From a virus, in IMG/VR virus record IMGVR_UViG_3300045922_000151, positions 1-64,000 of that record: a stretch of 64,000 nucleotides of DNA; one strand, written 5' to 3'. Numbering within the stretch: position 1 is the stretch's first letter; the number at the start of each line of letters is the position of its first letter. Of this stretch, positions 1-64,000 are shown piece after piece. Below the pieces are notes generated by a model. It was not told the DNA's origin. It saw only the letters and a list, made by a program, of their open reading frames with translations, and did no database searches. Made by a program: the position numbers and the translations under genes.

Positions 1-23
1 TTGTTATTTTTTGTATTGAGCAT
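1..23 (-). CDS. 5' end of zinc-ribbon-like accessory gene (partial, runs off the left edge)
   Basis: Only eight codons (MLNTKNNN) are inside the window. They are identical to the start of the complete 80-aa gene at 35909-36151, and a GGAGG Shine-Dalgarno sequence sits a few bases before the ATG in both copies. The rest lies outside the window. Function is unknown; the intact copy has paired CxxC motifs. Confidence 0.75.
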
Positions 24-51
24 AGAACCTCCAGAATAATCATAGCATAAA

Positions 52-207
52 CTAAACTAAACCGCCGCTAAATACCTTGTTATCTATAATCTGCAACAAA
101 ACCTCCGCTTGCTCTCTGGTAAAACCAACATTAACCAATTTCTTGATTTGCTCTTCTTTTATTTTATTAAGAAATTCTATTTCCTTTTTTTCTTCTTTGT
201 GAGACAT
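52..207 (-). CDS. Small charged accessory protein, 51 aa (left copy)
   Basis: The ORF encodes a 51-residue Lys/Glu-rich N-terminal helix (MSHKEEKKEIEFLNKIK) followed by a UBA-like stretch (LVNVGFTREQAEVLLQIID). It is shared almost unchanged with 36180-36335, which is the main evidence that it is a real gene. It lies between the 107-aa gene upstream and the 80-aa gene downstream. No function is recognised. Confidence 0.6.
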   Translation of the reverse strand: MSHKEEKKEIEFLNKIKEEQIKKLVNVGFTREQAEVLLQIIDNKVFSGGLV

Positions 208-255
208 AAATCCTTGTTAGGTTTGTAAAGTCGCTCTTTTTTTAATATATTTATT

Positions 256-579
256 TTATCCCAATTCCTCCAATTTGGAGAGAAGGTCTTCTAAGGCATC
301 AGAATATCCAATTTTCGCCCCATTCCTCATTGCTTCATTGAGTTTGTCTGTTATTTCATCTACTGGCGTTTCCACTGGATATTCTGGTGGATTTGATTTT
401 ATTTCTTCTATAATTTTCTTTACCTCCTCCAGCGTCTCTTGGCGAGCTTGGTTAAGGGCGGAGGAGAGGAATGACTTAATGTCATAAAAATCTGGCATCA
501 TCTTGTCTGTGGGGCGAAAACTATCCCACCATTCCTCAAACCCCTCCAATATCTTCTTTTTTAATTCTTCGTGGGTCAT
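256..579 (-). CDS. Acidic helical accessory protein, 107 aa (left copy)
   Basis: The first ~43 residues (starting MTHEELKKKILEGFEEWWDS) are nearly identical to the protein at 36345-36656, while the C-terminal 60 residues differ. A conserved N-terminus with a swapped C-terminus suggests recombination between related accessory genes. It is predicted to be mostly helical, soluble, with no recognised domain. The next piece of DNA to the right, 600-695, holds only an AT-rich stretch with a short broken reading frame ending near 625. Confidence 0.65.
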   Translation of the reverse strand: MTHEELKKKILEGFEEWWDSFRPTDKMMPDFYDIKSFLSSALNQARQETLEEVKKIIEEIKSNPPEYPVETPVDEITDKLNEAMRNGAKIGYSDALEDLLSKLEELG

Positions 580-695
580 CTTTTTAATTAGTATTTATAA
601 TCTCATCAATATCAACAATCTTATAATGCGGTTTCTTCTTCTTTCTCTAATTTTTCTTTGAAATATAAATATATCTTATATACACCCTACAGTTT

Positions 696-705
696 AGTAT
701 CCTAG
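696..705. repeat. 10-bp direct repeat AGTATCCTAG at left A/B boundary
   Basis: The same ten bases occur at 35633-35642, where composition and gene content change back to phage B. The left copy overlaps the stop codon (TAG) of the HNH gene. The interval between copies is 34,937 bp, which corresponds to one complete phage A genome. It could be a recombination core, microhomology at a join, or coincidence. Confidence 0.5.
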
Positions 706-1214
706 ACCTTGGACATGTACTCGTCCCTGCCGTCCCAGTGTCTCTGTATTCTCTTTATTTGGAGTATAAATTGATCGGGTGACCAGTCCCTTTTCATGTG
801 ATTACACATCGAGCAACATGGTCGACAATTTTTTAGTGAATATCCATATCTATTAACCAACCTGTCAATCCCCATATAAACTCCTGACCGTCCACACCAA
901 TGACATGGCTTTAATATAATTTCAACAAATTGTTCTATCGTTATGTCAAATTTTATTCCTCTATTTTTTGCGTTCTTTTTGTATGCCTGATATTTCCCTT
1001 TTGCCGTTTTGCTGTATTTCCTATAATATCCTCTGACCTTTTCTGGATTTTCCATCATCTGTTTTTGGTGTTTCATTCTCGACCTCTCTTTCTCCTTTTC
1101 TATGTTCCTCCTATACCATGCACGTTGTTGTTTTCTCACTCTTTCTCTGTGAGTTTCTCTGTATTTTTCATCCCATTTTTTACGCTGAATTTCCTGTTTC
1201 ATTATATTCATCAT
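702..1214 (-). CDS. HNH homing-type endonuclease
   Basis: The 170-aa protein has a very basic helical N-terminus (residues 1-85) and a zinc-bound HNH module: CHWC at 104-107, GIDR at 115-118, then RPCCSMCNHMK near 131-141. This is the layout of free-standing phage homing endonucleases, which nick DNA and spread their own gene. It is the last gene of A's early operon and lies exactly at the A/B boundary. Its base composition is more AT-rich than the next genes, consistent with recent arrival. The start could instead be the Met at 1202, because the first codons overlap the gene at 1180. Confidence 0.85.
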   Translation of the reverse strand: MMNIMKQEIQRKKWDEKYRETHRERVRKQQRAWYRRNIEKEKERSRMKHQKQMMENPEKVRGYYRKYSKTAKGKYQAYKKNAKNRGIKFDITIEQFVEIILKPCHWCGRSGVYMGIDRLVNRYGYSLKNCRPCCSMCNHMKRDWSPDQFILQIKRIQRHWDGRDEYMSKV

Positions 1215-1689
1215 ACCATACCTCGTTTGGATATGGAATAACCAAACCTAACCCACTATCCGGCCCCAGACCCTCGTCTTTGGTTGGGAGCGCGGCCCAC
1301 TTTATGCATGTTTGCCAGTACTCCCGGTATGCCTTGTCCCCGAGCTCAGTCGTTGATCCGGTCCGTTCATACCTCACGACCCTCCCGTCCTGGAGTTTCT
1401 GCCTGACTTCTTTCTTGAGCCAGAGATTTTTGAGGAAGTCATGCGCCTCCTGGTCCGTTATATCCATGTGAGCGGCGATCATTCGCACCACTACGGCGTG
1501 ATAGAACTTCTCCTCCTGCCTCGATCTGCCTTTGACCTTTCGCTTGATGATGAGTTGTAGGTTGTCCTTGCCCTCGAATGGGATGAGGTGCTTGTCGAAC
1601 GCTTGCCGGTCTTTGATCACGACCTTGTTGTTGAAAACACCGCAGTCCCATGCCGGGTAGATTGTCCTATCCTTGAGTTGTTTTGCCAT
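1180..1689 (-). CDS. Conserved phage early protein, possibly NinB/Orf-like
   Basis: 169 aa. It has an arginine/serine-glutamine segment (KGRSRQEEKFYHAVVVRMI) and a C-terminus ending in an IPYPNEVW-type motif. This pattern is common in phage recombination regions, and similar proteins are sometimes related to lambda NinB/Orf. I do not see enough to assign it. It sits immediately downstream of a 76-aa gene and two genes from NinG, in a recombination/repair operon. Its end overlaps the HNH gene. Confidence 0.65.
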   Translation of the reverse strand: MAKQLKDRTIYPAWDCGVFNNKVVIKDRQAFDKHLIPFEGKDNLQLIIKRKVKGRSRQEEKFYHAVVVRMIAAHMDITDQEAHDFLKNLWLKKEVRQKLQDGRVVRYERTGSTTELGDKAYREYWQTCIKWAALPTKDEGLGPDSGLGLVIPYPNEVWYDEYNETGNSA

Positions 1690-1897
1690 GTTCTTTCATC
1701 ACTTTTTCTACAGCCCTCGCGACCTCGAGTGCCATTGTTGTGGTAATTTCACCCAGTATCTCGATCTCGACTCGCGGATTTTCGATGTTTTCTATGTCTT
1801 CAAGCGCGTCCGGGCGGATCGAGTTCATGTCGAACTTCTGAATCACCGGCCGGATATCGAGCTTAAGATACGGAGCTCGTTGTTTTCCCTTTTTCAT
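1667..1897 (-). CDS. Hypothetical early protein, 76 aa
   Basis: A small charged protein with a basic start (MKKGKQRAPY) and a C-terminal helix (VARAVEKVMKEHG). It overlaps the neighbours on both sides by 20-35 bases, as is usual in this tightly packed operon. No domain is recognised. The consistent overlap pattern is the main support that it is translated. Confidence 0.55.
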   Translation of the reverse strand: MKKGKQRAPYLKLDIRPVIQKFDMNSIRPDALEDIENIENPRVEIEILGEITTTMALEVARAVEKVMKEHGKTTQG

Positions 1898-2276
1898 GTG
1901 TCAGGAACTCCCTGCATGCTTTGATCGCCCCGGAGAGCGTCATGTGCGGGATGTTTTTATACTTATAATCTTCTACCCTCTTTTGCAGAGCTTTGTACTT
2001 CCGGTATCCGAGCCATCGGATCATTACCTCTCGGTACTTTCCTTGCTTGTTGTTCTCCCACATCACATGGCAGTCGTGACAGAGAGCTATACAATTTTCT
2101 GGATCAAATCTCGCTATGAGATCACCTCTCGGCCAGAAGTGAGAGTTCTCAAGCACCGCTATCGGAGCCCCGTGCGAGTACCCGTTCGGACAGAGCGGAT
2201 TCATGCACCGCCTGTCGCGCCGTCGTATGTAGAGCGAGAACTCTTTGTCCGCTCGTTCGAGGTTCCACATGATCAT
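1863..2276 (-). CDS. ninG: NinG/Rap-like HNH-fold recombination protein
   Basis: The ATG at 2276 overlaps the upstream stop as ATGA, which I prefer over the longer frame that begins inside the previous gene. The 137-aa product has C24/C29 zinc ligands, then ENSHFWPRG and a FDPENC...CHDCH segment near 57-70. This matches the Cys-His arrangement of lambda NinG (Rap), a Holliday-junction and branched-DNA nuclease that works with phage recombination functions. RecB-like exonuclease and annealing-type genes lie just upstream. Confidence 0.75.
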   Translation of the reverse strand: MIMWNLERADKEFSLYIRRRDRRCMNPLCPNGYSHGAPIAVLENSHFWPRGDLIARFDPENCIALCHDCHVMWENNKQGKYREVMIRWLGYRKYKALQKRVEDYKYKNIPHMTLSGAIKACREFLTHEKGKTTSSVS

Positions 2277-2872
2277 ATGAGTTGTTTTTGATACTCCGGA
2301 TTGCTTTTCACAGCCGGAGTCGTGATAACTCGGCCCTCTTTGATGTCGTACCCGTTGGCACTCCAGTACGTTCCCCATCCATTATCAATTTGTGAGATCG
2401 TGACCATGTCCTCGCTGTGAGCGATGACATGGGATGCTTGGTTCCTAGTTGCCTTTTTGATGATCGTCAGTCTCGGAATCGGCTCTCCTTTGAGGAATGA
2501 GAGCCCTTTGTCCGTGAGGCAGTAGTTTCCTGCTTGTCCTTTTACTTTGGCAATAAGCCCGTGAGCTTTCGGCCGGGATACGTTCAATCGTTGACCGACC
2601 GTAATATATCCTTTTGCGAGCACTTCTTTCGCTATATGCACACAGTTGATTCCTTTTTCCTTGATCGCTCTTGCCACTCCTTTGACGATTTCAGTCGTTC
2701 CTTTGTCGATCTCGAGCTCGTAGCTGAGGTTTTGCATGCATGTAGGGCATTGCTCGTGTTGATATTTTTCAGCCATACATTTTTTCGCAGGATACGAGTC
2801 TTTTTTGTAATCCTCTGGGATGAATTCCCACTCACTTCGACACACTTTGCAGTTATAGTATTTTGTCGTCAT
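2273..2872 (-). CDS. Zinc-ribbon plus winged-helix-like protein
   Basis: The start at 2872 overlaps the exonuclease stop as ATGA. The 199-aa product has CKVC near residue 8 and CPTC near 43 forming a likely zinc ribbon. A region around YITVGQRLNVSRPKAHGLIA then looks like a helix-turn-helix, followed by a beta hairpin (YCLTDKGLSFLKG). It is likely a DNA-binding protein of the recombination operon or a regulator. It is the only DNA-binding candidate I see for the palindromic operators at 9165-9230, but nothing links the two directly. Confidence 0.65.
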   Translation of the reverse strand: MTTKYYNCKVCRSEWEFIPEDYKKDSYPAKKCMAEKYQHEQCPTCMQNLSYELEIDKGTTEIVKGVARAIKEKGINCVHIAKEVLAKGYITVGQRLNVSRPKAHGLIAKVKGQAGNYCLTDKGLSFLKGEPIPRLTIIKKATRNQASHVIAHSEDMVTISQIDNGWGTYWSANGYDIKEGRVITTPAVKSNPEYQKQLI

Positions 2873-3468
2873 AGCAGTTCTTTTTCGCACATCTCGCCTA
2901 TCTCCCTCCACACTCGCTTCATGTCGGCCATCTCATTGATGACCTGACCCATGCTTCGCTTGGTCCTGAATCTCTCGATCCGTCCCGTGCAGACGATCTC
3001 TCCCACTTCGTATCCATCCTTAGTTTCGACCCAGACCAGCTCGATGTCGTTCGGTATCTTCTTCGTGAGGATGTATATCATCGTCGCGTAGAACGTGATC
3101 TGCTCATCCTCATCGACTCTCCTCTGGGTCCATCCGTTCTTGCCGGTTTTATATTCCTTGAACCCAGAGAGGTCTATCTTGCATGTATCGATCTGCCCAT
3201 AGAGAGGCACCCTGTCATTTGCGATGATGAGTTCCGCTGATACCGGATACTCCATCTTCTCGAACTTCGGTATCTGCGCGATCATGAGATCGAGTAGCGG
3301 ATCTCCGGATGCCTCGTCATCTTCGAGAGCGACGGCCATTCGTTTTCCGAACGCCATCTCTTTGGTGACGAACTTCGCTCCCTCGAACAGATACTTTTCT
3401 TTGTATTGAGCGGGCGACTTCTTCCAGAGAGATTTTTGAGTGTATGAGAGGTATTCCCGAGGCCTCAT
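2869..3468 (-). CDS. PD-(D/E)XK exonuclease, RecB/Cas4-like
   Basis: 199 aa. The core reads LYGQIDTCKID, then FKEYKTGK, then QITFYA. This is the D...ExK...Q order of RecB-family PD-(D/E)XK nucleases. Phages pair such 5'-3' exonucleases with single-strand annealing proteins, and here the candidate annealing gene at 3465 is directly upstream with an ATGA overlap. The role is inferred to be end resection for recombination and replication restart. A second nuclease of the same class is in phage B at 40067-40786. Confidence 0.8.
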   Translation of the reverse strand: MRPREYLSYTQKSLWKKSPAQYKEKYLFEGAKFVTKEMAFGKRMAVALEDDEASGDPLLDLMIAQIPKFEKMEYPVSAELIIANDRVPLYGQIDTCKIDLSGFKEYKTGKNGWTQRRVDEDEQITFYATMIYILTKKIPNDIELVWVETKDGYEVGEIVCTGRIERFRTKRSMGQVINEMADMKRVWREIGEMCEKELL

Positions 3469-4358
3469 TTTGTTTTCGTCTTGGCGATCTGCGCGTCGAT
3501 GATCTTGAGGAGCTCGACCTTTTCCTCGTCCTTATACTTGTCTGACTTCCCGATCTTCTTGCGGTAATCTTCAAGCGTCGCTTTGTCCTTGAGGAGAGCG
3601 AGGTTCTTTTTTGCCGTTTCGAATACCGTCGTCACTTTGCCTGCCTCTTTGGCGGCGGCCTTTGCAGGAGTCTTTGCGCTTTCGTAGTAGTCTACCTGGA
3701 TGTCCATGTCCTCCACGTCCTCCACGTCCTGAGTGAATCGGCTTGATGAGTTCGTTGCTTCGAGGATCGCTCCCACGTAGCTTCTCTTTTGAGCCATCTT
3801 CATGATCGTGTTCTCGAGGTCATAGAAGTCCTTTCTCTCGATCACGTAGACCGTGTACTTCTTACCGGCCTTTGAAATGCGTTCCTGCTTCTCTCCGATC
3901 TTCTTCTGTTCAGGCGTTGCCTGATTATCGAAGACCGTCGTGTATCGGTACTTCTTTTCCTTGCTGTTGCATGTTCCCTCGCACGTCGCTACCACCTGAC
4001 CGCTCTTGTTATAGACCGTTGTGCGATAGGTGTACTTGATGAATGATCCGTCGTCCGCCACTTCCTTGAAGACGCAGGACTTCTGGCTTCGGAGGAAGAA
4101 GAACTTCTCGAGCTTCTCGGCCCCTGGCTTGAGCAAGGTCGGCTTATCGACTCCCGGTATGGTCCCGTAGTCGATTCCGTCCTTGAGCATTCGATTGACG
4201 AATGCGTCGTAGTTCTTGAGGAATGATTCGTACTCGGCGATCTGTTTTTCTGTCGGCAGGTTATATGCCGACACCGGCATCGGTTGATCGTGCACCGTGA
4301 TGCCTGTCTCCGGTTTCTCATCTTTGATAATCTCCGGTTCTTGTTGGTTGTTTTGCAT
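3465..4358 (-). CDS. Putative single-strand annealing/recombination protein
   Basis: 297 aa. It contains DYGTIPGVDKPTLLKPGAEK near residue 65 and a helix of the form MKMAQKRSYVGAILEATNSS followed by FTQDVEDVED. This combination is widespread in phage proteins encoded beside exonucleases and thought to act in annealing; I assign the role from motif and neighbourhood, not from a proven family. The C-terminal 80 residues are Lys/Ala-rich and probably flexible. The start context ACCATGCAA has no Shine-Dalgarno sequence. Confidence 0.6.
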   Translation of the reverse strand: MQNNQQEPEIIKDEKPETGITVHDQPMPVSAYNLPTEKQIAEYESFLKNYDAFVNRMLKDGIDYGTIPGVDKPTLLKPGAEKLEKFFFLRSQKSCVFKEVADDGSFIKYTYRTTVYNKSGQVVATCEGTCNSKEKKYRYTTVFDNQATPEQKKIGEKQERISKAGKKYTVYVIERKDFYDLENTIMKMAQKRSYVGAILEATNSSSRFTQDVEDVEDMDIQVDYYESAKTPAKAAAKEAGKVTTVFETAKKNLALLKDKATLEDYRKKIGKSDKYKDEEKVELLKIIDAQIAKTKTK

Positions 4359-4360
4359 GG

Positions 4361-4975
4361 TTATGATGCCTTTGATACCATCTCCGGCTTTTCGAATATC
4401 TCAACTCCAGGGATCGACACCCCTGCGAGTGCGACTTTCCTGATCTTTACCAGATCAAGCTCGCGTGGTTTGTAATACTCATCCGGGATGAGTTTCTCGT
4501 CGACGATGCGATAGTCCCTGACCATCTTCATGGTCAGCTTCGATGTCCCTGCGTCGACTGTTTTCTTGGCCTCCGGGATCGCTTCGATCTTCTTGGCGGC
4601 CGTTTCCGGTTTCTGGTAGCCGGTCTCTACTTTTTTAATCTCTTTTGCTTTCAGCTCATCCTCCTTTTTCTTCTCCTCGAGCATGAATGTCTGCGCCTTG
4701 CTTTTGAGGATTGCTTCTGCTTCATCACACGCGGTGATGTAGGGATCGTATTGTTCTTTGGCTTTGGAGATGATCTCCTTGGCCGGAGTGATGTATTTGT
4801 CACGCTCTTGCGTCACAAACTTTTTCATCTTTTTTACGTTCCCGATGTGCTCTGCGACCGCTGTCAACTCCTCTTGCGAAGTCACCTTGATTGCGAGCAC
4901 CTGCTCCCGCATCGCTTCGATCTTGGTCTTTACGACCGCAACCTCCTCTGCGGGTATTACTTCTGTTGTTTGCAT
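4361..4975 (-). CDS. Coiled-coil phage protein next to annealing gene
   Basis: 204 aa. The first two thirds are a long charged coiled coil (residues ~10-140). A compact C-terminal segment follows, VRDYRIVDEKLIPDEYYKP...AGVSIPGVEIFEK. The C-terminal piece (TxKxVxDYxIxDExLIPxEY...GVxIPGVEI) is a pattern found in many siphovirus recombination cassettes. Function is unknown; an accessory to the exonuclease/annealing pair is plausible from position. Confidence 0.6.
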   Translation of the reverse strand: MQTTEVIPAEEVAVVKTKIEAMREQVLAIKVTSQEELTAVAEHIGNVKKMKKFVTQERDKYITPAKEIISKAKEQYDPYITACDEAEAILKSKAQTFMLEEKKKEDELKAKEIKKVETGYQKPETAAKKIEAIPEAKKTVDAGTSKLTMKMVRDYRIVDEKLIPDEYYKPRELDLVKIRKVALAGVSIPGVEIFEKPEMVSKAS

Positions 4976-4999
4976 GGTTCGTTTCGTTGTTGTTGTTGA

Positions 5000-5281
5000 T
5001 TAAGTTTCGTCATCGACCTTTGGAAACGCTTTGAGCGGAGATGTCTCCTCCCAACACTTGCCTCCTCGGCAAATGTGGTACCGAATCTCATCCCCGTCTA
5101 CCATCGCGACCACGATGCGCTTCGGGACTCTTTCGAAGTCCGCGCCCGCTTTCAGTACCTTGACTTGGTACTTTTGATCCACGAGTAGATCGTATTCGAG
5201 CCCAGGGATATCCGACACATCCTTGACGGAGTATGCGAACGTCCAGAGCTTTCTTTTAACTTTATCGACCGCGTTTTCCAT
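5000..5281 (-). CDS. Hypothetical early protein, 93 aa
   Basis: A small basic protein with a short CRGGKCW motif near the C-terminus and no recognised domain. It is the first gene after the promoter at 5291-5336, so it begins its own transcript. The -10 box lies 9 nt before ATG, so the message should have almost no leader. Confidence 0.6.
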   Translation of the reverse strand: MENAVDKVKRKLWTFAYSVKDVSDIPGLEYDLLVDQKYQVKVLKAGADFERVPKRIVVAMVDGDEIRYHICRGGKCWEETSPLKAFPKVDDET

Positions 5282-5290
5282 GACCTCTTT

Positions 5291-5336
5291 ATTATAAATG
5301 ATTTATAGTTTTGCGTCTAATCATCCTGTTGATAAC
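5291..5336 (-). promoter_or_regulatory. Promoter with DnaA-box-like upstream element
   Basis: Read on the minus strand, GTTATCAACAG (5326-5336) is followed after 29 bp by TATAAT (5291-5296). The ATG of the 93-aa gene is 9 nt downstream. The same two elements with 28-29 bp between them occur at 9079-9123, 35583-35627 and, in phage B, 42287-42332. TTATCAACA differs by one base from the DnaA box TTATCCACA. Confidence 0.7.
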
Positions 5337-6509
5337 TCAAGGCTCGAGCGGTACCCCTGTTATCTGCCTTTCCTTGCTCATCACTGCCCACTTGCCCTTT
5401 GGATTGAGCCGATATTCCACGTCTGTTATCTCGCCGAAGCGGGAGTAGTTCCCGCACATGTCCACCACGAAGCAGTCCTTTTTGCTCTGGTGCGGTCGTA
5501 TGCCTCTGCCGATCATCTGCATGTATAAGGCCATGCTCATGGTCGGCCGGGCGATGATGATCGTGTCGAGCTCGGGGAAGTCAAACCCTATCGTAAGCAC
5601 CCCGACATTGAAGACCGTCGTGATGATGCCCCGCCGGAACTTCTCGATGATCTGCGCCCGGTCCTTTGGATGTGTCTTTGCCGAGACGGCGGCCGAGTCC
5701 GGCACCTGCGTCGCGAGCAGTTCTGCGTCCACTACATTTTTCACATACACGATCCGGAACTTTCTGCCTTTCTTTTTCGATGCTTCGATGATGCCCGGGA
5801 TGCGTTCGTAGACCATCTGCAATTTTATTTCCCGATCCACGACCTCCTCGTCGTATTCCGCGCCGGTTGAGTTGGCGATGAGCCGTTCGTTATCCCACGG
5901 CACTTCGTGATACCTGACCTGTGAGAGAAACCCTTGATCGTAGATTTCCTTGATCTGAGTGATGTGCAGAAACCTATTGAAGAATCTCGGCCTCTCTCGC
6001 GTAAGCAAGTTGAGCATAGAGAATTGTCTGTTGGTCCAAGGATCGAGGTATGTCTTGAGCCGGAACGCCGTCGCCGTAAGCCCGAGCACTTTTACATCCG
6101 TCATCTGACCGAGAAAGTTCATAAACATGGAACCGCTGAATGGCGGCACCAGATGACACTCGTCGATGATGATGTACTTCACATGCGCGAAGAGTTCCGG
6201 CTTTTTTGTGATCGACCCTATGGTCGCGAACGTCACATGCCCGACCTCCTTGCGCTTCATGCTCGCCGAGTAGATTTTTGCCTCGCCTCCGTAGGCGATA
6301 TACTTGGCATAGTTTTGCTCGAGCAGTTCCTTGCTCGGTTGAATGACGAGGACGCCCTCCTTGAGAGCGTTCGCCATGTGGCCGATGTAGATGCTTTTTC
6401 CTGAGCCTGTTGGAGCTACAATTATCGGATGATCTTCGTGATCGCCGTTCAGGAAGAAGTCCACTCCCTTATCGACCGCCTTTTTTTGATATTCTCGTAA
6501 TGTGAACAT
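5337..6509 (-). CDS. Superfamily 2 DEAD/DEAH-type helicase
   Basis: 390 aa. Motif I (APTGSGKS) is at residues 32-39, motif II (DECH) at 117-120, motif III (TATAFR) at 145-150 and motif VI (QMIGRGIRP) near 336-344. The set is complete, so the protein should be an active ATP-dependent DNA or RNA translocase. Among phage proteins it most resembles the UvsW/RadD-like class used in branched-DNA processing and recombination. It lies in the SSB/exonuclease/annealing operon. Its start codon overlaps the -35 of a plus-strand promoter that drives the ncRNA at 6545. Confidence 0.9.
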   Translation of the reverse strand: MFTLREYQKKAVDKGVDFFLNGDHEDHPIIVAPTGSGKSIYIGHMANALKEGVLVIQPSKELLEQNYAKYIAYGGEAKIYSASMKRKEVGHVTFATIGSITKKPELFAHVKYIIIDECHLVPPFSGSMFMNFLGQMTDVKVLGLTATAFRLKTYLDPWTNRQFSMLNLLTRERPRFFNRFLHITQIKEIYDQGFLSQVRYHEVPWDNERLIANSTGAEYDEEVVDREIKLQMVYERIPGIIEASKKKGRKFRIVYVKNVVDAELLATQVPDSAAVSAKTHPKDRAQIIEKFRRGIITTVFNVGVLTIGFDFPELDTIIIARPTMSMALYMQMIGRGIRPHQSKKDCFVVDMCGNYSRFGEITDVEYRLNPKGKWAVMSKERQITGVPLEP

Positions 6510-6538
6510 TGCTTGTCTTGCCCTAGCGGGTGTATAAT
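6509..6538 (+). promoter_or_regulatory. Plus-strand sigma70-type promoter for the ncRNA
   Basis: TTGCTT (6509-6514), an 18-bp spacer and a perfect TATAAT (6533-6538) preceded directly by TG. It reads opposite to every gene in the window. The predicted start is near 6545, just ahead of the structured region. Confidence 0.6.
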
Positions 6539-6544
6539 TTTCTT

Positions 6545-6677
6545 GTAGTTCTTTCCTCTTGGCAGACCGGTCATCCCGTGCTCCGCTTGCGGATGCACAA
6601 CCCTCGGAAGGTTATCCCGTTAGACCGGTCTGCCAACCCACCTGGCCCCCTCTCTACGGATTGGGGGCCTTTCTCTT
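6545..6677 (+). ncRNA. Putative structured phage ncRNA (three-way junction plus terminator)
   Basis: A 12-bp perfect stem pairs GGCAGACCGGTC (6561-6572) with GACCGGTCTGCC (6623-6634). It encloses two arms. One is GTGC/GCAC stacked on TCCGC/GCGGA with a CUUG-type cap (about 6578-6598). The other is AACC/GGTT (6599-6613). The sequence ATCCCGT occurs in both joining segments. A terminator follows at 6644-6677. No ORF fits. The unit has its own promoter and points against the operon, so it could be a trans-acting RNA or an antisense to the helicase leader. Alternatively, the palindrome GACCGGTC present in both arms may be a protein-binding site. Confidence 0.5.
6644..6677 (+). terminator. Rho-independent terminator (plus strand)
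   Basis: GGCCCCC (6644-6650) pairs with GGGGGCC (6663-6669) across a 12-nt loop, followed by TTTCTCTT. On the minus strand the hairpin is followed by AGG rather than a T run, so the terminator works for plus-strand transcription. Confidence 0.7.
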
Positions 6678-6972
6678 ATGATTCGTCTGTGGCCTCCTGG
6701 GAGCCTCCCTGGGTTGCGTTACCCTCGTTTTCGACCTCTGAGCCGTCCCCGGGCTCTAACCCCTCGGATTCGCTTGTTTCTTTCGATTCCTGCCCATCCA
6801 TGACCGGTCCTGGAATCGGTGGAGTGAATACGTTGCCCGGAGTGTAGCCCGTTTCGTACTCCCACCCCTGCCCTTTGATGTATCCCTGCTCGATCCGGCC
6901 CACGACGTACCCGAGGAACTCTATCGCCTCGTGGCTGTTCTCGACATCGTGCTCTATTTTTAGTGTAGCCAT
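6676..6972 (-). CDS. Hypothetical acidic early protein, 98 aa
   Basis: The N-terminal half is compact (TLKIEHDVENSHEAIEFLGY) and the C-terminal half is a low-complexity Gly/Glu/Ser tail rich in acidic residues. No domain is recognised. The stop codon abuts the plus-strand terminator. It begins 1 nt after the TM2 gene ends, so it belongs to the same operon. Confidence 0.55.
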   Translation of the reverse strand: MATLKIEHDVENSHEAIEFLGYVVGRIEQGYIKGQGWEYETGYTPGNVFTPPIPGPVMDGQESKETSESEGLEPGDGSEVENEGNATQGGSQEATDES

Positions 6973-6973
6973 A

Positions 6974-7189
6974 TTACCAATTTGTCACCTTGCGTCCTTG
7001 TTTGTCCGCAAATGATCCGATTAAGATTCGAATAAAATCGACCAGTGTGCCGACTCCGAGGAGTCCGAGCGTGAAGAGGTACAGGAATCCGGTGCCGATC
7101 TTCCCGACGTAGAAGCGATGCGCTCCGAACCCGCCGAGGAAGATGCAGAACAGTAGTACCGCTACGCGCGATTTGTCTGATGCTTCCAT
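6974..7189 (-). CDS. TM2-domain membrane protein
   Basis: 71 aa with two hydrophobic helices: about residues 9-24 (VLLFCIFLGGFGAHRFYVG) and 34-53 (FLYLFTLGLLGVGTLVDFI). GGFGAHRFYVGKIGTG is the TM2 family signature. TM2 proteins occur in bacteria and phages, and their biochemical role is not established. Here it would be an inner-membrane protein made early in infection, possibly acting in superinfection exclusion or takeover; that is speculation. Confidence 0.85.
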   Translation of the reverse strand: MEASDKSRVAVLLFCIFLGGFGAHRFYVGKIGTGFLYLFTLGLLGVGTLVDFIRILIGSFADKQGRKVTNW

Positions 7190-7190
7190 G

Positions 7191-7373
7191 TTACTTTTTC
7201 TCTACCGTTGCTTGGATAAGTTCGACCAGGTCTTTTTGAGCGGCCTCGAGGCACTCCTTGAAGTCCTCCATGTCCGTCTTGCTGTCCGGATTGAGGTTTA
7301 AGCTCAGGTTGACCATGTCTTTTTTATAACTGAATGTTTTCACGTTGCCGATTGCTTTTTCTATTGTGTCCAT
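7191..7373 (-). CDS. Hypothetical early protein, 60 aa
   Basis: A small acidic helical protein (FKECLEAAQKDLVELIQATV) with no recognised domain. It is tightly packed upstream of the TM2 gene and has no Shine-Dalgarno sequence before ATG. Confidence 0.45.
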   Translation of the reverse strand: MDTIEKAIGNVKTFSYKKDMVNLSLNLNPDSKTDMEDFKECLEAAQKDLVELIQATVEKK

Positions 7374-7426
7374 GATGATTTTTTCATTTAGTAATTCACA
7401 GTCCTTTCGATGCCGTGATCCTGTCC

Positions 7427-7636
7427 CTACGTCGCACTCGGGGCATCTGCCTTTGCGACTACAACGCTTCCGACGTACCTCACTTTAATGCTGATCTCTT
7501 TGGGACGCCTCCGCGCTTTCTTGTAAGCCATTCCACCCGCCCTCCGGAACGCCACCCCGAACGAGCTCGCTTTGATCTGAACGTCGTTGTAGATGATTCC
7601 CCAGTCGCATGTTGCGTTTGCTACGAAGAGCTTCAT
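7427..7636 (-). CDS. Hypothetical basic early protein, 69 aa
   Basis: A basic middle (YKKARRRPKEISIKVRYVG) suggests nucleic-acid contact, but no family is recognised. It begins 2 nt after the SSB stop codon, so it is probably translated in the SSB operon. A longer frame on the same strand here is a shadow of the SSB gene. Confidence 0.45.
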   Translation of the reverse strand: MKLFVANATCDWGIIYNDVQIKASSFGVAFRRAGGMAYKKARRRPKEISIKVRYVGSVVVAKADAPSAT

Positions 7637-7638
7637 GG

Positions 7639-8061
7639 TTAGAACGGAATGTCATCCGGGTTGAACTCCTCTCCCGAGTTTCCCTCCGGCTCTTTTCCAT
7701 AGTTATCGAATTGCTCATCGACCTCGCCCTTTGGCTTCTGTCCGAAGTCAAACCGCTCTGCGATGATCTGCGATCTATACCCCTTGCCCGATCCGTCTTT
7801 CTTATCGTAGGTCTCATGTTCCTGACGACCCTCGATGTAGATTTCCTGACCTTTGACGAAGTACTGCGCGATCACCTCGGCGGTCCGGCCGAACGTCACT
7901 ACGTTGTGGAACGTCACCTTTTCCTGCTTCTCGCCTCCGTCATTTTTCCAGACGTGATTCGTTGCTACCGAGAATGTGCATACCTGCGTTCCGCTCGGTG
8001 TTAACCGCAGTTCGGGCTGTTTTGTCAGACGCCCGATGATCTGAATTTTATTTAGGTTCAT
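7639..8061 (-). CDS. ssb: Single-stranded DNA-binding protein (SSB)
   Basis: 140 aa. The OB-fold starts with NKIQIIGRLTKQPELRLTPSG and continues with the conserved VTFHNVVTFGRTAEVIAQYF...YIEGRQEHE segment. The C-terminus is the acidic SSB tail ending DDIPF, which docks host repair and replication proteins. It coats single-stranded DNA during phage replication and recombination. It lies mid-operon, with a small membrane protein gene overlapping its start. Confidence 0.97.
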   Translation of the reverse strand: MNLNKIQIIGRLTKQPELRLTPSGTQVCTFSVATNHVWKNDGGEKQEKVTFHNVVTFGRTAEVIAQYFVKGQEIYIEGRQEHETYDKKDGSGKGYRSQIIAERFDFGQKPKGEVDEQFDNYGKEPEGNSGEEFNPDDIPF

Positions 8062-8266
8062 TGTCGTTTGTTACATAGCACTCCGGATATGATCCGTGAT
8101 CCGCGTACCACGCTGACGGTGTCGTGTGGTATTGCTCCGCCACACACGCTTCGTATTTGTCCGCCCACTCCATGAGCTTCGCGTCCCTTTGGTTTGTCCA
8201 CCAGAGGATGAGACCCATGACGGTGATCAAGACGATGATCCAGATTGCTATCTTAGTGTTTTGCAT
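8048..8266 (-). CDS. Small membrane protein, 72 aa
   Basis: One N-terminal transmembrane helix (about residues 7-24, IAIWIIVLITVMGLILWWT) is followed by a 45-residue polar domain with two cysteines (YEACVAEQY and SYPECYVT). The topology suggests a periplasmic or external domain held by a signal anchor, possibly with a disulphide. Function is unknown. The start context is ACACCATGCAAAA without a Shine-Dalgarno sequence. Confidence 0.55.
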   Translation of the reverse strand: MQNTKIAIWIIVLITVMGLILWWTNQRDAKLMEWADKYEACVAEQYHTTPSAWYADHGSYPECYVTNDNEPK

Positions 8267-8298
8267 GGTGTTTTTTTGTTGATAAAAGCCCCCGATGC

Positions 8299-9027
8299 CT
8301 ATCGCGTCGTGAGGCCGAAGTATTTCCCGATCTCCTGCGTCGCGCGGAAGCGCGTCGTGATCGGCATCTTTTTTGCTGATTTGGTGAATGCGTTATGGAG
8401 CGACCACATTGATCTCGCTTGGAACTCCGGATGTATCGGATTCTCGAAATTGTTTCTAACCTCTTCCATGAACTTTTTCGGCATGATCCCTTTCGAGAAG
8501 ATGTCGAACATCACCGCCTTTGCTTTCTCGTCGCTTATTGATGTCTTTTTGAGCGTCTGCATCTCATCGTTGAGGATGCCGAAGTGATCCCGGAGCTTTC
8601 CTACCGCCTCCGTGATCTCCGCTTCAAGGTCTAACCCCGATGTGTGCTTTCGCCTGAGCGCGATCATGTCGCCTCGGAAGACGAGGTTGTCGCAGACGAA
8701 CACCGTAAATCCGGCGCATATCTGGATCGACATCGTTTTGTTGAGAGCCTGCCTAATGCCTAAGGTCGCGGTCCCGTCGTTCCCGAACGGGCTTCCCGTC
8801 GTGAACTTGAGCTTCGACACCCAGAACATAAGGAGTCCCTTTCTCCCGATTCCGAACTGTTCCTGCTCTACCCATATGCCCTCCTTGCGGAGAACCCTGG
8901 TCATTGTCTCGAGGAGCTCGATGTGAGGTACCGGTTTCCAGGTCTCGGTACTCTCCGGAGTTTCTAGTTTTGCGATCTCCGATCGCTTCATCTCATGAGT
9001 CCCTCGATGTAGCATCAATCCTTGCAT
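8299..9027 (-). CDS. DUF932-type phage/plasmid protein
   Basis: 242 aa. The segment SIQICAGFTVFVCDNLVFRGD in the middle, followed by RRKHTSG, matches the conserved block of DUF932 proteins, which occur in phages and plasmids and whose function is not established. It is the first gene of A's early operon, behind the promoter at 9079-9123 with a leader of about 45 nt, so it is probably made first after entry. Confidence 0.75.
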   Translation of the reverse strand: MQGLMLHRGTHEMKRSEIAKLETPESTETWKPVPHIELLETMTRVLRKEGIWVEQEQFGIGRKGLLMFWVSKLKFTTGSPFGNDGTATLGIRQALNKTMSIQICAGFTVFVCDNLVFRGDMIALRRKHTSGLDLEAEITEAVGKLRDHFGILNDEMQTLKKTSISDEKAKAVMFDIFSKGIMPKKFMEEVRNNFENPIHPEFQARSMWSLHNAFTKSAKKMPITTRFRATQEIGKYFGLTTR

Positions 9028-9078
9028 GGTTTTTTTGATTCTTATTGGTTTCTAATTATCGACCTTTACACTGTCTAT

Positions 9079-9123
9079 ATTATAAAAGTTTTATAACCCC
9101 GTAAAATGACAGCTGTTGATAAC
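9079..9123 (-). promoter_or_regulatory. Early-operon promoter with DnaA-box-like element
   Basis: Minus strand: GTTATCAACAG (9113-9123), 28 bp, then TATAAT (9079-9084). The -10 lies inside a palindrome, TTATAAAA-C-TTTTATAA, which also exists at 35583-35600 with the centre base changed. It drives the DUF932 gene and the operon beyond. Confidence 0.7.
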
Positions 9124-9164
9124 TCCGTCTGTAAGCCTCCTTGCCCCGCCCCTTATAAAGTCCA

Positions 9165-9230
9165 TGTTCACGACGTGGACATGGTGTCCATGTTCACCTG
9201 GTGGACATGCCCATGTTCACGGGGTGAACA
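9165..9230. promoter_or_regulatory. Array of three palindromic operators
   Basis: Three 17-bp near-palindromes of the form TGTTCAC-NNN-GTGRACA lie at 9165-9181, 9191-9207 and 9214-9230, with centres 26 and 23 bp apart. They sit immediately upstream of the early promoter. The spacing of two to two and a half helical turns suggests a dimeric repressor or activator binding cooperatively. No cognate regulator is identified. Confidence 0.65.
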
Positions 9231-9312
9231 TTAACAATACACATAGAACAAAACTCAGTATAGGTAGCAAAATTCCCTGTAGCGATTCTTTTCTCCGTCA
9301 TTCAGGTATGAG

Positions 9313-9336
9313 AAAAACCGCCCTTTCGAGCGGTTT
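9313..9336 (-). terminator. Rho-independent terminator ending A's late/lysis transcript
   Basis: On the minus strand AAACCGC and GCGGTTT pair over an 8-nt loop and run into a T tract (9313-9317 on the plus strand reads AAAAA). It separates the lysis genes from the early operators. Confidence 0.8.
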
Positions 9337-9389
9337 CTCCCTAACCAACAAGAACCACGAAGCGATGAGGCCCATGCAAAACCTCCCCC

Positions 9390-9593
9390 TTAGTGTAGCC
9401 TACCTGGCTTTCCTTGTCGATTTTCGCTGGCCGGAGCTTTCTTCTTCGGCTTCGCGACCGGCTTTGGTCCCGTTACCGTTTGATACTTGCCAACGATCCC
9501 TGCGAGTTCTTCCTTGGAGATCGTTTCACCAACGCGCTCGGAGAGCTCCGGGCACTTCTTGGCGATCTCGGCAGTGATAGTTGTGTATACCAT
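9390..9593 (-). CDS. Hypothetical small protein, 67 aa
   Basis: The N-terminal 40 residues are acidic and helical (EIAKKCPELSERVGETISKE). The tail is Pro/Lys-rich (KPVAKPKKKAPASE). It is the last gene before the terminator at 9313. The ATG lies in ACCATGG with no Shine-Dalgarno sequence. No family is recognised. Confidence 0.5.
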   Translation of the reverse strand: MVYTTITAEIAKKCPELSERVGETISKEELAGIVGKYQTVTGPKPVAKPKKKAPASENRQGKPGRLH

Positions 9594-9637
9594 GGTCTTT
9601 CTTGTTAGCTGATAATAAAAATACTATACCACTTTTC

Positions 9638-10084
9638 TTAATCCTTGGGAGGCCTCCCGAGCTTCTTCACGCACCCTGGGAACTGCTTCTCCCATTCGAC
9701 CCCCGGATCGTGGATCATGTTCGTGACGATCTCTTTTTGGAGGTCGTGGCTCTTGAGGAGTTCCATCAGCTTTTCATGTGGAACGCCTGCCTCGATGACC
9801 CCGTAGAGCTCCCCGTAAAACTTGAATGTAGACGGCTTGAATTGAAATGAGTAATAGCTTGGCGTCCCGTCCAGGTCTTCTTCGTTTATGGCGGTTGTGA
9901 CCCCCTGACTTTCGCACCATTCCAGTGCGTTGATCCATACCTCCTGGCGATGCGATAACGTCACCGGAGGTTTCTCCGGAGTCTGATCTGCTATCGCCTC
10001 CGGTTCTACCGTCGTATGAGGCCACAATGTGATTGCCGATGCCCCCGCCACGAGCACTGCGACAAAAAATAAGTGTTTTTTCAT
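9638..10084 (-). CDS. Lysozyme/transglycosylase-like endolysin with N-terminal membrane anchor
   Basis: I start at 10084 (MKKHLFFVAVLVAG...) because it gives a signal or anchor helix at residues 3-20. The 148-aa product has ALEWCESQG with the likely catalytic Glu, then YYSFQFKPSTFKFYGE, which is the E...S/Y-FQF arrangement of lysozyme-like folds. It should cleave peptidoglycan glycan strands. Phage B has a recognisable relative at 42335-42787. A -10 box of extended type lies at 10145-10150. No other lysis enzyme intervenes before the terminator. Confidence 0.7.
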   Translation of the reverse strand: MKKHLFFVAVLVAGASAITLWPHTTVEPEAIADQTPEKPPVTLSHRQEVWINALEWCESQGVTTAINEEDLDGTPSYYSFQFKPSTFKFYGELYGVIEAGVPHEKLMELLKSHDLQKEIVTNMIHDPGVEWEKQFPGCVKKLGRPPKD

Positions 10085-10144
10085 AGGTGCGTCGGTTTCG
10101 CTCCGACAACTCCGTGTCTGCTTTCCACCGTATCCGACCCCTAT

Positions 10145-10153
10145 ATTGTAGCA
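10145..10153 (-). promoter_or_regulatory. Extended -10 promoter before lysozyme gene
   Basis: Minus strand TGC-TACAAT. The transcript would start about 60 nt ahead of the ATG at 10084. It is the same extended -10 form seen before several other A genes. Confidence 0.45.
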
Positions 10154-10192
10154 CTTTTCCGGCAGGATTTCCGGCTTCTTGTCCACCCCGGA

Positions 10193-10372
10193 CTAGCCGT
10201 TATTGACGTCCGTCTTTACGTCAATGCCCTGCTTTTGAAGCCATGCTACCCCTACTTTGAGCAGAACGCCTACACCTATGAGTGTGAGCGCGAGCACGAT
10301 GTCATCGAGCTTTGTCAGACCTGCCCCGATGAGAAGCGATCCCGCGTCTCCGATTGATAGTTTGTTGTCCAT
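10193..10372 (-). CDS. Small membrane protein, holin candidate (59 aa)
   Basis: The 59-aa ORF starts at ATG 10372. It has one clear transmembrane helix (DIVLALTLIGVGVLLKVGVA) with short charged ends. It lies between the papain-like endolysin and the lysozyme, where a holin is expected. A single helix and small size fit a class III or pinholin-type protein, but assignment rests on position and hydrophobicity. Confidence 0.6.
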   Translation of the reverse strand: MDNKLSIGDAGSLLIGAGLTKLDDIVLALTLIGVGVLLKVGVAWLQKQGIDVKTDVNNG

Positions 10373-10386
10373 GTTCGTGTTGTTAG

Positions 10387-11448
10387 TTAATAAATCTCGT
10401 TCAATTTCGCCCGTGTACGAGGCCCGACCCGACCGTATCCCGGGTCCGTTGACACGGCGATGTTGTACTTGTCCTGGAACTTCTGGACGGCGGTCTTTGT
10501 TATCGCTCCGAAGTATCCCGTCGATGCGGCGTTCGTCGGGAAGAGACCCTCGTACTTGAGGCAGTCTTGAAGAGCTTTGACGTCGTTGTTCGTCATGCCG
10601 AACACGAGGTCTGTGTTGAATGTGTAGCTTGGCTTTACGGGAGTTGATTGCTGTTCATCGAATACGAAGCTCATCGGATAAGCGGCGAACCAGTTACGAG
10701 CTTTGAAAAAGTCCTCGTCGATGATCCTCTGTCCCGCAAGTCCGTAGGAGCTACCCCATGAGTCCTCGATGATCAGAGCTTTCTTGCCGTCAACAAGCGT
10801 ATAGTCTACTGCGGTAACGCTGTGGCGAGCTGTAGAACTAGCGTACAGGTCAAGGTTCGGGTTCATCACGACAGGGCGTGCGGTCCATTCCCTATCCTCA
10901 AAATAGAACCAAACCATCACTGCCTTGCCGGTGGTCTGAATGATTGAGGCAATCTTGTCTATGTCCTTTGTTCCAACGACGAGGTAGTTATCAATCTTGA
11001 AAATCTCCCCGACTTCCTGTTTGTAGGTTTCAATTTTGGCCGAATCCATCTGCGCGTCGGTCATATTCTGCGACGGTGCGAGAACTTCGAGGGTCACGCC
11101 TTTACGGGCGATGTCTAAAGCGTCGATGCCCCACATCCCGCTCGCTGGCCTGTTAGACCTTCGCTGATAGATATGTGTCGCGCTGAAATGAACGTACACG
11201 CCATTTTTGAGCCAATACATAACGCCCAAGAGCTTCGCCATCGTTTGAGCCACGCAAGACCCTGAACCGTTCTGGTTGAATATCGGAAACTTGCGCCACT
11301 GACTTTGCGGCTTCTCTACCCAGTTGACTGGGTTCACTGAAGCAACTATTTCCTCAAACTTGTAGTCTTTCAACTGCTCCTCAACAGGACGAGGGTCAAT
11401 GTTTGCACCTGTACCTTTCTTCTCCTTGAAAATGTTTAGTATGTCCAT
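10387..11448 (-). CDS. Papain-like (C1) peptidase endolysin with peptidoglycan-binding domain
   Basis: 353 aa. The catalytic Cys is C65 (NGSGSCVAQ), the His is H209 (TARHSVTAVDY) and the third residue is Asp at 229 (IIEDSWG) in place of the usual papain Asn. A PG_binding_1-like domain follows at about 275-350 (NDVKALQDCLKYEGLFPTN, TKTAVQKFQDKY). A cell-wall endopeptidase that cleaves peptide cross-links is the natural reading. There is no signal peptide, so it depends on the neighbouring membrane proteins for release. The phage B relative at 43018-44154 is interrupted. Confidence 0.85.
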   Translation of the reverse strand: MDILNIFKEKKGTGANIDPRPVEEQLKDYKFEEIVASVNPVNWVEKPQSQWRKFPIFNQNGSGSCVAQTMAKLLGVMYWLKNGVYVHFSATHIYQRRSNRPASGMWGIDALDIARKGVTLEVLAPSQNMTDAQMDSAKIETYKQEVGEIFKIDNYLVVGTKDIDKIASIIQTTGKAVMVWFYFEDREWTARPVVMNPNLDLYASSTARHSVTAVDYTLVDGKKALIIEDSWGSSYGLAGQRIIDEDFFKARNWFAAYPMSFVFDEQQSTPVKPSYTFNTDLVFGMTNNDVKALQDCLKYEGLFPTNAASTGYFGAITKTAVQKFQDKYNIAVSTDPGYGRVGPRTRAKLNEIY

Positions 11449-11456
11449 ATATTTTT

Positions 11457-11870
11457 TTATTTAGCTCGTGAATTCTTCTTTGTAAGAATTGCCACAAGCT
11501 CCATTATGGCTTTATTCGTTGCGACCACTAAATCGTGTGTGTCGTTACGATGTCGGATTGCTTCCATCACGTCTCGTTGGAAACGGAGCGTACCTTCATC
11601 TCTGCCTTGAAGCACGGACGCAAGTGTCTCGTTTGTTCTCTGTAACTCGTTTACTTTATTTATCAAAAGTTCTTGTTCATTTTCAAGAAGTGCAACCTTC
11701 TTTTCAAGCTCTGCAACTGTTCCTTGTAATATCTTGATGAGACGTTCATCTGCTCTGTCAACACCAGTTTTGTATGTACGAAACGTCAACAATGCGGAGA
11801 GAAAGATAGCGAGAACTACCCCAACCCAGCCCAGCAACGTATTCGGTAATGAAGTGATAAATGTTTCCAT
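11457..11870 (-). CDS. Membrane-anchored coiled-coil protein of lysis cassette
   Basis: 137 aa. There is one N-terminal transmembrane helix (residues 10-30, LPNTLLGWVGVVLAIFLSAL) and then a coiled coil of about 50 residues (ILQGTVAELEKKVALLENEQ). The architecture resembles proteins annotated as holin accessory or XhlA-like in siphoviruses. It lies directly upstream of the endolysin, so a role in lysis timing or membrane disruption is likely. Phage B's 51287-51583 has a similar layout. Confidence 0.6.
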   Translation of the reverse strand: METFITSLPNTLLGWVGVVLAIFLSALLTFRTYKTGVDRADERLIKILQGTVAELEKKVALLENEQELLINKVNELQRTNETLASVLQGRDEGTLRFQRDVMEAIRHRNDTHDLVVATNKAIMELVAILTKKNSRAK

Positions 11871-11879
11871 AGGTTTTCT

Positions 11880-13064
11880 TTATCGGTAAAAGTAATTAGT
11901 GCCTGATATTGAGCGGTTTGAACCATTGCTCATGTCATTACTCATAGACGAGTTCGCAATATAATTTGCGTACCAAAAATCCGCATAATCGGAGCTATAT
12001 TGCTCACCAGTTGAGGTATGACCTACTTTATAGTACCTGCCTTGCGACGATGTTCCAGCAGTACCAGAAAGAGAAGCACTTGCTGAGCAAAATCTAGCCC
12101 CACTAAAAAATACAGTATGACCAGAGGCACCGTAAGGACTAGCACTGTCTTGTGTGAGACTAGCACTACCAATATATTCGTCAGAATACCGCTCAATGAG
12201 AATACTTGTTTCGGAGATAGAACGCCCGACACCTGTTTCGTATGTACCAACTGTTTCACTGATTGTGCCGACAGTATCGGACACAAAGTATTTTTTTGTA
12301 GGCGAAAGACCTGTAAAGCCAGTTACTAGACCGCTCGTCTGTACACTTACATTGTTGCCTGCTGAAGCCGCGTCGGATATTGCAAAACCATCAAACCAGT
12401 GCAATCCCACCAAGTCAGCGTCAGACCTCCACGCAGTATACGAAGAACCGCTTGCAGGTGTCATATCAAAGTACATCAAGTCTCCAGCAGTCCACGATGA
12501 GCCATCGTATTTTTTACCTACAAAACTAGCGTAGTCGTTTGTAATGCTTAGTACTTTGACGTAGTTTGAACTATTCACTGCGTCAGAACGCTTCAAGACA
12601 ACCCAGTAAGTAGTACCTGCTGAAAGCGAGAAAGCAGAAGCGAATGTGAACGTGGTCTCTGCATAACTCGTAGTGAGACCAGACATCGCAACAGTGTTTG
12701 ACGTTCCGTTTGTAATTGGTGTTCCAGACGGAGAGCCAGCACTGTTTGTCTGAACTTCAATAGTAAGGTTTCCAGTAGGAGAACCGACCTTCGAAAGTAT
12801 CATTTTTATAGTGGAGGACGTTACATTTCCGCGAGGAATAATTCTTACTGCTCGTCGTGTGTTGCCAGTAACATCACCGTGATTTGACTCTGCGCGGTAT
12901 TCGCGCTGGAAAATATCACTCAATATGCAAACTGGTTGCGGTACTGGTGTTCCATCAAGTGTCTCGCCAGCAAGCACTTGTATTTTATGACCCTCAAAGT
13001 TTCCATTGAGGTCTGCGGCGAGAACCTCATCTCCTGTAGCCCAAATTTTTAGTGCGGTACTCAT
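11880..13064 (-). CDS. Tail fibre/receptor-binding-type protein
   Basis: 394 aa, Ser/Thr/Gly-rich and almost all beta. A short N-terminal tail-binding segment (LKIWATGDEVLAADLNGNF) is typical of fibre proteins. A jelly-roll-like middle follows (residues ~90-180: ASAFSLSAGTTYWVVLKR), then a repetitive C-terminus. It sits between baseplate/tail-tip genes and the lysis cassette, the usual place for host-recognition proteins. Composition is more AT-rich than the adjacent tail genes, suggesting module exchange. Confidence 0.65.
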   Translation of the reverse strand: MSTALKIWATGDEVLAADLNGNFEGHKIQVLAGETLDGTPVPQPVCILSDIFQREYRAESNHGDVTGNTRRAVRIIPRGNVTSSTIKMILSKVGSPTGNLTIEVQTNSAGSPSGTPITNGTSNTVAMSGLTTSYAETTFTFASAFSLSAGTTYWVVLKRSDAVNSSNYVKVLSITNDYASFVGKKYDGSSWTAGDLMYFDMTPASGSSYTAWRSDADLVGLHWFDGFAISDAASAGNNVSVQTSGLVTGFTGLSPTKKYFVSDTVGTISETVGTYETGVGRSISETSILIERYSDEYIGSASLTQDSASPYGASGHTVFFSGARFCSASASLSGTAGTSSQGRYYKVGHTSTGEQYSSDYADFWYANYIANSSMSNDMSNGSNRSISGTNYFYR

Positions 13065-13070
13065 ATATTT

Positions 13071-13607
13071 TTATGCGCTTAGAAGATTCAACGTCCAGTC
13101 GATCGTGAGCTTCTGCGTGTTCGACTTCGTGACGTTGATTGCGACGTGCGATACCAAAATGCCGGTATTGGCCGATCCGGTCCCGTTGCTGAATATACCC
13201 GCCTCAAGGAACGTCCCAGTCACTTCCGTCTGATTGAAGAACGCTGTTGCATATGCGACGTTGTTTACGTTCGTTCTCGACGCAATGGCGTTTCTGTAGA
13301 CCTCGTTTCCGAGTGTCGTATCTCCCTCGGCCGGAGTCGTCCCGTCATCGCCAAGAGCGGCGTGGGTTATAAGCATGTTGTTGTCCGGTGTCGGGTCCGT
13401 GAGGTTGTTCGCGATCATCGTTCGTCCCACTCTGCAGATGACGTTGTGATGGAACGATACTTGCTTTTCTCCCGTGATCACATCGAGTAGTTCCACGCGG
13501 TAGGTTCCGAGGAATCCCATGCCTTGACCTATCCGTTCTTTTATGTCTTGCGTGAATTTCGCAAGCTCTTTGATTCGTGTTTGTTTGTAGGTTCTTCGAG
13601 ATTTCAT
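13071..13607 (-). CDS. Tail tip/baseplate-associated protein, 178 aa
   Basis: The N-terminal 35 residues are basic. The rest is beta-rich, with DVITGEKQVSFHHNVICRVGR and THAALGDDGTTPAEGDTTLG, a pattern found in phage tail-collar-like proteins. It lies between the large tail-tip protein and the fibre. An extended -10 box lies 9 nt before ATG, so it may also be made from a leaderless message. Confidence 0.55.
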   Translation of the reverse strand: MKSRRTYKQTRIKELAKFTQDIKERIGQGMGFLGTYRVELLDVITGEKQVSFHHNVICRVGRTMIANNLTDPTPDNNMLITHAALGDDGTTPAEGDTTLGNEVYRNAIASRTNVNNVAYATAFFNQTEVTGTFLEAGIFSNGTGSANTGILVSHVAINVTKSNTQKLTIDWTLNLLSA

Positions 13608-13616
13608 GTTGATTTT

Positions 13617-13625
13617 ATTATAGCA
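13617..13625 (-). promoter_or_regulatory. Extended -10 promoter, 9 nt before ATG 13607
   Basis: Minus strand TGC-TATAAT is a perfect extended -10. The transcript start is predicted within about 3 nt of the start codon, so the mRNA would be leaderless or nearly so. Confidence 0.55.
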
Positions 13626-13630
13626 CGTTC

Positions 13631-15133
13631 TTACCCGAGGCGAGAACCGTTGAGTATGAACACCCGCTTATAATCTCCGGAGTCTGACGGGTCCGGTACG
13701 TACGGCCCTGCAACGAACTGCACCGGGAAGTCTATCGCTTGCGGATAGAGTGCCTCCTCGACTTCGAGCGTTTCCGCTTTCTGTACGTCGTCCGTATTGA
13801 TCGCGATCTCATCTCCGAACGTGAATGTTTCTATCGGAAATACTGTCTTTTCCAGTACCACGTCGCCCTTGTCCTCGATCAGACGCTCTCCGCTTTTTAA
13901 GAGTCCAATCAGGAACTCTATAATGCCCACCGTTCGGAGCGTCGCGAGCTTCACTTTCCAGAGACCTTGGTCTTTGGATATCATCTTGAACGATGTCTGT
14001 TGCACGAGAAAGAGCTCGTCTATGTCCATAATGTCCGAGGTCACCCGGATCACTTGCCCCGATCGGAGTCCCGGAGTGTAGGTATCAAATGACCCCTCGA
14101 CGAGCCCGTCTTTGTATGCCTGGATTTCAGTCTTTGCCAGTGAGACCGCCTCCTCTCTGGACTTTATGGTCTTGTCTGTTTTGGCGAATTCAAACACCCC
14201 GTATTGAGCGATGCTCACCGGTTCCTCTACCTGCACCATAAGCGTATAGAGAGGCAGTCCGGTCACCTCGATGTTGTTCGTTCCCGATCCCGGAATGGTT
14301 GTGTCTTTGAATCTGATGTACTGCTGATTGAAGTCCCAGAAGCAATCGTAGTCATCCTCGTTTGAAAGGAAGTCTACACCGACTGTCTTGCTTACGCCTG
14401 AGACCGATACTGTCGGCAGTGACGAGAACTTGTTCGAGAGTTTGAATTGCTTTTTTACTCCGTTACCATCAAACACTTCTGTTCGTTCCTCTCCCTCAAT
14501 TTCCGCGCCTTTTATAAAAACCCTGTTTCGTATTTGTGAGAAGTCTTTTGATACTTCGAGCGAATCCGGGATGTAGTTGCCGTTGTTGTCGGTCACATTG
14601 AACGGAGCCGGTTCGCTGTTCTTTTCGAAGAAGTGAATGTCTTTGTCGTAGCCCACGTACCATGCGAAGCCGGTCAGGTCGGAGAGCTTCTGGATTGCGC
14701 TTGAGACCGTGATCCTATCAAAGACCACTTTCGTCACGGGCAGTGTGCAGACCACGTTTGCGTATGTAAATGTCGGAGCGTAGGTGTCGATGATGTCGGC
14801 GATGATGTCCTCTACCGTCATCTCCTCGTATCCCTCGTTCACGAGCTCGCGATCCAGATCGTAGGAGTAGTCTTTGCACTTCACCTGATATCTCACTATC
14901 CCCTGTTCGTCTTGGCTTTTGGCCACAGAATAAATGCGACCTGCGAAGACAATCTCCGAGTCGTCCATCATCACCACCTCCGAGTTTGTTTCCGGTCGGT
15001 ACGTCTGACCCTCATGCACGAGGATGGAGAACGAAAGGGTATCCACGAGCTGATTGATCGCGTCGATTTTTGAGACCGAACCGAACTCGATGATGGATGA
15101 TCGGTCTACGTTGTCGATCTTTATGCTGATCAT
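13631..15133 (-). CDS. Tail-tip (distal tail/Tal-like) protein, 500 aa
   Basis: It starts with SIKIDNVDRSSIIEFGSVSKIDAI and continues with many beta segments (FVAGRIYSVAKSQDEQGIV-type). The plan matches baseplate hub proteins that cap the siphovirus tail tube, placed right after the tape measure as is standard. It overlaps the tape measure stop by 4 nt, with ATGA coupling. No peptidase signature is seen, so the enzymatic part found in some Tal proteins may be absent. Confidence 0.65.
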   Translation of the reverse strand: MISIKIDNVDRSSIIEFGSVSKIDAINQLVDTLSFSILVHEGQTYRPETNSEVVMMDDSEIVFAGRIYSVAKSQDEQGIVRYQVKCKDYSYDLDRELVNEGYEEMTVEDIIADIIDTYAPTFTYANVVCTLPVTKVVFDRITVSSAIQKLSDLTGFAWYVGYDKDIHFFEKNSEPAPFNVTDNNGNYIPDSLEVSKDFSQIRNRVFIKGAEIEGEERTEVFDGNGVKKQFKLSNKFSSLPTVSVSGVSKTVGVDFLSNEDDYDCFWDFNQQYIRFKDTTIPGSGTNNIEVTGLPLYTLMVQVEEPVSIAQYGVFEFAKTDKTIKSREEAVSLAKTEIQAYKDGLVEGSFDTYTPGLRSGQVIRVTSDIMDIDELFLVQQTSFKMISKDQGLWKVKLATLRTVGIIEFLIGLLKSGERLIEDKGDVVLEKTVFPIETFTFGDEIAINTDDVQKAETLEVEEALYPQAIDFPVQFVAGPYVPDPSDSGDYKRVFILNGSRLG

Positions 15134-16845
15134 AGTTTCACGTTTGCCCGGATGGCTTGCATGATGCTCTGACCGATGCGATCAGCAATTCCCTCCTCAC
15201 CGACGAATGAGTTTCCGGTTATGTTTATCGTTATCCCTCCCACGCCTGCGCCTGCGATGCGTCCGAATGTATTCGGCACGAACATCTCCGGTCCGCGCTC
15301 TCCCACGAGATACGGAAGCCCGGATGACACCGGCCCACCGCTTGCCCGGGCCCCGAGGATGCTTGCACCCTTTGCCACCACGGCACCGAATGCGTTCGAT
15401 ACTGCCCCGCCTACGGCTGAGAGCTTGCTCATGAGCTTGTCGATGAGATCGAATATCGGCTGAATGGCCGAGCTGATCCAGTCGAAGACCTTTTTGATTT
15501 CGTCTTTTGCCCAGTTGAATACCGCCACGATCGCTCCCCAGATCGTCTGGAAGTATCCTTTCATGCTTTCAAATACGATCTTAATGCCTCCCCAGACCGC
15601 TATAAAATATCTCTTTATACCATCCCAGATTTGAGACCAGAATGCGGCGATCTGTTGAAGCCCCTCCTGCCAGTTCGGCCATATCAAATCCATCATCATG
15701 GCGAAGAGTCCTACGATGAAGTAAATGTATGTTTGGAACGCCGTAATGATGCCGTCCCATATACTCTTGAAAAAATTAGCGATTGCGAGCATGGCATTCG
15801 AGATCGTGTCCACGATGCCGTTCCATATTGAAACTGCGAACCCTTTCACCTCGTCCCAGTGCTTATAGAGCAGGACTCCTGCGGCTATAAGAGCGTCGAT
15901 GGCGAGTACCACCAGTCCGAATGGTCCGAGCATGAGTTGAAAGCCCGTAATGACCGCCGGGAGCACCAGTCCTATGGTCCCGAGTACCGCCACCAGTCCT
16001 GCGATCGCGGCCGACACCATAATGATTTTACCGAGCAATTCTGGATTTTTTTCTGCCCATTCTGTCATCTTTTCAATAACAGGGGTGATTTTTTCTAGTA
16101 ACTTTGTGATGGCTGGAGCAAGAGAAGCACCTATCTGTTCTTTTAGGTTGTTGAATCTCTCTGTAAGAATTCTGGTCTGACCCTCCAAACTTTTAGCCGC
16201 TTTTTCTGCACTTCCTTGAACCCTTTTGTTAACCATGTCAAGCGCATCTAACGCTGTTGTGCCCTCCTCTACTTGTATTCCAAACTCTTTTAGTACCCTA
16301 GTCTGTCCTGCATAAACCTTTGTTAGAGCGTCTGCACTTTCTTCGAGTGTCCTACCTGAGAAAGCTGACAAGTCCATTGCCAATTTTAGGTCTTTCTGTG
16401 ACTGTGTTACGTCTCCAGTGACTTGAAAAAGTTTAGCAAACGAGAGTCGTGCGGTGTCATCATCGTATCCTAATTTAATCGCCGCTTCTCCCGCTGATTT
16501 CATTTCTGCTTGTAAGAATTTTAATGCGTCACTGGCATTATCCATTCCTCCAGTGAAGTCCATCAACTGCTTTTTCGTCATTCCATTGATAGCATTTTCA
16601 AGTGCAGTGTTCGCTATGATTGCCTGTTTTTCACTGTCTGCAAACTCCTTGAGAGCTGATACACCTATTGCACTTATTGTTGCAAAGGCGGCAGTTCCGG
16701 CTACTGCCATTGCCTTGAATGCTGGTTTCCATGATTCGAGATTCTTCTTGAACTTGTCTAGGTCTTTTGAGACATCAGAAAGAGCCGCGCCTGATTTGTT
16801 CTGGGCGTCGATAATGATTTGTAGTCTTTGTTCAAGAGTCGCCAT
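15130..16845 (-). CDS. Tape measure protein
   Basis: 571 aa. The N-terminal 280 residues are helical with TMP-like repeats. Several hydrophobic helices lie between 275 and 460 (GKIIMVSAAIAGLVAVLGTI, WNGIVDTISNAMLAIANFFK). A C-terminal LVGERGPEMFVPN motif is characteristic of tape measures. It sets tail length and is ejected to open the membrane. At 571 aa the tail should be short for a siphovirus. The N-terminal coding part (about 16070-16845) is clearly more AT-rich than the rest, which indicates a mosaic join. Confidence 0.9.
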   Translation of the reverse strand: MATLEQRLQIIIDAQNKSGAALSDVSKDLDKFKKNLESWKPAFKAMAVAGTAAFATISAIGVSALKEFADSEKQAIIANTALENAINGMTKKQLMDFTGGMDNASDALKFLQAEMKSAGEAAIKLGYDDDTARLSFAKLFQVTGDVTQSQKDLKLAMDLSAFSGRTLEESADALTKVYAGQTRVLKEFGIQVEEGTTALDALDMVNKRVQGSAEKAAKSLEGQTRILTERFNNLKEQIGASLAPAITKLLEKITPVIEKMTEWAEKNPELLGKIIMVSAAIAGLVAVLGTIGLVLPAVITGFQLMLGPFGLVVLAIDALIAAGVLLYKHWDEVKGFAVSIWNGIVDTISNAMLAIANFFKSIWDGIITAFQTYIYFIVGLFAMMMDLIWPNWQEGLQQIAAFWSQIWDGIKRYFIAVWGGIKIVFESMKGYFQTIWGAIVAVFNWAKDEIKKVFDWISSAIQPIFDLIDKLMSKLSAVGGAVSNAFGAVVAKGASILGARASGGPVSSGLPYLVGERGPEMFVPNTFGRIAGAGVGGITINITGNSFVGEEGIADRIGQSIMQAIRANVKL

Positions 16846-16848
16846 AGT

Positions 16849-17333
16849 TTATTTTTTGAGCCCACTCAAGAGCTCTTGATTCTGCTCTTTCTCTTTGAGG
16901 TGTTTGACGAGCTCTAGGATGAACCATTCCGGCTGATCCAGGTACTCGTCGTACGTCCAGTTCATCCAGAAGCAGAGTGCGACTATGACGTCAGAGTTTC
17001 TTTTTTTTTACCTATCGCTTCTATAGCGTCCTTGATGAACTCATAGTCACTCTCATGCATGTCGAGGACTGCTTCGAGGACTTTCTCCTTGTTGCCGTCG
17101 ATCGACACCACGAATTTTTCTATCTCCCGATGCCCGGATTCCGTAATGAACCCCTGCACATCGAACTTACCGAACTCCACGTCCGGCTTGCCCGCGATAA
17201 CTCGAGGCTTTGTCTGGACGGCGTTGTACATCGGTTCGTTGATGTACTCGCGATCCCTGCCGGTGATCCATTCCTTGATCTCGACTTTGTGCTTGCCTAC
17301 CGGCGTTTCTATGATTTTTGTTGGTATTTGCAT
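16849..17333 (-). CDS. Tail assembly chaperone GT, made by -1 frameshift
   Basis: The first ORF (17333-16983) ends soon after a run of nine A (17001-17009 as T on the plus strand). Slipping back one base on this run opens a frame that adds about 49 residues (including FWMNWTYDEYLDQPEWF) and stops at 16849, three bases before the tape measure ATG. This is the G/GT arrangement of lambda-like phages, in which the extended form recruits the tail tube protein to the tape measure. The extension has no start codon or ribosome site of its own. Confidence 0.8.
16983..17333 (-). CDS. Tail assembly chaperone G (unshifted form)
   Basis: 116 aa. The product of standard decoding ends KKKETLTS. Mixed alpha/beta, starting MQIPTKIIETPVGKHKVEI. 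Position between major tail protein and tape measure, size and the slippery run at its end all fit gpG. The ratio of G to GT would be set by the slip frequency. The start lies in CACCATGCAAA with no Shine-Dalgarno sequence. Confidence 0.8.
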   Translation of the reverse strand: MQIPTKIIETPVGKHKVEIKEWITGRDREYINEPMYNAVQTKPRVIAGKPDVEFGKFDVQGFITESGHREIEKFVVSIDGNKEKVLEAVLDMHESDYEFIKDAIEAIGKKKETLTS

Positions 17334-17344
17334 GGTGTTATTTT

Positions 17345-18349
17345 TTAGCTTTCAGATTCGTATGCGGGGATTTCGTTCGTCACTACGACGCGGATTCCGT
17401 ATCCCGCTGACTCATCGTAATGAGCCATGTAATCGATGCCCTGAGCAACGATATCGTCGATAGGTCGGTCCGGAGTGAAGTTTGTGTAGCTGATCTTCGG
17501 AAGTGTGATGACAATCTTCGGATTGTCTCCGGCCGGTGATTCACTCCCGATCTCTATGTCCGTTCTTTGGAGAGTGATCTGCAACGCCTTATAGGTGTTG
17601 TTGACGTAGATGTCGTGATGTGTTTCTCCGTCGTAGTCTATCTTCATCGATCCGCTGACCTCATGGAGAATGCCGAGTACGTCGCCTGGATTCAACTCAG
17701 AGATGTTCTGATTGACTCGTCCGTTGTTGTTGATGTTCAGGTTGAACTCCTTGAGTTTGAGAGGAGATGCGGCACCGAGTCCTGCAACGTTATCCGCGAT
17801 CTTAATCGTGACATCGTAGTGTCGGAAGAAGTAATCCGAGCTTGGGAATGACGGTGTGTAGTCCGCGTGAACCGCTTCGTCCACTCCAACGAATGTGACC
17901 TTGGCATTCACCAGATCATCTACCGGAGTTTTGAGCTCGAACGATGTGACGAGCACTTTCTTGTACTCGTAGTCCTGCTGACCGAGCTGTGAGAGCGCAA
18001 GTGTCAATGTCGGATACTGAGGATTGCCCGTGAGGATGTCGAACGTGTGAGTGTATGCATCGCCTGACGGTGCGCTTGTAACTTTACCGAGGAGCGAGAG
18101 GAGGAAGTATCCTATCGATCCGTTTCTGACGTTGAATTCAAGGTCGCCCTCTGATCGCTTTTGAATGATCACCGAGCCCTGCGAACTCATGCCCGATCCT
18201 TTTGTCTCCCGGATCTGGGTCTTTTCCACCTGTACTTTGACGCCGGTTGGTGTGCGTCCTGGAATCCAGATCGTCGGACTCACGGCTGTTCCGCGAGGTT
18301 CCTCCACTCCTACTCCCAGATTTATATCTTCGCCTTTTAGGTATGACAT
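17345..18349 (-). CDS. Major tail protein
   Basis: 334 aa, beta-rich. The N-terminus (DINLGVGVEEPRGTAV) and Ig-like middle match tail tube subunits. It lies between head-tail connectors and the tail chaperone, as in all long-tailed siphoviruses. It is longer than a minimal tube protein (about 150-250 aa), so an extra surface domain is likely. Confidence 0.8.
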   Translation of the reverse strand: MSYLKGEDINLGVGVEEPRGTAVSPTIWIPGRTPTGVKVQVEKTQIRETKGSGMSSQGSVIIQKRSEGDLEFNVRNGSIGYFLLSLLGKVTSAPSGDAYTHTFDILTGNPQYPTLTLALSQLGQQDYEYKKVLVTSFELKTPVDDLVNAKVTFVGVDEAVHADYTPSFPSSDYFFRHYDVTIKIADNVAGLGAASPLKLKEFNLNINNNGRVNQNISELNPGDVLGILHEVSGSMKIDYDGETHHDIYVNNTYKALQITLQRTDIEIGSESPAGDNPKIVITLPKISYTNFTPDRPIDDIVAQGIDYMAHYDESAGYGIRVVVTNEIPAYESES

Positions 18350-18354
18350 AATGG

Positions 18355-18507
18355 TTATTGTTTATTGCTTATAATTCTCTCCGCTTCCTCCTGCGAGAAC
18401 GCCTCGACAGAACGTCCGTATTGCGGGAAGAAGTATCGCGTTTTTTTATTGCGCTTGTTGCGCTCATCGCGCGTTTGGATCATCTTGTTTCGAGGTGTTC
18501 GCTTCAT
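18355..18507 (-). CDS. Small basic protein, 50 aa
   Basis: It encodes a very basic 50-residue protein starting MKRTPRNKMIQTRDERNKRN and ending EEAERIISNKQ. It lies between the tail terminator and major tail protein genes. The extended -10 at 18514-18522 is only 6 nt before the ATG, so the gene would begin a leaderless transcript covering the tail genes. Function is unknown. Confidence 0.55.
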   Translation of the reverse strand: MKRTPRNKMIQTRDERNKRNKKTRYFFPQYGRSVEAFSQEEAERIISNKQ

Positions 18508-18513
18508 GTCTTT

Positions 18514-18522
18514 ATTGTAGCA
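18514..18522 (-). promoter_or_regulatory. Extended -10 promoter, 6 nt before ATG 18507
   Basis: Minus strand TGC-TACAAT with TTGACA 14 bp upstream of the -10. The spacing to the -35 is shorter than the usual 17, so the TG extension probably matters more. The transcript start falls on or beside the A of ATG. Confidence 0.55.
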
Positions 18523-18525
18523 CAA

Positions 18526-18963
18526 CTAAACCGTGTCAACATAGGTCGCACATGTGAGCAAGACCTGTGCGGTCCGGTATGTGGCTTCGCCCACCGTGGT
18601 TTCTCCCCATGGCGTGAGCCCGACCTTTGCCAGATCGCACTTCGTGAGGGGTTTCTTAACGCAGAATACCCTCATGAGTTCGCTGACAGCTTCTCCCATG
18701 GCCTTCTCGGCTTTCTCCTGTTCGGCTTCTTTCGTCGCCGGATAGTAGACGTTGAGGCTGAAAATAAGGGAGATTTTACGGGAGTCCTGGCTTCCGGTCG
18801 ATGCGAATGCCACGTCATTTTCCGAGAGCATGACGATCACGGCCGGAAAGCCGTCTATCGTTGTTTTCGGGAATGCCGAGATGTGCTGAAAAAGCGTTGA
18901 ACTGCCTTGTATTTTGGCGGCTATCTCCTCGCGTATATCGTTGATGAAGTCTTTTGTGATCAT
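18526..18963 (-). CDS. Tail terminator-like protein
   Basis: 145 aa. A helical N-terminus (FINDIREEIAAKIQG) precedes alternating beta strands (PAVIVMLSENDVAFAS, KISLIFSLNVYYPA). This matches the gpU-like tail terminator fold, which caps the tube and joins it to the head. The gene order connector, gp10-like, terminator, tail tube supports it. Confidence 0.65.
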   Translation of the reverse strand: MITKDFINDIREEIAAKIQGSSTLFQHISAFPKTTIDGFPAVIVMLSENDVAFASTGSQDSRKISLIFSLNVYYPATKEAEQEKAEKAMGEAVSELMRVFCVKKPLTKCDLAKVGLTPWGETTVGEATYRTAQVLLTCATYVDTV

Positions 18964-18964
18964 G

Positions 18965-19417
18965 TTATGTGAGTGCGTTTTGCACAGCTTTTATGAAAAA
19001 TCGATCGATGTCCGCTCTCGACTGGTCGACTCCGCGAGAGAAGAACGGATTGGCTTTGGTCCCGGGATGATTTACCAGTCTCCCGAATATCTCTCCGGTC
19101 CTGCGGTTCGCGAGCACCATCTTGCGTACCGGTCTGATCTGGTGAGGCCTTGTCCCTCCCTCCACGTAGATGCCGTACTCTGCGCCCACCTCCACCGTGC
19201 CGGATGCCACCCCTAGCATGGAGCTTCGAACACTCTGCCTCAGGTTTCCGCCTCCGGGTTTTTTGTTCACTGGTGCTTCTCGTTTGACGTTACGCTCTAT
19301 CGTGAGGATGCTTCTTTGAATTGCCTTGTGGATTTCGTCAGTCATCTTGAGCGGAGCGGCCCGGAAGACCGTCTGCACCGCGTCGATATTCTTTATCTCG
19401 ATTCTGATCGGTTCCAT
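18965..19417 (-). CDS. HK97 gp10-like head-tail joining protein
   Basis: 150 aa. The conserved middle is RNVKREAPVNKKPGGGNLRQ followed by VEVGAEYGIYVEGGTRPHQI and a C-terminal HPGTKANPFFSRGVDQ. These are hallmark segments of the HK97 gp10 family. It acts at the neck, between head closure and tail terminator proteins. Confidence 0.88.
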   Translation of the reverse strand: MEPIRIEIKNIDAVQTVFRAAPLKMTDEIHKAIQRSILTIERNVKREAPVNKKPGGGNLRQSVRSSMLGVASGTVEVGAEYGIYVEGGTRPHQIRPVRKMVLANRRTGEIFGRLVNHPGTKANPFFSRGVDQSRADIDRFFIKAVQNALT

Positions 19418-19419
19418 AG

Positions 19420-19746
19420 TTATTCGAAGATGCGAATGATGACCTCCATGTGACTCTGCCCTTGGAAGTCGAAGCTCTCGGATGCCACGACTCGGTACTC
19501 TCTCCCATCTCCCGACTCATCCACATCCCGGATGATTCTGTCACCCTCTTTGAGATCGACCACGGGACAGAACATCAGGAAGCTCTTGCCGAACCCGCCC
19601 GGAATGTCCTGCGTCGTGTCCGCCTCGAGCGGTTGAATGGCACACCGAAGCGATGCGATGTGGATCGCGAATGCTTTTTTGTTGGTGCCAGGCACGTCTA
19701 CGAGCCGATGCACCTGCACTGTTTCTGTAAATTGTGATTCAATCAT
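19420..19746 (-). CDS. Head closure/head-tail joining protein
   Basis: 108 aa, all-beta, with a DLKEGDRIIRDVDESGDGREYRVVASE segment typical of the SPP1 gp16 / lambda FII class of head closure proteins. Neighbours are the connector upstream (4-nt overlap) and gp10-like downstream. Confidence 0.72.
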   Translation of the reverse strand: MIESQFTETVQVHRLVDVPGTNKKAFAIHIASLRCAIQPLEADTTQDIPGGFGKSFLMFCPVVDLKEGDRIIRDVDESGDGREYRVVASESFDFQGQSHMEVIIRIFE

Positions 19747-20327
19747 ACGGTGTATCGTTTGTTGTTCTTCAGGATTTCCTGAACCTTTTCGAAGTCACTG
19801 ATCTCTTTTTGGTTCTTGTACGTCACTGAGTATCGACCTATGGTGATGGATTGCACTTCGCCCTCGCTCTGCCATGCGAAGTTTATAATCCCCGCCACGA
19901 GCACTGTCGCGGCGAACTCGATGTCTGCCGGGACAGCGTCGAGTCCGAATCTCCCTCCCACTACGATATTCTGGAGTCCTCGAGGGAATCGCAGGTTGCG
20001 AAGCACTATCTTGTCCTTGACTGTTTTGTTTGCCGGATAGAGAACATACTTCTCCGCGTCGAGTGCGTTGTCAGTTGGTGATAGCTTGACTGACGTGACC
20101 TCTACTGCCGGATCGATGCGGAGCGTGTTTGACCCGTCCCCGTCATAGACCCTTTCCTCCTCGCTACCGGATTCATCCTCCGCTATGGCGAAGTCACGGT
20201 CCGTTTGGTTGTCGATGTATTTCTCGACTGCACCGATCCACTTATCTATCTGACTGTCAAATGATGGATCAATGTCAATGAGTAAGTAATTCTCTATTGC
20301 AATTTTTGATGTGTATCCTTTGATCAT
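19743..20327 (-). CDS. Head-tail connector protein (gp6-like)
   Basis: 194 aa. Its N-terminal helical part (DSQIDKWIGAVEKYIDNQTD) and later YDGDGSNTLRIDPAVEVTSVKL are typical of gp6/gp15-like connectors that dock to the portal ring. It starts the connector cluster. A -10 box (20337-20342) lies 9 nt before the ATG. Confidence 0.7.
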   Translation of the reverse strand: MIKGYTSKIAIENYLLIDIDPSFDSQIDKWIGAVEKYIDNQTDRDFAIAEDESGSEEERVYDGDGSNTLRIDPAVEVTSVKLSPTDNALDAEKYVLYPANKTVKDKIVLRNLRFPRGLQNIVVGGRFGLDAVPADIEFAATVLVAGIINFAWQSEGEVQSITIGRYSVTYKNQKEISDFEKVQEILKNNKRYTV

Positions 20328-20336
20328 GTTGTTTTA

Positions 20337-20344
20337 ATTATACA
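20337..20344 (-). promoter_or_regulatory. -10 promoter, 9 nt before ATG 20327
   Basis: Minus strand TG-TATAAT followed by nine bases and the ATG of the connector gene. The layout matches the other near-leaderless starts in this phage. Confidence 0.45.
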
Positions 20345-22738
20345 TTACTTCGGGATAGCTGTATATGGACGCTCTGTTTTGCGTGTGTACGGCGGTCCCT
20401 TTCTAATAAATGGCGAACTAGCCTGTGTGTACGGTTTATTTTTGTGGCCGTATGGCTCTGTTTGCTTCTTGTGATATGGATAGACTCTGACGAAATACTG
20501 GAGTCCGAGAGTCTTTTGATGCGGAGCTTTTACTGTATAAACCAGAGCTTTTGTGATCTCATTCCCTGCATTTAGGATCGAATATGCCAGTGCTTTTGTG
20601 ACTGCCTGAGCCGACTTGACTGTATACTGGAGTCCTTTTGTAATGGCAATTTCGGCCGTTATTGAGTAAGAAAGCCCTTTTGTGACCTCTGATGTAGTCA
20701 AAACTGTGTATACAAGCCCCAAGGTAATCTCTACGGGCCTTGTGGTGACGACTTGGTATGATAATTCCTTAGTTATGTCAGTTACTGTTTTTACAGCGTA
20801 CACGAGCCCTTTTGTGATGTCCTGTTCTATGAAAACCGTATATGTGATCCCTTTGGTTATTTCGTTGGATGATTTGACTGTATAGACCAACGATTTCGTT
20901 ATCGCAAAAGTCTTGCGTACTCGGTATGCCAACGGCTTTGTGATAGCAGTCGGAGACGGTTTGACCGTATAATACTGCAACGATTTCTGAATAGCCGTAA
21001 CGACCTTCACGGCATATCTCAATGACTTCGTGATTGCTCCAACTGCGAGAACCTCATACTTCAACTGCTTTGTGATGGCAGTTGACTTCTTCACGGCATA
21101 GCCCAAAGACTTGGTTATCGCTCCAACGACACGCACTTCGTACTGAAGTGATTTTGTCTTCGCTGGAGGGGTTACTTTGAGGGTGTACTTCAGCGACTTG
21201 GTGAGTTGTAGAGACGGACGAATAGCATAGCGTAGAGACTTCGTAATTGCGCTAGGCGTGATTTTGACCTCGTATTTGAGGGATTTAGTGAGTGCGCTCG
21301 GAGTAGTGCGTACGGTGTATTTTAGGGACTTTGTGAGTGCTGATGGAGCGGTCTTGACGGTATATTTCAATGACTTCGTAACTTCCACAGGAGACTTGAC
21401 CGCATACTGCAAACTCTTGGTCTTTGAGACACTCGTTTTTACTGCATACTGAGCTGACTTTGTAATCGCGCTAGGTGTCGTAGCCACGCAATACTTCAGA
21501 GACTTCGTGATTGCGATAGACGCTGTGCCGTTCGCGTCGTAACTGAGCGACTTCGTGATTGCGACAGGGACTTTGACCGCGTATTGCAAAGATTTGGTCG
21601 TCGCGGTCTTCTTCTTGACCGCATACTGTAACGACTTGGTAACGCTGTATTTGGTTGCGCTCTGTGGTACATACTCAACGTACATCCAAACCATTGTTAC
21701 CCGAAGGGTCGGTGAAGACGTAGCGGTTGAATTAAAGCCAATCTGTGTTGCGTTGATGGCCGATTCCGTCCACGCGCCGCCACTCGGTTTGGTAGTGAGA
21801 ATCTGTTTGTAAATTGGATTCGTACCCGAGCCGTCTTCAAACGACCGGTATGAGTTGATAGCCCCCAGCGTCATATTGCCGCCGTTGCTCGTACTCCCGC
21901 CCTCTTTGACGCGTGTTCCTATTTTCCCAAAATTGGTATCTGAGGTTCTGAAGCGCGCCGAAACATACGCCGCTTTGATAGACTGCGGCGACTCCGGCAT
22001 ATTTCCGATCGTGTACAGGTCAAGTCTGTTTGTTAATGTCGTCGAGACGTAATCGGTATCATCGTTCGGATTGCCATCGTCGACGCACTCGTAGTTACTG
22101 CCGCTCGATGCCGTCCATTGGGTTGAATCACCCGCGCCGTCCGGCAAAAGCAAACAAAGCCGTGAAGCCCCGGGGTACTCGGACGAATCAATGACTACGT
22201 CGTCGATGTAGATATTCGCGCCGTTCGCCGTTCCACGCAGTCCGGTTTCGATGTGCGTCCATGACGTCGTGTTGGTGAAGGTTGCGGTGATGTAGGACGA
22301 GCCGTTAACCCTGATTTCGCGCTGGGTGCTTAAGCCGTACCCGCCGAGCAATTCCACGGTATACCACTGTCCGGTATTGAGTGCGGTGCTTCCCACCGAA
22401 CCTTGCAATGTTCCATCGCTGTAAATTCCCAATTTGCCGTTCGAATTCAATCCGACTGTTACCGTGCGCACGCTGGACGTTCCGAATCCCAAGATTTCCA
22501 CCACGCCGCTTGTCGGCAGTGCGGCAATGTAGATTGCCGCCTTCAAGTAATGCTGGTTCAATTGTCCATTTCCATAAATCTGTTTCCGGACATAAGCATT
22601 GTTGGTGTTCGCGCGCAATGCGTAAGACCCGCCGTTTTTAATGGACGTTTGTATGGTTGGCGATCCGGTAATCGTAGACCATTCTTTTTCGGCTGTCAGC
22701 GAGTTTAGTTCAAATCCTGATACCCAAAGTCGAGCCAT
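20345..22738 (-). CDS. Structural adhesin with lectin-like N-terminus and 27 TKSLxY repeats
   Basis: 797 aa. Residues 1-200 resemble a concanavalin/LamG-type jelly roll (WVSGFELNSL...QWYTVELLGG...ANIYIDDVVID). A second beta domain covers 205-360. From about 370 to 750 there are 27 copies of a 12-17-residue unit with consensus ITKSLxYxVK. The tail is Tyr/Pro/Lys-rich (KPYTQ, PYTRKTERPYT). It lies between capsid and connector genes, unlike tail fibres, so it may decorate the head. Function is inferred only from architecture: surface display and binding to host or environmental glycans. Confidence 0.7.
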   Translation of the reverse strand: MARLWVSGFELNSLTAEKEWSTITGSPTIQTSIKNGGSYALRANTNNAYVRKQIYGNGQLNQHYLKAAIYIAALPTSGVVEILGFGTSSVRTVTVGLNSNGKLGIYSDGTLQGSVGSTALNTGQWYTVELLGGYGLSTQREIRVNGSSYITATFTNTTSWTHIETGLRGTANGANIYIDDVVIDSSEYPGASRLCLLLPDGAGDSTQWTASSGSNYECVDDGNPNDDTDYVSTTLTNRLDLYTIGNMPESPQSIKAAYVSARFRTSDTNFGKIGTRVKEGGSTSNGGNMTLGAINSYRSFEDGSGTNPIYKQILTTKPSGGAWTESAINATQIGFNSTATSSPTLRVTMVWMYVEYVPQSATKYSVTKSLQYAVKKKTATTKSLQYAVKVPVAITKSLSYDANGTASIAITKSLKYCVATTPSAITKSAQYAVKTSVSKTKSLQYAVKSPVEVTKSLKYTVKTAPSALTKSLKYTVRTTPSALTKSLKYEVKITPSAITKSLRYAIRPSLQLTKSLKYTLKVTPPAKTKSLQYEVRVVGAITKSLGYAVKKSTAITKQLKYEVLAVGAITKSLRYAVKVVTAIQKSLQYYTVKPSPTAITKPLAYRVRKTFAITKSLVYTVKSSNEITKGITYTVFIEQDITKGLVYAVKTVTDITKELSYQVVTTRPVEITLGLVYTVLTTSEVTKGLSYSITAEIAITKGLQYTVKSAQAVTKALAYSILNAGNEITKALVYTVKAPHQKTLGLQYFVRVYPYHKKQTEPYGHKNKPYTQASSPFIRKGPPYTRKTERPYTAIPK
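20490..21645. repeat. Coding tandem repeat array (27 degenerate units, about 42-51 bp)
   Basis: The units encode ITKSLxYxV. Units toward the N-terminal end keep TKSLQY or TKSLKY, while later ones drift to TKGLVY, TKALAY and TLGLQY. Unit length varies by one or two codons, and DNA similarity is lower than protein similarity, so the array is old and under protein-level selection. Confidence 0.9.
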
Positions 22739-22830
22739 AAAGTTTACACGATAGGTTCTTTTTGATAAGTGATTTGATTTCTAGCATAGGCGTTTTCATA
22801 ACCGCGAGTTCTCCGTGAGTTCTTTAACGC

Positions 22831-23250
22831 CTAGATGTTGTATCGGGTAAGGTCAGGCAAATCGTGGTCTGCTTTCAATATACGGTCATCAGGCAAGATG
22901 TAGTTGTACTGCGTAACGCCAGTCTTTCGGTCTTTCGTACCGAAAATGTACACCTTCACTCTACGACCCATATCTGCTCCTACCTCAAGAATAAAGTTAC
23001 GGTATAAGTGAAAGATTTGCGTACGAGCTGGGTCTACTACCACGTCAATGCGCTTGGACTGATTGTCTAGGTTGTACATCACGAACATCTTCACCTTGCT
23101 CTGGTCAATCTCTTTGAATTGGTGGAATATACCGTCATCACCGAATTGCTTTAGCTCTGTGCCGTCATTGTAGACAACGCCCCAGCCCCAGCGTTCAGGC
23201 GATACTTTTTCTGATACTCCATCTCTTATAAATGTGTATTGCTTATCCAT
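22831..23250 (-). CDS. Hypothetical protein, 139 aa
   Basis: I place the start at ATG 23250 (MDKQYTFIRDGVSEKVSPER). The protein is mixed alpha/beta, with VKMFVMYNLDNQSKRIDVVV in the middle. It has a self-contained transcription unit: hairpin ahead of it (23280-23310) and a long inverted repeat (22787-22794 with 22826-22833) at its stop. It may be a cargo (moron) gene placed among head genes. Confidence 0.55.
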   Translation of the reverse strand: MDKQYTFIRDGVSEKVSPERWGWGVVYNDGTELKQFGDDGIFHQFKEIDQSKVKMFVMYNLDNQSKRIDVVVDPARTQIFHLYRNFILEVGADMGRRVKVYIFGTKDRKTGVTQYNYILPDDRILKADHDLPDLTRYNI

Positions 23251-23279
23251 ATTTTTTTCAGTTAGTTCTATAAACGACA

Positions 23280-23310
23280 AACCCCTAACTCGTTACCGAG
23301 CAAGGGGGTT
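23280..23310 (-). terminator. Nested hairpin between capsid-cluster genes
   Basis: AACCCC/GGGGTT arms enclose a perfect CTCG-ttac-CGAG inner stem, with TTTGT following on the minus strand. The T tract is weak, so it may attenuate rather than stop transcription. Two copies of GCATTGTATTGC lie beside it at 23315-23326 and 23335-23346. Confidence 0.5.
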
Positions 23311-23362
23311 GGTCGCATTGTATTGCTCGTTTGGCATTGTATTGCCGTTATTCAGTTGTAGC

Positions 23363-23560
23363 TTACTCCTCTTTCTTCCGTTCCTCTCCTCGCTTCAGAG
23401 CTTGTTCAGCTTGCTTGGAGAACTGACCGTCAGTAAGAGCGGCCTGATGTTCTACGTCCCTCGGCGTGAACCCAGTAGAGCACTCGTGCTCAAGGTATTC
23501 CTGTTCTGTATCAAATCCTTTCTCACAGACCGCGCAAATATGTTTCTTTTGTTTAGTCAT
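23363..23560 (-). CDS. C2H2/C2HC zinc-finger mini-protein, 65 aa
   Basis: The N-terminal part reads HICAVCEKGFDTEQEYLEHE with C-x2-C, then H-x-C, matching a zinc finger. The C-terminal half is a charged helix (KQAEQALKRGEERKKEE). It lies between capsid-associated genes. It may bind nucleic acid or protein; no family name is offered. Confidence 0.6.
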   Translation of the reverse strand: MTKQKKHICAVCEKGFDTEQEYLEHECSTGFTPRDVEHQAALTDGQFSKQAEQALKRGEERKKEE

Positions 23561-23574
23561 AAGTTTAATTGAGA

Positions 23575-24078
23575 TTAAGCAGTCTCGTCGTACTGATAAT
23601 TCATCGTCGAGGTCGACCCAGCGGTATCTCCGGCATCGGTTTGGATTTGATGCACCAGATAGTCAGATGATCCCGTCGAGGTGAGCGCACCGGAGAGGGA
23701 ACCGTCGATGCCGAGGTTCGCGCTTGCTGGTTCTGATGTTGGCATTGTCTGTGTGGCTACGGATGAAGTAGAGGCAGTCGGTGTTGCATAGGTTGCGGCG
23801 CCACCATAAGACGATGTACGCGCATTGGTTTTGTGAACTGCCGACCCCCCAAGTGCGCCGGTGCGCCAGACTTTAAGGTTGTCGATTTTACTCGAGCCTC
23901 CCATGTTGGTCACATGGATTTTCTGCCATTTCTCGTACGTGTTGTTGCCCGGGATCACCGGATAATTAACCGGGTTGAGATTGACAGCATCTGTACTCCC
24001 CATGTTGGTGTTCGAGATGTTGTGGGTCAGGGTTTCCCCTGCACCATTTGCCTCATCTATTTCTACTGTTGCGGCCAT
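23575..24078 (-). CDS. Capsid-adjacent beta-rich protein, 167 aa
   Basis: Ser/Thr/Ala/Gly-rich, no cysteines, with VEIDEANGAGETLTHNISNT at the N-terminus. It lies immediately downstream of the major capsid gene, where head decoration or head fibre proteins are common. I infer a decoration role from position and composition only. Confidence 0.55.
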   Translation of the reverse strand: MAATVEIDEANGAGETLTHNISNTNMGSTDAVNLNPVNYPVIPGNNTYEKWQKIHVTNMGGSSKIDNLKVWRTGALGGSAVHKTNARTSSYGGAATYATPTASTSSVATQTMPTSEPASANLGIDGSLSGALTSTGSSDYLVHQIQTDAGDTAGSTSTMNYQYDETA

Positions 24079-24157
24079 AATTTTATATGGTTAATGAATA
24101 ATGTTGACCTGGAGCGGTCATTCCTGGCCCCCATTGCTGAGAGCCAGAGTGACCGCT

Positions 24158-25504
24158 TTAGGAAGCGTCGCCAGTAACGAGTCGGTGGAGAGCACCCGGG
24201 AGGGTAACTTTCATACCAACACGCTGTACTGCTCGGATCGCAAGAAGGTCTTGCTCTGCGAGGTTGATCGGAGTTTCTCCGTCAACGTCGGTGATCGTCG
24301 CCTGGTCAAGAAGTTTGAGACGAATGTCTGACTTCTCGCCGTATGCCACGCCTCGCTTGAAGTCACCGAACATAATAATCGGCTTGTTGACTCCTGTCAA
24401 AGTAGAAGCATAGGTAGGAGCGGCTTCGATCAACTCTACAGGGTAGCCGTTGATCGTTCCGAATTCACCATCACCCGCAAGCGGATTGAAGAGGTATCGG
24501 CCATCGCCGTCCTTAAGCGTCCTGATCTTGGAGAGGACGGTGCGATGCATAGCATAGCGAGCGTCCACGCCGAGCGGAGTGTTATCCGCGAGAGCAATGA
24601 TGTGCTCCGGTGATAGATCAGAACCGATTTCACCTGCGGCCATCTCATTGGTAGGAATGGAGGTGTCTTTGAATATACCCGTCCATACCGTGCCATCGCC
24701 TGAGAAGAACTGGAGGTCGACTTCCTTGTCCACAGCCTCACGAATGAGTTGTGCTACGAGACCGGTCAAGTCTACACCAGAATCCTCGAGGATTTCCTCG
24801 GTAAACGGAACGATGACAGTCAATTTCTTGAGTGTCAATGTTACGAGATCGAAGGTCGGCTGTGAGGAGCCTTTCTTCTCGCCCTCGTCGGTCCAGAAGA
24901 CAGAGAGAGTCGAGCCAAGTGCGGTGACGCGCTTGGTGTTCCCCTGTGAGAGTAAGTTGTAAGAGAATAGCTGTCGAGCTCTACCGTATCCAACTGACTG
25001 CAAGCGAATAACCTCGTTTGCGAGGGGTTCAGGGATGGTAAATCCTGCATCTGCGCCTGATCCGTCAGATGAAGTGTCGATCGCTTTCATGCCGAGTTCC
25101 CTTGCGGTCTTGGCATCCTTGGCTATCAACGCGCGGAGGAACTTACGAGTGATATCGTCGTTCTCCTTATTACCGATACGCTTACCGCCGTTATCGATAA
25201 CTTTGGCTCGCTGTTCTGCGACACCTTGCGCGAACTTATCGACCAATTGCTTGGCGATAGCTTCCGCTTTGGCATCCACGTACTCGCGAGTGGACTTGGA
25301 AATAAGACCCTTGAGCGATTCCTCGTCAAGACCCTCTTTTCCCTCGTCTCCCTCGTCGACTTCTGGCTTTGCTTCCGGAGCTATGTTCGCAAACTTTGCG
25401 CGAAAGTCTTCGTTGAGGAGATCCCAGTTTTCCTGGATCGCGCTCTTCTCCTCTGCGGTCAAATCCTTGACCGCTTTATTGAGAGCATTTTTTAGCTTGT
25501 TCAT
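24158..25504 (-). CDS. Major capsid protein, HK97 fold
   Basis: 448 aa. Residues 1-150 form a charged, helical delta-like scaffold domain removed during maturation in this family. The mature shell region follows from about 160 (DTSSDGSGADAGFTIPEPLA). Typical elements include AAGEIGSDLSPEHIIALADN and GVNKPIIMFGDFKRGVAYGE. The upstream gene is the matching HK97-type protease. It is the main shell subunit of phage A. Confidence 0.92.
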   Translation of the reverse strand: MNKLKNALNKAVKDLTAEEKSAIQENWDLLNEDFRAKFANIAPEAKPEVDEGDEGKEGLDEESLKGLISKSTREYVDAKAEAIAKQLVDKFAQGVAEQRAKVIDNGGKRIGNKENDDITRKFLRALIAKDAKTARELGMKAIDTSSDGSGADAGFTIPEPLANEVIRLQSVGYGRARQLFSYNLLSQGNTKRVTALGSTLSVFWTDEGEKKGSSQPTFDLVTLTLKKLTVIVPFTEEILEDSGVDLTGLVAQLIREAVDKEVDLQFFSGDGTVWTGIFKDTSIPTNEMAAGEIGSDLSPEHIIALADNTPLGVDARYAMHRTVLSKIRTLKDGDGRYLFNPLAGDGEFGTINGYPVELIEAAPTYASTLTGVNKPIIMFGDFKRGVAYGEKSDIRLKLLDQATITDVDGETPINLAEQDLLAIRAVQRVGMKVTLPGALHRLVTGDAS

Positions 25505-25517
25505 GGCTAATGTAGGG

Positions 25518-26408
25518 TTATGCCATCGGACTCTTTTTTAAGAGAGACCTGATGACTCTGTTAATATCCCGATTCGAGTATCTTTTTTTGCGGCCCTGGT
25601 TCTCAGGGGATGCATCGACCTTGCTACCTTTGGTATCCGCTTCCGGTGCGTTTAGGCGACTCGTGAGTTCCTTGACTGCACCTTTGATAGTTTCACTTTT
25701 ACTCTTACACAAAACTTCCAATGCCGATTTCACTTCATCTTCCGTCGGTTCCTTTTCTTCCGGCTTGTCCGGCTCTGCCGTTTCTATCGGCACTTCTTTC
25801 GGAGCTTCCGGCTCCTCCGGAGTTGCTTCCGGTTCGACCTCCTCTTTCGGCTTTTCTTCCGGAAAGACTTGTTCACCCAGGTTTTTGAATCGATCTGAGT
25901 TTCTGTGAGTGTGGGAGAGTCTGTTTACCACCTCGATGTCGAGGCCTTTCGATTTTGCTTTCGCTAATGCTTCGGCGTTTGCCGGGACATTGACGATTGA
26001 GAATTCGAACAGTTCGTTTTCAAGGAGCGTGATGATATCTGATTTTTCATCATACATCCATTTTATGTTCATGAACCCTACCGATCCGGCGTTCAGGTAT
26101 TCTCCTGCAACGAGGTCAAATATCTTGGCGGCATCTGGGTTTTCTTTATATGCAAATTGAACGACTCCCTCGAGATTGCCGTTGACGACGCCCAGTTCTA
26201 CCATCTTCCCGATTGCGGGAATGCTCTGATCATGAGCCCAGAGAACGACGGGATTCTTAAGATAGTTTGTCAGTATCCATCCTTTCTGATCGATGATCTC
26301 TCCATGCCTGTCAACGGATGGGGTTGACAGCACAAATCGAATCTGGAAGTTTTCCCTATTCACTTCCTTGACTTGAATTGTTTGTGGTGAGTACCTCTTG
26401 TTCTTCAT
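25518..26408 (-). CDS. HK97-type prohead protease with acidic scaffold-like tail
   Basis: Start at 26408 (MKNKRYSPQTIQ), because the upstream codons lie inside the portal gene and the -10 box at 26415-26420 is 6 nt ahead. In the 296-aa product, H59 (VLWAHD) and S109 (LNAGSVGF) fit the S78 His/Ser catalytic pair. Residues ~185-250 are a Glu/Pro-rich segment that may act as internal scaffold. It cleaves the capsid delta domain during maturation. Confidence 0.9.
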   Translation of the reverse strand: MKNKRYSPQTIQVKEVNRENFQIRFVLSTPSVDRHGEIIDQKGWILTNYLKNPVVLWAHDQSIPAIGKMVELGVVNGNLEGVVQFAYKENPDAAKIFDLVAGEYLNAGSVGFMNIKWMYDEKSDIITLLENELFEFSIVNVPANAEALAKAKSKGLDIEVVNRLSHTHRNSDRFKNLGEQVFPEEKPKEEVEPEATPEEPEAPKEVPIETAEPDKPEEKEPTEDEVKSALEVLCKSKSETIKGAVKELTSRLNAPEADTKGSKVDASPENQGRKKRYSNRDINRVIRSLLKKSPMA

Positions 26409-26414
26409 AGTTTT

Positions 26415-26423
26415 ATTGTAGCA
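26415..26423 (-). promoter_or_regulatory. Extended -10 promoter, 6 nt before ATG 26408
   Basis: Minus strand TGC-TACAAT. It lies within the portal gene's 3' end and could give a leaderless protease/capsid transcript. Confidence 0.5.
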
Positions 26424-26446
26424 TGGTTTAACTTGTAAAGGGAGTA

Positions 26447-28579
26447 CTACTCCTTGAATGCCGGTGCCAACACACACCTGCAATTGATAGTCTCGGCCGG
26501 ATCGGCTCCGGGATCACCGGGATAGTCGAGTCCGTTTGAGAACGACTCCTCGAGTCCCACGATCTCTCCGTCGGTTTCGGCATGACTGTCTCTAGTGCGG
26601 TTGTCAAGGGTTGCGATCCACTCTTTTGCATTGGCTACACCGCTCTGCTGATAGCTTTCTATGAACCCTTTGTTGTTCGCGGCCGTCGTTTCGGTCCTGG
26701 CGATAGTCTCCGCCCGATAGACCGGGAACTCCTCGTAGACGAGGTTCACGCGGTCAGTCAATTTGGCAATGCCCTCTCCATTGGCTATACCCTCCGCGAG
26801 GGTGTTGACCAACTTATCCACAGTTGTGTTGTTCACATTGTCCGCGAGTTCTTTTGCCCGTTCCTTGATGTACTTCTGGATTCGTTCAGTCAGCGTGAAC
26901 TCCTCGGCCGGTGCTATCGTCTGCATCGCTTCTTTTCCTGCACTCTCCACGAACTCGGTAATGAATGGGATCGAGAGTTCGGCAAACAATTTGTTCTCGC
27001 TTTTCTTGTCGAAGATGTCGCTCGCTAACGACTTCGATTCTCCCTTTGCGATTTTTCCGAGCTTGGCTACCACTCTCTTTTTTTGTTCCTCAGAGAACTT
27101 CACGATCTCTGGTTTGAAGCGGTCTGTCTTTGCGTCTATGGCCTTGAGCACGTAATCCGCGTACTGATTCCTGATCTCCGCTTTTATAAGAGGCTTGCCG
27201 TTTTGCTTTTCATGCTTGATGTCTTTGATGATGCCTTTTATCATCACGTCCGCGATCTGTTCTTTGAGTTCGATAAAGTCATACGCCTTTTTGCGTCCTC
27301 GGAATATCTTGCGATTGTCGATCTTCTTCGCCTTGTTTCCTTTCTGCGGAAGACCACCGACTGCAACGTTTGAGAGAGGCATGTACAAAGACCACCCGCC
27401 TACTATCGGAGGCAGTCCGAGTTCCTCTCTCACTTCGTTGATGAGCTTGGTCCCGCTTGCGAGATGTATCTGATTCACTTCCGCCTGATTCTTGTCGTCG
27501 GTCGGAATGAATGACTTGTCGTATTCGATGAAGTAAATGTCGCCCCACTCCGGATAGATGAGGTGTTCGTTCAGCTTCTCTGTTATCCGAATGATTTCCG
27601 GCTCGATGGTTTCTTTGAGGAATATCTCCATCGCCGTTTTTGCGTTTGCGTAGTTCACGTCCTCGGTGATGGCGATGATCGGCTTCGGAACAGCAAACGC
27701 GGTCAGGATATCGTCGCGAGTCATCTTGAGTGATTCGATGTAGTCCATCTCTCTTTGCGAGATTGAGACCTGCTGATACTTGAGACCCATTTCGAGGAAC
27801 GCACCACGTCCGGCTTTCATTACGCCCTTGTGCTTTTTGTCCCAGTCCTCTTTGATCTCGTCTTTTTGTTTCTGAGAGATTTTATCATCCGATGATAATA
27901 TGAAATCCGGCCGAGCGTTGTTCTGGAAGAAGTACCGCTGATACTTTGTTGCGAACTCCTCTGTCTCCACGCGCACTTCTGCGGCCTGTAAAATCGAAAG
28001 ACCACCGTACTCATCGAGCGGTGATGGTGTTGCGTCGTAGATGATATCTTCCGGCGCGAACACGATCGTCTTGTCTTGCGTTGTGAACTCGTACCCTTTT
28101 ATAAAAAGCTGTTTGTCTTTGATGATCGTGACGTAGTCCGGTCGCAGGTTCCACATCTCCACCACCTTGCTTCCCGGTCCCGCCTGACGCACCTTGAGCA
28201 CGAATGACTGCCCCGTGAGCAGTTTGTTGATCATGTACTTCTCGAAGAACTCTGTCTTTGTTTGAAATGGATTCGGCCGATAGAGCAGGTCGAGTGCCTC
28301 ATGCACGAATATCTCGATCTTGTCCCCAAGCTTGTTTTTGATCTTGAATAACTCCCAGTCTATGCTTGCCGTCTTTTGCGCGATCTTCGATACGCACCGG
28401 AACACATACAGCGATTTTTGATAAGCCTTGAGTTGTTTCGTCTTACCCCATGATCCGTCCCACGATATAAATTGCCCGCCTAAATCCGGGAGCGCAACAC
28501 CGAGCTCGTCGTCGTCCTCGAACATCTTTGTCGATGTGATGTTCTTCCATGCGCGTTTTAGAGTTTGTAGCATTCCCAT
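26447..28579 (-). CDS. Portal protein fused to MuF-like head protein
   Basis: 710 aa. Residues 1-420 are the portal (KSLYVFRCVSKIAQKTASID near 50, then EKYMINKLLTGQSFVLKVRQ). The C-terminal 110 residues are MuF-like: AETIARTETTAANNKGF, RTRDSHAETDGE and INCRCVLAP. In most phages these are two genes. MuF domains are internal head proteins often linked to ejected effectors; here no toxin domain follows, since the protein ends right after the MuF motif. Confidence 0.9.
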   Translation of the reverse strand: MGMLQTLKRAWKNITSTKMFEDDDELGVALPDLGGQFISWDGSWGKTKQLKAYQKSLYVFRCVSKIAQKTASIDWELFKIKNKLGDKIEIFVHEALDLLYRPNPFQTKTEFFEKYMINKLLTGQSFVLKVRQAGPGSKVVEMWNLRPDYVTIIKDKQLFIKGYEFTTQDKTIVFAPEDIIYDATPSPLDEYGGLSILQAAEVRVETEEFATKYQRYFFQNNARPDFILSSDDKISQKQKDEIKEDWDKKHKGVMKAGRGAFLEMGLKYQQVSISQREMDYIESLKMTRDDILTAFAVPKPIIAITEDVNYANAKTAMEIFLKETIEPEIIRITEKLNEHLIYPEWGDIYFIEYDKSFIPTDDKNQAEVNQIHLASGTKLINEVREELGLPPIVGGWSLYMPLSNVAVGGLPQKGNKAKKIDNRKIFRGRKKAYDFIELKEQIADVMIKGIIKDIKHEKQNGKPLIKAEIRNQYADYVLKAIDAKTDRFKPEIVKFSEEQKKRVVAKLGKIAKGESKSLASDIFDKKSENKLFAELSIPFITEFVESAGKEAMQTIAPAEEFTLTERIQKYIKERAKELADNVNNTTVDKLVNTLAEGIANGEGIAKLTDRVNLVYEEFPVYRAETIARTETTAANNKGFIESYQQSGVANAKEWIATLDNRTRDSHAETDGEIVGLEESFSNGLDYPGDPGADPAETINCRCVLAPAFKE

Positions 28580-28588
28580 GTTGTTTTA

Positions 28589-28597
28589 ATTATAGCA
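28589..28597 (-). promoter_or_regulatory. Extended -10 promoter, 9 nt before ATG 28579
   Basis: Minus strand TGC-TATAAT between terminase and portal genes, with TTGACA 12 bp upstream of the -10, too close for a standard -35. Predicted leader is 2-3 nt. Confidence 0.55.
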
Positions 28598-28612
28598 TAA
28601 ATTTGTTGTCAA

Positions 28613-30139
28613 CTACCATTCCTCGTAATTGCCGTGACCGCCTTTCATCATTTGGAGTGCGATGCCTCGCGAGAATACTCTGTCGTCGTGCTTTCCGTTC
28701 GGATGCTCTGGTCTATTTTTTTCATTGTACACCATATTGCGAGCTTCGTCCTCCGCTTCGGGATACGTTTCTATCAGTTCTTCTTTTCGATATGCCTCCT
28801 CCAAGTCCGTGATGAGCAGTGTTCGTGTGGTTCCGGTCGTATTCCATCGTTTGAACCATAGGTTGTCGTACATGTCCCGTTGCAAGTCCCGGAGTTTCTG
28901 CACCATTGCCACCCCGACACCTTGTTCCTCAACTCCCAGATACACGTCGAATACCTGGCATATCTTCGCTACTTTCAGAGCAAAGACATCGATTGGCTCG
29001 TTGGAAGTGTACTCGTAGATGACCACTGACTTTCCTGCGGCGGCGTCCGGCTCTATCACCGAGAAGCAGTGCGCGTCGCCCGTAAGTATACCCTCTGCCG
29101 GATCGAGTCCTGCATAGAGCGTCTTTGATTTCGTCCCTTTGTTTTTGTCCCCGAGTAATCGCCGACGATCCACCTCCCGCATTTTCGAGATGTCGTCGAG
29201 TGGTATGCGTTTCGTGATATCCGTCTTTATGTGCTTGAACACCGAGCGTCCGGATTGCAGGAAGCACGACACGTCGTCCTCCGGATACTCCTGGAAGAAC
29301 AGATCACCCTTGTCCCATATCTTGTACCTTCTCCACTTGATCTGCCCGACCGTGAGTGTCATGTCGTACTCCTGCTTCACTCTGTTTATCAAATCTTTTT
29401 CTTCGTCTGTGTATTGAAAATCCTCCTCTGGAATGTTGAAGAGTTCCTGCGTCGCCACCGAGAGACCAGCTTTTTCTTCGTCCGTCATCTGCGTCGAGTC
29501 GTACTCCTCGTTCAGATACCATGGTATAAAAATTGGTGTGTACGGAGAGAATCCCGCTTTCGCTCTCTGCCACATATCATAAAACTCCTCTCGTCCGTTT
29601 GGTGTAGTCTCGATATCTATTTGCCCGTACTCCGCGGCCTCTGTGATGCCTGCGAGAATGATTTTGAGGTTCGGATAGAACGCGGCCTCCGAGAGATGTG
29701 CCCGGTCCACCGTGTCTCCTCGTCCGAATGCTTTCTGTCCGGCTGTCCCTATGAAGTAACTAGACCCTCGCTTCGGGAACTTCATCTCCGACTTCGAGTC
29801 GATGGAGAGTTCCGGCTTTACTTCCATATTGTCCACGAAGAACTTCACGGCGGAGAACAGACGCTTTGTCGCTTCCTTTTCGTGACTGATCACGACGGCG
29901 TTGGTGCTTTTCTTTATGCAGTCGATGAGCTGATCAGCGTCGATCTCTTTTGAGATGCCTTGCTGACGCCCTTTGAGTATCAAATTGCGACGAGTCTTTT
30001 TTTTGCGGTACTCCTGTTGTGACCGGTTCGCTTTGAACGGCACGATCTGCCCGCGCTTATTTCGTATCTTGAGGAGCTTCTCCTTGAGCACATCGTTCGA
30101 TGGCATCCGTTTGACTCTCTCCTGTTGGTTCGTTTCCAT
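28613..30139 (-). CDS. terL: Terminase large subunit
   Basis: 508 aa. The Walker A-like element is LILKGRQQGISK (53-64). The ATPase domain continues with VDRAHLSEAAFY as the Walker B region. The nuclease domain has AGLDPAEG near 345 and ends with KHDDRVFSRGIAL near 485, giving the acidic residues of the RuvC-like fold. It packages phage A DNA into proheads with the small subunit upstream. The start overlaps the small-subunit gene by 83 nt; the internal Met at 30106 is an alternative. Confidence 0.95.
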   Translation of the reverse strand: METNQQERVKRMPSNDVLKEKLLKIRNKRGQIVPFKANRSQQEYRKKKTRRNLILKGRQQGISKEIDADQLIDCIKKSTNAVVISHEKEATKRLFSAVKFFVDNMEVKPELSIDSKSEMKFPKRGSSYFIGTAGQKAFGRGDTVDRAHLSEAAFYPNLKIILAGITEAAEYGQIDIETTPNGREEFYDMWQRAKAGFSPYTPIFIPWYLNEEYDSTQMTDEEKAGLSVATQELFNIPEEDFQYTDEEKDLINRVKQEYDMTLTVGQIKWRRYKIWDKGDLFFQEYPEDDVSCFLQSGRSVFKHIKTDITKRIPLDDISKMREVDRRRLLGDKNKGTKSKTLYAGLDPAEGILTGDAHCFSVIEPDAAAGKSVVIYEYTSNEPIDVFALKVAKICQVFDVYLGVEEQGVGVAMVQKLRDLQRDMYDNLWFKRWNTTGTTRTLLITDLEEAYRKEELIETYPEAEDEARNMVYNEKNRPEHPNGKHDDRVFSRGIALQMMKGGHGNYEEW

Positions 30140-30650
30140 GTTGATCTGCGTATTCGTCTAATAAATCCTCTAGGGTACGCTTGCCGGTGACAACCTCCAC
30201 CTTACCCTTTGGCTGATACCGACCGCTTCGTCGCTCGAGGAAGAAGCGGATACTCGGCCCGTCATCCTGCTGAATGAGCTTAAACAGGCGGTCCTCCACC
30301 ATATCCACCCTATGACTGTCGATCTTTGCGACTGCCTCCCGGAAGACCGGGTCCTTTTTGATCCAATCGTAGAACGTTGTCCTGTCGATGTCCGCCTTTT
30401 CACATGCCACGGTAATCGTCCCCATAGTGATAGCGTAGACCTTGAGAAAATTTTCCTTGCCTATTCTCGTCCTCTCCTGCTCTTTTTTGACCTCGTTTAC
30501 ACTCTGTGCGCTCTTTTTTATGGCATTCCACACCCTCGCCATTGCGAAGATGCTCGACAGCATGTCCTGTTTTTCCTCGTTTGAAATACCTTCATTGTGT
30601 AGGATTTGTGGGATTTCAGAGTTTGTGTTGTTATCTTGAGTAGATTCCAT
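30057..30650 (-). CDS. terS: Terminase small subunit
   Basis: 197 aa. The DNA-binding HTH is TITVACEKADIDRTTFYDWI near 95-115, followed by a helical oligomerisation region and a C-terminal tail. It recognises the packaging site and recruits the large subunit. The -10 box is 6 nt upstream of the ATG, and three 20-bp repeats sit just beyond it (30697-30756). Confidence 0.85.
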   Translation of the reverse strand: MESTQDNNTNSEIPQILHNEGISNEEKQDMLSSIFAMARVWNAIKKSAQSVNEVKKEQERTRIGKENFLKVYAITMGTITVACEKADIDRTTFYDWIKKDPVFREAVAKIDSHRVDMVEDRLFKLIQQDDGPSIRFFLERRSGRYQPKGKVEVVTGKRTLEDLLDEYADQHGNEPTGESQTDAIERCAQGEAPQDTK

Positions 30651-30656
30651 GTTGAT

Positions 30657-30665
30657 ATTATGCCA
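30657..30665 (-). promoter_or_regulatory. Extended -10-like promoter, 6 nt before terS ATG
   Basis: Minus strand TGG-CATAAT. It lies between the 20-bp repeats and terS, so the repeats are placed where a regulator of the late operon could act. Confidence 0.45.
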
Positions 30666-30696
30666 CGTTTTGTCCTCTTTGGCCTCTCCCCTTTCG

Positions 30697-30756
30697 AATG
30701 TCCTGTTTTGTCCCTTAATGTCCTGTTTTGTCCCTTGGTGTCCTGAATTGACCGAC
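30697..30756. repeat. 20-bp tandem repeats upstream of terS
   Basis: AATGTCCTGTTTTGTCCCTT occurs twice head to tail (30697-30716, 30717-30736), and a degenerate third unit starts at 30737 (GGTGTCCTGAATTG). A related word TTTTGTCCTCTTT occurs at 30668-30680. The 20-bp period is about two helical turns, so a protein would see all units on one DNA face. Candidates are the terminase-binding (cos/pac) region or a late promoter operator. Confidence 0.75.
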
Positions 30757-30779
30757 CCCCGAGCGGAGCGGAGTGGAGG

Positions 30780-30929
30780 TCATACCCTCGGCCATACCCC
30801 CATACCCCCTCCCTGGCCTCCTAGGTTGTCTTCTGGGCCTCGGAATGGCCATATCCGAGCTTGGAGTCGTTTCCTCACTTCCTCCGTCATCTTGGCCTGA
30901 ATTTTGCTTATACAGCCCTTACAGACCAT
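30780..30929 (-). CDS. Small zinc-binding-like protein, 49 aa
   Basis: Starts at ATG 30929 (MVCKGCISKIQAKMTEEVRK). It has one CxxC pair and a basic helix, and then a low-complexity Gly-rich end that coincides with a G-rich DNA stretch. It is in line with the 65-aa gene upstream. Support is moderate: size and position only. Confidence 0.4.
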   Translation of the reverse strand: MVCKGCISKIQAKMTEEVRKRLQARIWPFRGPEDNLGGQGGGMGVWPRV

Positions 30930-30937
30930 GAGGTCGA

Positions 30938-31135
30938 CTATCGGCGGTCCGGCCCTATGCCGAGCTTGGTCTCTATCGGATAGAGCTCGTCGATCGCTTC
31001 CCCTACGATCTTGCCGGTACTTGGGTCCCAGAGATCCATCAGCGGTATCCTGTTGCACATGACACAATAGACCTCCGGGAAGTATCCCTGCTCTTTGTTG
31101 TCCGGATGTCCGTATCGTTTTTCTTTCATACTCAT
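30938..31135 (-). CDS. Hypothetical small protein with CxxC, 65 aa
   Basis: A 65-residue protein with CVMC (residues 24-27) and a compact following segment (DPSTGKIVGEAIDEL). The ATG overlaps the stop of the broken ORF at 31132-31233 as ATGA. Function is unknown. Confidence 0.5.
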   Translation of the reverse strand: MSMKEKRYGHPDNKEQGYFPEVYCVMCNRIPLMDLWDPSTGKIVGEAIDELYPIETKLGIGPDRR

Positions 31136-31233
31136 TCCACGCTCTTACCGCACTTCGAGCAGACCAGTCCGTCCTGCTTATAACTCCACCCGAAGCGTAG
31201 TCCTATAAGCAGTTTTTTGAGTCAGTTTTTCAT
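31132..31233 (-). pseudogene. Small zinc-ribbon-like ORF with in-frame UGA at codon 4
   Basis: Reading from ATG 31233: MKN, then UGA, then LKKLLIGLRFGWSYKQDG and VCSKCGKSVE to a proper stop. The ATG overlaps the upstream stop as ATGA and the end overlaps the next ATG as ATGA, so the frame is positioned exactly like a real gene. Trp (UGG) in place of UGA would give a natural MKNWLKKLL start. It is either a single-base nonsense mutation, a sequencing error or a readthrough gene. Genome-wide UGA recoding is unlikely because UGA is a normal stop elsewhere. Confidence 0.5.
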
Positions 31234-31967
31234 ATTCGTTCTATTGAGCTCGGCTTTGGGAACTCGTCCTTGAACCAAGACTGCAACTCCGGCTCGAGGC
31301 AGACCCGGTTGTCTGTCGACATCAGATCAGGTTTGCCCATCTTCTTCCAGTCCTCTATGTCGTATATCTTCACGTCCTCTCTGTACGTGCTTCTAAGAGG
31401 CGCGAGGTTTCCATAGACGCTTCGGAAGAGTATCGGCTTCTGCGAGTAGTACACCTCATCTATCAGGTCCAAGAACTTCTCCTTGTTTAACATCATCGGA
31501 TAATGCACCTCGAATGAGAGCGGATTTTTTACGCCCTTTGATTTGAGGTATTCGAGCGTTTCTTCCATCGCCCAGTAGTAGTATCCGGACTTAGTTTTGT
31601 GATTCTTGATGCGCTCCTCTAGTGTCCCGATGTTGTAGTTCGGGATGTGCTTTGCTTTCTTGAGGAATATAAAGTCATCGTTCATGAGAATGAAATCGTC
31701 TGAGAGGTCTTTTTTGAGGCATGCCAGTCGTATCTTGTGGATCGCATTGAGGAGCTTGTGCTTACCGAGGTCGTTCGCCTCGATGTACTCGTATCTCCTC
31801 AGGTCGAAGAACTTTGGCATGGCACCGCAAACGAATATCCTCCCATACTCCTCGAGGTGTTTCTCTACGCTTCTCACTGAGTACCTGATCTCGTTGTCGT
31901 ACCACTTCGAGCCGGTCCCCAGGATGTATAAAATGTCTGGTTTTTTTCTCATGGCTTTTTTCTGCAA
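31230..31967 (-). CDS. Stealth-like sugar phosphotransferase/glycosyltransferase
   Basis: 245 aa (the start may be Met at 31952). ILYILGTGSKWYDNEIRYSVRSVEKHL and DDFILMNDDFIFLKK correspond to the conserved Stealth CR1/CR2-type segments, including the NDD acidic motif. Such enzymes transfer sugar-1-phosphate to glycans. Phage copies sit near methyltransferases and may modify DNA, capsids or the host surface. The substrate is unknown. Confidence 0.7.
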   Translation of the reverse strand: MQKKAMRKKPDILYILGTGSKWYDNEIRYSVRSVEKHLEEYGRIFVCGAMPKFFDLRRYEYIEANDLGKHKLLNAIHKIRLACLKKDLSDDFILMNDDFIFLKKAKHIPNYNIGTLEERIKNHKTKSGYYYWAMEETLEYLKSKGVKNPLSFEVHYPMMLNKEKFLDLIDEVYYSQKPILFRSVYGNLAPLRSTYREDVKIYDIEDWKKMGKPDLMSTDNRVCLEPELQSWFKDEFPKPSSIERI

Positions 31968-32015
31968 ATGATTACTTTTTCCACTGGTCCGTGCTCGTCA
32001 TTGAGAGAGTCGGTT

Positions 32016-32801
32016 TCATATAAGCGTTGCTTTTCTTCCGGTTAGCTTTTCCCACCGCGCGATTATGGTGTCGCAGTACACCGGATCAATCTCGACCATG
32101 TAGCATTTTCGTTTCGTGTGTTCACACGCCATGAGCGTACTCCCTGATCCTCCGAATGGGTCGTACACGACCTCTCCGATCTGCGTTGAGTTGAGTATCA
32201 GTTTTCTCATCAGTCCGACCGGCTTCATGGTCGGGTGCAGTTTCGATGACGATCGCTTGTCCTGATAAATAAGCGGATCGACTTCTTCCGGTACGGCCAT
32301 GATTGTTTTTCCTTTGCTTCGTTCGAACTTGTGCTTGCCATGCCACCCGTAGGCGATGAGTTCGTGCTGTGGCAGATAGTCTTTTCGTCCCACAACTACG
32401 CTGTTCTTAATCCAGATGATCATCTGACTGTAGTAGAATCCCGCGTCTGCCATGCCCTTTCGAAGAGCGCAGAACATCAGCTCTGCATTGAAAATGTAGG
32501 CGGCATTATAATCGGCCAGGTGAGGCACCGCTTTCTCAAGCCACTTTTTCGTGAACTCCGCGTACTCCTCCGGAGTCTGGAGTTGATCATTCGCGATCTC
32601 CCGATCTACGCTGATCTGCGTTTCCACGCCCTCTTTTTTGAAGCCCTTTTTGTTCTCCACATACGCCACACCATATGGCGGCTCCGTTGCGATGATCCGT
32701 ACCGGTATCTTGAATAGCTTCGTGAGGTCGTCGTTCACGCAGTCAGCCACCATGAGGCGGTGATCTCCTAACTCCCAGATTTGTCCTCGTTCTGTTTTCA
32801 T
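32016..32801 (-). CDS. DNA methyltransferase (N6/N4 amino group)
   Basis: 261 aa. The catalytic motif IV is EPPY (IATEPPYGVAY, near residue 38), a variant of DPPY, and motif I is DPFGGSGSTLMAC near 225. The order IV then I is that of the beta class. A LHPTMKPVGLMRKL segment precedes motif I. It may protect phage DNA from host restriction. The Glu in place of Asp in motif IV is unusual and should be checked for activity. Tandem with the ParB-methyltransferase gene upstream, with ATGA overlap. Confidence 0.88.
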   Translation of the reverse strand: MKTERGQIWELGDHRLMVADCVNDDLTKLFKIPVRIIATEPPYGVAYVENKKGFKKEGVETQISVDREIANDQLQTPEEYAEFTKKWLEKAVPHLADYNAAYIFNAELMFCALRKGMADAGFYYSQMIIWIKNSVVVGRKDYLPQHELIAYGWHGKHKFERSKGKTIMAVPEEVDPLIYQDKRSSSKLHPTMKPVGLMRKLILNSTQIGEVVYDPFGGSGSTLMACEHTKRKCYMVEIDPVYCDTIIARWEKLTGRKATLI

Positions 32802-34093
32802 AGTTTTTCAGCTTGCTTACCTGTTTGCGCCTCCCATCGCCTTATAATTTTTTCGCAGAATATCGGGTCGAGTTCCATTGTGCGGTTGAACCTGCCCATC
32901 TGCTCGCATGCCATCATCGTTGATCCTGATCCTCCGAAGAGGTCTACTACAATGTGACCGGCGGCCGTGCATCTTCGCAGAGGCTTCTCGTGGAGCTCGA
33001 GCGGTTTCTGCGTCGGGTGAATGTAGTCCGTCGTGACTTCCCGGTCCACGAGCCAGATGTTGATCATGTCGAGTATCTCCTCATGCACCTGATTGCCGGT
33101 CTCGACGTTCCTGTTCAGTATCTCGTTGAGCTTGGTGTACTTCTTATCGAGGTACGGACTTCCGATCGTGCCGTAAACGCATGGTTCGTACACCTTGTTG
33201 AATGCGATCTGTGGAGTCACGTTGAAGTTGTTTTTGACCCATATACAGACACGCTTGTTCGCTACGCCATTCTCCTCGAAGAGCGATTGCATCATGCCGA
33301 TATACCGCTCGTCGCACCAGTAATAAACGTGGACGTTTTCCTTTGAGTGCGCTATCGCATTCTCGAGCGTCTTGCCGATCATCGTTCTGTACACATCATC
33401 TTTTTTGGAGTCGTCCTTGCCCGAATACGAGCCTTGGTATTTCTCCTTGTTGCCGACACCTTTGGAGTAGTCGAGTCCGATGTTATATGGCGGGTCGCAG
33501 TAGATCATGTCCGCTTTGTCCTCACCCATCAGCTTTGCGACGTGTTCCGGATTCGTCGAGTCTCCCATCATGAGCCGGTGATTGCCGAGCTTATAGACAT
33601 CTCCGAGAGCCATGCGAGGCACGATCGGGTCCTCCGGATCGCTTCCTCCGTTTTGCATTCTGTCTTCGTCCTCTATCAAATCCACGTCATCCCACATGCT
33701 TGAGAGTTCCTCGTCGTTGAATCCCGACCGCAGGAGAGTTTCTATATCGAAGTTTTTGAATAGCTTGTCCCAGTCGAATTGTCCGCCTATGCGGTTGAGG
33801 CTCACGTTGAGTTCCTTTTCTTCATCGAGCGTCAGTTCCCGGTCCGGAACACGCACGTCTATCTCCTCCTCGGTGCGCCCGAGCGCGGCCAGTAATGCCA
33901 CGCGCTGATGACCTCCTATAAGCACGTTGTTCCTCGATCCGATGTTGATCGCCACCGGGATGACGATGCCCCAGGTCGTGAGCGAGTGCTCGAGGTCTGC
34001 ACGTTCTTTGTCGCTGATCTTGCGAGGGTTATACTCGGCCGGTATCAGGTCTTTGACTACTCTCTTTTCGTTTTTCCAGTTGATTTGTTTCAT
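32798..34093 (-). CDS. ParB-like domain fused to DNA methyltransferase
   Basis: 431 aa. Residues 1-100 form a ParB/Srx-type domain (LIPAEYNPRKISDKERADLE, LIGGHQRVALLAAL). The methyltransferase follows, with motif IV DPPYN (MIYCDPPYNIGLDY) near 205 and motif I VVDLFGGSGSTMMAC near 385. The fusion is widespread in phages. It is expected to methylate adenine or cytosine amino groups in phage DNA. Together with its neighbour it gives two specificities. Confidence 0.92.
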   Translation of the reverse strand: MKQINWKNEKRVVKDLIPAEYNPRKISDKERADLEHSLTTWGIVIPVAINIGSRNNVLIGGHQRVALLAALGRTEEEIDVRVPDRELTLDEEKELNVSLNRIGGQFDWDKLFKNFDIETLLRSGFNDEELSSMWDDVDLIEDEDRMQNGGSDPEDPIVPRMALGDVYKLGNHRLMMGDSTNPEHVAKLMGEDKADMIYCDPPYNIGLDYSKGVGNKEKYQGSYSGKDDSKKDDVYRTMIGKTLENAIAHSKENVHVYYWCDERYIGMMQSLFEENGVANKRVCIWVKNNFNVTPQIAFNKVYEPCVYGTIGSPYLDKKYTKLNEILNRNVETGNQVHEEILDMINIWLVDREVTTDYIHPTQKPLELHEKPLRRCTAAGHIVVDLFGGSGSTMMACEQMGRFNRTMELDPIFCEKIIRRWEAQTGKQAEKL

Positions 34094-34272
34094 TTTACTT
34101 TTATGAAAATCTTAATGCCTCGCATCCACAGCCACCATGGCACCCACCGAGGCTTTGGTTTGAGGATGTTGCCGATCATCCTGCCCATCTCCTCTGCCTC
34201 TTTTTTCATCTCCTTGCGGAAGATTTTTCTGGCCTTGCGAGCTATTTTTGCCGGTGAGGTGATGTCTTTCAT
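34090..34272 (-). CDS. Small basic amphipathic protein, 60 aa
   Basis: A Lys/Arg-rich helix (KIARKARKIFRKEMKKEAEE) and a Trp-rich C-terminus (RWVPWWLWMRGIKIFIKVK) that may lie on the membrane. It overlaps both neighbours by 4 nt. The function is unknown. Confidence 0.55.
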   Translation of the reverse strand: MKDITSPAKIARKARKIFRKEMKKEAEEMGRMIGNILKPKPRWVPWWLWMRGIKIFIKVK

Positions 34273-34931
34273 GATTTTAGTCGGCGATCTTCGCCTCCGA
34301 TATTGATAATGCCCCGATCCCCGCCCACCATTTCAAAGATGCGGGACGCGATGCGGTCCCCGTACTTCTGGGCTACCTCCTCGAGGTCTAGGTTGCCGGA
34401 GAAAATTGTCGGCCTGATCTGCTCGTACCGGTTGTTCACGAGCCGGTACATGATCTCGTTCGTCCATTCTGTTTGCTTCTCCGACCCGAGGTCATCGAGG
34501 ATAAGCACACACTCGTCCCGGAGTTCGTCCTTGATCTCCTGTTCGCTGTTGCTTCTCTCGTAGTTACTTCGAAGAGAGTCGAGCCAGTCCGGGACGTTCT
34601 TCACTTTGACCTCGTACCCGTTCGCCCGGATGAGCTTCGCGAGCGCGTAGAGCGCATGCGTCTTGCCCGTGCCTACCGGCCCATACACGTACATCCCGCG
34701 CGATCCGTCCGTTGTTGCCCACCATTCTTTGATTGCTTTCGGCAGGTCGGCCGGGAACGCGTGAGTGAACCTATCCGGACACTGCACCTGCTTGTTGATC
34801 CACTTTATAAAATCCTGCACGTTCTTGCCTTGCGCCTCCACGCCTGCGGCCACATCTTCAAATGACCGGAGCTTCATCTCCGATCGTGCTTTCCTTTCCG
34901 CGAACATTTTTTGTAAATCACTTAGTTCCAT
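34269..34931 (-). CDS. DnaC-like helicase loader (AAA+ ATPase)
   Basis: 220 aa. Walker A is YGPVGTGKTHAL near 84-95, Walker B LILDDLGSEKQTEW near 148, and sensor-type FSGNLDLEEV near 180. The N-terminal ~60 residues would contact the replicative helicase. No replicative helicase is encoded in A, so the loader presumably recruits the host DnaB. It follows the initiator gene with a short overlap. Confidence 0.9.
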   Translation of the reverse strand: MELSDLQKMFAERKARSEMKLRSFEDVAAGVEAQGKNVQDFIKWINKQVQCPDRFTHAFPADLPKAIKEWWATTDGSRGMYVYGPVGTGKTHALYALAKLIRANGYEVKVKNVPDWLDSLRSNYERSNSEQEIKDELRDECVLILDDLGSEKQTEWTNEIMYRLVNNRYEQIRPTIFSGNLDLEEVAQKYGDRIASRIFEMVGGDRGIINIGGEDRRLKS

Positions 34932-35574
34932 ACTTTGCGTATTTGCCGGGTGTCGCCGGGAACGCGTTGGCCGGTGTTCTCATGGCCGTCTTTTTTAATG
35001 GAAACAGTCCGGTCCAACCTTGCCTGATAGATGTCATGATGATCTCCTCGTAGTCCGTCTTATGCTTTTCAAGAAATGAAATCTGAAGTCTGATCGTGGA
35101 TGGCTTGAGCGACTGCCTTTTCTCTTTTCTAAACTGCACCCACTGATTCCATACATCTCGCTTGATCCATTCCGGGAGCTCGATCTCCGGCTCTTTTGCT
35201 TTTTCCTCTTTCACATGAGGCGTGTTGATCTGCGGTATCTTTTTCCAGAAAGACCGCGATAGGAGAGTGTACGTGTTGTTTTTTCTCCTGCCGGTACCCT
35301 CCTCGAATTGTCCCCGAATTGAAATGATCGATAACTCACGGAGTGCCGTGAGTCCTTTGATCACTGTCGTTCTGCTTTTTATGCCTGTCTCCTCGCAGAT
35401 CGTCTGAATTGAGGGGAAGCATTCTTGAGTTTCGTTCGCGGCGTGTCGGCAGAGTGCCATGTACACGAGCGTCCCGTATGGTCCCACCAGTTTGGAGTAC
35501 CCATTCAGGAACTCATTATCCATCCAGAACCATTCTTTTTGCCTTTGATCACGAATGTTGAGGTGAGATTGCAT
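34918..35574 (-). CDS. Replication initiator, winged-helix
   Basis: 218 aa. The N-terminus NIRDQRQKEWFWMDNEFLNG is followed by a winged-helix HTH (QTICEETGIKSRTTVIKGLTAL), the layout of phage/plasmid initiators. The C-terminal part is basic. The gene is first after the promoter at 35583. The initiator of phage B (39128-40024) has a clearly related N-terminus (IRDQRKKEWFWIDNEYLNGY). Confidence 0.75.
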   Translation of the reverse strand: MQSHLNIRDQRQKEWFWMDNEFLNGYSKLVGPYGTLVYMALCRHAANETQECFPSIQTICEETGIKSRTTVIKGLTALRELSIISIRGQFEEGTGRRKNNTYTLLSRSFWKKIPQINTPHVKEEKAKEPEIELPEWIKRDVWNQWVQFRKEKRQSLKPSTIRLQISFLEKHKTDYEEIIMTSIRQGWTGLFPLKKTAMRTPANAFPATPGKYAKYGTK

Positions 35575-35582
35575 AGGTATAT

Positions 35583-35627
35583 ATTATAAAACTTTTATAC
35601 TTTCCACAAATCCAAACTGTTGATAAC
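35583..35627 (-). promoter_or_regulatory. Replication-operon promoter with DnaA-box-like element
   Basis: Minus strand GTTATCAACAG (35617-35627), 28 bp, TATAAT (35583-35588), 8 nt, ATG. A second element TTTGTGGAAA lies between. The same palindrome around the -10 is found at 9079. Confidence 0.72.
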
Positions 35628-35632
35628 TTGTG

Positions 35633-35642
35633 AGTATCCTAG
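35633..35642. repeat. 10-bp direct repeat AGTATCCTAG at right A/B boundary
   Basis: Matches 696-705. A's last promoter element ends at 35627. To the right, base composition and gene content belong to phage B. Confidence 0.5.
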
Positions 35643-35660
35643 TACCTATCCCCTCGCAAC

Positions 35661-35688
35661 AAAACATTTTGCTGTGATAGAATGTTTT
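35661..35688. repeat. Inverted repeat AAAACATT...AATGTTTT
   Basis: Perfect 8-bp arms (35661-35668 and 35681-35688) around a 12-nt centre, in the intergenic space between the A boundary and B's terminator. A protein-binding site or weak hairpin; nothing more is seen in 35643-35760 except a pyrimidine-rich stretch. Confidence 0.4.
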
Positions 35689-35763
35689 CATCCTATTCCT
35701 TTATCTCCCTCCCTTTTTTTAAGTTTGATTGACTTCATAAATTTATTATAAAAGTTAAATTCC

Positions 35764-35793
35764 AAAAAACCTCCTTTAATCCCTTAAAGGAGG
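35764..35793 (-). terminator. Strong rho-independent terminator of phage B
   Basis: A perfect 10-bp stem (CCTCCTTTAA / TTAAAGGAGG, 35770-35793) with a 4-nt loop, followed on the minus strand by TTTTTT. It closes B's early operon before the phage A boundary. Confidence 0.92.
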
Positions 35794-35908
35794 TGAAAGA
35801 GCATATAAACTTTCTTCATTGCGATACAAAATCCGACACAATACCTTGAAACTCCTTGGCTTATTAAAAAAGATAAACACTTTTCTGGGCTGTTTTCGGG
35901 CGGCTTTA

Positions 35909-36151
35909 TTATTCACTTTGTCTGTTTTGTTTCTCATAAGGGAGAATTACCGCTAAACGCCTCTTTGCTTCTACCTCCATTTGAAGTAAAAGAAGGCGTT
36001 TTAACATATAGTTTTCTCGGCACTTCTCACAGCAGAAAAAGAAGACACCGACCTGACTAGCGCCGTATTTACCCTTTTCAATCCATTCTCGGGGGAAATA
36101 GGCCTCGCAAGTTCCGCAACGCGCGGTATTGTTATTTTTTGTATTGAGCAT
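35909..36151 (-). CDS. Zinc-ribbon-like accessory protein, 80 aa
   Basis: CGTC near residue 12 and CCEKC near 42 give a two-knuckle zinc site. A helical Leu/Arg-rich C-terminus follows (MLKRLLLLQMEVEAKRRLAV). The start at 36151 has a clear GGAGG Shine-Dalgarno sequence, which is unusual in this window. It is the last B gene before the terminator. The duplicated left copy is at 1-23. Confidence 0.65.
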   Translation of the reverse strand: MLNTKNNNTARCGTCEAYFPREWIEKGKYGASQVGVFFFCCEKCRENYMLKRLLLLQMEVEAKRRLAVILPYEKQNRQSE

Positions 36152-36357
36152 AGAACCTCCAGAATAATCATAGCATAAACTAAACTAAACCGCCGCTAAA
36201 TACCTTGTTATCTATAATCTGCAACAAAACCTCCGCTTGCTCTCTGGTAAAACCGACATTAACCAATTTCTTAATTTGCTCTTCTTTTATTTTATTAAGA
36301 AATTCTATTTCCTTTTTTTCTTCTTTGTGAGACATAAATCCTTGTTAGGTTTGTAAA
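36129..36357. repeat. Right copy of the duplicated accessory module
   Basis: Matches 1-229 with two substitutions. It contains the end of the 103-aa gene, the whole 51-aa gene and the start of the 80-aa gene. Confidence 0.95.
36180..36335 (-). CDS. Small charged accessory protein, 51 aa (right copy)
   Basis: Near-identical to the product of 52-207. The substitutions in the duplicated block leave the frame intact in both copies, which supports coding. It lies between the 103-aa and 80-aa genes. The helical Lys/Glu-rich N-terminus and UBA-like C-terminus have no assigned function. Confidence 0.6.
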   Translation of the reverse strand: MSHKEEKKEIEFLNKIKEEQIKKLVNVGFTREQAEVLLQIIDNKVFSGGLV

Positions 36358-36656
36358 TTAGTTTGCCGACCCCTGGATTCCTCCAGTTTGGAGAGGAGAA
36401 GATTGATTGATCCGCAAGCATCACACATTGCCTGTTCTTCTGAGTCTTCTTCTATCCCGCCGTGACTATCTTTTTTAATAGTTTCAGCAATTTGTCTCAC
36501 ATTCTCTAATACTTCTTGACGGGTTTGGTCTAGAGCGGAGGAGAAAAATGACTTAATGTCGTAAAAATCTGGCATCATTTTGTCTGTTGGACGAAAACTA
36601 TCCCACCATTCCTCAAACCCCTCTAATATCTTCTTTTTTAATTCTTCGTGGGACAT
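36345..36656 (-). CDS. Acidic helical accessory protein, 103 aa (right copy)
   Basis: Shares its first ~43 residues with the 107-aa protein at 256-579 and then diverges, ending in a different tail (SINLLLSKLEESRGRQ). A shared phrase LLSKLEE near both C-termini hints at a common helix. Start context is AT-rich without a Shine-Dalgarno sequence. Similar short beginnings (YDIKSFFSSALDQTRQE) recall the 93-aa protein at 38850. Confidence 0.62.
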   Translation of the reverse strand: MSHEELKKKILEGFEEWWDSFRPTDKMMPDFYDIKSFFSSALDQTRQEVLENVRQIAETIKKDSHGGIEEDSEEQAMCDACGSINLLLSKLEESRGRQTNLQT

Positions 36657-36689
36657 ATTTTTAATTTATTTAATTCATAATATTTTAAT

Positions 36690-37175
36690 TTATTTTAACG
36701 AACTTTTTATCCACGACCCGCACTGCTTGCAGTGAAGCCATTCCTCAACCTCTTCGTGCGGGCATTCGGCTTCTTTAATCCCTTTTCTTTCTTTTTCCAA
36801 ATCTTTCAAAGTTGTTGCTTGAGCAACACTTATTAACTCTTTAACATTTTGGGGATTGGCTTGGTCTTTAAGGAAGTAAAGTTTTCGGGGCGAAACTTCT
36901 AAAAAGATAGTTTCCGGAAGTTTTAATTCAACGACATATTTTTGATATGCTTGAATAAGTTGCGTTGCCCATTCTCGGCTAATTCCCAAGCCGCCCGAAC
37001 TTACTGGACTTGAAACATAACTTTTCCAATCTTCAAATCCGAGCTTATCATAATCTTTTTTTCGCCACATTTCATACAAAATCTTAATCTCTAACAGCCG
37101 GACTTTGCCGTGAATTTCTAAAAAGTATTCTCGGCGAGAATGGGCTGAATTAACCTTTTGGAGATTGGATTTCAT
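36690..37175 (-). CDS. Phage protein with C-terminal zinc ribbon, 161 aa
   Basis: Start at 37175 (MKSNLQKVNSAHSRREYFLE). Residues 20-130 are helical and resemble KfrA/DUF3102-like DNA-associated proteins only loosely. The C-terminus has CPHEEVEEWLHCKQCGSWI, with C-x2-H and C-x2-C as a zinc site. It overlaps the resolvase gene by 26 nt. Confidence 0.6.
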   Translation of the reverse strand: MKSNLQKVNSAHSRREYFLEIHGKVRLLEIKILYEMWRKKDYDKLGFEDWKSYVSSPVSSGGLGISREWATQLIQAYQKYVVELKLPETIFLEVSPRKLYFLKDQANPQNVKELISVAQATTLKDLEKERKGIKEAECPHEEVEEWLHCKQCGSWIKSSLK

Positions 37176-37563
37176 AATACCCCTGCAACTCCCTAACAAT
37201 ATCCCCGAAAGTATCATAATCCATTATAACAACCTTTCGGAAGCCGACCTTTTCACCCCTTGCCTGCTGTTCGGCAAAGAGGATATAACTTTTTTTGTTC
37301 CACCATTTGGCATCATCTCTTGCTTTTTCAACAAAGCTCCATAAATCAAGGCGGGCGTGGCGTTTAACTTCAATCAAGTAATTGCCTAAAACACATTGCT
37401 TTTCTCTGCCTCTTACAATTGCCACATCGCCGGCCAATACTTTCTTGTTCCGTTCCGTCCCGCCGACTCTTGCCCATTTAATCCCAAACGGCTCAAAGAT
37501 AGAATTCAAGAATTGCTCAATCTCTTTTTCGGCGTCGTAGCCTTTTTTTGTTGAGTAAGACAT
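37150..37563 (-). CDS. Holliday junction resolvase-like nuclease (Hjc type)
   Basis: 137 aa. KGYDAEKEIEQFL gives the N-terminal Glu, KVLAGDVAIV the Asp and NYLIEVKRHARLDL the ExK pair. These are the catalytic residues of archaeal-type Hjc nucleases in the PD-(D/E)XK class. It would resolve branched DNA before packaging. A -10-like TAGAAT lies 7 nt before ATG. Confidence 0.8.
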   Translation of the reverse strand: MSYSTKKGYDAEKEIEQFLNSIFEPFGIKWARVGGTERNKKVLAGDVAIVRGREKQCVLGNYLIEVKRHARLDLWSFVEKARDDAKWWNKKSYILFAEQQARGEKVGFRKVVIMDYDTFGDIVRELQGYYEIQSPKG

Positions 37564-37589
37564 TATTTTAATTCTATGCTTTATTCAAG

Positions 37590-37901
37590 TTATTTACTAC
37601 ATACAATAAAAACATCTCTACCAATCGCCTTGAAAAATAAAAAATGTGGTTCCCCATCCAGTTCCTCTCCCGCAAGTTCCATTTCAACATCTTTCAAGTA
37701 AAAATAAAATGTCGGAACACCATCAGCCTCTAATACAATTCTTCTTTCGCCATTTGGATATTGAAGACTGATTTTGGTATTTTCGTTTTTTTGATTATAA
37801 AAGTAACAAAAATTACCACTACAACCAAGTCTCCACCCAATCTTTCCTAAATATTCTTGTATCTGTTCTTTTGTTGGATTTTTTATTTTTTTAATCATCA
37901 C
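37590..37901 (-). CDS. Hypothetical protein, 103 aa
   Basis: A soluble alpha/beta protein (GKIGWRLGCSGNFCYFYNQK, then VPTFYFYLKDVEMELAGEEL) with no recognised family. It is part of B's early accessory cluster. Confidence 0.55.
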   Translation of the reverse strand: MMIKKIKNPTKEQIQEYLGKIGWRLGCSGNFCYFYNQKNENTKISLQYPNGERRIVLEADGVPTFYFYLKDVEMELAGEELDGEPHFLFFKAIGRDVFIVCSK

Positions 37902-37921
37902 AAGATTGATTTAATATTAAT

Positions 37922-38293
37922 TTATTTATTTTTCCGACTTTTTATTTCAACTATCTTATAAAAACTCTCATTCCTCCACGACGGATATAAATCCCTTTTC
38001 ACAATTTCGTATTCCGGCTTACATTCGGGGCAATAATAATACCAATCTGTTTCTTCGGGGTAAGAATACATAATTTCAACGCTCTTGGCGTCTTTTTTAT
38101 ACAATAATCTCTTACACTTAAAACAAGAAACTATCGTATAATCATATTCTTTTTTTTCTCTTCGTATCATTTCTTCTTTCCTTCTCTTAAAGAAGTCATA
38201 GAAAAAATCAGCCAGCCAGTTGTATATTGCAACTACCAACATCATCAATAATATTCCTAAAATTATAAGTAAAATTATATTTAGTATTGGCAT
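37922..38293 (-). CDS. Membrane protein with zinc ribbon, 123 aa
   Basis: An N-terminal transmembrane helix (ILNIILLIILGILLMMLVVA) is followed by a basic stretch, then CFKCKRLLYKK and YYCPECK that form a four-Cys zinc ribbon. It probably faces the cytoplasm with the ribbon. Function is unknown. Confidence 0.6.
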   Translation of the reverse strand: MPILNIILLIILGILLMMLVVAIYNWLADFFYDFFKRRKEEMIRREKKEYDYTIVSCFKCKRLLYKKDAKSVEIMYSYPEETDWYYYCPECKPEYEIVKRDLYPSWRNESFYKIVEIKSRKNK

Positions 38294-38316
38294 TTTTTAG
38301 TTTATTTATTTCCCAA

Positions 38317-38853
38317 CTATTTAATAACAGCTTCATAGGTTTTACCGTCTAATTCAACTTTCACAACCTTGCCAGATAAACTTTCAATTTCTTTATTCTC
38401 TTTCGGTAATAATTTCACATTTCCGTAGGCAACAGTTCCTATAATTTCTTGTGCCTCAATATCTTTTTCTCCACTATCAGAAAATATACCAGCGACAATA
38501 CCACATTTTTCGTTAACTTTAATTCTTGAACCTGCCTTTATTCCACCGTATAAACAAATAATACCCTCACCAGCTTTAATTCCCTCGCCAGCTTCAATTG
38601 CCCAGCCAGCTTTAATTCCCGATCCAGCTTCAATTCCCGAGCCAGCTTTAATTCCCCAACCAGCTTCAATTCCCGAGTCAGCTTTAGCAATTATTGAACC
38701 AATAACATAAATACCCTTTTTGAACTTCACAATGCCCAATCCTTCTTCAATTTCCACATTTGCATATTCATAGTTATCCCATTCACCTATACCATCATAT
38801 TTATAAAAATTATCCTTATCTAAATCTTGTTTTGTTATTTTTATTGTTTTCAT
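38317..38853 (-). CDS. Hexapeptide-repeat (beta-helix-like) protein, 178 aa
   Basis: In the middle, seven units of the form GI(E/K)AG(W/S/E) follow each other (about residues 61-100). The flanks are ordinary alpha/beta sequence. Period-six repeats suggest a narrow beta-solenoid. Function is unknown. It overlaps the 93-aa gene upstream by 4 nt. Confidence 0.65.
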   Translation of the reverse strand: MKTIKITKQDLDKDNFYKYDGIGEWDNYEYANVEIEEGLGIVKFKKGIYVIGSIIAKADSGIEAGWGIKAGSGIEAGSGIKAGWAIEAGEGIKAGEGIICLYGGIKAGSRIKVNEKCGIVAGIFSDSGEKDIEAQEIIGTVAYGNVKLLPKENKEIESLSGKVVKVELDGKTYEAVIK

Positions 38854-39131
38854 TGTAGTTTTGATATTTTGGATAATAAAATTTTAATAATTTTATCTCT
38901 TGCCTCATTAAAGCCTTGATATAATTGCTTTTCCCTTTCCCTCTTCTTGCCAGTTTTTTCAGACCATCTTTCGTGCGGATTAACCAAATTCCTTATATCT
39001 GCCACTTCCTTTCTTATTTCCGCTAAAGTGTCTTGACGTATTTTGTTCGTTATAAAATCTAAAGTGTCTCTAAACTCTTCCAGCCATACTTCGGCGTTAA
39101 AGAATTTTTGGTAATCGTAATCTTGTTTCAT
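38850..39131 (-). CDS. Hypothetical helical protein, 93 aa
   Basis: Charged helices (WLEEFRDTLDFITNKIRQDT, ending IIKILLSKISKLQ). Its first half resembles the accessory proteins at 256 and 36345 in pattern (IRQDTLAEIRKEV versus TRQEVLENVRQIA), so it may be a distant paralogue. 4-nt overlaps with both neighbours indicate translational coupling. Confidence 0.55.
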   Translation of the reverse strand: MKQDYDYQKFFNAEVWLEEFRDTLDFITNKIRQDTLAEIRKEVADIRNLVNPHERWSEKTGKKREREKQLYQGFNEARDKIIKILLSKISKLQ

Positions 39132-40024
39132 ATTTTAATCATAGCTAATTTGGCTTTTAATTGGTTTAATTTTTGAGCTAAATCACTTGGTATTACTTTT
39201 TCTTTTGGCTGCTTAATATACCTAACGGAAAAGTCATCAATTTCTTTCCAAAAATTAGGATTATTTTTCATCTGGTTCATTAAGCCGTTCAAAATCCCAG
39301 CAGAAAGAAAGGTGGCAATTGACGGGCTAAATTTCCTAAAGATTGGGTGGGCTAAAAAATAGGTGGCAATTTGTTCAATTTGCTCTATGCTCAAAATCCC
39401 GGCATCAATCACCCTTTTAAAGTTTTTGGCGTCTCTGCCTGTGATAATTGGCTTTACTCCTCGTGTCCGCTGGCAAGTCTCATACCAGAAATCAATAAAT
39501 TGCTTATGAGGTTTATATTGTTTTAACTCCCTCGGATTTTCGCTTTCTTTTAATTCTTTCCCATCAAGCGGCTCTGCCGCATATATATTATTAGTATTGT
39601 TAATGTTAGTATTGTTATGCGGAACTAGGTTCCTCTGGATACTGCTTTTAGGTTCCTCTGGCTCCCCAGCGGAACGTAGTTCCTCTGGCCTAATCCAATT
39701 ACTTTTATCTAATAATACATAAACATTGTTTTTCCACCTCATTGTATTTTTATCTTTCTCCCTCTCAACACAGATAATTCTATATTGCTCAAACAATTTA
39801 AGATATTTCCTCACGGCTCTGTCAGATATATTAAGATCTTCGGCAATTCTCTTTTGAGCCGGAAAGCACTGCTGAGTTTTATTATTGGCATAACGGCATA
39901 GACTTACATAAATTGCCACGCCAATAGCGCCAAAAAACTTTCCGTAACCATTCAGATATTCATTATCAATCCAAAACCACTCTTTTTTTCTTTGATCCCT
40001 TATTTTATATTCTCTGTTTCCCAT
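39128..40024 (-). CDS. Replication initiator, winged-helix (phage B)
   Basis: Start at 40024. The 298-aa product begins MGNREYKIRDQRKKEWFW and has a winged helix (KRIAEDLNISDRAVRKYLKL). The N-terminus is shared with A's initiator. The C-terminal half (FWYETCQRTRGVKPIITGRD...) is a DnaD/RepO-like helical region that would bind the host helicase. B has no DnaC-like loader in view. Confidence 0.75.
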   Translation of the reverse strand: MGNREYKIRDQRKKEWFWIDNEYLNGYGKFFGAIGVAIYVSLCRYANNKTQQCFPAQKRIAEDLNISDRAVRKYLKLFEQYRIICVEREKDKNTMRWKNNVYVLLDKSNWIRPEELRSAGEPEEPKSSIQRNLVPHNNTNINNTNNIYAAEPLDGKELKESENPRELKQYKPHKQFIDFWYETCQRTRGVKPIITGRDAKNFKRVIDAGILSIEQIEQIATYFLAHPIFRKFSPSIATFLSAGILNGLMNQMKNNPNFWKEIDDFSVRYIKQPKEKVIPSDLAQKLNQLKAKLAMIKI

Positions 40025-40066
40025 CTTTTTTAACCGAGGCGGTAAAAACCACCGCCCCGGCAATTT

Positions 40067-40786
40067 TTACTTATCCATCTCTTTCAACCTTTCTTTTAAT
40101 GTTTTACACGCGACAAACGCTTCTTGGTCCTTTTTATTCTCGTCAAACCTGCGCCACTCAAAATCGCCTGTATCTTTACCGAATCTAACAATCATCCTGT
40201 ATTTAATTTTCTTTTTTGCCATCTCTTCGTAGGCCAACTGATAGGCCGCCGTCTGGAAAGCATATTCCGGATAAATACCATTTGAACTCTTAAAGTCAAA
40301 AATAACCAAATCTTTACCTATTAACCCGATAGCGTCCAAAATACCAGCAAAATTATGTTTCCGACTATAGACAATCTTTTCTGATTCAATCCATTCTACT
40401 TTTTTATCCTTCTGGAATTGAAGAAAAGCGGTAATACCATTTCTCACCCTTTCTTCCTCTGGTATTTCCGGCTTTTCGCCTTTAATCCATTTATCAACCC
40501 AATTATGGATTTGCGTTCCAATATCGGCGGCCTCTTCCTTAATTCGGCGATGTTCTTTAACCGCCTCCTCCACATCAATAATGGTTATCTGCTCTCCGTT
40601 TTCAATTTTGGCGAGAAGATATTTTTTAGCAAGATTAACTGCCCAACCTATCAAAGCGCCACTTTTGTCTATTACCCCGGTGAAGGATGTAACCGAATTG
40701 ATTGTGTTACCTTTCTCGTCCCAGAATTTATGCTTATCATCGTCAAAATAAATTATTTTTTCGCCGACTTTAATGTTTTTTATCAT
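40067..40786 (-). CDS. PD-(D/E)XK exonuclease, RecB-like (phage B)
   Basis: 239 aa. HNWVDKWIKGEKPEIPEE precedes the core: FAGILDAIGLIGKDLVIFDFKSS with Asp then DFK, followed by AFQTAAYQLAYEE. This is the D...(D/E)xK...Q pattern. Adjacent to an annealing-type gene, as in phage A, although sequence similarity to A's nuclease is low. Confidence 0.85.
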   Translation of the reverse strand: MIKNIKVGEKIIYFDDDKHKFWDEKGNTINSVTSFTGVIDKSGALIGWAVNLAKKYLLAKIENGEQITIIDVEEAVKEHRRIKEEAADIGTQIHNWVDKWIKGEKPEIPEEERVRNGITAFLQFQKDKKVEWIESEKIVYSRKHNFAGILDAIGLIGKDLVIFDFKSSNGIYPEYAFQTAAYQLAYEEMAKKKIKYRMIVRFGKDTGDFEWRRFDENKKDQEAFVACKTLKERLKEMDK

Positions 40787-40790
40787 AAGC

Positions 40791-41576
40791 CTATTTAACT
40801 ACTTCAGATAAAAATTGGGCTTTAATCATAGACAGATATTTCTTCGTCGGCCGATTGATATTTAGATTATGCCCAATTTTACCCTCAATAAATTTCTTTT
40901 CTTCACCGACCTTTGCGCCATATTGTCTTGCCAGCGAAAATAATTCTTCAATATCTTCATCTTCGCCGAATAAAATCTCCTGCTTTTTATTCACTTGTTC
41001 TTGTATTTCCTCCGCTGAAACTGTTGCCGCGTTACCGATTATCTGCACCTCTTTATCATCAATTTCTTTTTTCCGATATAGTCTGAACAAGTTGGCCAGC
41101 ATCTCTTTATGGATAATTACCTCAAATGCCTCTCGGATCGCCCTATTTCTCGCTCTCGTTTGCGCCATATGGTTTTGGTAACCTTTTAATGTCCCCATCT
41201 TTTGAGTTGAAGGCGAGCATTCGCCAATTACCCAATCAGTCAACTCCTCACCTTTCACCTCCAACTTACAAGCGCAAATTGCTTTTTCAGTATCATCGTT
41301 AGCGTATTTAATCCAGTTATACTTAAATCGGACATTCGGCTCGTATTCTCTAGCCTTCTGCACCAATCCTAATTTGTTAATGTAAGGGATATTACCGAGA
41401 ATATTGATTCCGAACGGAGAGACGCCGAGGACTCTAGCAGTAACTAGAATTAAATTTCTTTCTCGTGTCTCTTGCGGAGTCATCGGCTTGTTCATCATTC
41501 TTTGCGCGCCAAGCCAAACCGCTTTTCTTTCTTCGTTCTTCTCAAGCGATTTATCTACAGATTTTTTTTGAGACAT
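40791..41576 (-). CDS. Putative single-strand annealing/recombination protein (phage B)
   Basis: Start at 41576 (MSQKKSVDKSLEKNEERK), since upstream codons give an odd basic leader. The 261-aa product includes YQNHMAQTRARNRAIREAFE, a helix characteristic of phage ssDNA-annealing-type proteins encoded beside exonucleases. The acidic C-terminus (FGEDEDIEELF) may recruit partners. Confidence 0.62.
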   Translation of the reverse strand: MSQKKSVDKSLEKNEERKAVWLGAQRMMNKPMTPQETRERNLILVTARVLGVSPFGINILGNIPYINKLGLVQKAREYEPNVRFKYNWIKYANDDTEKAICACKLEVKGEELTDWVIGECSPSTQKMGTLKGYQNHMAQTRARNRAIREAFEVIIHKEMLANLFRLYRKKEIDDKEVQIIGNAATVSAEEIQEQVNKKQEILFGEDEDIEELFSLARQYGAKVGEEKKFIEGKIGHNLNINRPTKKYLSMIKAQFLSEVVK

Positions 41577-41694
41577 ATTATTTTGAGATTTTATATTTTC
41601 TATCAGTGGGAGTCCGAAGCAATTGAGGTAATCGTCGCCGAAACCTCGGCTTACAGACCCCCGCTGATGCGACCATTTATTGCGACGATATTTA

Positions 41695-41868
41695 TTAGTT
41701 ATCAATGAACCTAATCACCTTCTCGGCCTGCCACTTCCAAAATGGAGACCAATACCCTGTCCGGCCTTCCACGGCTATTTGAGCCAATCCAGCTAAAAGA
41801 ATAAACAAATCAATAAATACAATAGCGAAAATTATATCTACAGCTAAACTTAAAAATGTTTTTCTCAT
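41695..41868 (-). CDS. Small membrane protein, 57 aa
   Basis: An ORF from ATG 41868 encoding a long hydrophobic helix (LAVDIIFAIVFIDLFILLAG) and a polar aromatic tail (YWSPFWKWQAEKVIRFIDN). It is the first gene after the consensus promoter at 41939-41966, with a leader of about 65-70 nt. Confidence 0.55.
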   Translation of the reverse strand: MRKTFLSLAVDIIFAIVFIDLFILLAGLAQIAVEGRTGYWSPFWKWQAEKVIRFIDN

Positions 41869-41938
41869 AATAGAGTAATGAGTCTAATAATCTTTAATTT
41901 GCCGGCTAAGGCGCGGCTAACCCGACCTTTCTTCTACC

Positions 41939-41992
41939 ATTATAACCACCCTATAAATCCTGTCAACTTTTTGTCAACTTTTTGTGGATAAC
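41939..41992 (-). promoter_or_regulatory. Consensus sigma70 promoter with DnaA-box
   Basis: Minus strand: TTGACA (41961-41966), 16 bp, TATAAT (41939-41944). A second AGTTGACA lies 11 bp further upstream, and GTTATCCACAA (41982-41992) is a perfect DnaA box. It drives the B replication/recombination operon. Confidence 0.85.
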
Positions 41993-42279
41993 TTTTTCCT
42001 GACAATAAGCCAAACCCAAGTATGGCTTTTACCCAATATATCTCCAACCGCTCTAGTGGTTAACCCTTCCTGATATAAGATAATCGCCTTCCTTTTTAAT
42101 TCTTCTCTGTCTTTGTCGTCTTTGTCCTTTTTTTTGCTTAATTCAAGGTGTATTTCTTTGTGGTGCTTGCCGCAAAGCCACCTGACATTTGAGTAATTTT
42201 TACCAGTCCGATGGGCTTCAGAAGGCATTGCCCCGCAAATTTTACAAGGAATTCTTTTTTTAGTGTTCGGTTTTACCAT
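41974..42279 (-). CDS. HNH/zinc-finger plus helix-turn-helix protein
   Basis: Start at 42279 (MVKPNTKKRIPCKICGAMPS). The 101-aa product has CKIC then WLCGKHHKEIH, as in HNH-type zinc folds, and a C-terminal HTH (LTTRAVGDILGKSHTWVWLI). It could be a regulator of the divergently spaced promoters beside it. It ends inside the region of the next promoter, so autoregulation is possible. Confidence 0.6.
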   Translation of the reverse strand: MVKPNTKKRIPCKICGAMPSEAHRTGKNYSNVRWLCGKHHKEIHLELSKKKDKDDKDREELKRKAIILYQEGLTTRAVGDILGKSHTWVWLIVRKKLSTKS

Positions 42280-42286
42280 TATTTTT

Positions 42287-42332
42287 ATTATATCTCTTGT
42301 AAAATTTTTGTAAAATAGTAATTGTTGATAAC
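42287..42332 (-). promoter_or_regulatory. Phage B promoter with the same DnaA-box-like element as phage A
   Basis: Minus strand GTTATCAACAA (42322-42332), 29 bp, TATAAT (42287-42292), 7 nt, ATG 42279. Geometry is identical to three promoters of phage A. Confidence 0.72.
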
Positions 42333-42334
42333 TT

Positions 42335-42787
42335 TTAATCCATAGGATATTTACCCAACTTCTGGTAACAAATTTTCCAATGATAACCAAGCCCATCTTC
42401 TATCATCTTTCTCGCTATTGTTTTCTGAATATCATAGTCATATATCAAACCATTCTCGGCCATCTCCGGAGTTATCTCTTCTGATAAAATGCCATACTTT
42501 TTACCATACATAAGAAAAGTGTCCATCTGAAATTGGAAAGCGCCGTAACTAAATTTATTATTAGAATCAATAATCTTGATATTTGTATCTCCTCTTGACT
42601 CGCACCATTCAAGCGCGAACAGCCATAACTCCTGCTTATGAGTAAGCGGAGTGGTTGTGGATTTTATTTCATTCCCCCGATCGCGGTCTTCAGCATTATA
42701 GTCTTCAATAATATTTTCACTATAAGTGAAAGGTAAAAAGAATACAATAATAGCCGCAAAGAGGGCTGAAAAAAATATACTTCGCAT
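42335..42787 (-). CDS. Lysozyme/transglycosylase-like endolysin (phage B)
   Basis: 150 aa. It starts with a signal-type helix (RSIFFSALFAAIIVFFLPFT), so it may be exported or membrane-tethered. FALEWCESRG holds the putative catalytic Glu and FSYGAFQFQMDTFLMYGKKYG matches the lysozyme-like core. It is related to A's enzyme at 9638-10084. Confidence 0.75.
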   Translation of the reverse strand: MRSIFFSALFAAIIVFFLPFTYSENIIEDYNAEDRDRGNEIKSTTTPLTHKQELWLFALEWCESRGDTNIKIIDSNNKFSYGAFQFQMDTFLMYGKKYGILSEEITPEMAENGLIYDYDIQKTIARKMIEDGLGYHWKICYQKLGKYPMD

Positions 42788-42829
42788 AATTAGCGGTTAT
42801 GCGCTACCGCCAAACCCGCCGATAGTTTT

Positions 42830-43021
42830 CTAAAACTTCACCCTAGGATTTACTCTAAAATAGATGGCCAAAAAGCCAAGGACAAAATCAACATAAGGCA
42901 GAAAAGATGGTGGGATTAAATCGCTTGCGGCTGGGACCCCGTTCAGGATAGTGATAACGATAATTGTCCAAATTGTCCTAGATTTTAGCGCAGACACAAC
43001 ACGATTAAAAAATTTTTTCAT
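42830..43021 (-). CDS. Holin-like membrane protein, 63 aa
   Basis: Two hydrophobic segments (RTIWTIIVITILNGVPAASD and LPYVDFVLGFLAIYFRV) between charged ends. It lies between the two peptidoglycan enzymes, so a holin is likely. It overlaps the peptidase end by 4 nt. Confidence 0.7.
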   Translation of the reverse strand: MKKFFNRVVSALKSRTIWTIIVITILNGVPAASDLIPPSFLPYVDFVLGFLAIYFRVNPRVKF

Positions 43022-44154
43022 TGATATAATTCATTTAATTTTAATAATGTTTTTTTACCGACGAGACGACCGCCTAACTCATAAAGCTCCGCATCGTCGG
43101 CCACCCTATATTTCTTTTGAAAGGCCAAAACCCCTCTAGCGGTTATACTACCATAATAACCGGTAATTTGCGAGTTAATGGGGAATAACCCTTCAAACCT
43201 TAATATCTCTTGTAACGCCTTAACATCGGGATCGGTCATACCAAAATAAAGAGATTTAGCAAAATGATACTTTGGCTTTTCAGCTCCTTCCTCAAAGACA
43301 AAATTGATCGGGTAAGCGGCGAAAAAGTTTCGGTATTTATGAAAATCCTCGGTAATAACACGTCGACCATCAAGACCAGAACGATCCCAACTATCTTCAA
43401 TTATCAATGCCTTAATATATCTTTTGCCGTTTTTTATTATTATATTCATATAACATATTATTATTTATTTTATAATAGGTTTGTTATTTTCATCAATTTC
43501 TATCAATGTATAATCTACAGCTACTACGCTATGTCTCGCTGTAGTCGGAGCATATAAATCCAAATCGGGATATTTAATGGTAGGCACGGGTAAATCCCAT
43601 TCGTCATATTTCCAGTAATACCAAACCATTATCCCTTTATTGGTTTTCTGAATGGTAGATGCAATTATGTCAATATCGCCAACAGGGAGAACGACATAAT
43701 TATTTATCTTGAAAATTTGAGCCAGCTGATATTCATACCGCTGAACCTTATAACTATCAATCTGCGCGTCAGTCTTCTTTTGCGACGGAAAAAGTTGCTC
43801 AAGCAACGCCCCGTTCTTTCTCACTATTTCCCACGCGTCCACGCCATTCATTCCGCTACTTGGCTTGTTCTCCCTTTGCTGGTAAATAAAGCCAGCCGAA
43901 AAGTCAATCCATTCGCCTTCTTTGATATAGTGCTGAATACCGAGGATTTTAGCCAAACTCATCGCCACGCATTGATTACTCCCGTTTTGGTCAAATATCG
44001 GGAATTTTCGCCACTCGCTTTGCGGCTTCTCTACCCAATTAACGGGGTCAGCAGAGGCGACAATCTCTTCAAATTTGAAATCTTTAATCCGTTTTTCTGG
44101 GGGGCGGGTGTCAAGTAACGCTCCTGTGCCTTTTTGTTTTTTGAGGAAGCTCAT
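43018..44154 (-). pseudogene. Papain-like endolysin interrupted by an in-frame stop and short insert
   Basis: The 5' part (44154-43465) encodes the Cys (C62, NGSNQCVAM) and His (H208, TARHSVVAVDY). The 3' part (43449-43018) resumes in the same frame with IIEDSWDRS and the peptidoglycan-binding domain. Compared with A's intact gene, a UAA and about 36 extra AT-rich bases sit between NKPIIK and NGKRYIK. The sequence AAA occurs just before the stop and again just before the resumed coding. Separate translation would split the catalytic domain. Options: pseudogene, error, readthrough or translational bypass. Confidence 0.7.
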
Positions 44155-47100
44155 TGATATGGATTGATATTTATCATTTGATATATTTGGTTGGCGACTC
44201 TTTTGGTTATAATCTTCTTCTTCACATACTCATCAAACAGAGCCGCTTTTTCTTGGTTAGTTTTCTTTTCATTTAATTTTTTAACAATAAATTTCGCCCG
44301 TTCGCCGTTTTCAACGCCCAACTGTTTTATAAGACGGTCGGTATAGGTAAGCCCAAGTTTTTCATCTTCAATAATTTCGTTGATTTTCTTGGCTAATTGA
44401 GGATCATCTCTAATAATTTGGTCAAACATTTGAGCGGCCTGTTCTCTCGGAAGATTTTTAAGCTGATTATAAGAATCTTCGGCTTGCTGTTTCAAAATAA
44501 ATCTCGCCCGAGATTGTTCTCCGAGAATCTTTTTAATGTCTTCAAAATCTTTACTCCCCGCTCCAACCTGTTCTTGGGTTTTTGTTCTTAAAAATCTACT
44601 TACAATTGGTATCTCTCTTGTTGGGGGCATCTCCCCCTTCCCTATACTGGTAATTGTATTGATAATTTTTGAAACAGTCCTCCCTGCTCCTCCGATAATT
44701 TGTTCGTAACCATAATTTATATCTGCAGGAGATACCTCAATTCCTACGCCAGAAAGTCCTTTTGTAACTGCTATAAATGTTTTCCCCGTTACCGTGTCTT
44801 TTAAGTCAGAAAAGTATTGAATTGAAGCCGGGGCGTTCTGGTCCCAGTCGGGGCGGATTTTATTACCGCTCCACGCCCTATTTCTCGCTATATCAACAGG
44901 TAAGTCTAAGGCCGTTGGAGTAATCGCCGAAGTTACGTCTGTTCCGCCTATTGGATTATACCCTTCAATAATTGACGCTAAAACTCCGCTCATCACATCT
45001 TTAATGCCACTCGCCCTGCCCGACATTGCATCCAACGCATAATCGCTGGTAACTTTGATAGGTTTAATTCCCCACGCAACAGGAATAGCAATATAAGTAG
45101 CCCCGCCGTCGCTTTTCGGATACATTACTATTAAAGAGTTCATTCTGTCCCATTTAGAAACCTTGTCTCGCCAATCTGGGTCAACTCTATCATTCCATTC
45201 ATCTACAACAGCGTTAGCAACAACAATAGATGTTATTATCGCTCCTGCGACTTTCGGATTTCTCATTGCCCGCAACATCTTAACAGAACCCTGTATAGAG
45301 GCGTTGGAAAACATATAGAGAGCGTTAATAACCGGCCCGCCCCTGCCAAACTTGTTGAAATTGATTGATGCTTCTTTAGCCAATACCGCCGCTCGTTCTC
45401 GCGAAAGCCCCCGTGCCAGTGCTTCACGATAGACCGACAACCTCGTAGAATCTTCAAAAATAGTATTCCAATTATCAATCCCGCTTATTATTGCTTCTAC
45501 CGCTTTTTTAGGATTGCTTCGGTTTAGTTCTCTTATCTTTTGAATATCCAACTCTACTCTTGCTCTTGTAGAGAGCCCCAGTCCGCCCGTTGTCCCGCCG
45601 TCCATTCTCATTTGACGATAAAGTCTCGCTCCTTCAGAATCTACACCGCGAATATAATCAAGAATCGCTCTCTCGTTTTGTAATCTTAATTCCCTTCCCA
45701 CTACCTTCGTCGCCCCACTAAATCCAAACTCACCTTTTGAGGCTGCATAAATAACGGCTTCTTGTAAATCTCTTATCTTATTTGGAAACGAAAACTCTGG
45801 GTTAAAACGAGTCGCTAATCCAGAATAGAACCTTGTAATCGCTTGCACCATCCTCATTACTCCATCAACCTTATAACGATTCACGCCTCTCAAGGTTAAA
45901 GCTAAATGAGGATCATTTATTTTCAAAAACACGGGCTTACCTTTTTCTCGCAAGGGGAGAATTGTTGGGTCATTTAATAACTTATCAACAGATGGTCTAA
46001 AAATAACTTCTTGTATTCCCTGCACGGTAAACCTACCAGATGGCTTAATATCAAGCAGTGGTTTTAATTCCGGAATTTCCTGAATTATTTTTTTCACTTC
46101 TTTTGAAAAAAGCGGCAATCCTTCTTCTGCTAATGCACGATTTGTAAGCCACCACTCAAAAGAATCAGCAAATCTTTCCTCTACTTTTCTAATGCGACTT
46201 TCGGGTTCGCCAATTTCCTTCATCCAGTTTATCATTTCTTCGGCAACCTCTTTAGATTTGCCCCTCTTAAAGAATCTCCGTTTTAGTCCAAATTTTTCAT
46301 CAAAAAAGTGGCCGACTTCGTGCGCCAACACCTCTCTTGGCTTTGTTCTAACTTTTGCCCCAAGGGATTTTGCAAAATTTATAACCTTATCAAAAAATTC
46401 AACATCTATTGCTTCACGATGGGTAATTTTCGCAACCGGAATTCGGGGTGGCCTTACTTCTTCAAAAATCCCTAAATGTTTATTATCTCTCGCAAACTTT
46501 AATGTCGCCAAATCAACCCTGTTCTTCTCGGCACGAATTATTGCTTGTTCATAATTAGTTACGATATTTGTGAAAACATCTGCTATCTCCCGCTCGCTTC
46601 CCCTTGCCCTCAATATCCCCGTGTTCCTTACATCAAACGGTCTACCAGCAATCACCTGCCCTATGTCTTCGGTATCTTCAAAAACACGATTTAATGGAAC
46701 GTGATTCTTATATTTATTTCTAAGGGTATCATAAAGTTTTTTATCTATTACCTCACCTTCTAATAAAACATCAAGGGTTTTATTATTTAATTCTTGTAAT
46801 CTATTGGCAATTCTAACAACTTCTTTTCCTTGCGGAGAAGATTCTATTTTAGAAACTACTGCTTTAGCTTCGCTGGTAGTAATTCCGGCGGCTTTCTCAC
46901 CTAACGCCGCGTTTCTTTCTGGCGCGTGTCTTGCTATTAGATATTGATTTATATCATCAATTATTTGCCTATCTTTAATACCAAGCGTTTTAGAGACCTT
47001 GAGAATATCTCGGTCTATATCCTTAACAATATCTTTTGCTTCCTCAACTCTTGCCGCCACCCTGCCGTGAAAAAGTATTTCTGCCTGATATGGATCAGAT

Positions 47101-48182
47101 GACTCGGTTATTTTTACATCCTTTCTTTGCACTAACCTTCTCACTCTCTCCCAATCATTTTCAACAAACTCACGAGTAGCAAGCCACGCATTGGATACCT
47201 TCTCCTTAAACGCCTGATATGCTCCAATCTTTTTGGGTTCGGGTATCCCAAATACGATTTCAGTCGGGTTCGTTGGTGGTATTGCCCCTCCGCCCTCTTT
47301 TTGATATACTTGTTTATATGCGGAACCAAACGAAGTTTCCTCCCCTGCTTTTCCTGCTTTTTCTATTGCTGGTGTTTCTACTTGGGGTTTTTGCTGGAAG
47401 AGACGGGGCTCGGCAACACCCGGAACGGCCTCCTTACCAAGCGTTTCAGGAAGAGCGGTAGTTTCTACTTTTGCCGCTTGAGCAACTTCTGGTTTAACTT
47501 CTTTTGTTACTTTTTCTTTAGGAATTGATGGAGTAACTTGTCCCGCCTTTGTCTTCGCAAAGTTCTCCAGCTCTTGCTCAACTATCTTTTTATCGGTTAT
47601 CGGAGCTAATTTAGTAGCCAAAGTATCGGCTTCTTTCTCGGTAATGTCTTTAATTCCTGTTTTAAGTAAATCCTCTAATGCTCCTTTTTCCGTTGTCTGG
47701 GCAACCTTTTCGGCAAACTTTGCCTTACCACCTAATCCATAAGGAGGCAAAAGGAGTTCAGAAAGAAATCCAACAACAGGAGCAACACCGGGTATCTTGC
47801 CAATAACAGGGATTTCCCTAACTTTACTTTCTACAACCTCGCTTAAAAATGGCTGTGGGGCAAGTGCTTCTGTGATTGTTTTAGCTTCCGGTGCTGGAGC
47901 AGGAATACTTAATTTACCGCTTTCTAATGATTCTTTTAATGTCCCCCCGGCAAATTTAGAGATATTAGCAAAAAATTGCATCGTTTTAAGAGGAATAATT
48001 TGAGAAATATCAACAATCTTATGCCCAACTTTTGTCCTTAATTCTTCCCCTAATGCTTGAGCAGATTGCAAAGTTTTTCCCGCTTGACTATCTTTCTCGT
48101 AAATACCAATAGTAGAATCGCCCCCAACAGCCGAAGAGGTTATTTTATTTACGGCATTATTGATTTCATCAAAAATGCTCAT
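44151..48182 (-). CDS. Large polyvalent virion protein with metallopeptidase motif
   Basis: 1343 aa. Pro/Ala/Lys-rich linkers lie at 80-300. A zincin motif HEVGHFFDE is at about 619-627, with a downstream ERFADSFEWWL that could supply the third ligand. From ~760, TRFNPEFSFPNKIRDLQEA and later segments resemble LPD38-type domains of large polyvalent proteins. Such proteins travel in the virion and are ejected with DNA. It follows tail genes and precedes the lysis genes, as with podovirus internal proteins. Confidence 0.75.
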   Translation of the reverse strand: MSIFDEINNAVNKITSSAVGGDSTIGIYEKDSQAGKTLQSAQALGEELRTKVGHKIVDISQIIPLKTMQFFANISKFAGGTLKESLESGKLSIPAPAPEAKTITEALAPQPFLSEVVESKVREIPVIGKIPGVAPVVGFLSELLLPPYGLGGKAKFAEKVAQTTEKGALEDLLKTGIKDITEKEADTLATKLAPITDKKIVEQELENFAKTKAGQVTPSIPKEKVTKEVKPEVAQAAKVETTALPETLGKEAVPGVAEPRLFQQKPQVETPAIEKAGKAGEETSFGSAYKQVYQKEGGGAIPPTNPTEIVFGIPEPKKIGAYQAFKEKVSNAWLATREFVENDWERVRRLVQRKDVKITESSDPYQAEILFHGRVAARVEEAKDIVKDIDRDILKVSKTLGIKDRQIIDDINQYLIARHAPERNAALGEKAAGITTSEAKAVVSKIESSPQGKEVVRIANRLQELNNKTLDVLLEGEVIDKKLYDTLRNKYKNHVPLNRVFEDTEDIGQVIAGRPFDVRNTGILRARGSEREIADVFTNIVTNYEQAIIRAEKNRVDLATLKFARDNKHLGIFEEVRPPRIPVAKITHREAIDVEFFDKVINFAKSLGAKVRTKPREVLAHEVGHFFDEKFGLKRRFFKRGKSKEVAEEMINWMKEIGEPESRIRKVEERFADSFEWWLTNRALAEEGLPLFSKEVKKIIQEIPELKPLLDIKPSGRFTVQGIQEVIFRPSVDKLLNDPTILPLREKGKPVFLKINDPHLALTLRGVNRYKVDGVMRMVQAITRFYSGLATRFNPEFSFPNKIRDLQEAVIYAASKGEFGFSGATKVVGRELRLQNERAILDYIRGVDSEGARLYRQMRMDGGTTGGLGLSTRARVELDIQKIRELNRSNPKKAVEAIISGIDNWNTIFEDSTRLSVYREALARGLSRERAAVLAKEASINFNKFGRGGPVINALYMFSNASIQGSVKMLRAMRNPKVAGAIITSIVVANAVVDEWNDRVDPDWRDKVSKWDRMNSLIVMYPKSDGGATYIAIPVAWGIKPIKVTSDYALDAMSGRASGIKDVMSGVLASIIEGYNPIGGTDVTSAITPTALDLPVDIARNRAWSGNKIRPDWDQNAPASIQYFSDLKDTVTGKTFIAVTKGLSGVGIEVSPADINYGYEQIIGGAGRTVSKIINTITSIGKGEMPPTREIPIVSRFLRTKTQEQVGAGSKDFEDIKKILGEQSRARFILKQQAEDSYNQLKNLPREQAAQMFDQIIRDDPQLAKKINEIIEDEKLGLTYTDRLIKQLGVENGERAKFIVKKLNEKKTNQEKAALFDEYVKKKIITKRVANQIYQMININPYQ

Positions 48183-48185
48183 ATT

Positions 48186-49481
48186 TTATTTGAATGGATT
48201 AACGATTTCCTCGCTCGTGCTGCCAGCGGTTTTTTTCTGCTCTAAATTCTTCTTAAACTCATCCCAATAAACCTGAAGTATTGATGGCAGAATAGACGAC
48301 CGAAGTCTATTTTCCGTCATCGTCTTAAACCAATTTGGCGGCGTTGGATTTTCTAAATCTCTTCCAATCTCTGCCTCACTCATACCAACTAAAGATGTTG
48401 GCAAACCAAGATTTTTTGCTTCAATAAGTGTTAATCTATTTCCACCTCCAGTCTGTTGGACTTCTAACCTCTGTCTTGCCAAATCAAGATTTGCGGCTTG
48501 CGCTTGCATTTGATCCAATGTCTTTTGTATCTTTAAGTCATTCCCTTGCTTTACCGCCTTCCTTAACGATTTAAGACTTTCAAGGGGATATCCACTTACA
48601 CTTGCCCATTGATTTAATTCATCATCGGACAATCCGCCAAGCCCGCCAGTAGAAATAAGTTGCTGTATCATTTGCCTTGCGTTGTCTCTCTGTCTTTCTT
48701 GGGCGGTTGTAATGTTGCTTACCTCCGACTTCGCTAAATCAAGCGACTTATTATAGTCGTCAATTAAGAAGTTATATTGAAGCTCTAACGCTTTAAGGTT
48801 TTTGTCGGCTTGATTTTGAAGATACTGAACTCTTTTTTGGCGGATATTTTCGGGAACTCCGCCTTCCTGCGAAAGTTCTTTCACGGCATCATCAAAAACT
48901 TGGGTCGCCGCCAAAATTCTTTGTCTCATCGTATCTATTGCTTGCTGTTTTTCGGAGATTTTGTATTTATTGATAACTGACTGGAATATATTTTCGTCGG
49001 TTATCTGGCCGCCTAAAACTTGCGACTGGCTCGGCGGTGTAATCGCTTTTGGAATTGACTCTTGAAGAGAAATAGTGGTCTTGTATAACTCGTTTAGCCG
49101 ACTGCTTAAATCAGCAATAGTTTTTTGGTCAACGGTCGGTGTTTTTGTCGGAGTAATCTTCCCTAAATCAATAACATCTCCGCTTATATTCGGGCTGATT
49201 TTCGGCGACTCAAGGGTTATTTTCGGCTCTGGTAAAGTAATAGAAGAAACAGGAATGGTTGAAGCGGAAGTGGTTGAAGTTAAGGTCGGCGGCGATTTCG
49301 GCTGATAAACATTAGGGGAAATCTGAGGTTTGGATTGATAAACATTATTGGCAGGAGTCATTTGTGGTGTTGCTTGAGCAACTGGAGTCGGCGGCGGTTG
49401 AGTCGTAGTCGCCCCGCTACCGCCAACAAATAAATTCTTAATCGCTTTTATTGGTGATGTTATAAAATCAAGTAACGCCAT
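48186..49481 (-). CDS. Internal virion/tail coiled-coil protein, 431 aa
   Basis: A Pro/Thr/Ser-rich N-terminal 120 residues is followed by long coiled coil (residues ~150-370: QQAIDTMRQRILAATQVFDD, NLKALELQYNFLIDDYNKSL). Located just upstream of the polyvalent protein; probably a partner ejection protein. No family is named. Confidence 0.6.
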   Translation of the reverse strand: MALLDFITSPIKAIKNLFVGGSGATTTQPPPTPVAQATPQMTPANNVYQSKPQISPNVYQPKSPPTLTSTTSASTIPVSSITLPEPKITLESPKISPNISGDVIDLGKITPTKTPTVDQKTIADLSSRLNELYKTTISLQESIPKAITPPSQSQVLGGQITDENIFQSVINKYKISEKQQAIDTMRQRILAATQVFDDAVKELSQEGGVPENIRQKRVQYLQNQADKNLKALELQYNFLIDDYNKSLDLAKSEVSNITTAQERQRDNARQMIQQLISTGGLGGLSDDELNQWASVSGYPLESLKSLRKAVKQGNDLKIQKTLDQMQAQAANLDLARQRLEVQQTGGGNRLTLIEAKNLGLPTSLVGMSEAEIGRDLENPTPPNWFKTMTENRLRSSILPSILQVYWDEFKKNLEQKKTAGSTSEEIVNPFK

Positions 49482-49527
49482 AATATAGTAATATAATTAT
49501 GATATAACTCTAGGTCTTTTGTCTACC

Positions 49528-51030
49528 TTATTGATACCAAACAATAACCTTTTTTACTGCTCCCGACCAGTTATCCGTTCCGCCGTGTGTAATTGTTAAT
49601 TTCAATCTGAACTTTGAACAGGATTTGCCGACTGAGAATACTTTGCGATGCTTGCTGTCGGAATTAGTAACACTCCCGATGCTTGAAGTGGCAAAATCCG
49701 CGTATAACTCCTCATTCTTTGTATCTAGCGAAACGGCAATTGAGCCGCCGGCATCAGGTTTGCCATCATAATAAACCTCAATTTTGCGGATAGTTATAGT
49801 CTGATGGAAATTTATCCAATTAGAAACATAAGAACCAGTAAGAGAGGAGGAGAAGTAAGCCGATGGCGAAGTTGCCCCCAAACCTCCGGTTAGTTTCCAT
49901 CTCATCTCTCCTTCCGTGCCAGAGAACAAAACTAAATAATCGTTTGTCTGAATGGCCTTTTTAATCCCATATTGAAAAACTGTATTTGAAGAAACTTTAT
50001 CCATAAACAGCTCATCTTCAAAAGGATTGAAGAAAAGAAGGTAATAACCATCAACCGAAACCGGTATAACCAAATTATTGCCGATAGATGTTATAGCGGA
50101 GCGAAAAATGAATTGATTGAAAAATGGTCTTATTCCATAAAGAACCTTTTTTAACAAAAGTGTTAATCCCGATAATTCATAAATGTATAAATCATTGTAT
50201 AGAGTGCTTACCAAAAACCAACTATTGCCGACTTTGGTCAACCCTTTATATTGCCCCAAAAACGGAATTTCTTTTATAAATGAAACTCCCGGCAATCCCT
50301 CCCAGATATAAACCTTATTTTCGGAATTAAAAGAAACCGATTGACCGACAACGGCTATGTATTGATTATTGATATTCCTAAAATCAACCACGACATTGCC
50401 AACCCCCAAATCAAAAGCAGGGTTTAGCGGATTAAAAGAAGTATCAAAAATCTTAATATACCTCCTTGTCCCTAAAGCCGTATCAGTATCAGCTACATAA
50501 AGCCAATTAGCGAATGTTCCTACTATCCTCGGGGTGCTAAAAGAACCAAAAACTGACCAAGACCCGGAATTATCTTCATTTTTGTAAAAACTACTTCCAC
50601 CCAAAGGATAGATAACAACGATTTTCCCATTAAAAACAGTAATATCAACTGCATTATTATTATTTATTGCCGAACCAGTAAAATATCCATAATCCGCTCC
50701 AGTAACAACTCCGTTTTGGTTTAACCCCAAGACTCTTCCTTTTGAGGTAACAACATAAAAATCGCCTTTACCGCTTTGAGTAATAGGATCAGCGGCAGAA
50801 ACTATATTGCCATAACTTCCAAAAGAAGACGGCACATTCTCTTTAAGAGACGGCATAAGCGGATAAACCGCGTCATTATTATCAACCGTCAATTCTCCGC
50901 TTGGAAGTCCATACTTCCACATAGGATTATATCCGACGATAAGCCGATGATAAAGTTCTTCATCATTCTCATATGTCTCAAGAGATTTAATCGTGCATTT
51001 ATTGAAGTTTTGGAATAATATTGGCTTCAT
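49528..51030 (-). CDS. Beta-propeller tail protein
   Basis: 500 aa with repeating beta blades (GDFYVVTSKGRVLGLNQNG, VDITVFNGKIVVIYPLGGSS, NSWFLVSTLYNDLYIYELSG). A C-terminal jelly-roll-like module follows. The blade repeats and position suggest a tail hub or nozzle component like podovirus tail tubular B. The assignment rests on architecture. Confidence 0.6.
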   Translation of the reverse strand: MKPILFQNFNKCTIKSLETYENDEELYHRLIVGYNPMWKYGLPSGELTVDNNDAVYPLMPSLKENVPSSFGSYGNIVSAADPITQSGKGDFYVVTSKGRVLGLNQNGVVTGADYGYFTGSAINNNNAVDITVFNGKIVVIYPLGGSSFYKNEDNSGSWSVFGSFSTPRIVGTFANWLYVADTDTALGTRRYIKIFDTSFNPLNPAFDLGVGNVVVDFRNINNQYIAVVGQSVSFNSENKVYIWEGLPGVSFIKEIPFLGQYKGLTKVGNSWFLVSTLYNDLYIYELSGLTLLLKKVLYGIRPFFNQFIFRSAITSIGNNLVIPVSVDGYYLLFFNPFEDELFMDKVSSNTVFQYGIKKAIQTNDYLVLFSGTEGEMRWKLTGGLGATSPSAYFSSSLTGSYVSNWINFHQTITIRKIEVYYDGKPDAGGSIAVSLDTKNEELYADFATSSIGSVTNSDSKHRKVFSVGKSCSKFRLKLTITHGGTDNWSGAVKKVIVWYQ

Positions 51031-51290
51031 ACAAGTATTAAATAATAAACATCGGAAGTATCAGTCGCGCTTGAGCTTGTGATTGTCGCCTGCCCGCCCG
51101 AACAAGATATTCTTAAATCTCCCGTTGTTCCACCTGCTGTTTTTCTTGAAACAAGTCCGACAGAAGAAGTTGATATTCTGGGATTGATAATTGTCGCCGA
51201 ACCGGAAACAAGTGTGGCTGTCCCCTTTACAAACAAGGTCTCTTTAATCGCAATTTTGTCGTCTTGGTCTAATGGAAAATCTAACCTCAT
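51027..51290 (-). CDS. Small beta-rich virion-associated protein, 87 aa
   Basis: Val/Ser/Thr/Gly-rich strands (GTATLVSGSATIINPRISTS), similar in composition to tail fibre tip or needle proteins. ATGA-type overlap with the gene downstream. Function is unknown. Confidence 0.55.
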   Translation of the reverse strand: MRLDFPLDQDDKIAIKETLFVKGTATLVSGSATIINPRISTSSVGLVSRKTAGGTTGDLRISCSGGQATITSSSATDTSDVYYLILV

Positions 51291-51583
51291 AATTTTTTTG
51301 TTCTTTCTTTTATAATCTCTATCCCTTCAATTACACGGCTAATTTTATTATCTGTGCGATAAACAATATCTCTAATCTCTTGGAGAACTCCTAATATTTG
51401 GTGATGATTATCGTTAGAAATAATATTAAGTTTATCGTAAATATCAGGCGAAATGCCGTTATTTATTTTCTTATCAAGAAACTTAGCCAATACCTTTATC
51501 AAGGGCAATAAAGAAATAACAAAAATCCCTAGTATTGCCAACCCTGATAAATTATCCACGGATTGAAATAGGTAATCTGACAT
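51287..51583 (-). CDS. Membrane-anchored helical protein, 98 aa
   Basis: One hydrophobic helix (SGLAILGIFVISLLPLIKVL) near the N-terminus followed by charged helices. The layout is close to A's 11457-11870, so it may be a lysis accessory, although it sits among tail genes. Confidence 0.55.
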   Translation of the reverse strand: MSDYLFQSVDNLSGLAILGIFVISLLPLIKVLAKFLDKKINNGISPDIYDKLNIISNDNHHQILGVLQEIRDIVYRTDNKISRVIEGIEIIKERTKKL

Positions 51584-51605
51584 AATCTAAAAAACCCATT
51601 AACTA

Positions 51606-52502
51606 TTAAAAGATAAAGAATGCGTTGCCAAAAAATGGTGTTGGCGCGAAGGCCACATAATAATAACCGCCGCTAGAATTAACTACCGCATTGTTCCCCA
51701 CCTGAAATCCATCTGCTTCAAACGCTTGAATCGCGTTTGTTATCGGGGTCGTGTTCCCTTTTGATAAACTTGTTAAATCTCCTGAATGAGCGCTAGTCCT
51801 CCAACCTGCTTGTGTTGAACTGGCCGATTTTACCAAAACAGCTGTCGGCTCAAACCCTACGCCTGTAATAGAACGATTATCATTGTTATCACCGCTATAG
51901 CTTCCAGTTTTGAACGAACCACTTGCTTTGATTGCGAAATAATAATAAGTCTTTCCAGAAGCATTAACCGTCCCATCAGTCCCAATCTGAAATCCATCAG
52001 CTTGTAGAGCTTGAATACCATTAGGTTCTTCGGCAAAATCAGAAAAGTATTGTGCAATATCTGTGCTATTGCCGGAGGAGGCCGGTTTTTGAACAGCATT
52101 GCCAGTATCTCCCTGCAACACAACCCATTCGGGCTGAAAACCAACCCCCGTGATATTTCTATTATCCGAATTATTACCAGTATAAGTCCCTGTTTTGACA
52201 TCCGTCCCCGCCAAAGCAAGGTAATAATAATCTACCCCCGATGTATTTTTTTCACCTCTCACCGTAAAACCATTAGAATCCAAAGAATCAATACCCACGG
52301 CTTGTCCGCTGTCTCCCATCGTTGAAGAAACACTACTCGCGCCTTGGGGATGTTGGTCGGTTTTGAATAAAGTAGCGGATGTATTTACCGACCCAGTTGT
52401 AGCGAAAATAATAACCACTTTCGGGGTAAAACCAAGACCAGTTATCCCTCTTGGGCTTGACCCATCTCCTGTATATGTTCCTGTCGCAACATTTAACGCC
52501 AT
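51606..52502 (-). CDS. Tail protein with three internal repeats, 298 aa
   Basis: Three repeats of about 90 residues each carry TGTYTGDGSSPRGITGLGF-, GTYTGNNSDNRNITGVGFQP- and GSYSGDNNDNRSITGVGFEP-type starts and end with YYYxAxA. This pattern is known from phage fibre and host-recognition proteins (DUF7483-like). It is likely a surface-exposed tail appendage. Confidence 0.7.
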   Translation of the reverse strand: MALNVATGTYTGDGSSPRGITGLGFTPKVVIIFATTGSVNTSATLFKTDQHPQGASSVSSTMGDSGQAVGIDSLDSNGFTVRGEKNTSGVDYYYLALAGTDVKTGTYTGNNSDNRNITGVGFQPEWVVLQGDTGNAVQKPASSGNSTDIAQYFSDFAEEPNGIQALQADGFQIGTDGTVNASGKTYYYFAIKASGSFKTGSYSGDNNDNRSITGVGFEPTAVLVKSASSTQAGWRTSAHSGDLTSLSKGNTTPITNAIQAFEADGFQVGNNAVVNSSGGYYYVAFAPTPFFGNAFFIF

Positions 52503-52505
52503 ATT

Positions 52506-53732
52506 CTATAGATTATCTAACTTCGCCACAAAATCCCATTTAGAAAAGTCGGCATTATAAATAAACCCTAAATACATTGTTTTACCCGCTGTTGTCGCGG
52601 TAGGTAAAGGTAAATCAGAACTTCCTCTATAGGCAGTCCCCCACGAGATTGTTCGGCTAGCTCCATTGTCTTTAATACGAATAGTCAATCGTTGCCCATC
52701 AGTCGGCGTGCCGGTTGGATTAGCAACCGTCAAATTCTGGTTAAGACTCAAAATAACTTCCATATCGTAGCTGTCTATATTGGGAGTAAGAGTAGCCACG
52801 CTTGTAGAGCTATCCACCCTCAAGTTTATTCTTTTATTAGTCAAAGTTTGGCTATCAGAAGTCCCAACTACACTGCCGCTTACTCCGTGGACGCTAGAAC
52901 TAGCTGATATGTGGCTGTCAATTTGAGCGTGGGTGTTTGTGCCGATGTTTGAAAGTTGTGTATGATCTGCTGTTCCCATCAAAACCCAAGCAGACCCATC
53001 GTCTCGGTATATTTTCTTTGTATCAGTGGCAATATAAATCCTTCCCGCTGTTCCCGCCGCTGGTTTGCCTGCGTCTGTTCCCGCCTGAATAGATGGAGAC
53101 GAGCCGGCGTTTGAAACAAAATCAGCCGAAGATTTGCCGCTATCTTTTATAAGTTTCCCAGTAGTGCCGTCAAAGGCGACAAGATTGTTATTTGTGGAGG
53201 AAGCTGGGCCAACGACTACTGAAGAAGCGGATACGCCACTATCCTTAATAACTTTTCCTGTAGTGCCATTAAAAGAAGCTATATTGTTATCGGTGGCAGA
53301 AGAGGGACCGACAACATCTCCCGTCCCAGTCCCATCAGTTCCTTTTTGCGCTAATAACTCCCAATAAGTAGCGTTTGGCGGTGATTGATTTGTATTTGCT
53401 TGAATACAAACATAAGACGAGCCGTTGCGTTCAACCGCATCATCAACAACATAAGAAGTAGAATTATTCCAAGTCCCTCTCCAGTTTAATCCTTTTGCTC
53501 CTTGTGGCCCAGTTGCTCCTGTTGGTCCTTGAGAACCTGTAGCGCCAGTATCCCCTTTTTGCGCCAAAAGTTTCCAATAAGTCCCGTTAGTATCTGTTGC
53601 TGGGTCTTGGTTAGTGTTGTTAGAAACACAAGCATAAGAAGAACCATTGCGAACAACAATATCACCCACGGTATAAGCAGTGGTGTTGCTCCAAGTCCCT
53701 CTCATCAGTTGTGAAAATAATTTATTTGCCAT
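52506..53732 (-). CDS. Tail fibre with carbohydrate-binding and collagen-like modules
   Basis: 408 aa. Two CBM5/12-like modules (WSNTTAYTVGDIVVRNGSSY and WNNSTSYVVDDAVERNGSSY) flank a collagen-like Gly-x-y stretch (GDTGATGSQGPTGATGPQG). Two near-identical blocks (ASFNGTTGKVIKDSGVSASS) and a C-terminal trimerisation-type domain follow. It is a receptor-binding fibre, probably recognising a polysaccharide. Confidence 0.8.
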   Translation of the reverse strand: MANKLFSQLMRGTWSNTTAYTVGDIVVRNGSSYACVSNNTNQDPATDTNGTYWKLLAQKGDTGATGSQGPTGATGPQGAKGLNWRGTWNNSTSYVVDDAVERNGSSYVCIQANTNQSPPNATYWELLAQKGTDGTGTGDVVGPSSATDNNIASFNGTTGKVIKDSGVSASSVVVGPASSTNNNLVAFDGTTGKLIKDSGKSSADFVSNAGSSPSIQAGTDAGKPAAGTAGRIYIATDTKKIYRDDGSAWVLMGTADHTQLSNIGTNTHAQIDSHISASSSVHGVSGSVVGTSDSQTLTNKRINLRVDSSTSVATLTPNIDSYDMEVILSLNQNLTVANPTGTPTDGQRLTIRIKDNGASRTISWGTAYRGSSDLPLPTATTAGKTMYLGFIYNADFSKWDFVAKLDNL

Positions 53733-53734
53733 AT

Positions 53735-53911
53735 TTATGATTTATTTTGATATGACCAATTAAATTCTGGATCGCTCCAAACCAACACCTCATTTTCGGC
53801 CACTCCTAATAAAACATAATCAGAATTATCTGTTAAAATATACGCCAAAACACCACTCTTATCCTGATATGTTAAACTCCCACTATGTTTTGTTTGATAA
53901 CTCCAACTCAT
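53735..53911 (-). CDS. Small beta-rich protein, 58 aa
   Basis: The ORF begins at ATG 53911 (overlapping the methyltransferase stop as ATGA) and reads MSWSYQTKHSGSLTYQDKSG; it ends WSDPEFNWSYQNKS. Aromatic-rich, likely a virion or fibre component. No family is recognised. Confidence 0.5.
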   Translation of the reverse strand: MSWSYQTKHSGSLTYQDKSGVLAYILTDNSDYVLLGVAENEVLVWSDPEFNWSYQNKS

Positions 53912-54405
53912 TTTTTCTTAAAAATAAACCTTATATCTTGTTTTTGTTCGTCCTCCTCTATTGTTAAAATTTCGCAATTATCTAATTCCCCAGCCCATTT
54001 TTCAACTCTTTCCTTGCTTATATTCTCATAATAGTTGTCCTCTCCAACTTCTTGATAATGCGGCGCTCTGCCTACATTTGCGGCGGTTATAATTAAATAA
54101 CCTCCTTTTTTTAATAATTTCCAAGCATTTTTTATACTCTCATCTGCGTATTTATCGTGTTCCAGCATTTCTGTTGAAATAACAACATCAAATTTTGTTT
54201 TGCTCTTAAATTCGTGGGCTTTTGAAACAACATCAACTCCATCTCCTTCAATTTTGTCTATGCCTGTATAATTACAATTTTCAAAAAACTCTCTAGGTGT
54301 TCCATTTATATTCAAACTCCCCAACTCTAAAACTCTCTTACCAGTAAAAATATCCGGCTTTTGTTCTTTTATTTTACTTAAAAATTGTTTAACTTCTAAA
54401 TGCAT
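53908..54405 (-). CDS. SAM-dependent methyltransferase (type 11-like)
   Basis: 165 aa. Motif I is VLELGSLNINGT, with an acidic D in the YTGIDKIEGDGVDVV second strand, then FDVVISTEMLEHDKY and LKKGGYLIITAAN. It is a class I small-molecule or glycan methyltransferase rather than a DNA enzyme, as no DPPY motif is present. It may work with the neighbouring (broken) glycosyltransferase in virion decoration. Confidence 0.8.
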   Translation of the reverse strand: MHLEVKQFLSKIKEQKPDIFTGKRVLELGSLNINGTPREFFENCNYTGIDKIEGDGVDVVSKAHEFKSKTKFDVVISTEMLEHDKYADESIKNAWKLLKKGGYLIITAANVGRAPHYQEVGEDNYYENISKERVEKWAGELDNCEILTIEEDEQKQDIRFIFKKK

Positions 54406-54406
54406 A

Positions 54407-55135
54407 TTATTGATAATTTTCTTTTCTTGGTATTAAAACATTTCTCCTATTCGTCCCTTGTCTCTCTTGAAGCCAAGAGATAAAAGACGCCTTTAACTCT
54501 AAATGGGCTTGTTTTACCGCATTGTATTTGTCCATATCATTCCCCAATAAATAATCCATAGCCGCCTTCAAAGATAAAATCCTGTGAAAAGCAGGATTAA
54601 ATCCCGGAGTTTTTGTTGTATCGCTTGCGACAAATTTACCCTCATTAGAAAGTTTTGAAAGGTAAATCTTTAATCCATCGCTTTGGGTAACATCATTAGA
54701 CGAAGGAGCAGGGAATAAGAAAAGCGAATTACCCCTAAACGAGTATTTGGCTGGAAGTCCGGGGTCGCCCGCCCACTCTTCTGGATTATAAGGAATATCG
54801 CTCCAAGCAATAAAATATAAATCTCTCCAATTTCCGTCCTTGTCTTTAATAGCGGCTCTTTCAATGTGAATAATATCGGTGTCCAATGAATAATCCATTT
54901 GGCCATTAACCAAATCAGTCGTAGCAATGTTTAATTTGCTCTCATTAGCGTCCATAAAAGACCATTTGGGAGAATGCTTCCAATGCAAAATCCCCACTTG
55001 GTATAATTCTTCATTCATATTTCTGGCAATATCAGCAACAGGATATTCCGCAGAATGGTCCAAACTATCTCCAAAAATATGAAACCAAGTATCCTGAACT
55101 AATCCCTGTTTATTTGTTGTATCATTAAATACCAT
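54407..55135 (-). CDS. Head-tail adaptor-like protein (phage B)
   Basis: 242 aa, with an alpha/beta N-terminus (DTWFHIFGDSLDHSAEYPVA) and a helical C-terminus (YNAVKQAHLELKASFISWLQ). The position between capsid and tail genes and the composition match podovirus adaptors that bind the portal. Moderate confidence. Confidence 0.62.
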   Translation of the reverse strand: MVFNDTTNKQGLVQDTWFHIFGDSLDHSAEYPVADIARNMNEELYQVGILHWKHSPKWSFMDANESKLNIATTDLVNGQMDYSLDTDIIHIERAAIKDKDGNWRDLYFIAWSDIPYNPEEWAGDPGLPAKYSFRGNSLFLFPAPSSNDVTQSDGLKIYLSKLSNEGKFVASDTTKTPGFNPAFHRILSLKAAMDYLLGNDMDKYNAVKQAHLELKASFISWLQERQGTNRRNVLIPRKENYQ

Positions 55136-55136
55136 A

Positions 55137-55535
55137 TTATTTTTGATTTTCTTTTATTTTATTTTCGTATTTAACTCTATTTTCTAAAAACTTGTCTTTG
55201 GCAATGACTTTCAACTCTTCAACCGCGTCTTTTAGTTTCAAAATAATTTTTTCTTTATCTCCCAATCTCACTTCTGAAATATCTTCAAACTCTCTAAAAA
55301 GGAAAAGATAATTTTTATACACAACCTCTAAAATCTGCTCATTAAACTTTGTAATCGTTTTTTGTAATTCGTTATACTCCGCCTCTAGTTTTCTCATCTC
55401 CTTTACAACCCCCAACTGCTTTTCAGCATATTTGGAACGCCTTTGTAAAAGGCCTTTAATCTCTCTGTCGTCTAATAAAATCTCTCTCGTCCCGACTTCT
55501 TTATTTATTTGATTTTGTTGTATATCTTGTCCCAC
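55137..55535 (-). CDS. Coiled-coil protein, 132 aa
   Basis: Mostly coiled coil (KQLGVVKEMRKLEAEYNELQ, KLKDAVEELKVIAKDKFLEN). It overlaps the C-terminal part of the glycosyltransferase remnant. A structural or scaffolding role is possible. Confidence 0.5.
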   Translation of the reverse strand: MGQDIQQNQINKEVGTREILLDDREIKGLLQRRSKYAEKQLGVVKEMRKLEAEYNELQKTITKFNEQILEVVYKNYLFLFREFEDISEVRLGDKEKIILKLKDAVEELKVIAKDKFLENRVKYENKIKENQK

Positions 55536-56436
55536 AATTTATATTTTGTCTTTATATTATAATTTTCTAAAACATATTTTCTCGCTTCTTTCGCTTTTTG
55601 TTTTAATTTTTCTAAATTATTTTTTGCCTCCATAACCACATTATACCAGTTATCATAAACAATAGTCATATATTTCTGGTCTTCCTTGTTTTGCTGATAT
55701 GGAGAAGTCCCGTCATAAAACCCTTGCGCCAAAACGGGAATTTCAAGCATTGTCATTTCCAAGAACTTTATATTTGACTTACATCAATTCTGACATACGG
55801 ATTAAACTCATAATTAATATTCATCCATCCTTTTAAGTCTTCATCGCTTTCAGAATGAAAAGCAAATAATACAATCTGAATATCCTTCTCCTTGCTTAAT
55901 TTCTCTAAATCACCTTTACAAATCTTAAAATCGTCATACGCTACCGAACCTACAATTCCAACCCTTATCTTCTCATTCTGATATTCTTGCGGAGCCGGCC
56001 AATCGTCTGGATCAATACAATTCGGCAAGACGTAAACATTTTTATTTATGCGTTGATATTCTTCTTTTAGAAACTCTGTTGAGCAAGTAACTAAATCAGC
56101 ATTCCTGATAAAACTCTCAATTCTTTTGTCTATATTTTCCGCATATTCTTTTAACTTGCCTTTTACTCCAATCGGGTCTTTATAGGTATCATCATTATCA
56201 ACCACCAACGCCTTCCCCATTTTCTTAATAATTCCTGCTATCTCTATTCTTTGAACCTCAAATGGTCTATGCATTACCACAATATCTGACTGAAGCATTA
56301 ATTGAGTAGCATCTTTCGGGTCTCGCCTTTCTTCCAAGGTTTTATAATCGCCAACCCAACCATTATATTTCATCGGCAGCCAAAGTCTCACATAATTACA
56401 ACCTTGATATAATCCAAAAGAAAAGTAGGGTTTCAT
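55505..56436 (-). pseudogene. Glycosyltransferase (GT4-like) broken by an internal deletion and frameshift
   Basis: The N-terminal part runs from ATG 56436 (MKPYFSFGLYQGCNYVRLWL) to a stop at 55768, ending YVRIDVSQI. The C-terminal part (ending at 55505) continues in another frame with CKSNIKFLEMTMLEIPVLAQ. In full-length relatives of this fold about 25-30 residues separate these two segments, so sequence is missing near 55783. The Rossmann signatures VRVGIVGS (here IRVGIVGS) and LEMTMLEIPV are otherwise intact. Confidence 0.7.
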
Positions 56437-56654
56437 TTTACTATATCTTTCCAAGTCTCGGGCTTAATTCCTTTTTCCTCCATCTCTGCTTGCTTTTTTA
56501 ATTTCTCCTCCATCTTTGCCAATTGTTCCGGTGTAGGAGTTCTCAATACTTCTTTTGGTTTAATTACTTCGTGGGTTTCGGGATTTATTTCATCCCCATT
56601 GATGTTAAAGAACCTTTTTTCTTTATGTAGATTTTTTGCAATAAATACTCCCAT
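56433..56654 (-). CDS. Hypothetical small basic protein, 73 aa
   Basis: Start at 56654 (MGVFIAKNLHKEKRFFNING). Lys/Glu-rich C-terminus (EEKLKKQAEMEEKGIKPETW). It lies right after the capsid gene and is coupled to the glycosyltransferase by ATGA overlap. Similar small proteins follow capsid genes in other podoviruses, but no role is known. Confidence 0.5.
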   Translation of the reverse strand: MGVFIAKNLHKEKRFFNINGDEINPETHEVIKPKEVLRTPTPEQLAKMEEKLKKQAEMEEKGIKPETWKDIVK

Positions 56655-56663
56655 ATTTTTAAT

Positions 56664-56700
56664 CCTCCTCACAGAGGAGGCGGGGTCGTGAGGAAACCCC
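56664..56700 (-). terminator. Two adjacent hairpins after the capsid gene
   Basis: CCTCCTC/GAGGAGG (56664-56680) and GGGGT/ACCCC (56682-56700). There is no T run on the minus strand, so they may be attenuators or mRNA-stabilising structures rather than terminators. They set capsid mRNA apart from downstream genes. Confidence 0.5.
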
Positions 56701-56721
56701 ACCCCCTCAAAGGATAACCAC

Positions 56722-58531
56722 TTATTCAGCAGTTATAATCGCAACACCACCATTGGTTCTATTGAGGACAACTCCGTAGAGAATATCCGCAGTAGTCAAT
56801 GTATGGAGGTATGCTTGCTGGTAAGACGACTGCACACGAATGCCGTGTTTGCCAACTGTTCCGTTTTCTGTCATCACAGGCAACGAAGCAGTGGCATAGT
56901 GAATAGCATCATTCACGGCAAGCGCATTGTATCTTCCCGTTGAGCCGCTAACATTCTTAATGAAGTTAGAGGCATAGAGAGGAATACTATACAACTTGCC
57001 CATAACACCCTTGCCGATAGGAGACATCTCCGGAGCATTGACAGCCAAAGTGAACTTATCAATGCCCATCAAGTCATCCCATACAACAGCGGTGTCAATG
57101 AAGAATGCCGCTTCACCAAGATTAGCGCCCGTAGCCGCCAAAATAGCAATCGCCTTGCGAATATTTGAGTCAACAAGATCAGTAGTAGAAGTGCCAACCG
57201 AAGAAGTAAATGAACTAAACAAGTCGGTAATTGCCTGTTCTAACTTCTTTGCTAACTCATATCCGGCATTCTTTGCCAACCTGTCTTGGAGGTAGAAAGA
57301 ACGCATAACCTGAACAGCTTCTTTATCCTCAATTCAATTTTGTTATCACAAGAACATCTCTTTCTCGTTTCCTTGTATTACTACAAGGTTCGGGTCATAT
57401 CACGCCTTTCGGCTGGGACATTTGTGGGGATTATATTTATTCACCCCTGACCTCCTCACTCGCCCGGAGAGCCTTTCGCAATCTCTCCTGCTGGCTCTGT
57501 ATTATCCAATTTCTGGACTTCTACAGAATTAGCCCCATTATTCAATAATTCGTCATCATTATCTCTCCTGTATGTTTTTCTATGACAGATTTTACATAGG
57601 GTTATCCCGTTATTTATATCGTAAAAATAAGGATCATTTAACCAAAATGGATTATTTCTGTCTCCGGGATAATCACTCAATAACTTCCATAATCTTACCT
57701 TATGGTGCGGTTCAAGCATTTTTCTCTCTAATTTTTCCCCGCATATTTGACAGGTAAAATTATCTCTCTGAAAAACCGCAAGCCTCCATTTCTTGTAAGC
57801 AATCAATCCTCTCATTCTCGTTCCGATATACCTTAATCCATTTTTGTAATTTGGGTTTAATTCCCCCAGATATAATATTCTTCTATAGTCGGCTAAACAT
57901 TTTCTTGAGCAATAAGTTCTTCTATCTTTTGCATAACTCTTAAATGTAGAAAATTCCTTTCCGCAATTTTCGCATTTTAATTTTACCCTTCCATATTCAC
58001 TTCTGCATTTCAAAGAGCAAAATAATATTTTTTGCTTTTTAAGATAGCTCTTTCTTCTGTAAAACTCTTTTCCGCAATTCAGACAAAATCTTTGCACTGC
58101 TCTATTTTTTCTACTCCATTCAACAAAACATTTCCAAGAACAACATTTTTTATGGTCTGGAGGAATTTCCTTATTCTTACAATTTACGCATAACATTGAT
58201 TGTAAAAGAGCAATAATGATTGGCGAATTAAGGTCGTAATTGTGCTTGCGAAACTTACCTCATACCACTGGTTAACGACCAAGTCTTTGGTAGAGTAGGT
58301 AGCGCTGTTCAAAGTTACCGCGGTAGCGTTTGCTTTGGCATTGGCAGTCATCGCAGAAAGGTCTGGAGTGTGCAATGTATCACCCCCATCAGCTAATTCA
58401 TCTGAACGGTCAACGAAAAAGTTGGCCGCTTGAATTTCTGATTTGAAGTAATCATTGATTTTTTCACCCCAAACTTCTGGGATATACGAAGCAAGGTTTG
58501 TTGCTGTAAAAGTGCCAGTAGGCCAAGGCAT
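56722..58531 (-). CDS. Major capsid protein gene (phage B) split by an intron
   Basis: Exon 1 (from ATG 58531, MPWPTGTFTATNLASYIPEV) runs to about residue 95, ending near WYEVSFAS at about 58245. Exon 2 resumes near 57335 with IEDKEAVQVMRSFYLQDRLA and runs to 56722 (GVAIITAE). The joined product would be about 300 aa, the usual size for a small HK97-fold capsid of this podovirus group. Neither part is a complete capsid. Exact splice points cannot be fixed from sequence alone. High expression of capsid would require efficient splicing. Confidence 0.8.
57336..58245 (-). ncRNA. Group I intron with HNH ORF in the capsid gene
   Basis: Core elements lie at the 3' side and partly overlap the ORF's end. 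A P7-like pair GGTCA/TGACC is at 57448-57452 with 57393-57397. Hairpins are GCC-GAAA-GGC (57404-57413) and CCTTGTA-GTAA-TACAAGG with a GNRA cap (57371-57388, P9-like). Stems GGAGAG/CTCTCC (57466-57488) and TCTGTA/TACAGA (57496-57527) fit P6- and P4/P5-like positions. Ends are approximate. The flanking capsid frame and internal homing endonuclease make an intron far more likely than an insertion. Confidence 0.75.
57456..58196 (-). CDS. Intron-encoded HNH homing endonuclease
   Basis: 246 aa. Three to four zinc knuckles form the N-terminal DNA-binding half (CVNCKNKEI, FCLNCGKEFYRRKS, KCENCGKEFSTFKS). The HNH domain is at about 150-215 (FTCQICGEKLERKMLEPHHK, NGITLCKICHRKTYRR). It should recognise and cut intronless capsid alleles, causing homing of the intron. 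Its last codons coincide with intron core stems. Confidence 0.9.
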   Translation of the reverse strand: MLCVNCKNKEIPPDHKKCCSWKCFVEWSRKNRAVQRFCLNCGKEFYRRKSYLKKQKILFCSLKCRSEYGRVKLKCENCGKEFSTFKSYAKDRRTYCSRKCLADYRRILYLGELNPNYKNGLRYIGTRMRGLIAYKKWRLAVFQRDNFTCQICGEKLERKMLEPHHKVRLWKLLSDYPGDRNNPFWLNDPYFYDINNGITLCKICHRKTYRRDNDDELLNNGANSVEVQKLDNTEPAGEIAKGSPGE

Positions 58532-58574
58532 AACTTTTTAAGATAAGCGGTTATACCGATGTAAGGAAAGTTAA

Positions 58575-59204
58575 TTACTCAAAAGACCGATTTCCTCTTT
58601 TAGTAGAAAAAAACTCTTCTTGGATTTTACGGAAGTTCTCTTTGAACTCCTCTTGGGAGAGTTTTCCCGACTTCCATTTGGCAAGCAAGGAATTATCATC
58701 TCCTCCAGAAGAACGACTTGATGCCGGCAAGGACGCTCTTTCAGCTTCCTTCTTTTCACGAAGCGCTTTCAAAGCACCTTCAACGGCTGGATGTTTCACT
58801 GCCTCTTCAAGTGGCTTTCCAAGCCCCTTTGCGAAGGTAGAAACAATTTCCAACTCGTCGGCATCAAAATCCCTTCTTTTTACAAGAAATTCAATCTTTT
58901 CTTTCCACTCCTTATCATCAGGTTTCCCGCCATCCTGATTTTCAACGACCTTTTTAGGTTCTTCTGTTTTTGCAGAAGACTTAACTTTAGCTTCAAGTTT
59001 TTTGAGTCGTGCGTAAAGTTGTTTATTTTTTTCTTTCAACTCTTCTACCGACTCTCCACCTTCAGAAGTGAAGCCATCATCTGAAGTTGGTTCGGAAGTT
59101 ACAGCATCCGAAGTGCTGTCAGGATTTTGAGGAGTATCCTGCGACTCTAAATTTTGTTCATCCATATTATTAAAAGGACTTATTGGTTTATAAGGGGTTG
59201 CCAC
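58575..59204 (-). CDS. Capsid scaffold protein (phage B)
   Basis: 209 aa. The N-terminal 60 residues are acidic and disordered. A coiled coil (KEKNKQLYARLKKLEAKVKS) and a C-terminal helical hook (KWKSGKLSQEEFKENFRKIQ) follow. This is the common plan of podovirus scaffolds, and the gene lies directly upstream of the capsid gene. Confidence 0.82.
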   Translation of the reverse strand: MATPYKPISPFNNMDEQNLESQDTPQNPDSTSDAVTSEPTSDDGFTSEGGESVEELKEKNKQLYARLKKLEAKVKSSAKTEEPKKVVENQDGGKPDDKEWKEKIEFLVKRRDFDADELEIVSTFAKGLGKPLEEAVKHPAVEGALKALREKKEAERASLPASSRSSGGDDNSLLAKWKSGKLSQEEFKENFRKIQEEFFSTKRGNRSFE

Positions 59205-59325
59205 TCCCCAATAGCCTTTTGTAGCGGTTGGCCTCCGCTATGCGGGTTTTTAAACGAGGTTTTCCCACAAGCCCTCAAGTTTTTACTTTTTTCTTAATCT
59301 TAATTTTCTCAATGTCATTTTTTTA
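59205..59325 (-). other. Structured intergenic leader before the scaffold gene
   Basis: Contains GGGG-AGTGGCAA-CCCC and a flanking ATTGG/CCAAT pairing close to the scaffold start, plus CCGC/GCGG nearby. It could be an mRNA leader controlling scaffold/capsid ratio. No known riboswitch is recognised. Confidence 0.3.
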
Positions 59326-59583
59326 TTATTCATAATTATCTTCACCGACCTTTGTTTTTTGAGATAAAAGTCCGATAGTATTTAAAAAGTTTTTCAACGC
59401 CTTATAAGCTATAATCCTTCCTTCAAAAACTACATTTTTATCAAGTTTCTTTTCCTCTTCATCAAGCGTTGTTATATCTTTTAATCCCTCAAGGTAAAGT
59501 TTCAAAATCTCTTCAATGTATTCCCATTCTTTACGGGATTTAATCAATTGGCACGCTTTTTTATGTTCTTCTGTTATCTTCAT
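59326..59583 (-). CDS. Hypothetical helical protein, 85 aa
   Basis: Soluble, charged helices (KACQLIKSRKEWEYIEEILK, RIIAYKALKNFLNTIGLLSQ). Located between portal and scaffold genes, coupled to the portal gene with 1 nt between. No family is recognised. Confidence 0.55.
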   Translation of the reverse strand: MKITEEHKKACQLIKSRKEWEYIEEILKLYLEGLKDITTLDEEEKKLDKNVVFEGRIIAYKALKNFLNTIGLLSQKTKVGEDNYE

Positions 59584-59584
59584 A

Positions 59585-61402
59585 TTATTGCGTCATAACC
59601 GATCCCATTGGGGGAGTTGGCGTCTGTGACATTTCGTTTTCATTTAATACCTGCCCCCCTAATAATTGCGTTATTTTGGGCAAACCCTGCGAAGATTGCG
59701 TTTGTTGTATTGCTTTTGTTTCTTCAATTTTCTGGATATCAGTTACCGGAATTCCTATTTTTTCTGCTATCTTATAAATAAACCTTCTTAATAATGGGTC
59801 TTGTAATACCTGCGGATTTACTATCTGATTTAAGAAGTTCTGGAGGTTAATCACTTCAGTAGTCGGGTCAACTTTTTCATTAACCACATTGACAATAACT
59901 TGATATTCAAAATCCTTGAAATATCCCTTCCCATAATTGATAGCCCTAACAAGCCCGCCCTTTGAAATCTCCTTTTTAATTTTTTTCTCATAATCAGCAA
60001 GTTCTTCTTCCGGAGGGGCAAAACCTGTTTCTTCAAAGTATTGTGAAATGTAGTTTTTCTTTAACTCTTCAATAAGAAAAGCGTCAACCTGTTCAATATC
60101 ATCTAAAGAGTTAGAGATAATTTGTAATAATTCTTTTTCATTGAATTGTTTTACAAGTTTGGGCAATAAATACTTTCCAACAAATCTTTCCAAGAAAAGC
60201 CCAAAGTTCTGTCTCATAAGTCCAAAGTTCCCAAGACTTTGTCTTTCTTGAATTAAAGCATTCGTTGCCGGCGTTGTTGCCGGGACAGACTCACCCCTTA
60301 CCACATCATAAGTAAAGGTTAACCTATCGGCCAATAAATCCCACATTTGCTCCTCGCTTTTCCAAGAAGACAAATCTCTATTTTCAGTAGCAACCGGAGT
60401 TAAAGAAGTCCCCCTCAAAATCGTTCCGTCTATGTAATCCGTAATAAAGTTAGAACCCACCAATGAAGTATCATCTGGCGTAATAAAAAGATGCTTGCTT
60501 GAAATCTCCATCGCCACTGACTTTTGATTTGCTATTTCGTTTCTCCTAATTTGAGCATCAAGCAACAGCTCAACATCTCCAACGCCAAGTAATCTTCCTT
60601 TTTGTTTTCTAATTGAAAAGTCAAAGTAGGTATATTCATCAACTTCACCCTTCCAAAGAACAAGTCCGTTTTCTATAATTCCCGACCTTGTTTTTTTGTA
60701 GTCATCCACATCGGCAACAAAAAACCAACTCTTTACAAATTTATTATCCTTCCCTCCTTTTTTCACCCAAGACTCCGGGCAAATTCCCTGCCTCTCATAA
60801 ACTTTAATAAATTCCTCTCCCGACTCTTTCCATCTTTCCAATAAATCATCTACATTTTGCCAGCCATCTTCTTTTTTCTCTAAAAGTCCTGCCGGAGTAA
60901 GTAAATGCTCCTCAATGATATATCTTGCTTTTGAAAGATTTTCCGCGCTTTGGTCAAAATACACATTCCGCAAATCAACCACATCGGGAACTAATTTTTT
61001 GCTCAACTTTATAATCGTGGTCCCAAAAGTAGCGGCATCTTCCGCCATTTCGTTTAAGAGTTCGCCAAAATCATTATCTCTCGCCCAATTCTTAAAGCCG
61101 TGTTCTAAAAACAACGCCTTTATTTGCCTCATCGTATTTTGGGAAAATATCCTAAAGTGCTTAATATCTACATCAATAAGACGCTTCGTAGTATCCCTTC
61201 TAAAAAGGACAATATTATAAAAGAATTTTTTTCTTCCCCGCGAGTCTTTGTCTCCACTTTCAAACTTTGAATTAGTATAAAAAATTACCTTATTAATAAG
61301 CCTATAAGTATTAAAATTATAACCATTAGCTATCTTAATGGTTCCATTTTTATAATCGTCAATCTCGTGACGAACTTGCTTAAATATATCTTCTAGAATC
61401 AT
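59585..61402 (-). CDS. Portal protein (phage B)
   Basis: 605 aa. Helix-rich (SGRVYERQGICPES-type strand segments, LLLDAQIRRNEIANQKSVAM near 300, WDLLADRLTFTYDVVRGESV near 380). Size and position next to terminase fit podovirus head-tail connecting proteins. The C-terminus is a Gln/Thr/Pro-rich tail. No MuF domain is attached, in contrast to phage A. Confidence 0.85.
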   Translation of the reverse strand: MILEDIFKQVRHEIDDYKNGTIKIANGYNFNTYRLINKVIFYTNSKFESGDKDSRGRKKFFYNIVLFRRDTTKRLIDVDIKHFRIFSQNTMRQIKALFLEHGFKNWARDNDFGELLNEMAEDAATFGTTIIKLSKKLVPDVVDLRNVYFDQSAENLSKARYIIEEHLLTPAGLLEKKEDGWQNVDDLLERWKESGEEFIKVYERQGICPESWVKKGGKDNKFVKSWFFVADVDDYKKTRSGIIENGLVLWKGEVDEYTYFDFSIRKQKGRLLGVGDVELLLDAQIRRNEIANQKSVAMEISSKHLFITPDDTSLVGSNFITDYIDGTILRGTSLTPVATENRDLSSWKSEEQMWDLLADRLTFTYDVVRGESVPATTPATNALIQERQSLGNFGLMRQNFGLFLERFVGKYLLPKLVKQFNEKELLQIISNSLDDIEQVDAFLIEELKKNYISQYFEETGFAPPEEELADYEKKIKKEISKGGLVRAINYGKGYFKDFEYQVIVNVVNEKVDPTTEVINLQNFLNQIVNPQVLQDPLLRRFIYKIAEKIGIPVTDIQKIEETKAIQQTQSSQGLPKITQLLGGQVLNENEMSQTPTPPMGSVMTQ

Positions 61403-61551
61403 TTCTTTCTTTTTATTCTTTTAACCTTATTTGGCAACACCTTTATATTTGGTGTTTCCTTTAACCATTCTTTAAAAACCTTTTTACTCATTTTACCTTG
61501 CTTCACAAGGATAGCAAACTTTCTTAATTGTGATTTAGACTTGAACGGCAT
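61399..61551 (-). CDS. Small basic phage protein, 50 aa
   Basis: The ORF from ATG 61551 reads MPFKSKSQLRKFAILVKQGK and ends KRIKRKK. The MPFKSKxQxRKF start is a recurring phage small-protein pattern placed before portal genes. ATGA overlap with the portal start indicates coupling. It may bind DNA or the packaging motor; function is not established. Confidence 0.65.
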   Translation of the reverse strand: MPFKSKSQLRKFAILVKQGKMSKKVFKEWLKETPNIKVLPNKVKRIKRKK

Positions 61552-61588
61552 ATTATTTACAGGACTAATTATAATATAGCCTTATTTC

Positions 61589-63010
61589 TTATTCAAACGA
61601 GTTTTTGGAAAAATAATCCCTTCTTGATTGTATTTGCATCATTTGTAGTTTTTTATCCATTCCCGGCGGCTGGGCTATCTGTAACTGATAAGCCAAGCTA
61701 TCCAAAACATCGTCATTAATTCCCTTCGGAAACATAAACATTTCTTCCTCTAAATCCTTACATTCTCCCTCAATGTGAAAAACGCTTCCGCTTTCATATC
61801 TTGGTATTAAACCCCTGATTCTTATCTCTTTTGCCGTTTGACTATGCTCCAATTCTACAATAGGCAAAAAGACATTTCTTTTTCTCATTTCTTCGTCTAA
61901 AAATGGCTTTAATCCTATAAGATATTGAGTTTTTTCTATTCCTATTTTTTCAAGTTTTTCTAATTCATATAAAGAAAAAATCATATCTACCAATTCTGTT
62001 GGCGAAACTCTTTTTTTAAATGCTTTTATATTCCATTTATTTTCTTTGTCTACGTAGTTAATAACAAATCCGGTATAATTCGCGGAATCTTTTTTTGACA
62101 TCGCCGGATCAATTGTCAAAAACTTCCTAACTTCAAGTTTTTGGATTTCTTCTGCTTTTCTGGTTTTAATCCATTCGGGCTTAAACTCTTGTCCCTCAAT
62201 AGCAATGGGTGTCTGTTGATAAAGCGATTGCCAATTATAAGTTCCAATTGTTTCTTTTATTTTTAATAAATCGTCTAAACTATACTTCTCTGGCCATAAC
62301 GGCTCGCCAAACTTTCTATATTTCTCCTCTGTTTCTGCTATTGCTGGATATTTGATAACTGCCCAATCTTCCGGCTGTTCTTTTAAAAGTCTTCCCACTA
62401 AATCATCAAAGTGCCATCTTGTTATCATAATTACAATTTTGCCATCTTTTTCTAACCTCGTATAAAGAGTTGAAGTAAAATAATCCCATACTTTTTCTCT
62501 ATAAACTTGGCTTTCTGCTTCTTCTCTGTTTTTAACTGGGTCATCAATAATAAGCAAATTCGCTCCACGTCCAGTTATTCCTCCGCCCAAGCCAACCGCA
62601 ACATAACTGCCATTATGTCCTTTTAATTTCCACTCGCTTTTAGCGCTTATATCCTCTCTAATTTCGTGTCCAAAAACAAATTTGTATTCCGGAGTATTTA
62701 TTATATCCCTTGTTTGCGCCCCAAATTTAGAAGCCAAATCTGCCGAATAAGATGAAACAATAATTTCGTGGTCTGGATTTCTGCCTAAATACCAAGCGGG
62801 AAACATAATACTGGACAACAAAGATTTTCCGTGTCTTGGAGGTAAAAGTAAAATAAGTCTTTTGATTTCTCCTTTTTCTACTTTTTCTAAATGATGAATA
62901 GTCTCGTTATGATGCCAATTAAACTGATAATCTTTCTTTAGTAACAAAATAAAAGCATCAAAATAACACCTTGCCGCTTCTCTTGCTAATAATAATTTTT
63001 CATTTTCCAT
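61589..63010 (-). CDS. terL: Terminase large subunit (phage B)
   Basis: 473 aa. Walker A PPRHGKS is at 57-63, Walker B LLIIDDP near 155, coupling ITRWHFDD near 195. The nuclease domain has FLTIDPAMSK near 300 and NDDVLDSLAYQLQ at the end. This is a phage T7/P22-type TerL without homology to A's TerL beyond fold motifs. Confidence 0.95.
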   Translation of the reverse strand: MENEKLLLAREAARCYFDAFILLLKKDYQFNWHHNETIHHLEKVEKGEIKRLILLLPPRHGKSLLSSIMFPAWYLGRNPDHEIIVSSYSADLASKFGAQTRDIINTPEYKFVFGHEIREDISAKSEWKLKGHNGSYVAVGLGGGITGRGANLLIIDDPVKNREEAESQVYREKVWDYFTSTLYTRLEKDGKIVIMITRWHFDDLVGRLLKEQPEDWAVIKYPAIAETEEKYRKFGEPLWPEKYSLDDLLKIKETIGTYNWQSLYQQTPIAIEGQEFKPEWIKTRKAEEIQKLEVRKFLTIDPAMSKKDSANYTGFVINYVDKENKWNIKAFKKRVSPTELVDMIFSLYELEKLEKIGIEKTQYLIGLKPFLDEEMRKRNVFLPIVELEHSQTAKEIRIRGLIPRYESGSVFHIEGECKDLEEEMFMFPKGINDDVLDSLAYQLQIAQPPGMDKKLQMMQIQSRRDYFSKNSFE

Positions 63011-63413
63011 TATTTCTTCTTTCTACAACTTTTTTAATAATTGCATCAAATTGTTCATCAGATATTAAATTTGTGTAAATTTCTTGCTCAATCCTTTCCA
63101 CTTCTTTCCCGTAAATTTTTTCTACTATATCTTTCCAGAAGTTATAATTCCCCTTCAATCCGCTTTCAATGCCCTGCTTTAATAACTCAATATAAATGGG
63201 CTCTGGAGTTTCACCCAAACTCAACGCTTTTGCAACTTCCCTTGCCGCTATTTCAAAATCTTTGTTAAAGTTTCTTTTTCCTCGCGGTCTTCCTCTTTTT
63301 TCCGGCTGATTTTCGCTTGTAAAACGAGACTCCAAAGGTGGATGCCCCGGTCCAACCTTATATTCTAACTCCTGTTTTTCTCCCGTTTTTTCACTTTTTA
63401 ATTCTTCTTCCAT
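63000..63413 (-). CDS. Terminase small-subunit-like protein (DUF5681-like)
   Basis: 137 aa. KPGHPPLE-type start, then FTSENQPEKRGRPRGKRNFN, the basic GRPKGxxN-type motif of DUF5681/TerS-like proteins. A helical C-terminus follows. It directly precedes TerL with an 11-nt overlap. A perfect extended -10 box lies 8 nt before its ATG. Confidence 0.75.
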   Translation of the reverse strand: MEEELKSEKTGEKQELEYKVGPGHPPLESRFTSENQPEKRGRPRGKRNFNKDFEIAAREVAKALSLGETPEPIYIELLKQGIESGLKGNYNFWKDIVEKIYGKEVERIEQEIYTNLISDEQFDAIIKKVVERRNNGK

Positions 63414-63421
63414 ACTCTTAA

Positions 63422-63430
63422 ATTATACCA
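63422..63430 (-). promoter_or_regulatory. Extended -10 promoter, 8 nt before ATG 63413
   Basis: Minus strand TGG-TATAAT. It begins the B packaging/head operon and predicts a leader of 1-2 nt, like several A promoters. Confidence 0.6.
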
Positions 63431-63447
63431 CTTTTTCTTAAAATTTA

Positions 63448-64000
63448 CTATTTTTTATTCGGACCTCTATATTTACCAACTCTATAACCTTCTTTTTTGG
63501 CAATACTATATGCTACTCTTGCCGCTTGTCTTTCTGATACCGGTCGCCTTGGATTCCATCTAGGGTGGTATGGTTTATGAGTATTTTCAACAATGCCGGT
63601 TTCCATTATCTTTTCTTTAAGTTCATTGATAAATTCTTCGGCTGATTTGCTTCTTTTTATTGTTTCCTTTTCGGTTTCTTGTTGTTTTTTTCTTCTTCTT
63701 CTTAAAAGAAGATATGTCATCCAGAATTTTCTCTTAGTTCCTGCTACTCCACCGCCGCCACCGCCACCATCACCACCGCCGCCGGCAATTAATTGGGCAT
63801 TAGAATTAACAATTCCTATACCTGACAAAGAGATTTGTCCAATAATTATCAGACTACCGTCAGCCGTTAAAATACCAACATTTATTAGAGAACTTGAACC
63901 ACTTAATTCAAGACTACCTGCGACATCAAGATTCCCCAGCCCATAAATTAGAGATGAGCCATAAACAATGCCTTCGCCTTGAATTTGTCCATTAGCAGAT
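63448..64000 (-). CDS. Fibre-like protein with beta-repeats and glycine-rich linker (partial, open at right edge)
   Basis: The frame is open to the right edge. It begins with repeats of the form GSSLIYGLGNLDVAGSLE and SSSLINVGILTADGSL, then a polyglycine linker (GGGGDGGGGGGG), a Lys/Arg cluster and a C-terminal module (HKPYHPRWNPRRPVSERQAA). The N-terminus lies outside the window. It is probably a tail spike or structural protein; a TTG start inside the frame (63828) is less likely than readthrough from outside. Confidence 0.65.
   Translation of the reverse strand, partial: SANGQIQGEGIVYGSSLIYGLGNLDVAGSLELSGSSSLINVGILTADGSLIIIGQISLSGIGIVNSNAQLIAGGGGDGGGGGGGVAGTKRKFWMTYLLLRRRRKKQQETEKETIKRSKSAEEFINELKEKIMETGIVENTHKPYHPRWNPRRPVSERQAARVAYSIAKKEGYRVGKYRGPNKK

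Follow-up and report, generated by a model that had tools for sequence, protein, structure and literature searches.

A strongly structured non-coding element upstream of a phage helicase gene and its possible role as an antisense RNA

The region at 6559-6636 of the window, by which we mean the whole 64,000-nucleotide stretch of viral DNA that was analysed, is a real, isolated and strongly structured non-coding element. Read on the plus strand, it folds as a perfect 14-bp inverted repeat that closes a three-way junction with two arms, and it lies between a helicase gene and a 98-aa ORF on the minus strand (Table 1). This element is probably a phage small RNA. Our tentative preference, held at well below even confidence, is that a folded plus-strand RNA of ~130 nt acts as a cis-antisense RNA on the helicase mRNA leader; its transcription, strand, pairing and effect are what we infer from the features described below.

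Table 1 Coordinates and parts of the element and of the features next to it
Feature	Position	Strand	Basis and remarks
DEAD/ResIII helicase gene	5337..6509	-	phrog_16, 3.9e-71; PF04851/PF00271; putative RNA would be antisense to its mRNA leader
Candidate -35 TTGCTT	6509..6514	+	Sequence; 18 bp from the -10; 3/6 consensus positions; absent from promoter-scan list
Candidate -10 TATAAT	6533..6538	+	Sequence; same box 9-10 nt before ATG at six minus-strand window sites
Putative transcript, ~133 nt	6545..6677	+	Placed by -10 spacing and terminator; z -5.65
P1 5' arm TTGGCAGACCGGTC	6559..6572	+	Perfect 14-bp inverted repeat; fold
Joint J1/2 AUCCC	6573..6577	+	First ATCCCGT copy at 6573-6579
Arm P2 GUGC-UCCG-CUUG-CGGA-U-GCAC	6578..6598	+	8 bp, one bulged U, loop CUUG; fold
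Arm P3 AACC-CUCGGAA-GGUU	6599..6613	+	4 bp, weak, loop CUCGGAA; MFE only, not in centroid
Joint J3/1 AUCCCGUUA	6614..6622	+	Second ATCCCGT copy at 6614; fold
P1 3' arm GACCGGTCTGCCAA	6623..6636	+	Pairs with 6559..6572; fold
Terminator-like GC hairpin GGCCCCC...GGGGGCC	6644..6669	+	7 bp; sequence and fold
Interrupted U tract TTTCTCTT	6670..6677	+	Sequence, directly after the GC hairpin
98-aa ORF	6676..6972	-	Precedes the element in the minus-strand direction; no Pfam match
Third GACCGGTC palindrome near the element	6802..6809		Other two at 6565-6572 and 6623-6630, both inside P1

Genomic setting of the element

The record looks like phage A, one full circle of ~36.1 kb, joined to a different, low-GC phage B. 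This view rests on end repeats (window bases 1-229 recur at 36129-36357 with 99% identity, and bases 437-597 at 36514-36672 with 89%), on a fall in GC from ~0.50 to ~0.38 near 36 kb, and on the related phage genome G010, whose matches to phage A genes continue over the point where the circle closes. Phage B has its own terminase (61589-63010) and a DarB-like protein (44151-48182), and the A/B junction is either a chimera or a boundary between two neighbouring related elements. Elsewhere in the window, 32798-34093 encodes a ParB-like domain fused to a DNA methyltransferase.

Genes near the element encode an SSB, a NinB/Orf-like mediator, a NinG/Rap-like nuclease and a small protein with a weak exonuclease-profile match. 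The helicase start codon is supported by a relative with 62% identity (L002), which aligns from residue 1. An earlier, sequence-only reading had placed everything in the window other than the element on the minus strand, which is true of the credible genes; plus-strand ORFs in two gaps face reading frames that are conserved in relatives.

The element is more stable than expected by chance

The putative transcript folds at -59.7 kcal/mol, compared with -38.9 kcal/mol for shuffled sequences, and none of 200 shuffles was as stable (z -5.65). The longer region 6509-6677 gave a z of -4.9, again with 0 of 200 shuffles as stable. When 120-nt segments on both strands of the whole 36-kb phage A were folded (1,806 in total), the element held the first two ranks by z, one on the plus strand (-6.8) and the other on the minus strand (-6.6). 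Perfect inverted repeats of at least 14 bp enclosing no more than 120 nt occurred in only 3 of 300 shuffled copies of phage A. A second structured plus-strand region, at 18561, was set aside as it faces a conserved coding frame.

Coding potential was assessed by frame comparison, in which no frame of 6510-6680 resembled any protein of the relatives. We rejected a plus-strand protein-coding ORF at 6530-6847, whose start lies within the promoter, which overlaps the minus-strand ORF and for which the frame comparison gave no match. ARAGORN found no tRNA.

The structure itself departs in several details from its first description. The closing stem, reported as 12 bp and perfect, is indeed perfect but extends to 14 bp. 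Both inner arms are present; however, P3 has merely 4 bp, is missing from the centroid structure and is unstable when the region is folded as DNA. The ATCCCGT repeat, said to occupy both joints, does occur at 6573 and 6614, but its first copy is only half in the joint and its GT pairs in P2. All pairs of the element are Watson-Crick, with zero G-U pairs, and the minus strand folds as well as the plus strand (-61.5 versus -59.7 kcal/mol), so the structure does not tell which strand is used.

Promoter and terminator signals on the plus strand

TATAAT (6533-6538) and TTGCTT (6509-6514) are both present with the 18-bp spacing that had been claimed for a promoter, but TTGCTT agrees with the consensus at only three of six positions and is absent from the promoter-scan output. 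A 7-bp GC hairpin followed by TTTCTCTT does lie on the plus strand as described, with a T run that is interrupted. Terminator-like sites as a class were not enriched in the region (21 found versus 15.6 expected). TATAAT occurs 16 times on the phage A plus strand, mostly within genes, and simple arithmetic from these copies gives a chance of ~1-2% for finding one within ~35 nt upstream of the stem.

We further looked at the promoters of the phage itself. On the minus strand, TATAAT lies exactly 9-10 nt before an ATG at 5291, 13617, 20337, 28589, 35583 and 63422, and at the five of these six sites that belong to phage A the -35 matches merely 2-4 of six positions. Relatives show the same pattern of TATAAT before ATG, and a Shine-Dalgarno-like motif was found in only 6 of 79 minus-strand genes. 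Judged from these sequence patterns, phage A and its relatives seem to transcribe leaderless mRNAs, or mRNAs with almost no leader, from TATAAT boxes accompanied by weak -35s. The plus-strand TATAAT at 6533 is therefore a fair match to the phage's own promoters; its distance to a start codon is irrelevant because no ORF follows. A candidate promoter, a structured non-coding body and a terminator-like site all lie on one strand, with weak matches for the promoter and the terminator, and together they provide moderate evidence for the element as a putative transcription unit. The -10 box and the U tract favour the plus strand.

The element is found in a single copy

The sequence-only reading had assigned the element to no family, in agreement with Rfam 15, which gave 0 matches at gathering score in the window (best sub-threshold match, Atu_C7 at 15.5 bits). 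A blastn search against named phages and plasmids found no homologue of the element. Covariance model R1, which was built on one sequence and is therefore insensitive to diverged copies, found no homologue in the window's record, in 33 records from protein searches, in four further records of terminase relatives or in the loci. Pattern scans of IMG/VR with the joints, arms and stem, checked for the closing stem, gave chance matches only, and all 23 matches of a pattern scan of GTDB genomes were without the structure. No relative was detected by a prophage search with the terminase pair in genome contigs. In these searches, which may not have covered near-identical records, there was therefore no homologue for a covariation test.

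Protein searches identified four relatives of phage A (G010, G035, G036 and G034), from all of which the element is absent according to the covariance model and to blastn, which gave no convincing match. G010, the closest syntenic relative (39 kb), is collinear with phage A along the genome, with most shared proteins ~35-68% identical, and has an unrelated SNF2-like helicase gene in place of the window's helicase. No such structure lies upstream of the helicase at L002, nor was the element seen upstream of the other helicase relatives among L002-L010. The helicase swap in G010, together with the lack of the structure at L002, places the element at a gene-replacement boundary, and it may travel with the helicase or may have arisen locally.

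A cis-antisense role is tentatively preferred

What is directly seen is where the element lies, which sequence features it has, that it folds exceptionally well and that it is non-coding. On this basis we propose, with the reserve already stated, that an RNA would start from the TATAAT at 6533, run against the direction of all genes and end at the hairpin at 6644-6677. By construction, such an RNA would be complementary over its full length to the stretch of the gene-strand transcript that separates the 98-aa ORF from the helicase start. The loops that it exposes and its AUCCC(GU) joints would begin pairing with their mirror images in the helicase leader, and duplex formation together with head-on transcription would limit helicase expression and read-through of the operon. 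The helicase leader is the one partner that needs no search, because the complementarity follows from the geometry. TATAAT, structure and plus-strand U tract stand in the right order within 170 nt, which argues for a cis-antisense role; the equal folding of the minus strand, the number of plus-strand TATAAT boxes, which makes one near the stem no remote coincidence, the weak -35 and U tract, and the lack of homologues and covariation argue against it.

CopA/CopT and Sok/hok are cis-encoded antisense RNAs that are short, highly folded and opposite the leader of the controlled gene. The putative RNA shares these traits with respect to the helicase leader, and the CUUG loop of its P2 arm conforms to the YUNR loop pattern, one that often arises by chance. 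Unlike these systems, the element has no plasmid or toxin context and a different sequence, and it spans the helicase leader without reaching the start codon. The sequence-only interpretation stands in so far as the element is structured and non-coding, has signals on the plus strand and belongs to no known family. The plus-strand transcription that it proposed is putative, as is its suggestion of a regulator or a defence or anti-defence RNA, and nothing points toward a defence or anti-defence role.

If transcribed, the element would enlarge the small set of orphan structured RNAs found in phages whose hosts are uncultivated, and would suggest that a recombination operon is under antisense control in a phage with seemingly leaderless mRNAs, on which small RNAs that mask Shine-Dalgarno sites could not work in the usual way. 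At present it is one well-formed, unreplicated case, whose main use is for querying metagenomes and metatranscriptomes yet to come.

Alternative functions

The equal stability of the two strands would also suit a structure that works in cis on the gene strand. Lying in the intercistronic mRNA from the 98-aa ORF to the helicase, it would shield mRNA segments or keep them apart, or would adjust how strongly the helicase is translated, and the plus-strand TATAAT would be incidental. We consider this possible, though on balance unlikely. The minus strand folds as well as the plus strand and yields the second-best segment of phage A, and the distant relative G036 carries a perfect 21-bp inverted repeat directly upstream of a replication-type gene with a z of -8.25 on the gene strand. 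However, the U tract is found on the plus strand only, the helicase ATG has no TATAAT box before it on the gene strand, and the G036 element has no clear sequence in common with the one described here.

It is unlikely that the element acts at the DNA level, either through a protein bound to GACCGGTC palindromes and the direct repeat or as the boundary of a cassette or of a recombination event, the folding of the RNA being only a by-product. GACCGGTC is a possible protein-binding site, a putative assignment that draws on its distribution: three copies lie within 245 bp, together with a direct repeat GGTYATCCCGT spaced 41 bp, and phage A holds four copies (6565, 6623, 6802 and 24760) versus 0.58 expected. 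The sequence-only reading had already named protein binding to these palindromes as its alternative, to which the third copy at 6802 now adds some weight, since GACCGGTC is the sole 8-bp palindrome of phage A with three copies within 300 bp. The perfect stems without G-U pairs, and the location at a site where the syntenic relative has a different, SNF2-like helicase gene, are also in line with a DNA-level role. Against this, two of the three clustered copies are no more than the two inverted-repeat arms, the palindrome runs well beyond the 8-mer and encloses nested hairpins, a separate terminator-like hairpin is present, and the relatives have no GACCGGTC cluster. A replication origin at the element is unlikely, as the likely replication genes (an HTH initiator and a DnaC/IstB-like loader) sit at 34.3-35.6 kb.

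Comparison with the C4 antisense RNA

In architecture the element is nearest to the C4 antisense RNA of phages P1 and P7 (RF01695), but it is not classed as C4. The 5' end of C4 is made by RNase P. The putative phage RNA shares with C4 a core of 77-78 nt in which a long stem closes off two arms and the 3' joint is left unpaired. The dimensions of P1 C4 (a 17-bp stem and two arms in 77 nt) were taken straight from the P1 record. In phage P1 the joint of C4 pairs with its target (PMC5320573). By analogy the element may work like C4, but it lies on the strand opposite to its neighbouring genes and has its own terminator-like site directly downstream; no target pair was found here, and no icd or ant genes were seen.

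We think it quite improbable that the element is a C4-like antisense RNA acting in trans, in which J3/1 and the P3 loop would pair with leaders of other mRNAs, whether these come from the phage, from a resident prophage or from the host. Size and layout do resemble C4 (78 versus 77 nt; a 14- versus a 17-bp stem; two arms; a J3/1 of 9 versus 7 nt), and the Rfam C4 model aligns end to end with the window's record, but only at 13 bits (E 0.48), below its gathering threshold of 45 bits. No convincing pair of C4-type complementary a and b sites was found near the start of an antirepressor-type mRNA, and none of the 79 translation-initiation regions did better than shuffled fragments. Adjoining phage B has a 13-nt perfect complement of P3/J3/1 at 57600-57612, but this falls within a gene, close to the 3' end of that gene, and the chance expectation for such matches is ~0.2. 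Moreover, C4 is encoded immediately before its target and on the strand of that target, which is not the case here.

It is likewise quite improbable that this C4-shaped three-way-junction RNA founds a new class of phage small RNAs, an independent unit that goes with the helicase and acts as antisense on the recombination operon, in a phage whose genes appear mostly to be without Shine-Dalgarno sites and leaderless. Most remote of all is a short inverted-repeat element (MITE/REPIN-like), relict or mobile, or else a palindrome that arose by accident and has no function at present. Such an origin would fit a single copy with no homologue in anything searched at a gene-replacement boundary, but not a perfect stem in a small, dense phage genome, with no further copy of its termini in the record or IMG/VR and no visible target-site duplication.

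Other intergenic inverted repeats

Bidirectional terminators of the same phage group (in G010 near L026:4848-4880 and in G036 at L074:6545-6641) are, like the element, intergenic hairpins by replication or recombination genes. The element differs from them in that its T tract is on one strand and in a separate hairpin, and in that its long stem encloses two arms. The G036 repeat encloses 55 nt and has T runs on both strands; on the opposite strand its stem arm is also followed by ATCCCG, which may be a coincidence. Finally, nested inverted repeats of 13 and 9 bp (TGCGAAGATGGAC, TCCCAACAG), unrelated to the element, occur at L008 ~300 nt before locus position 1287, where they stand before a related helicase gene.
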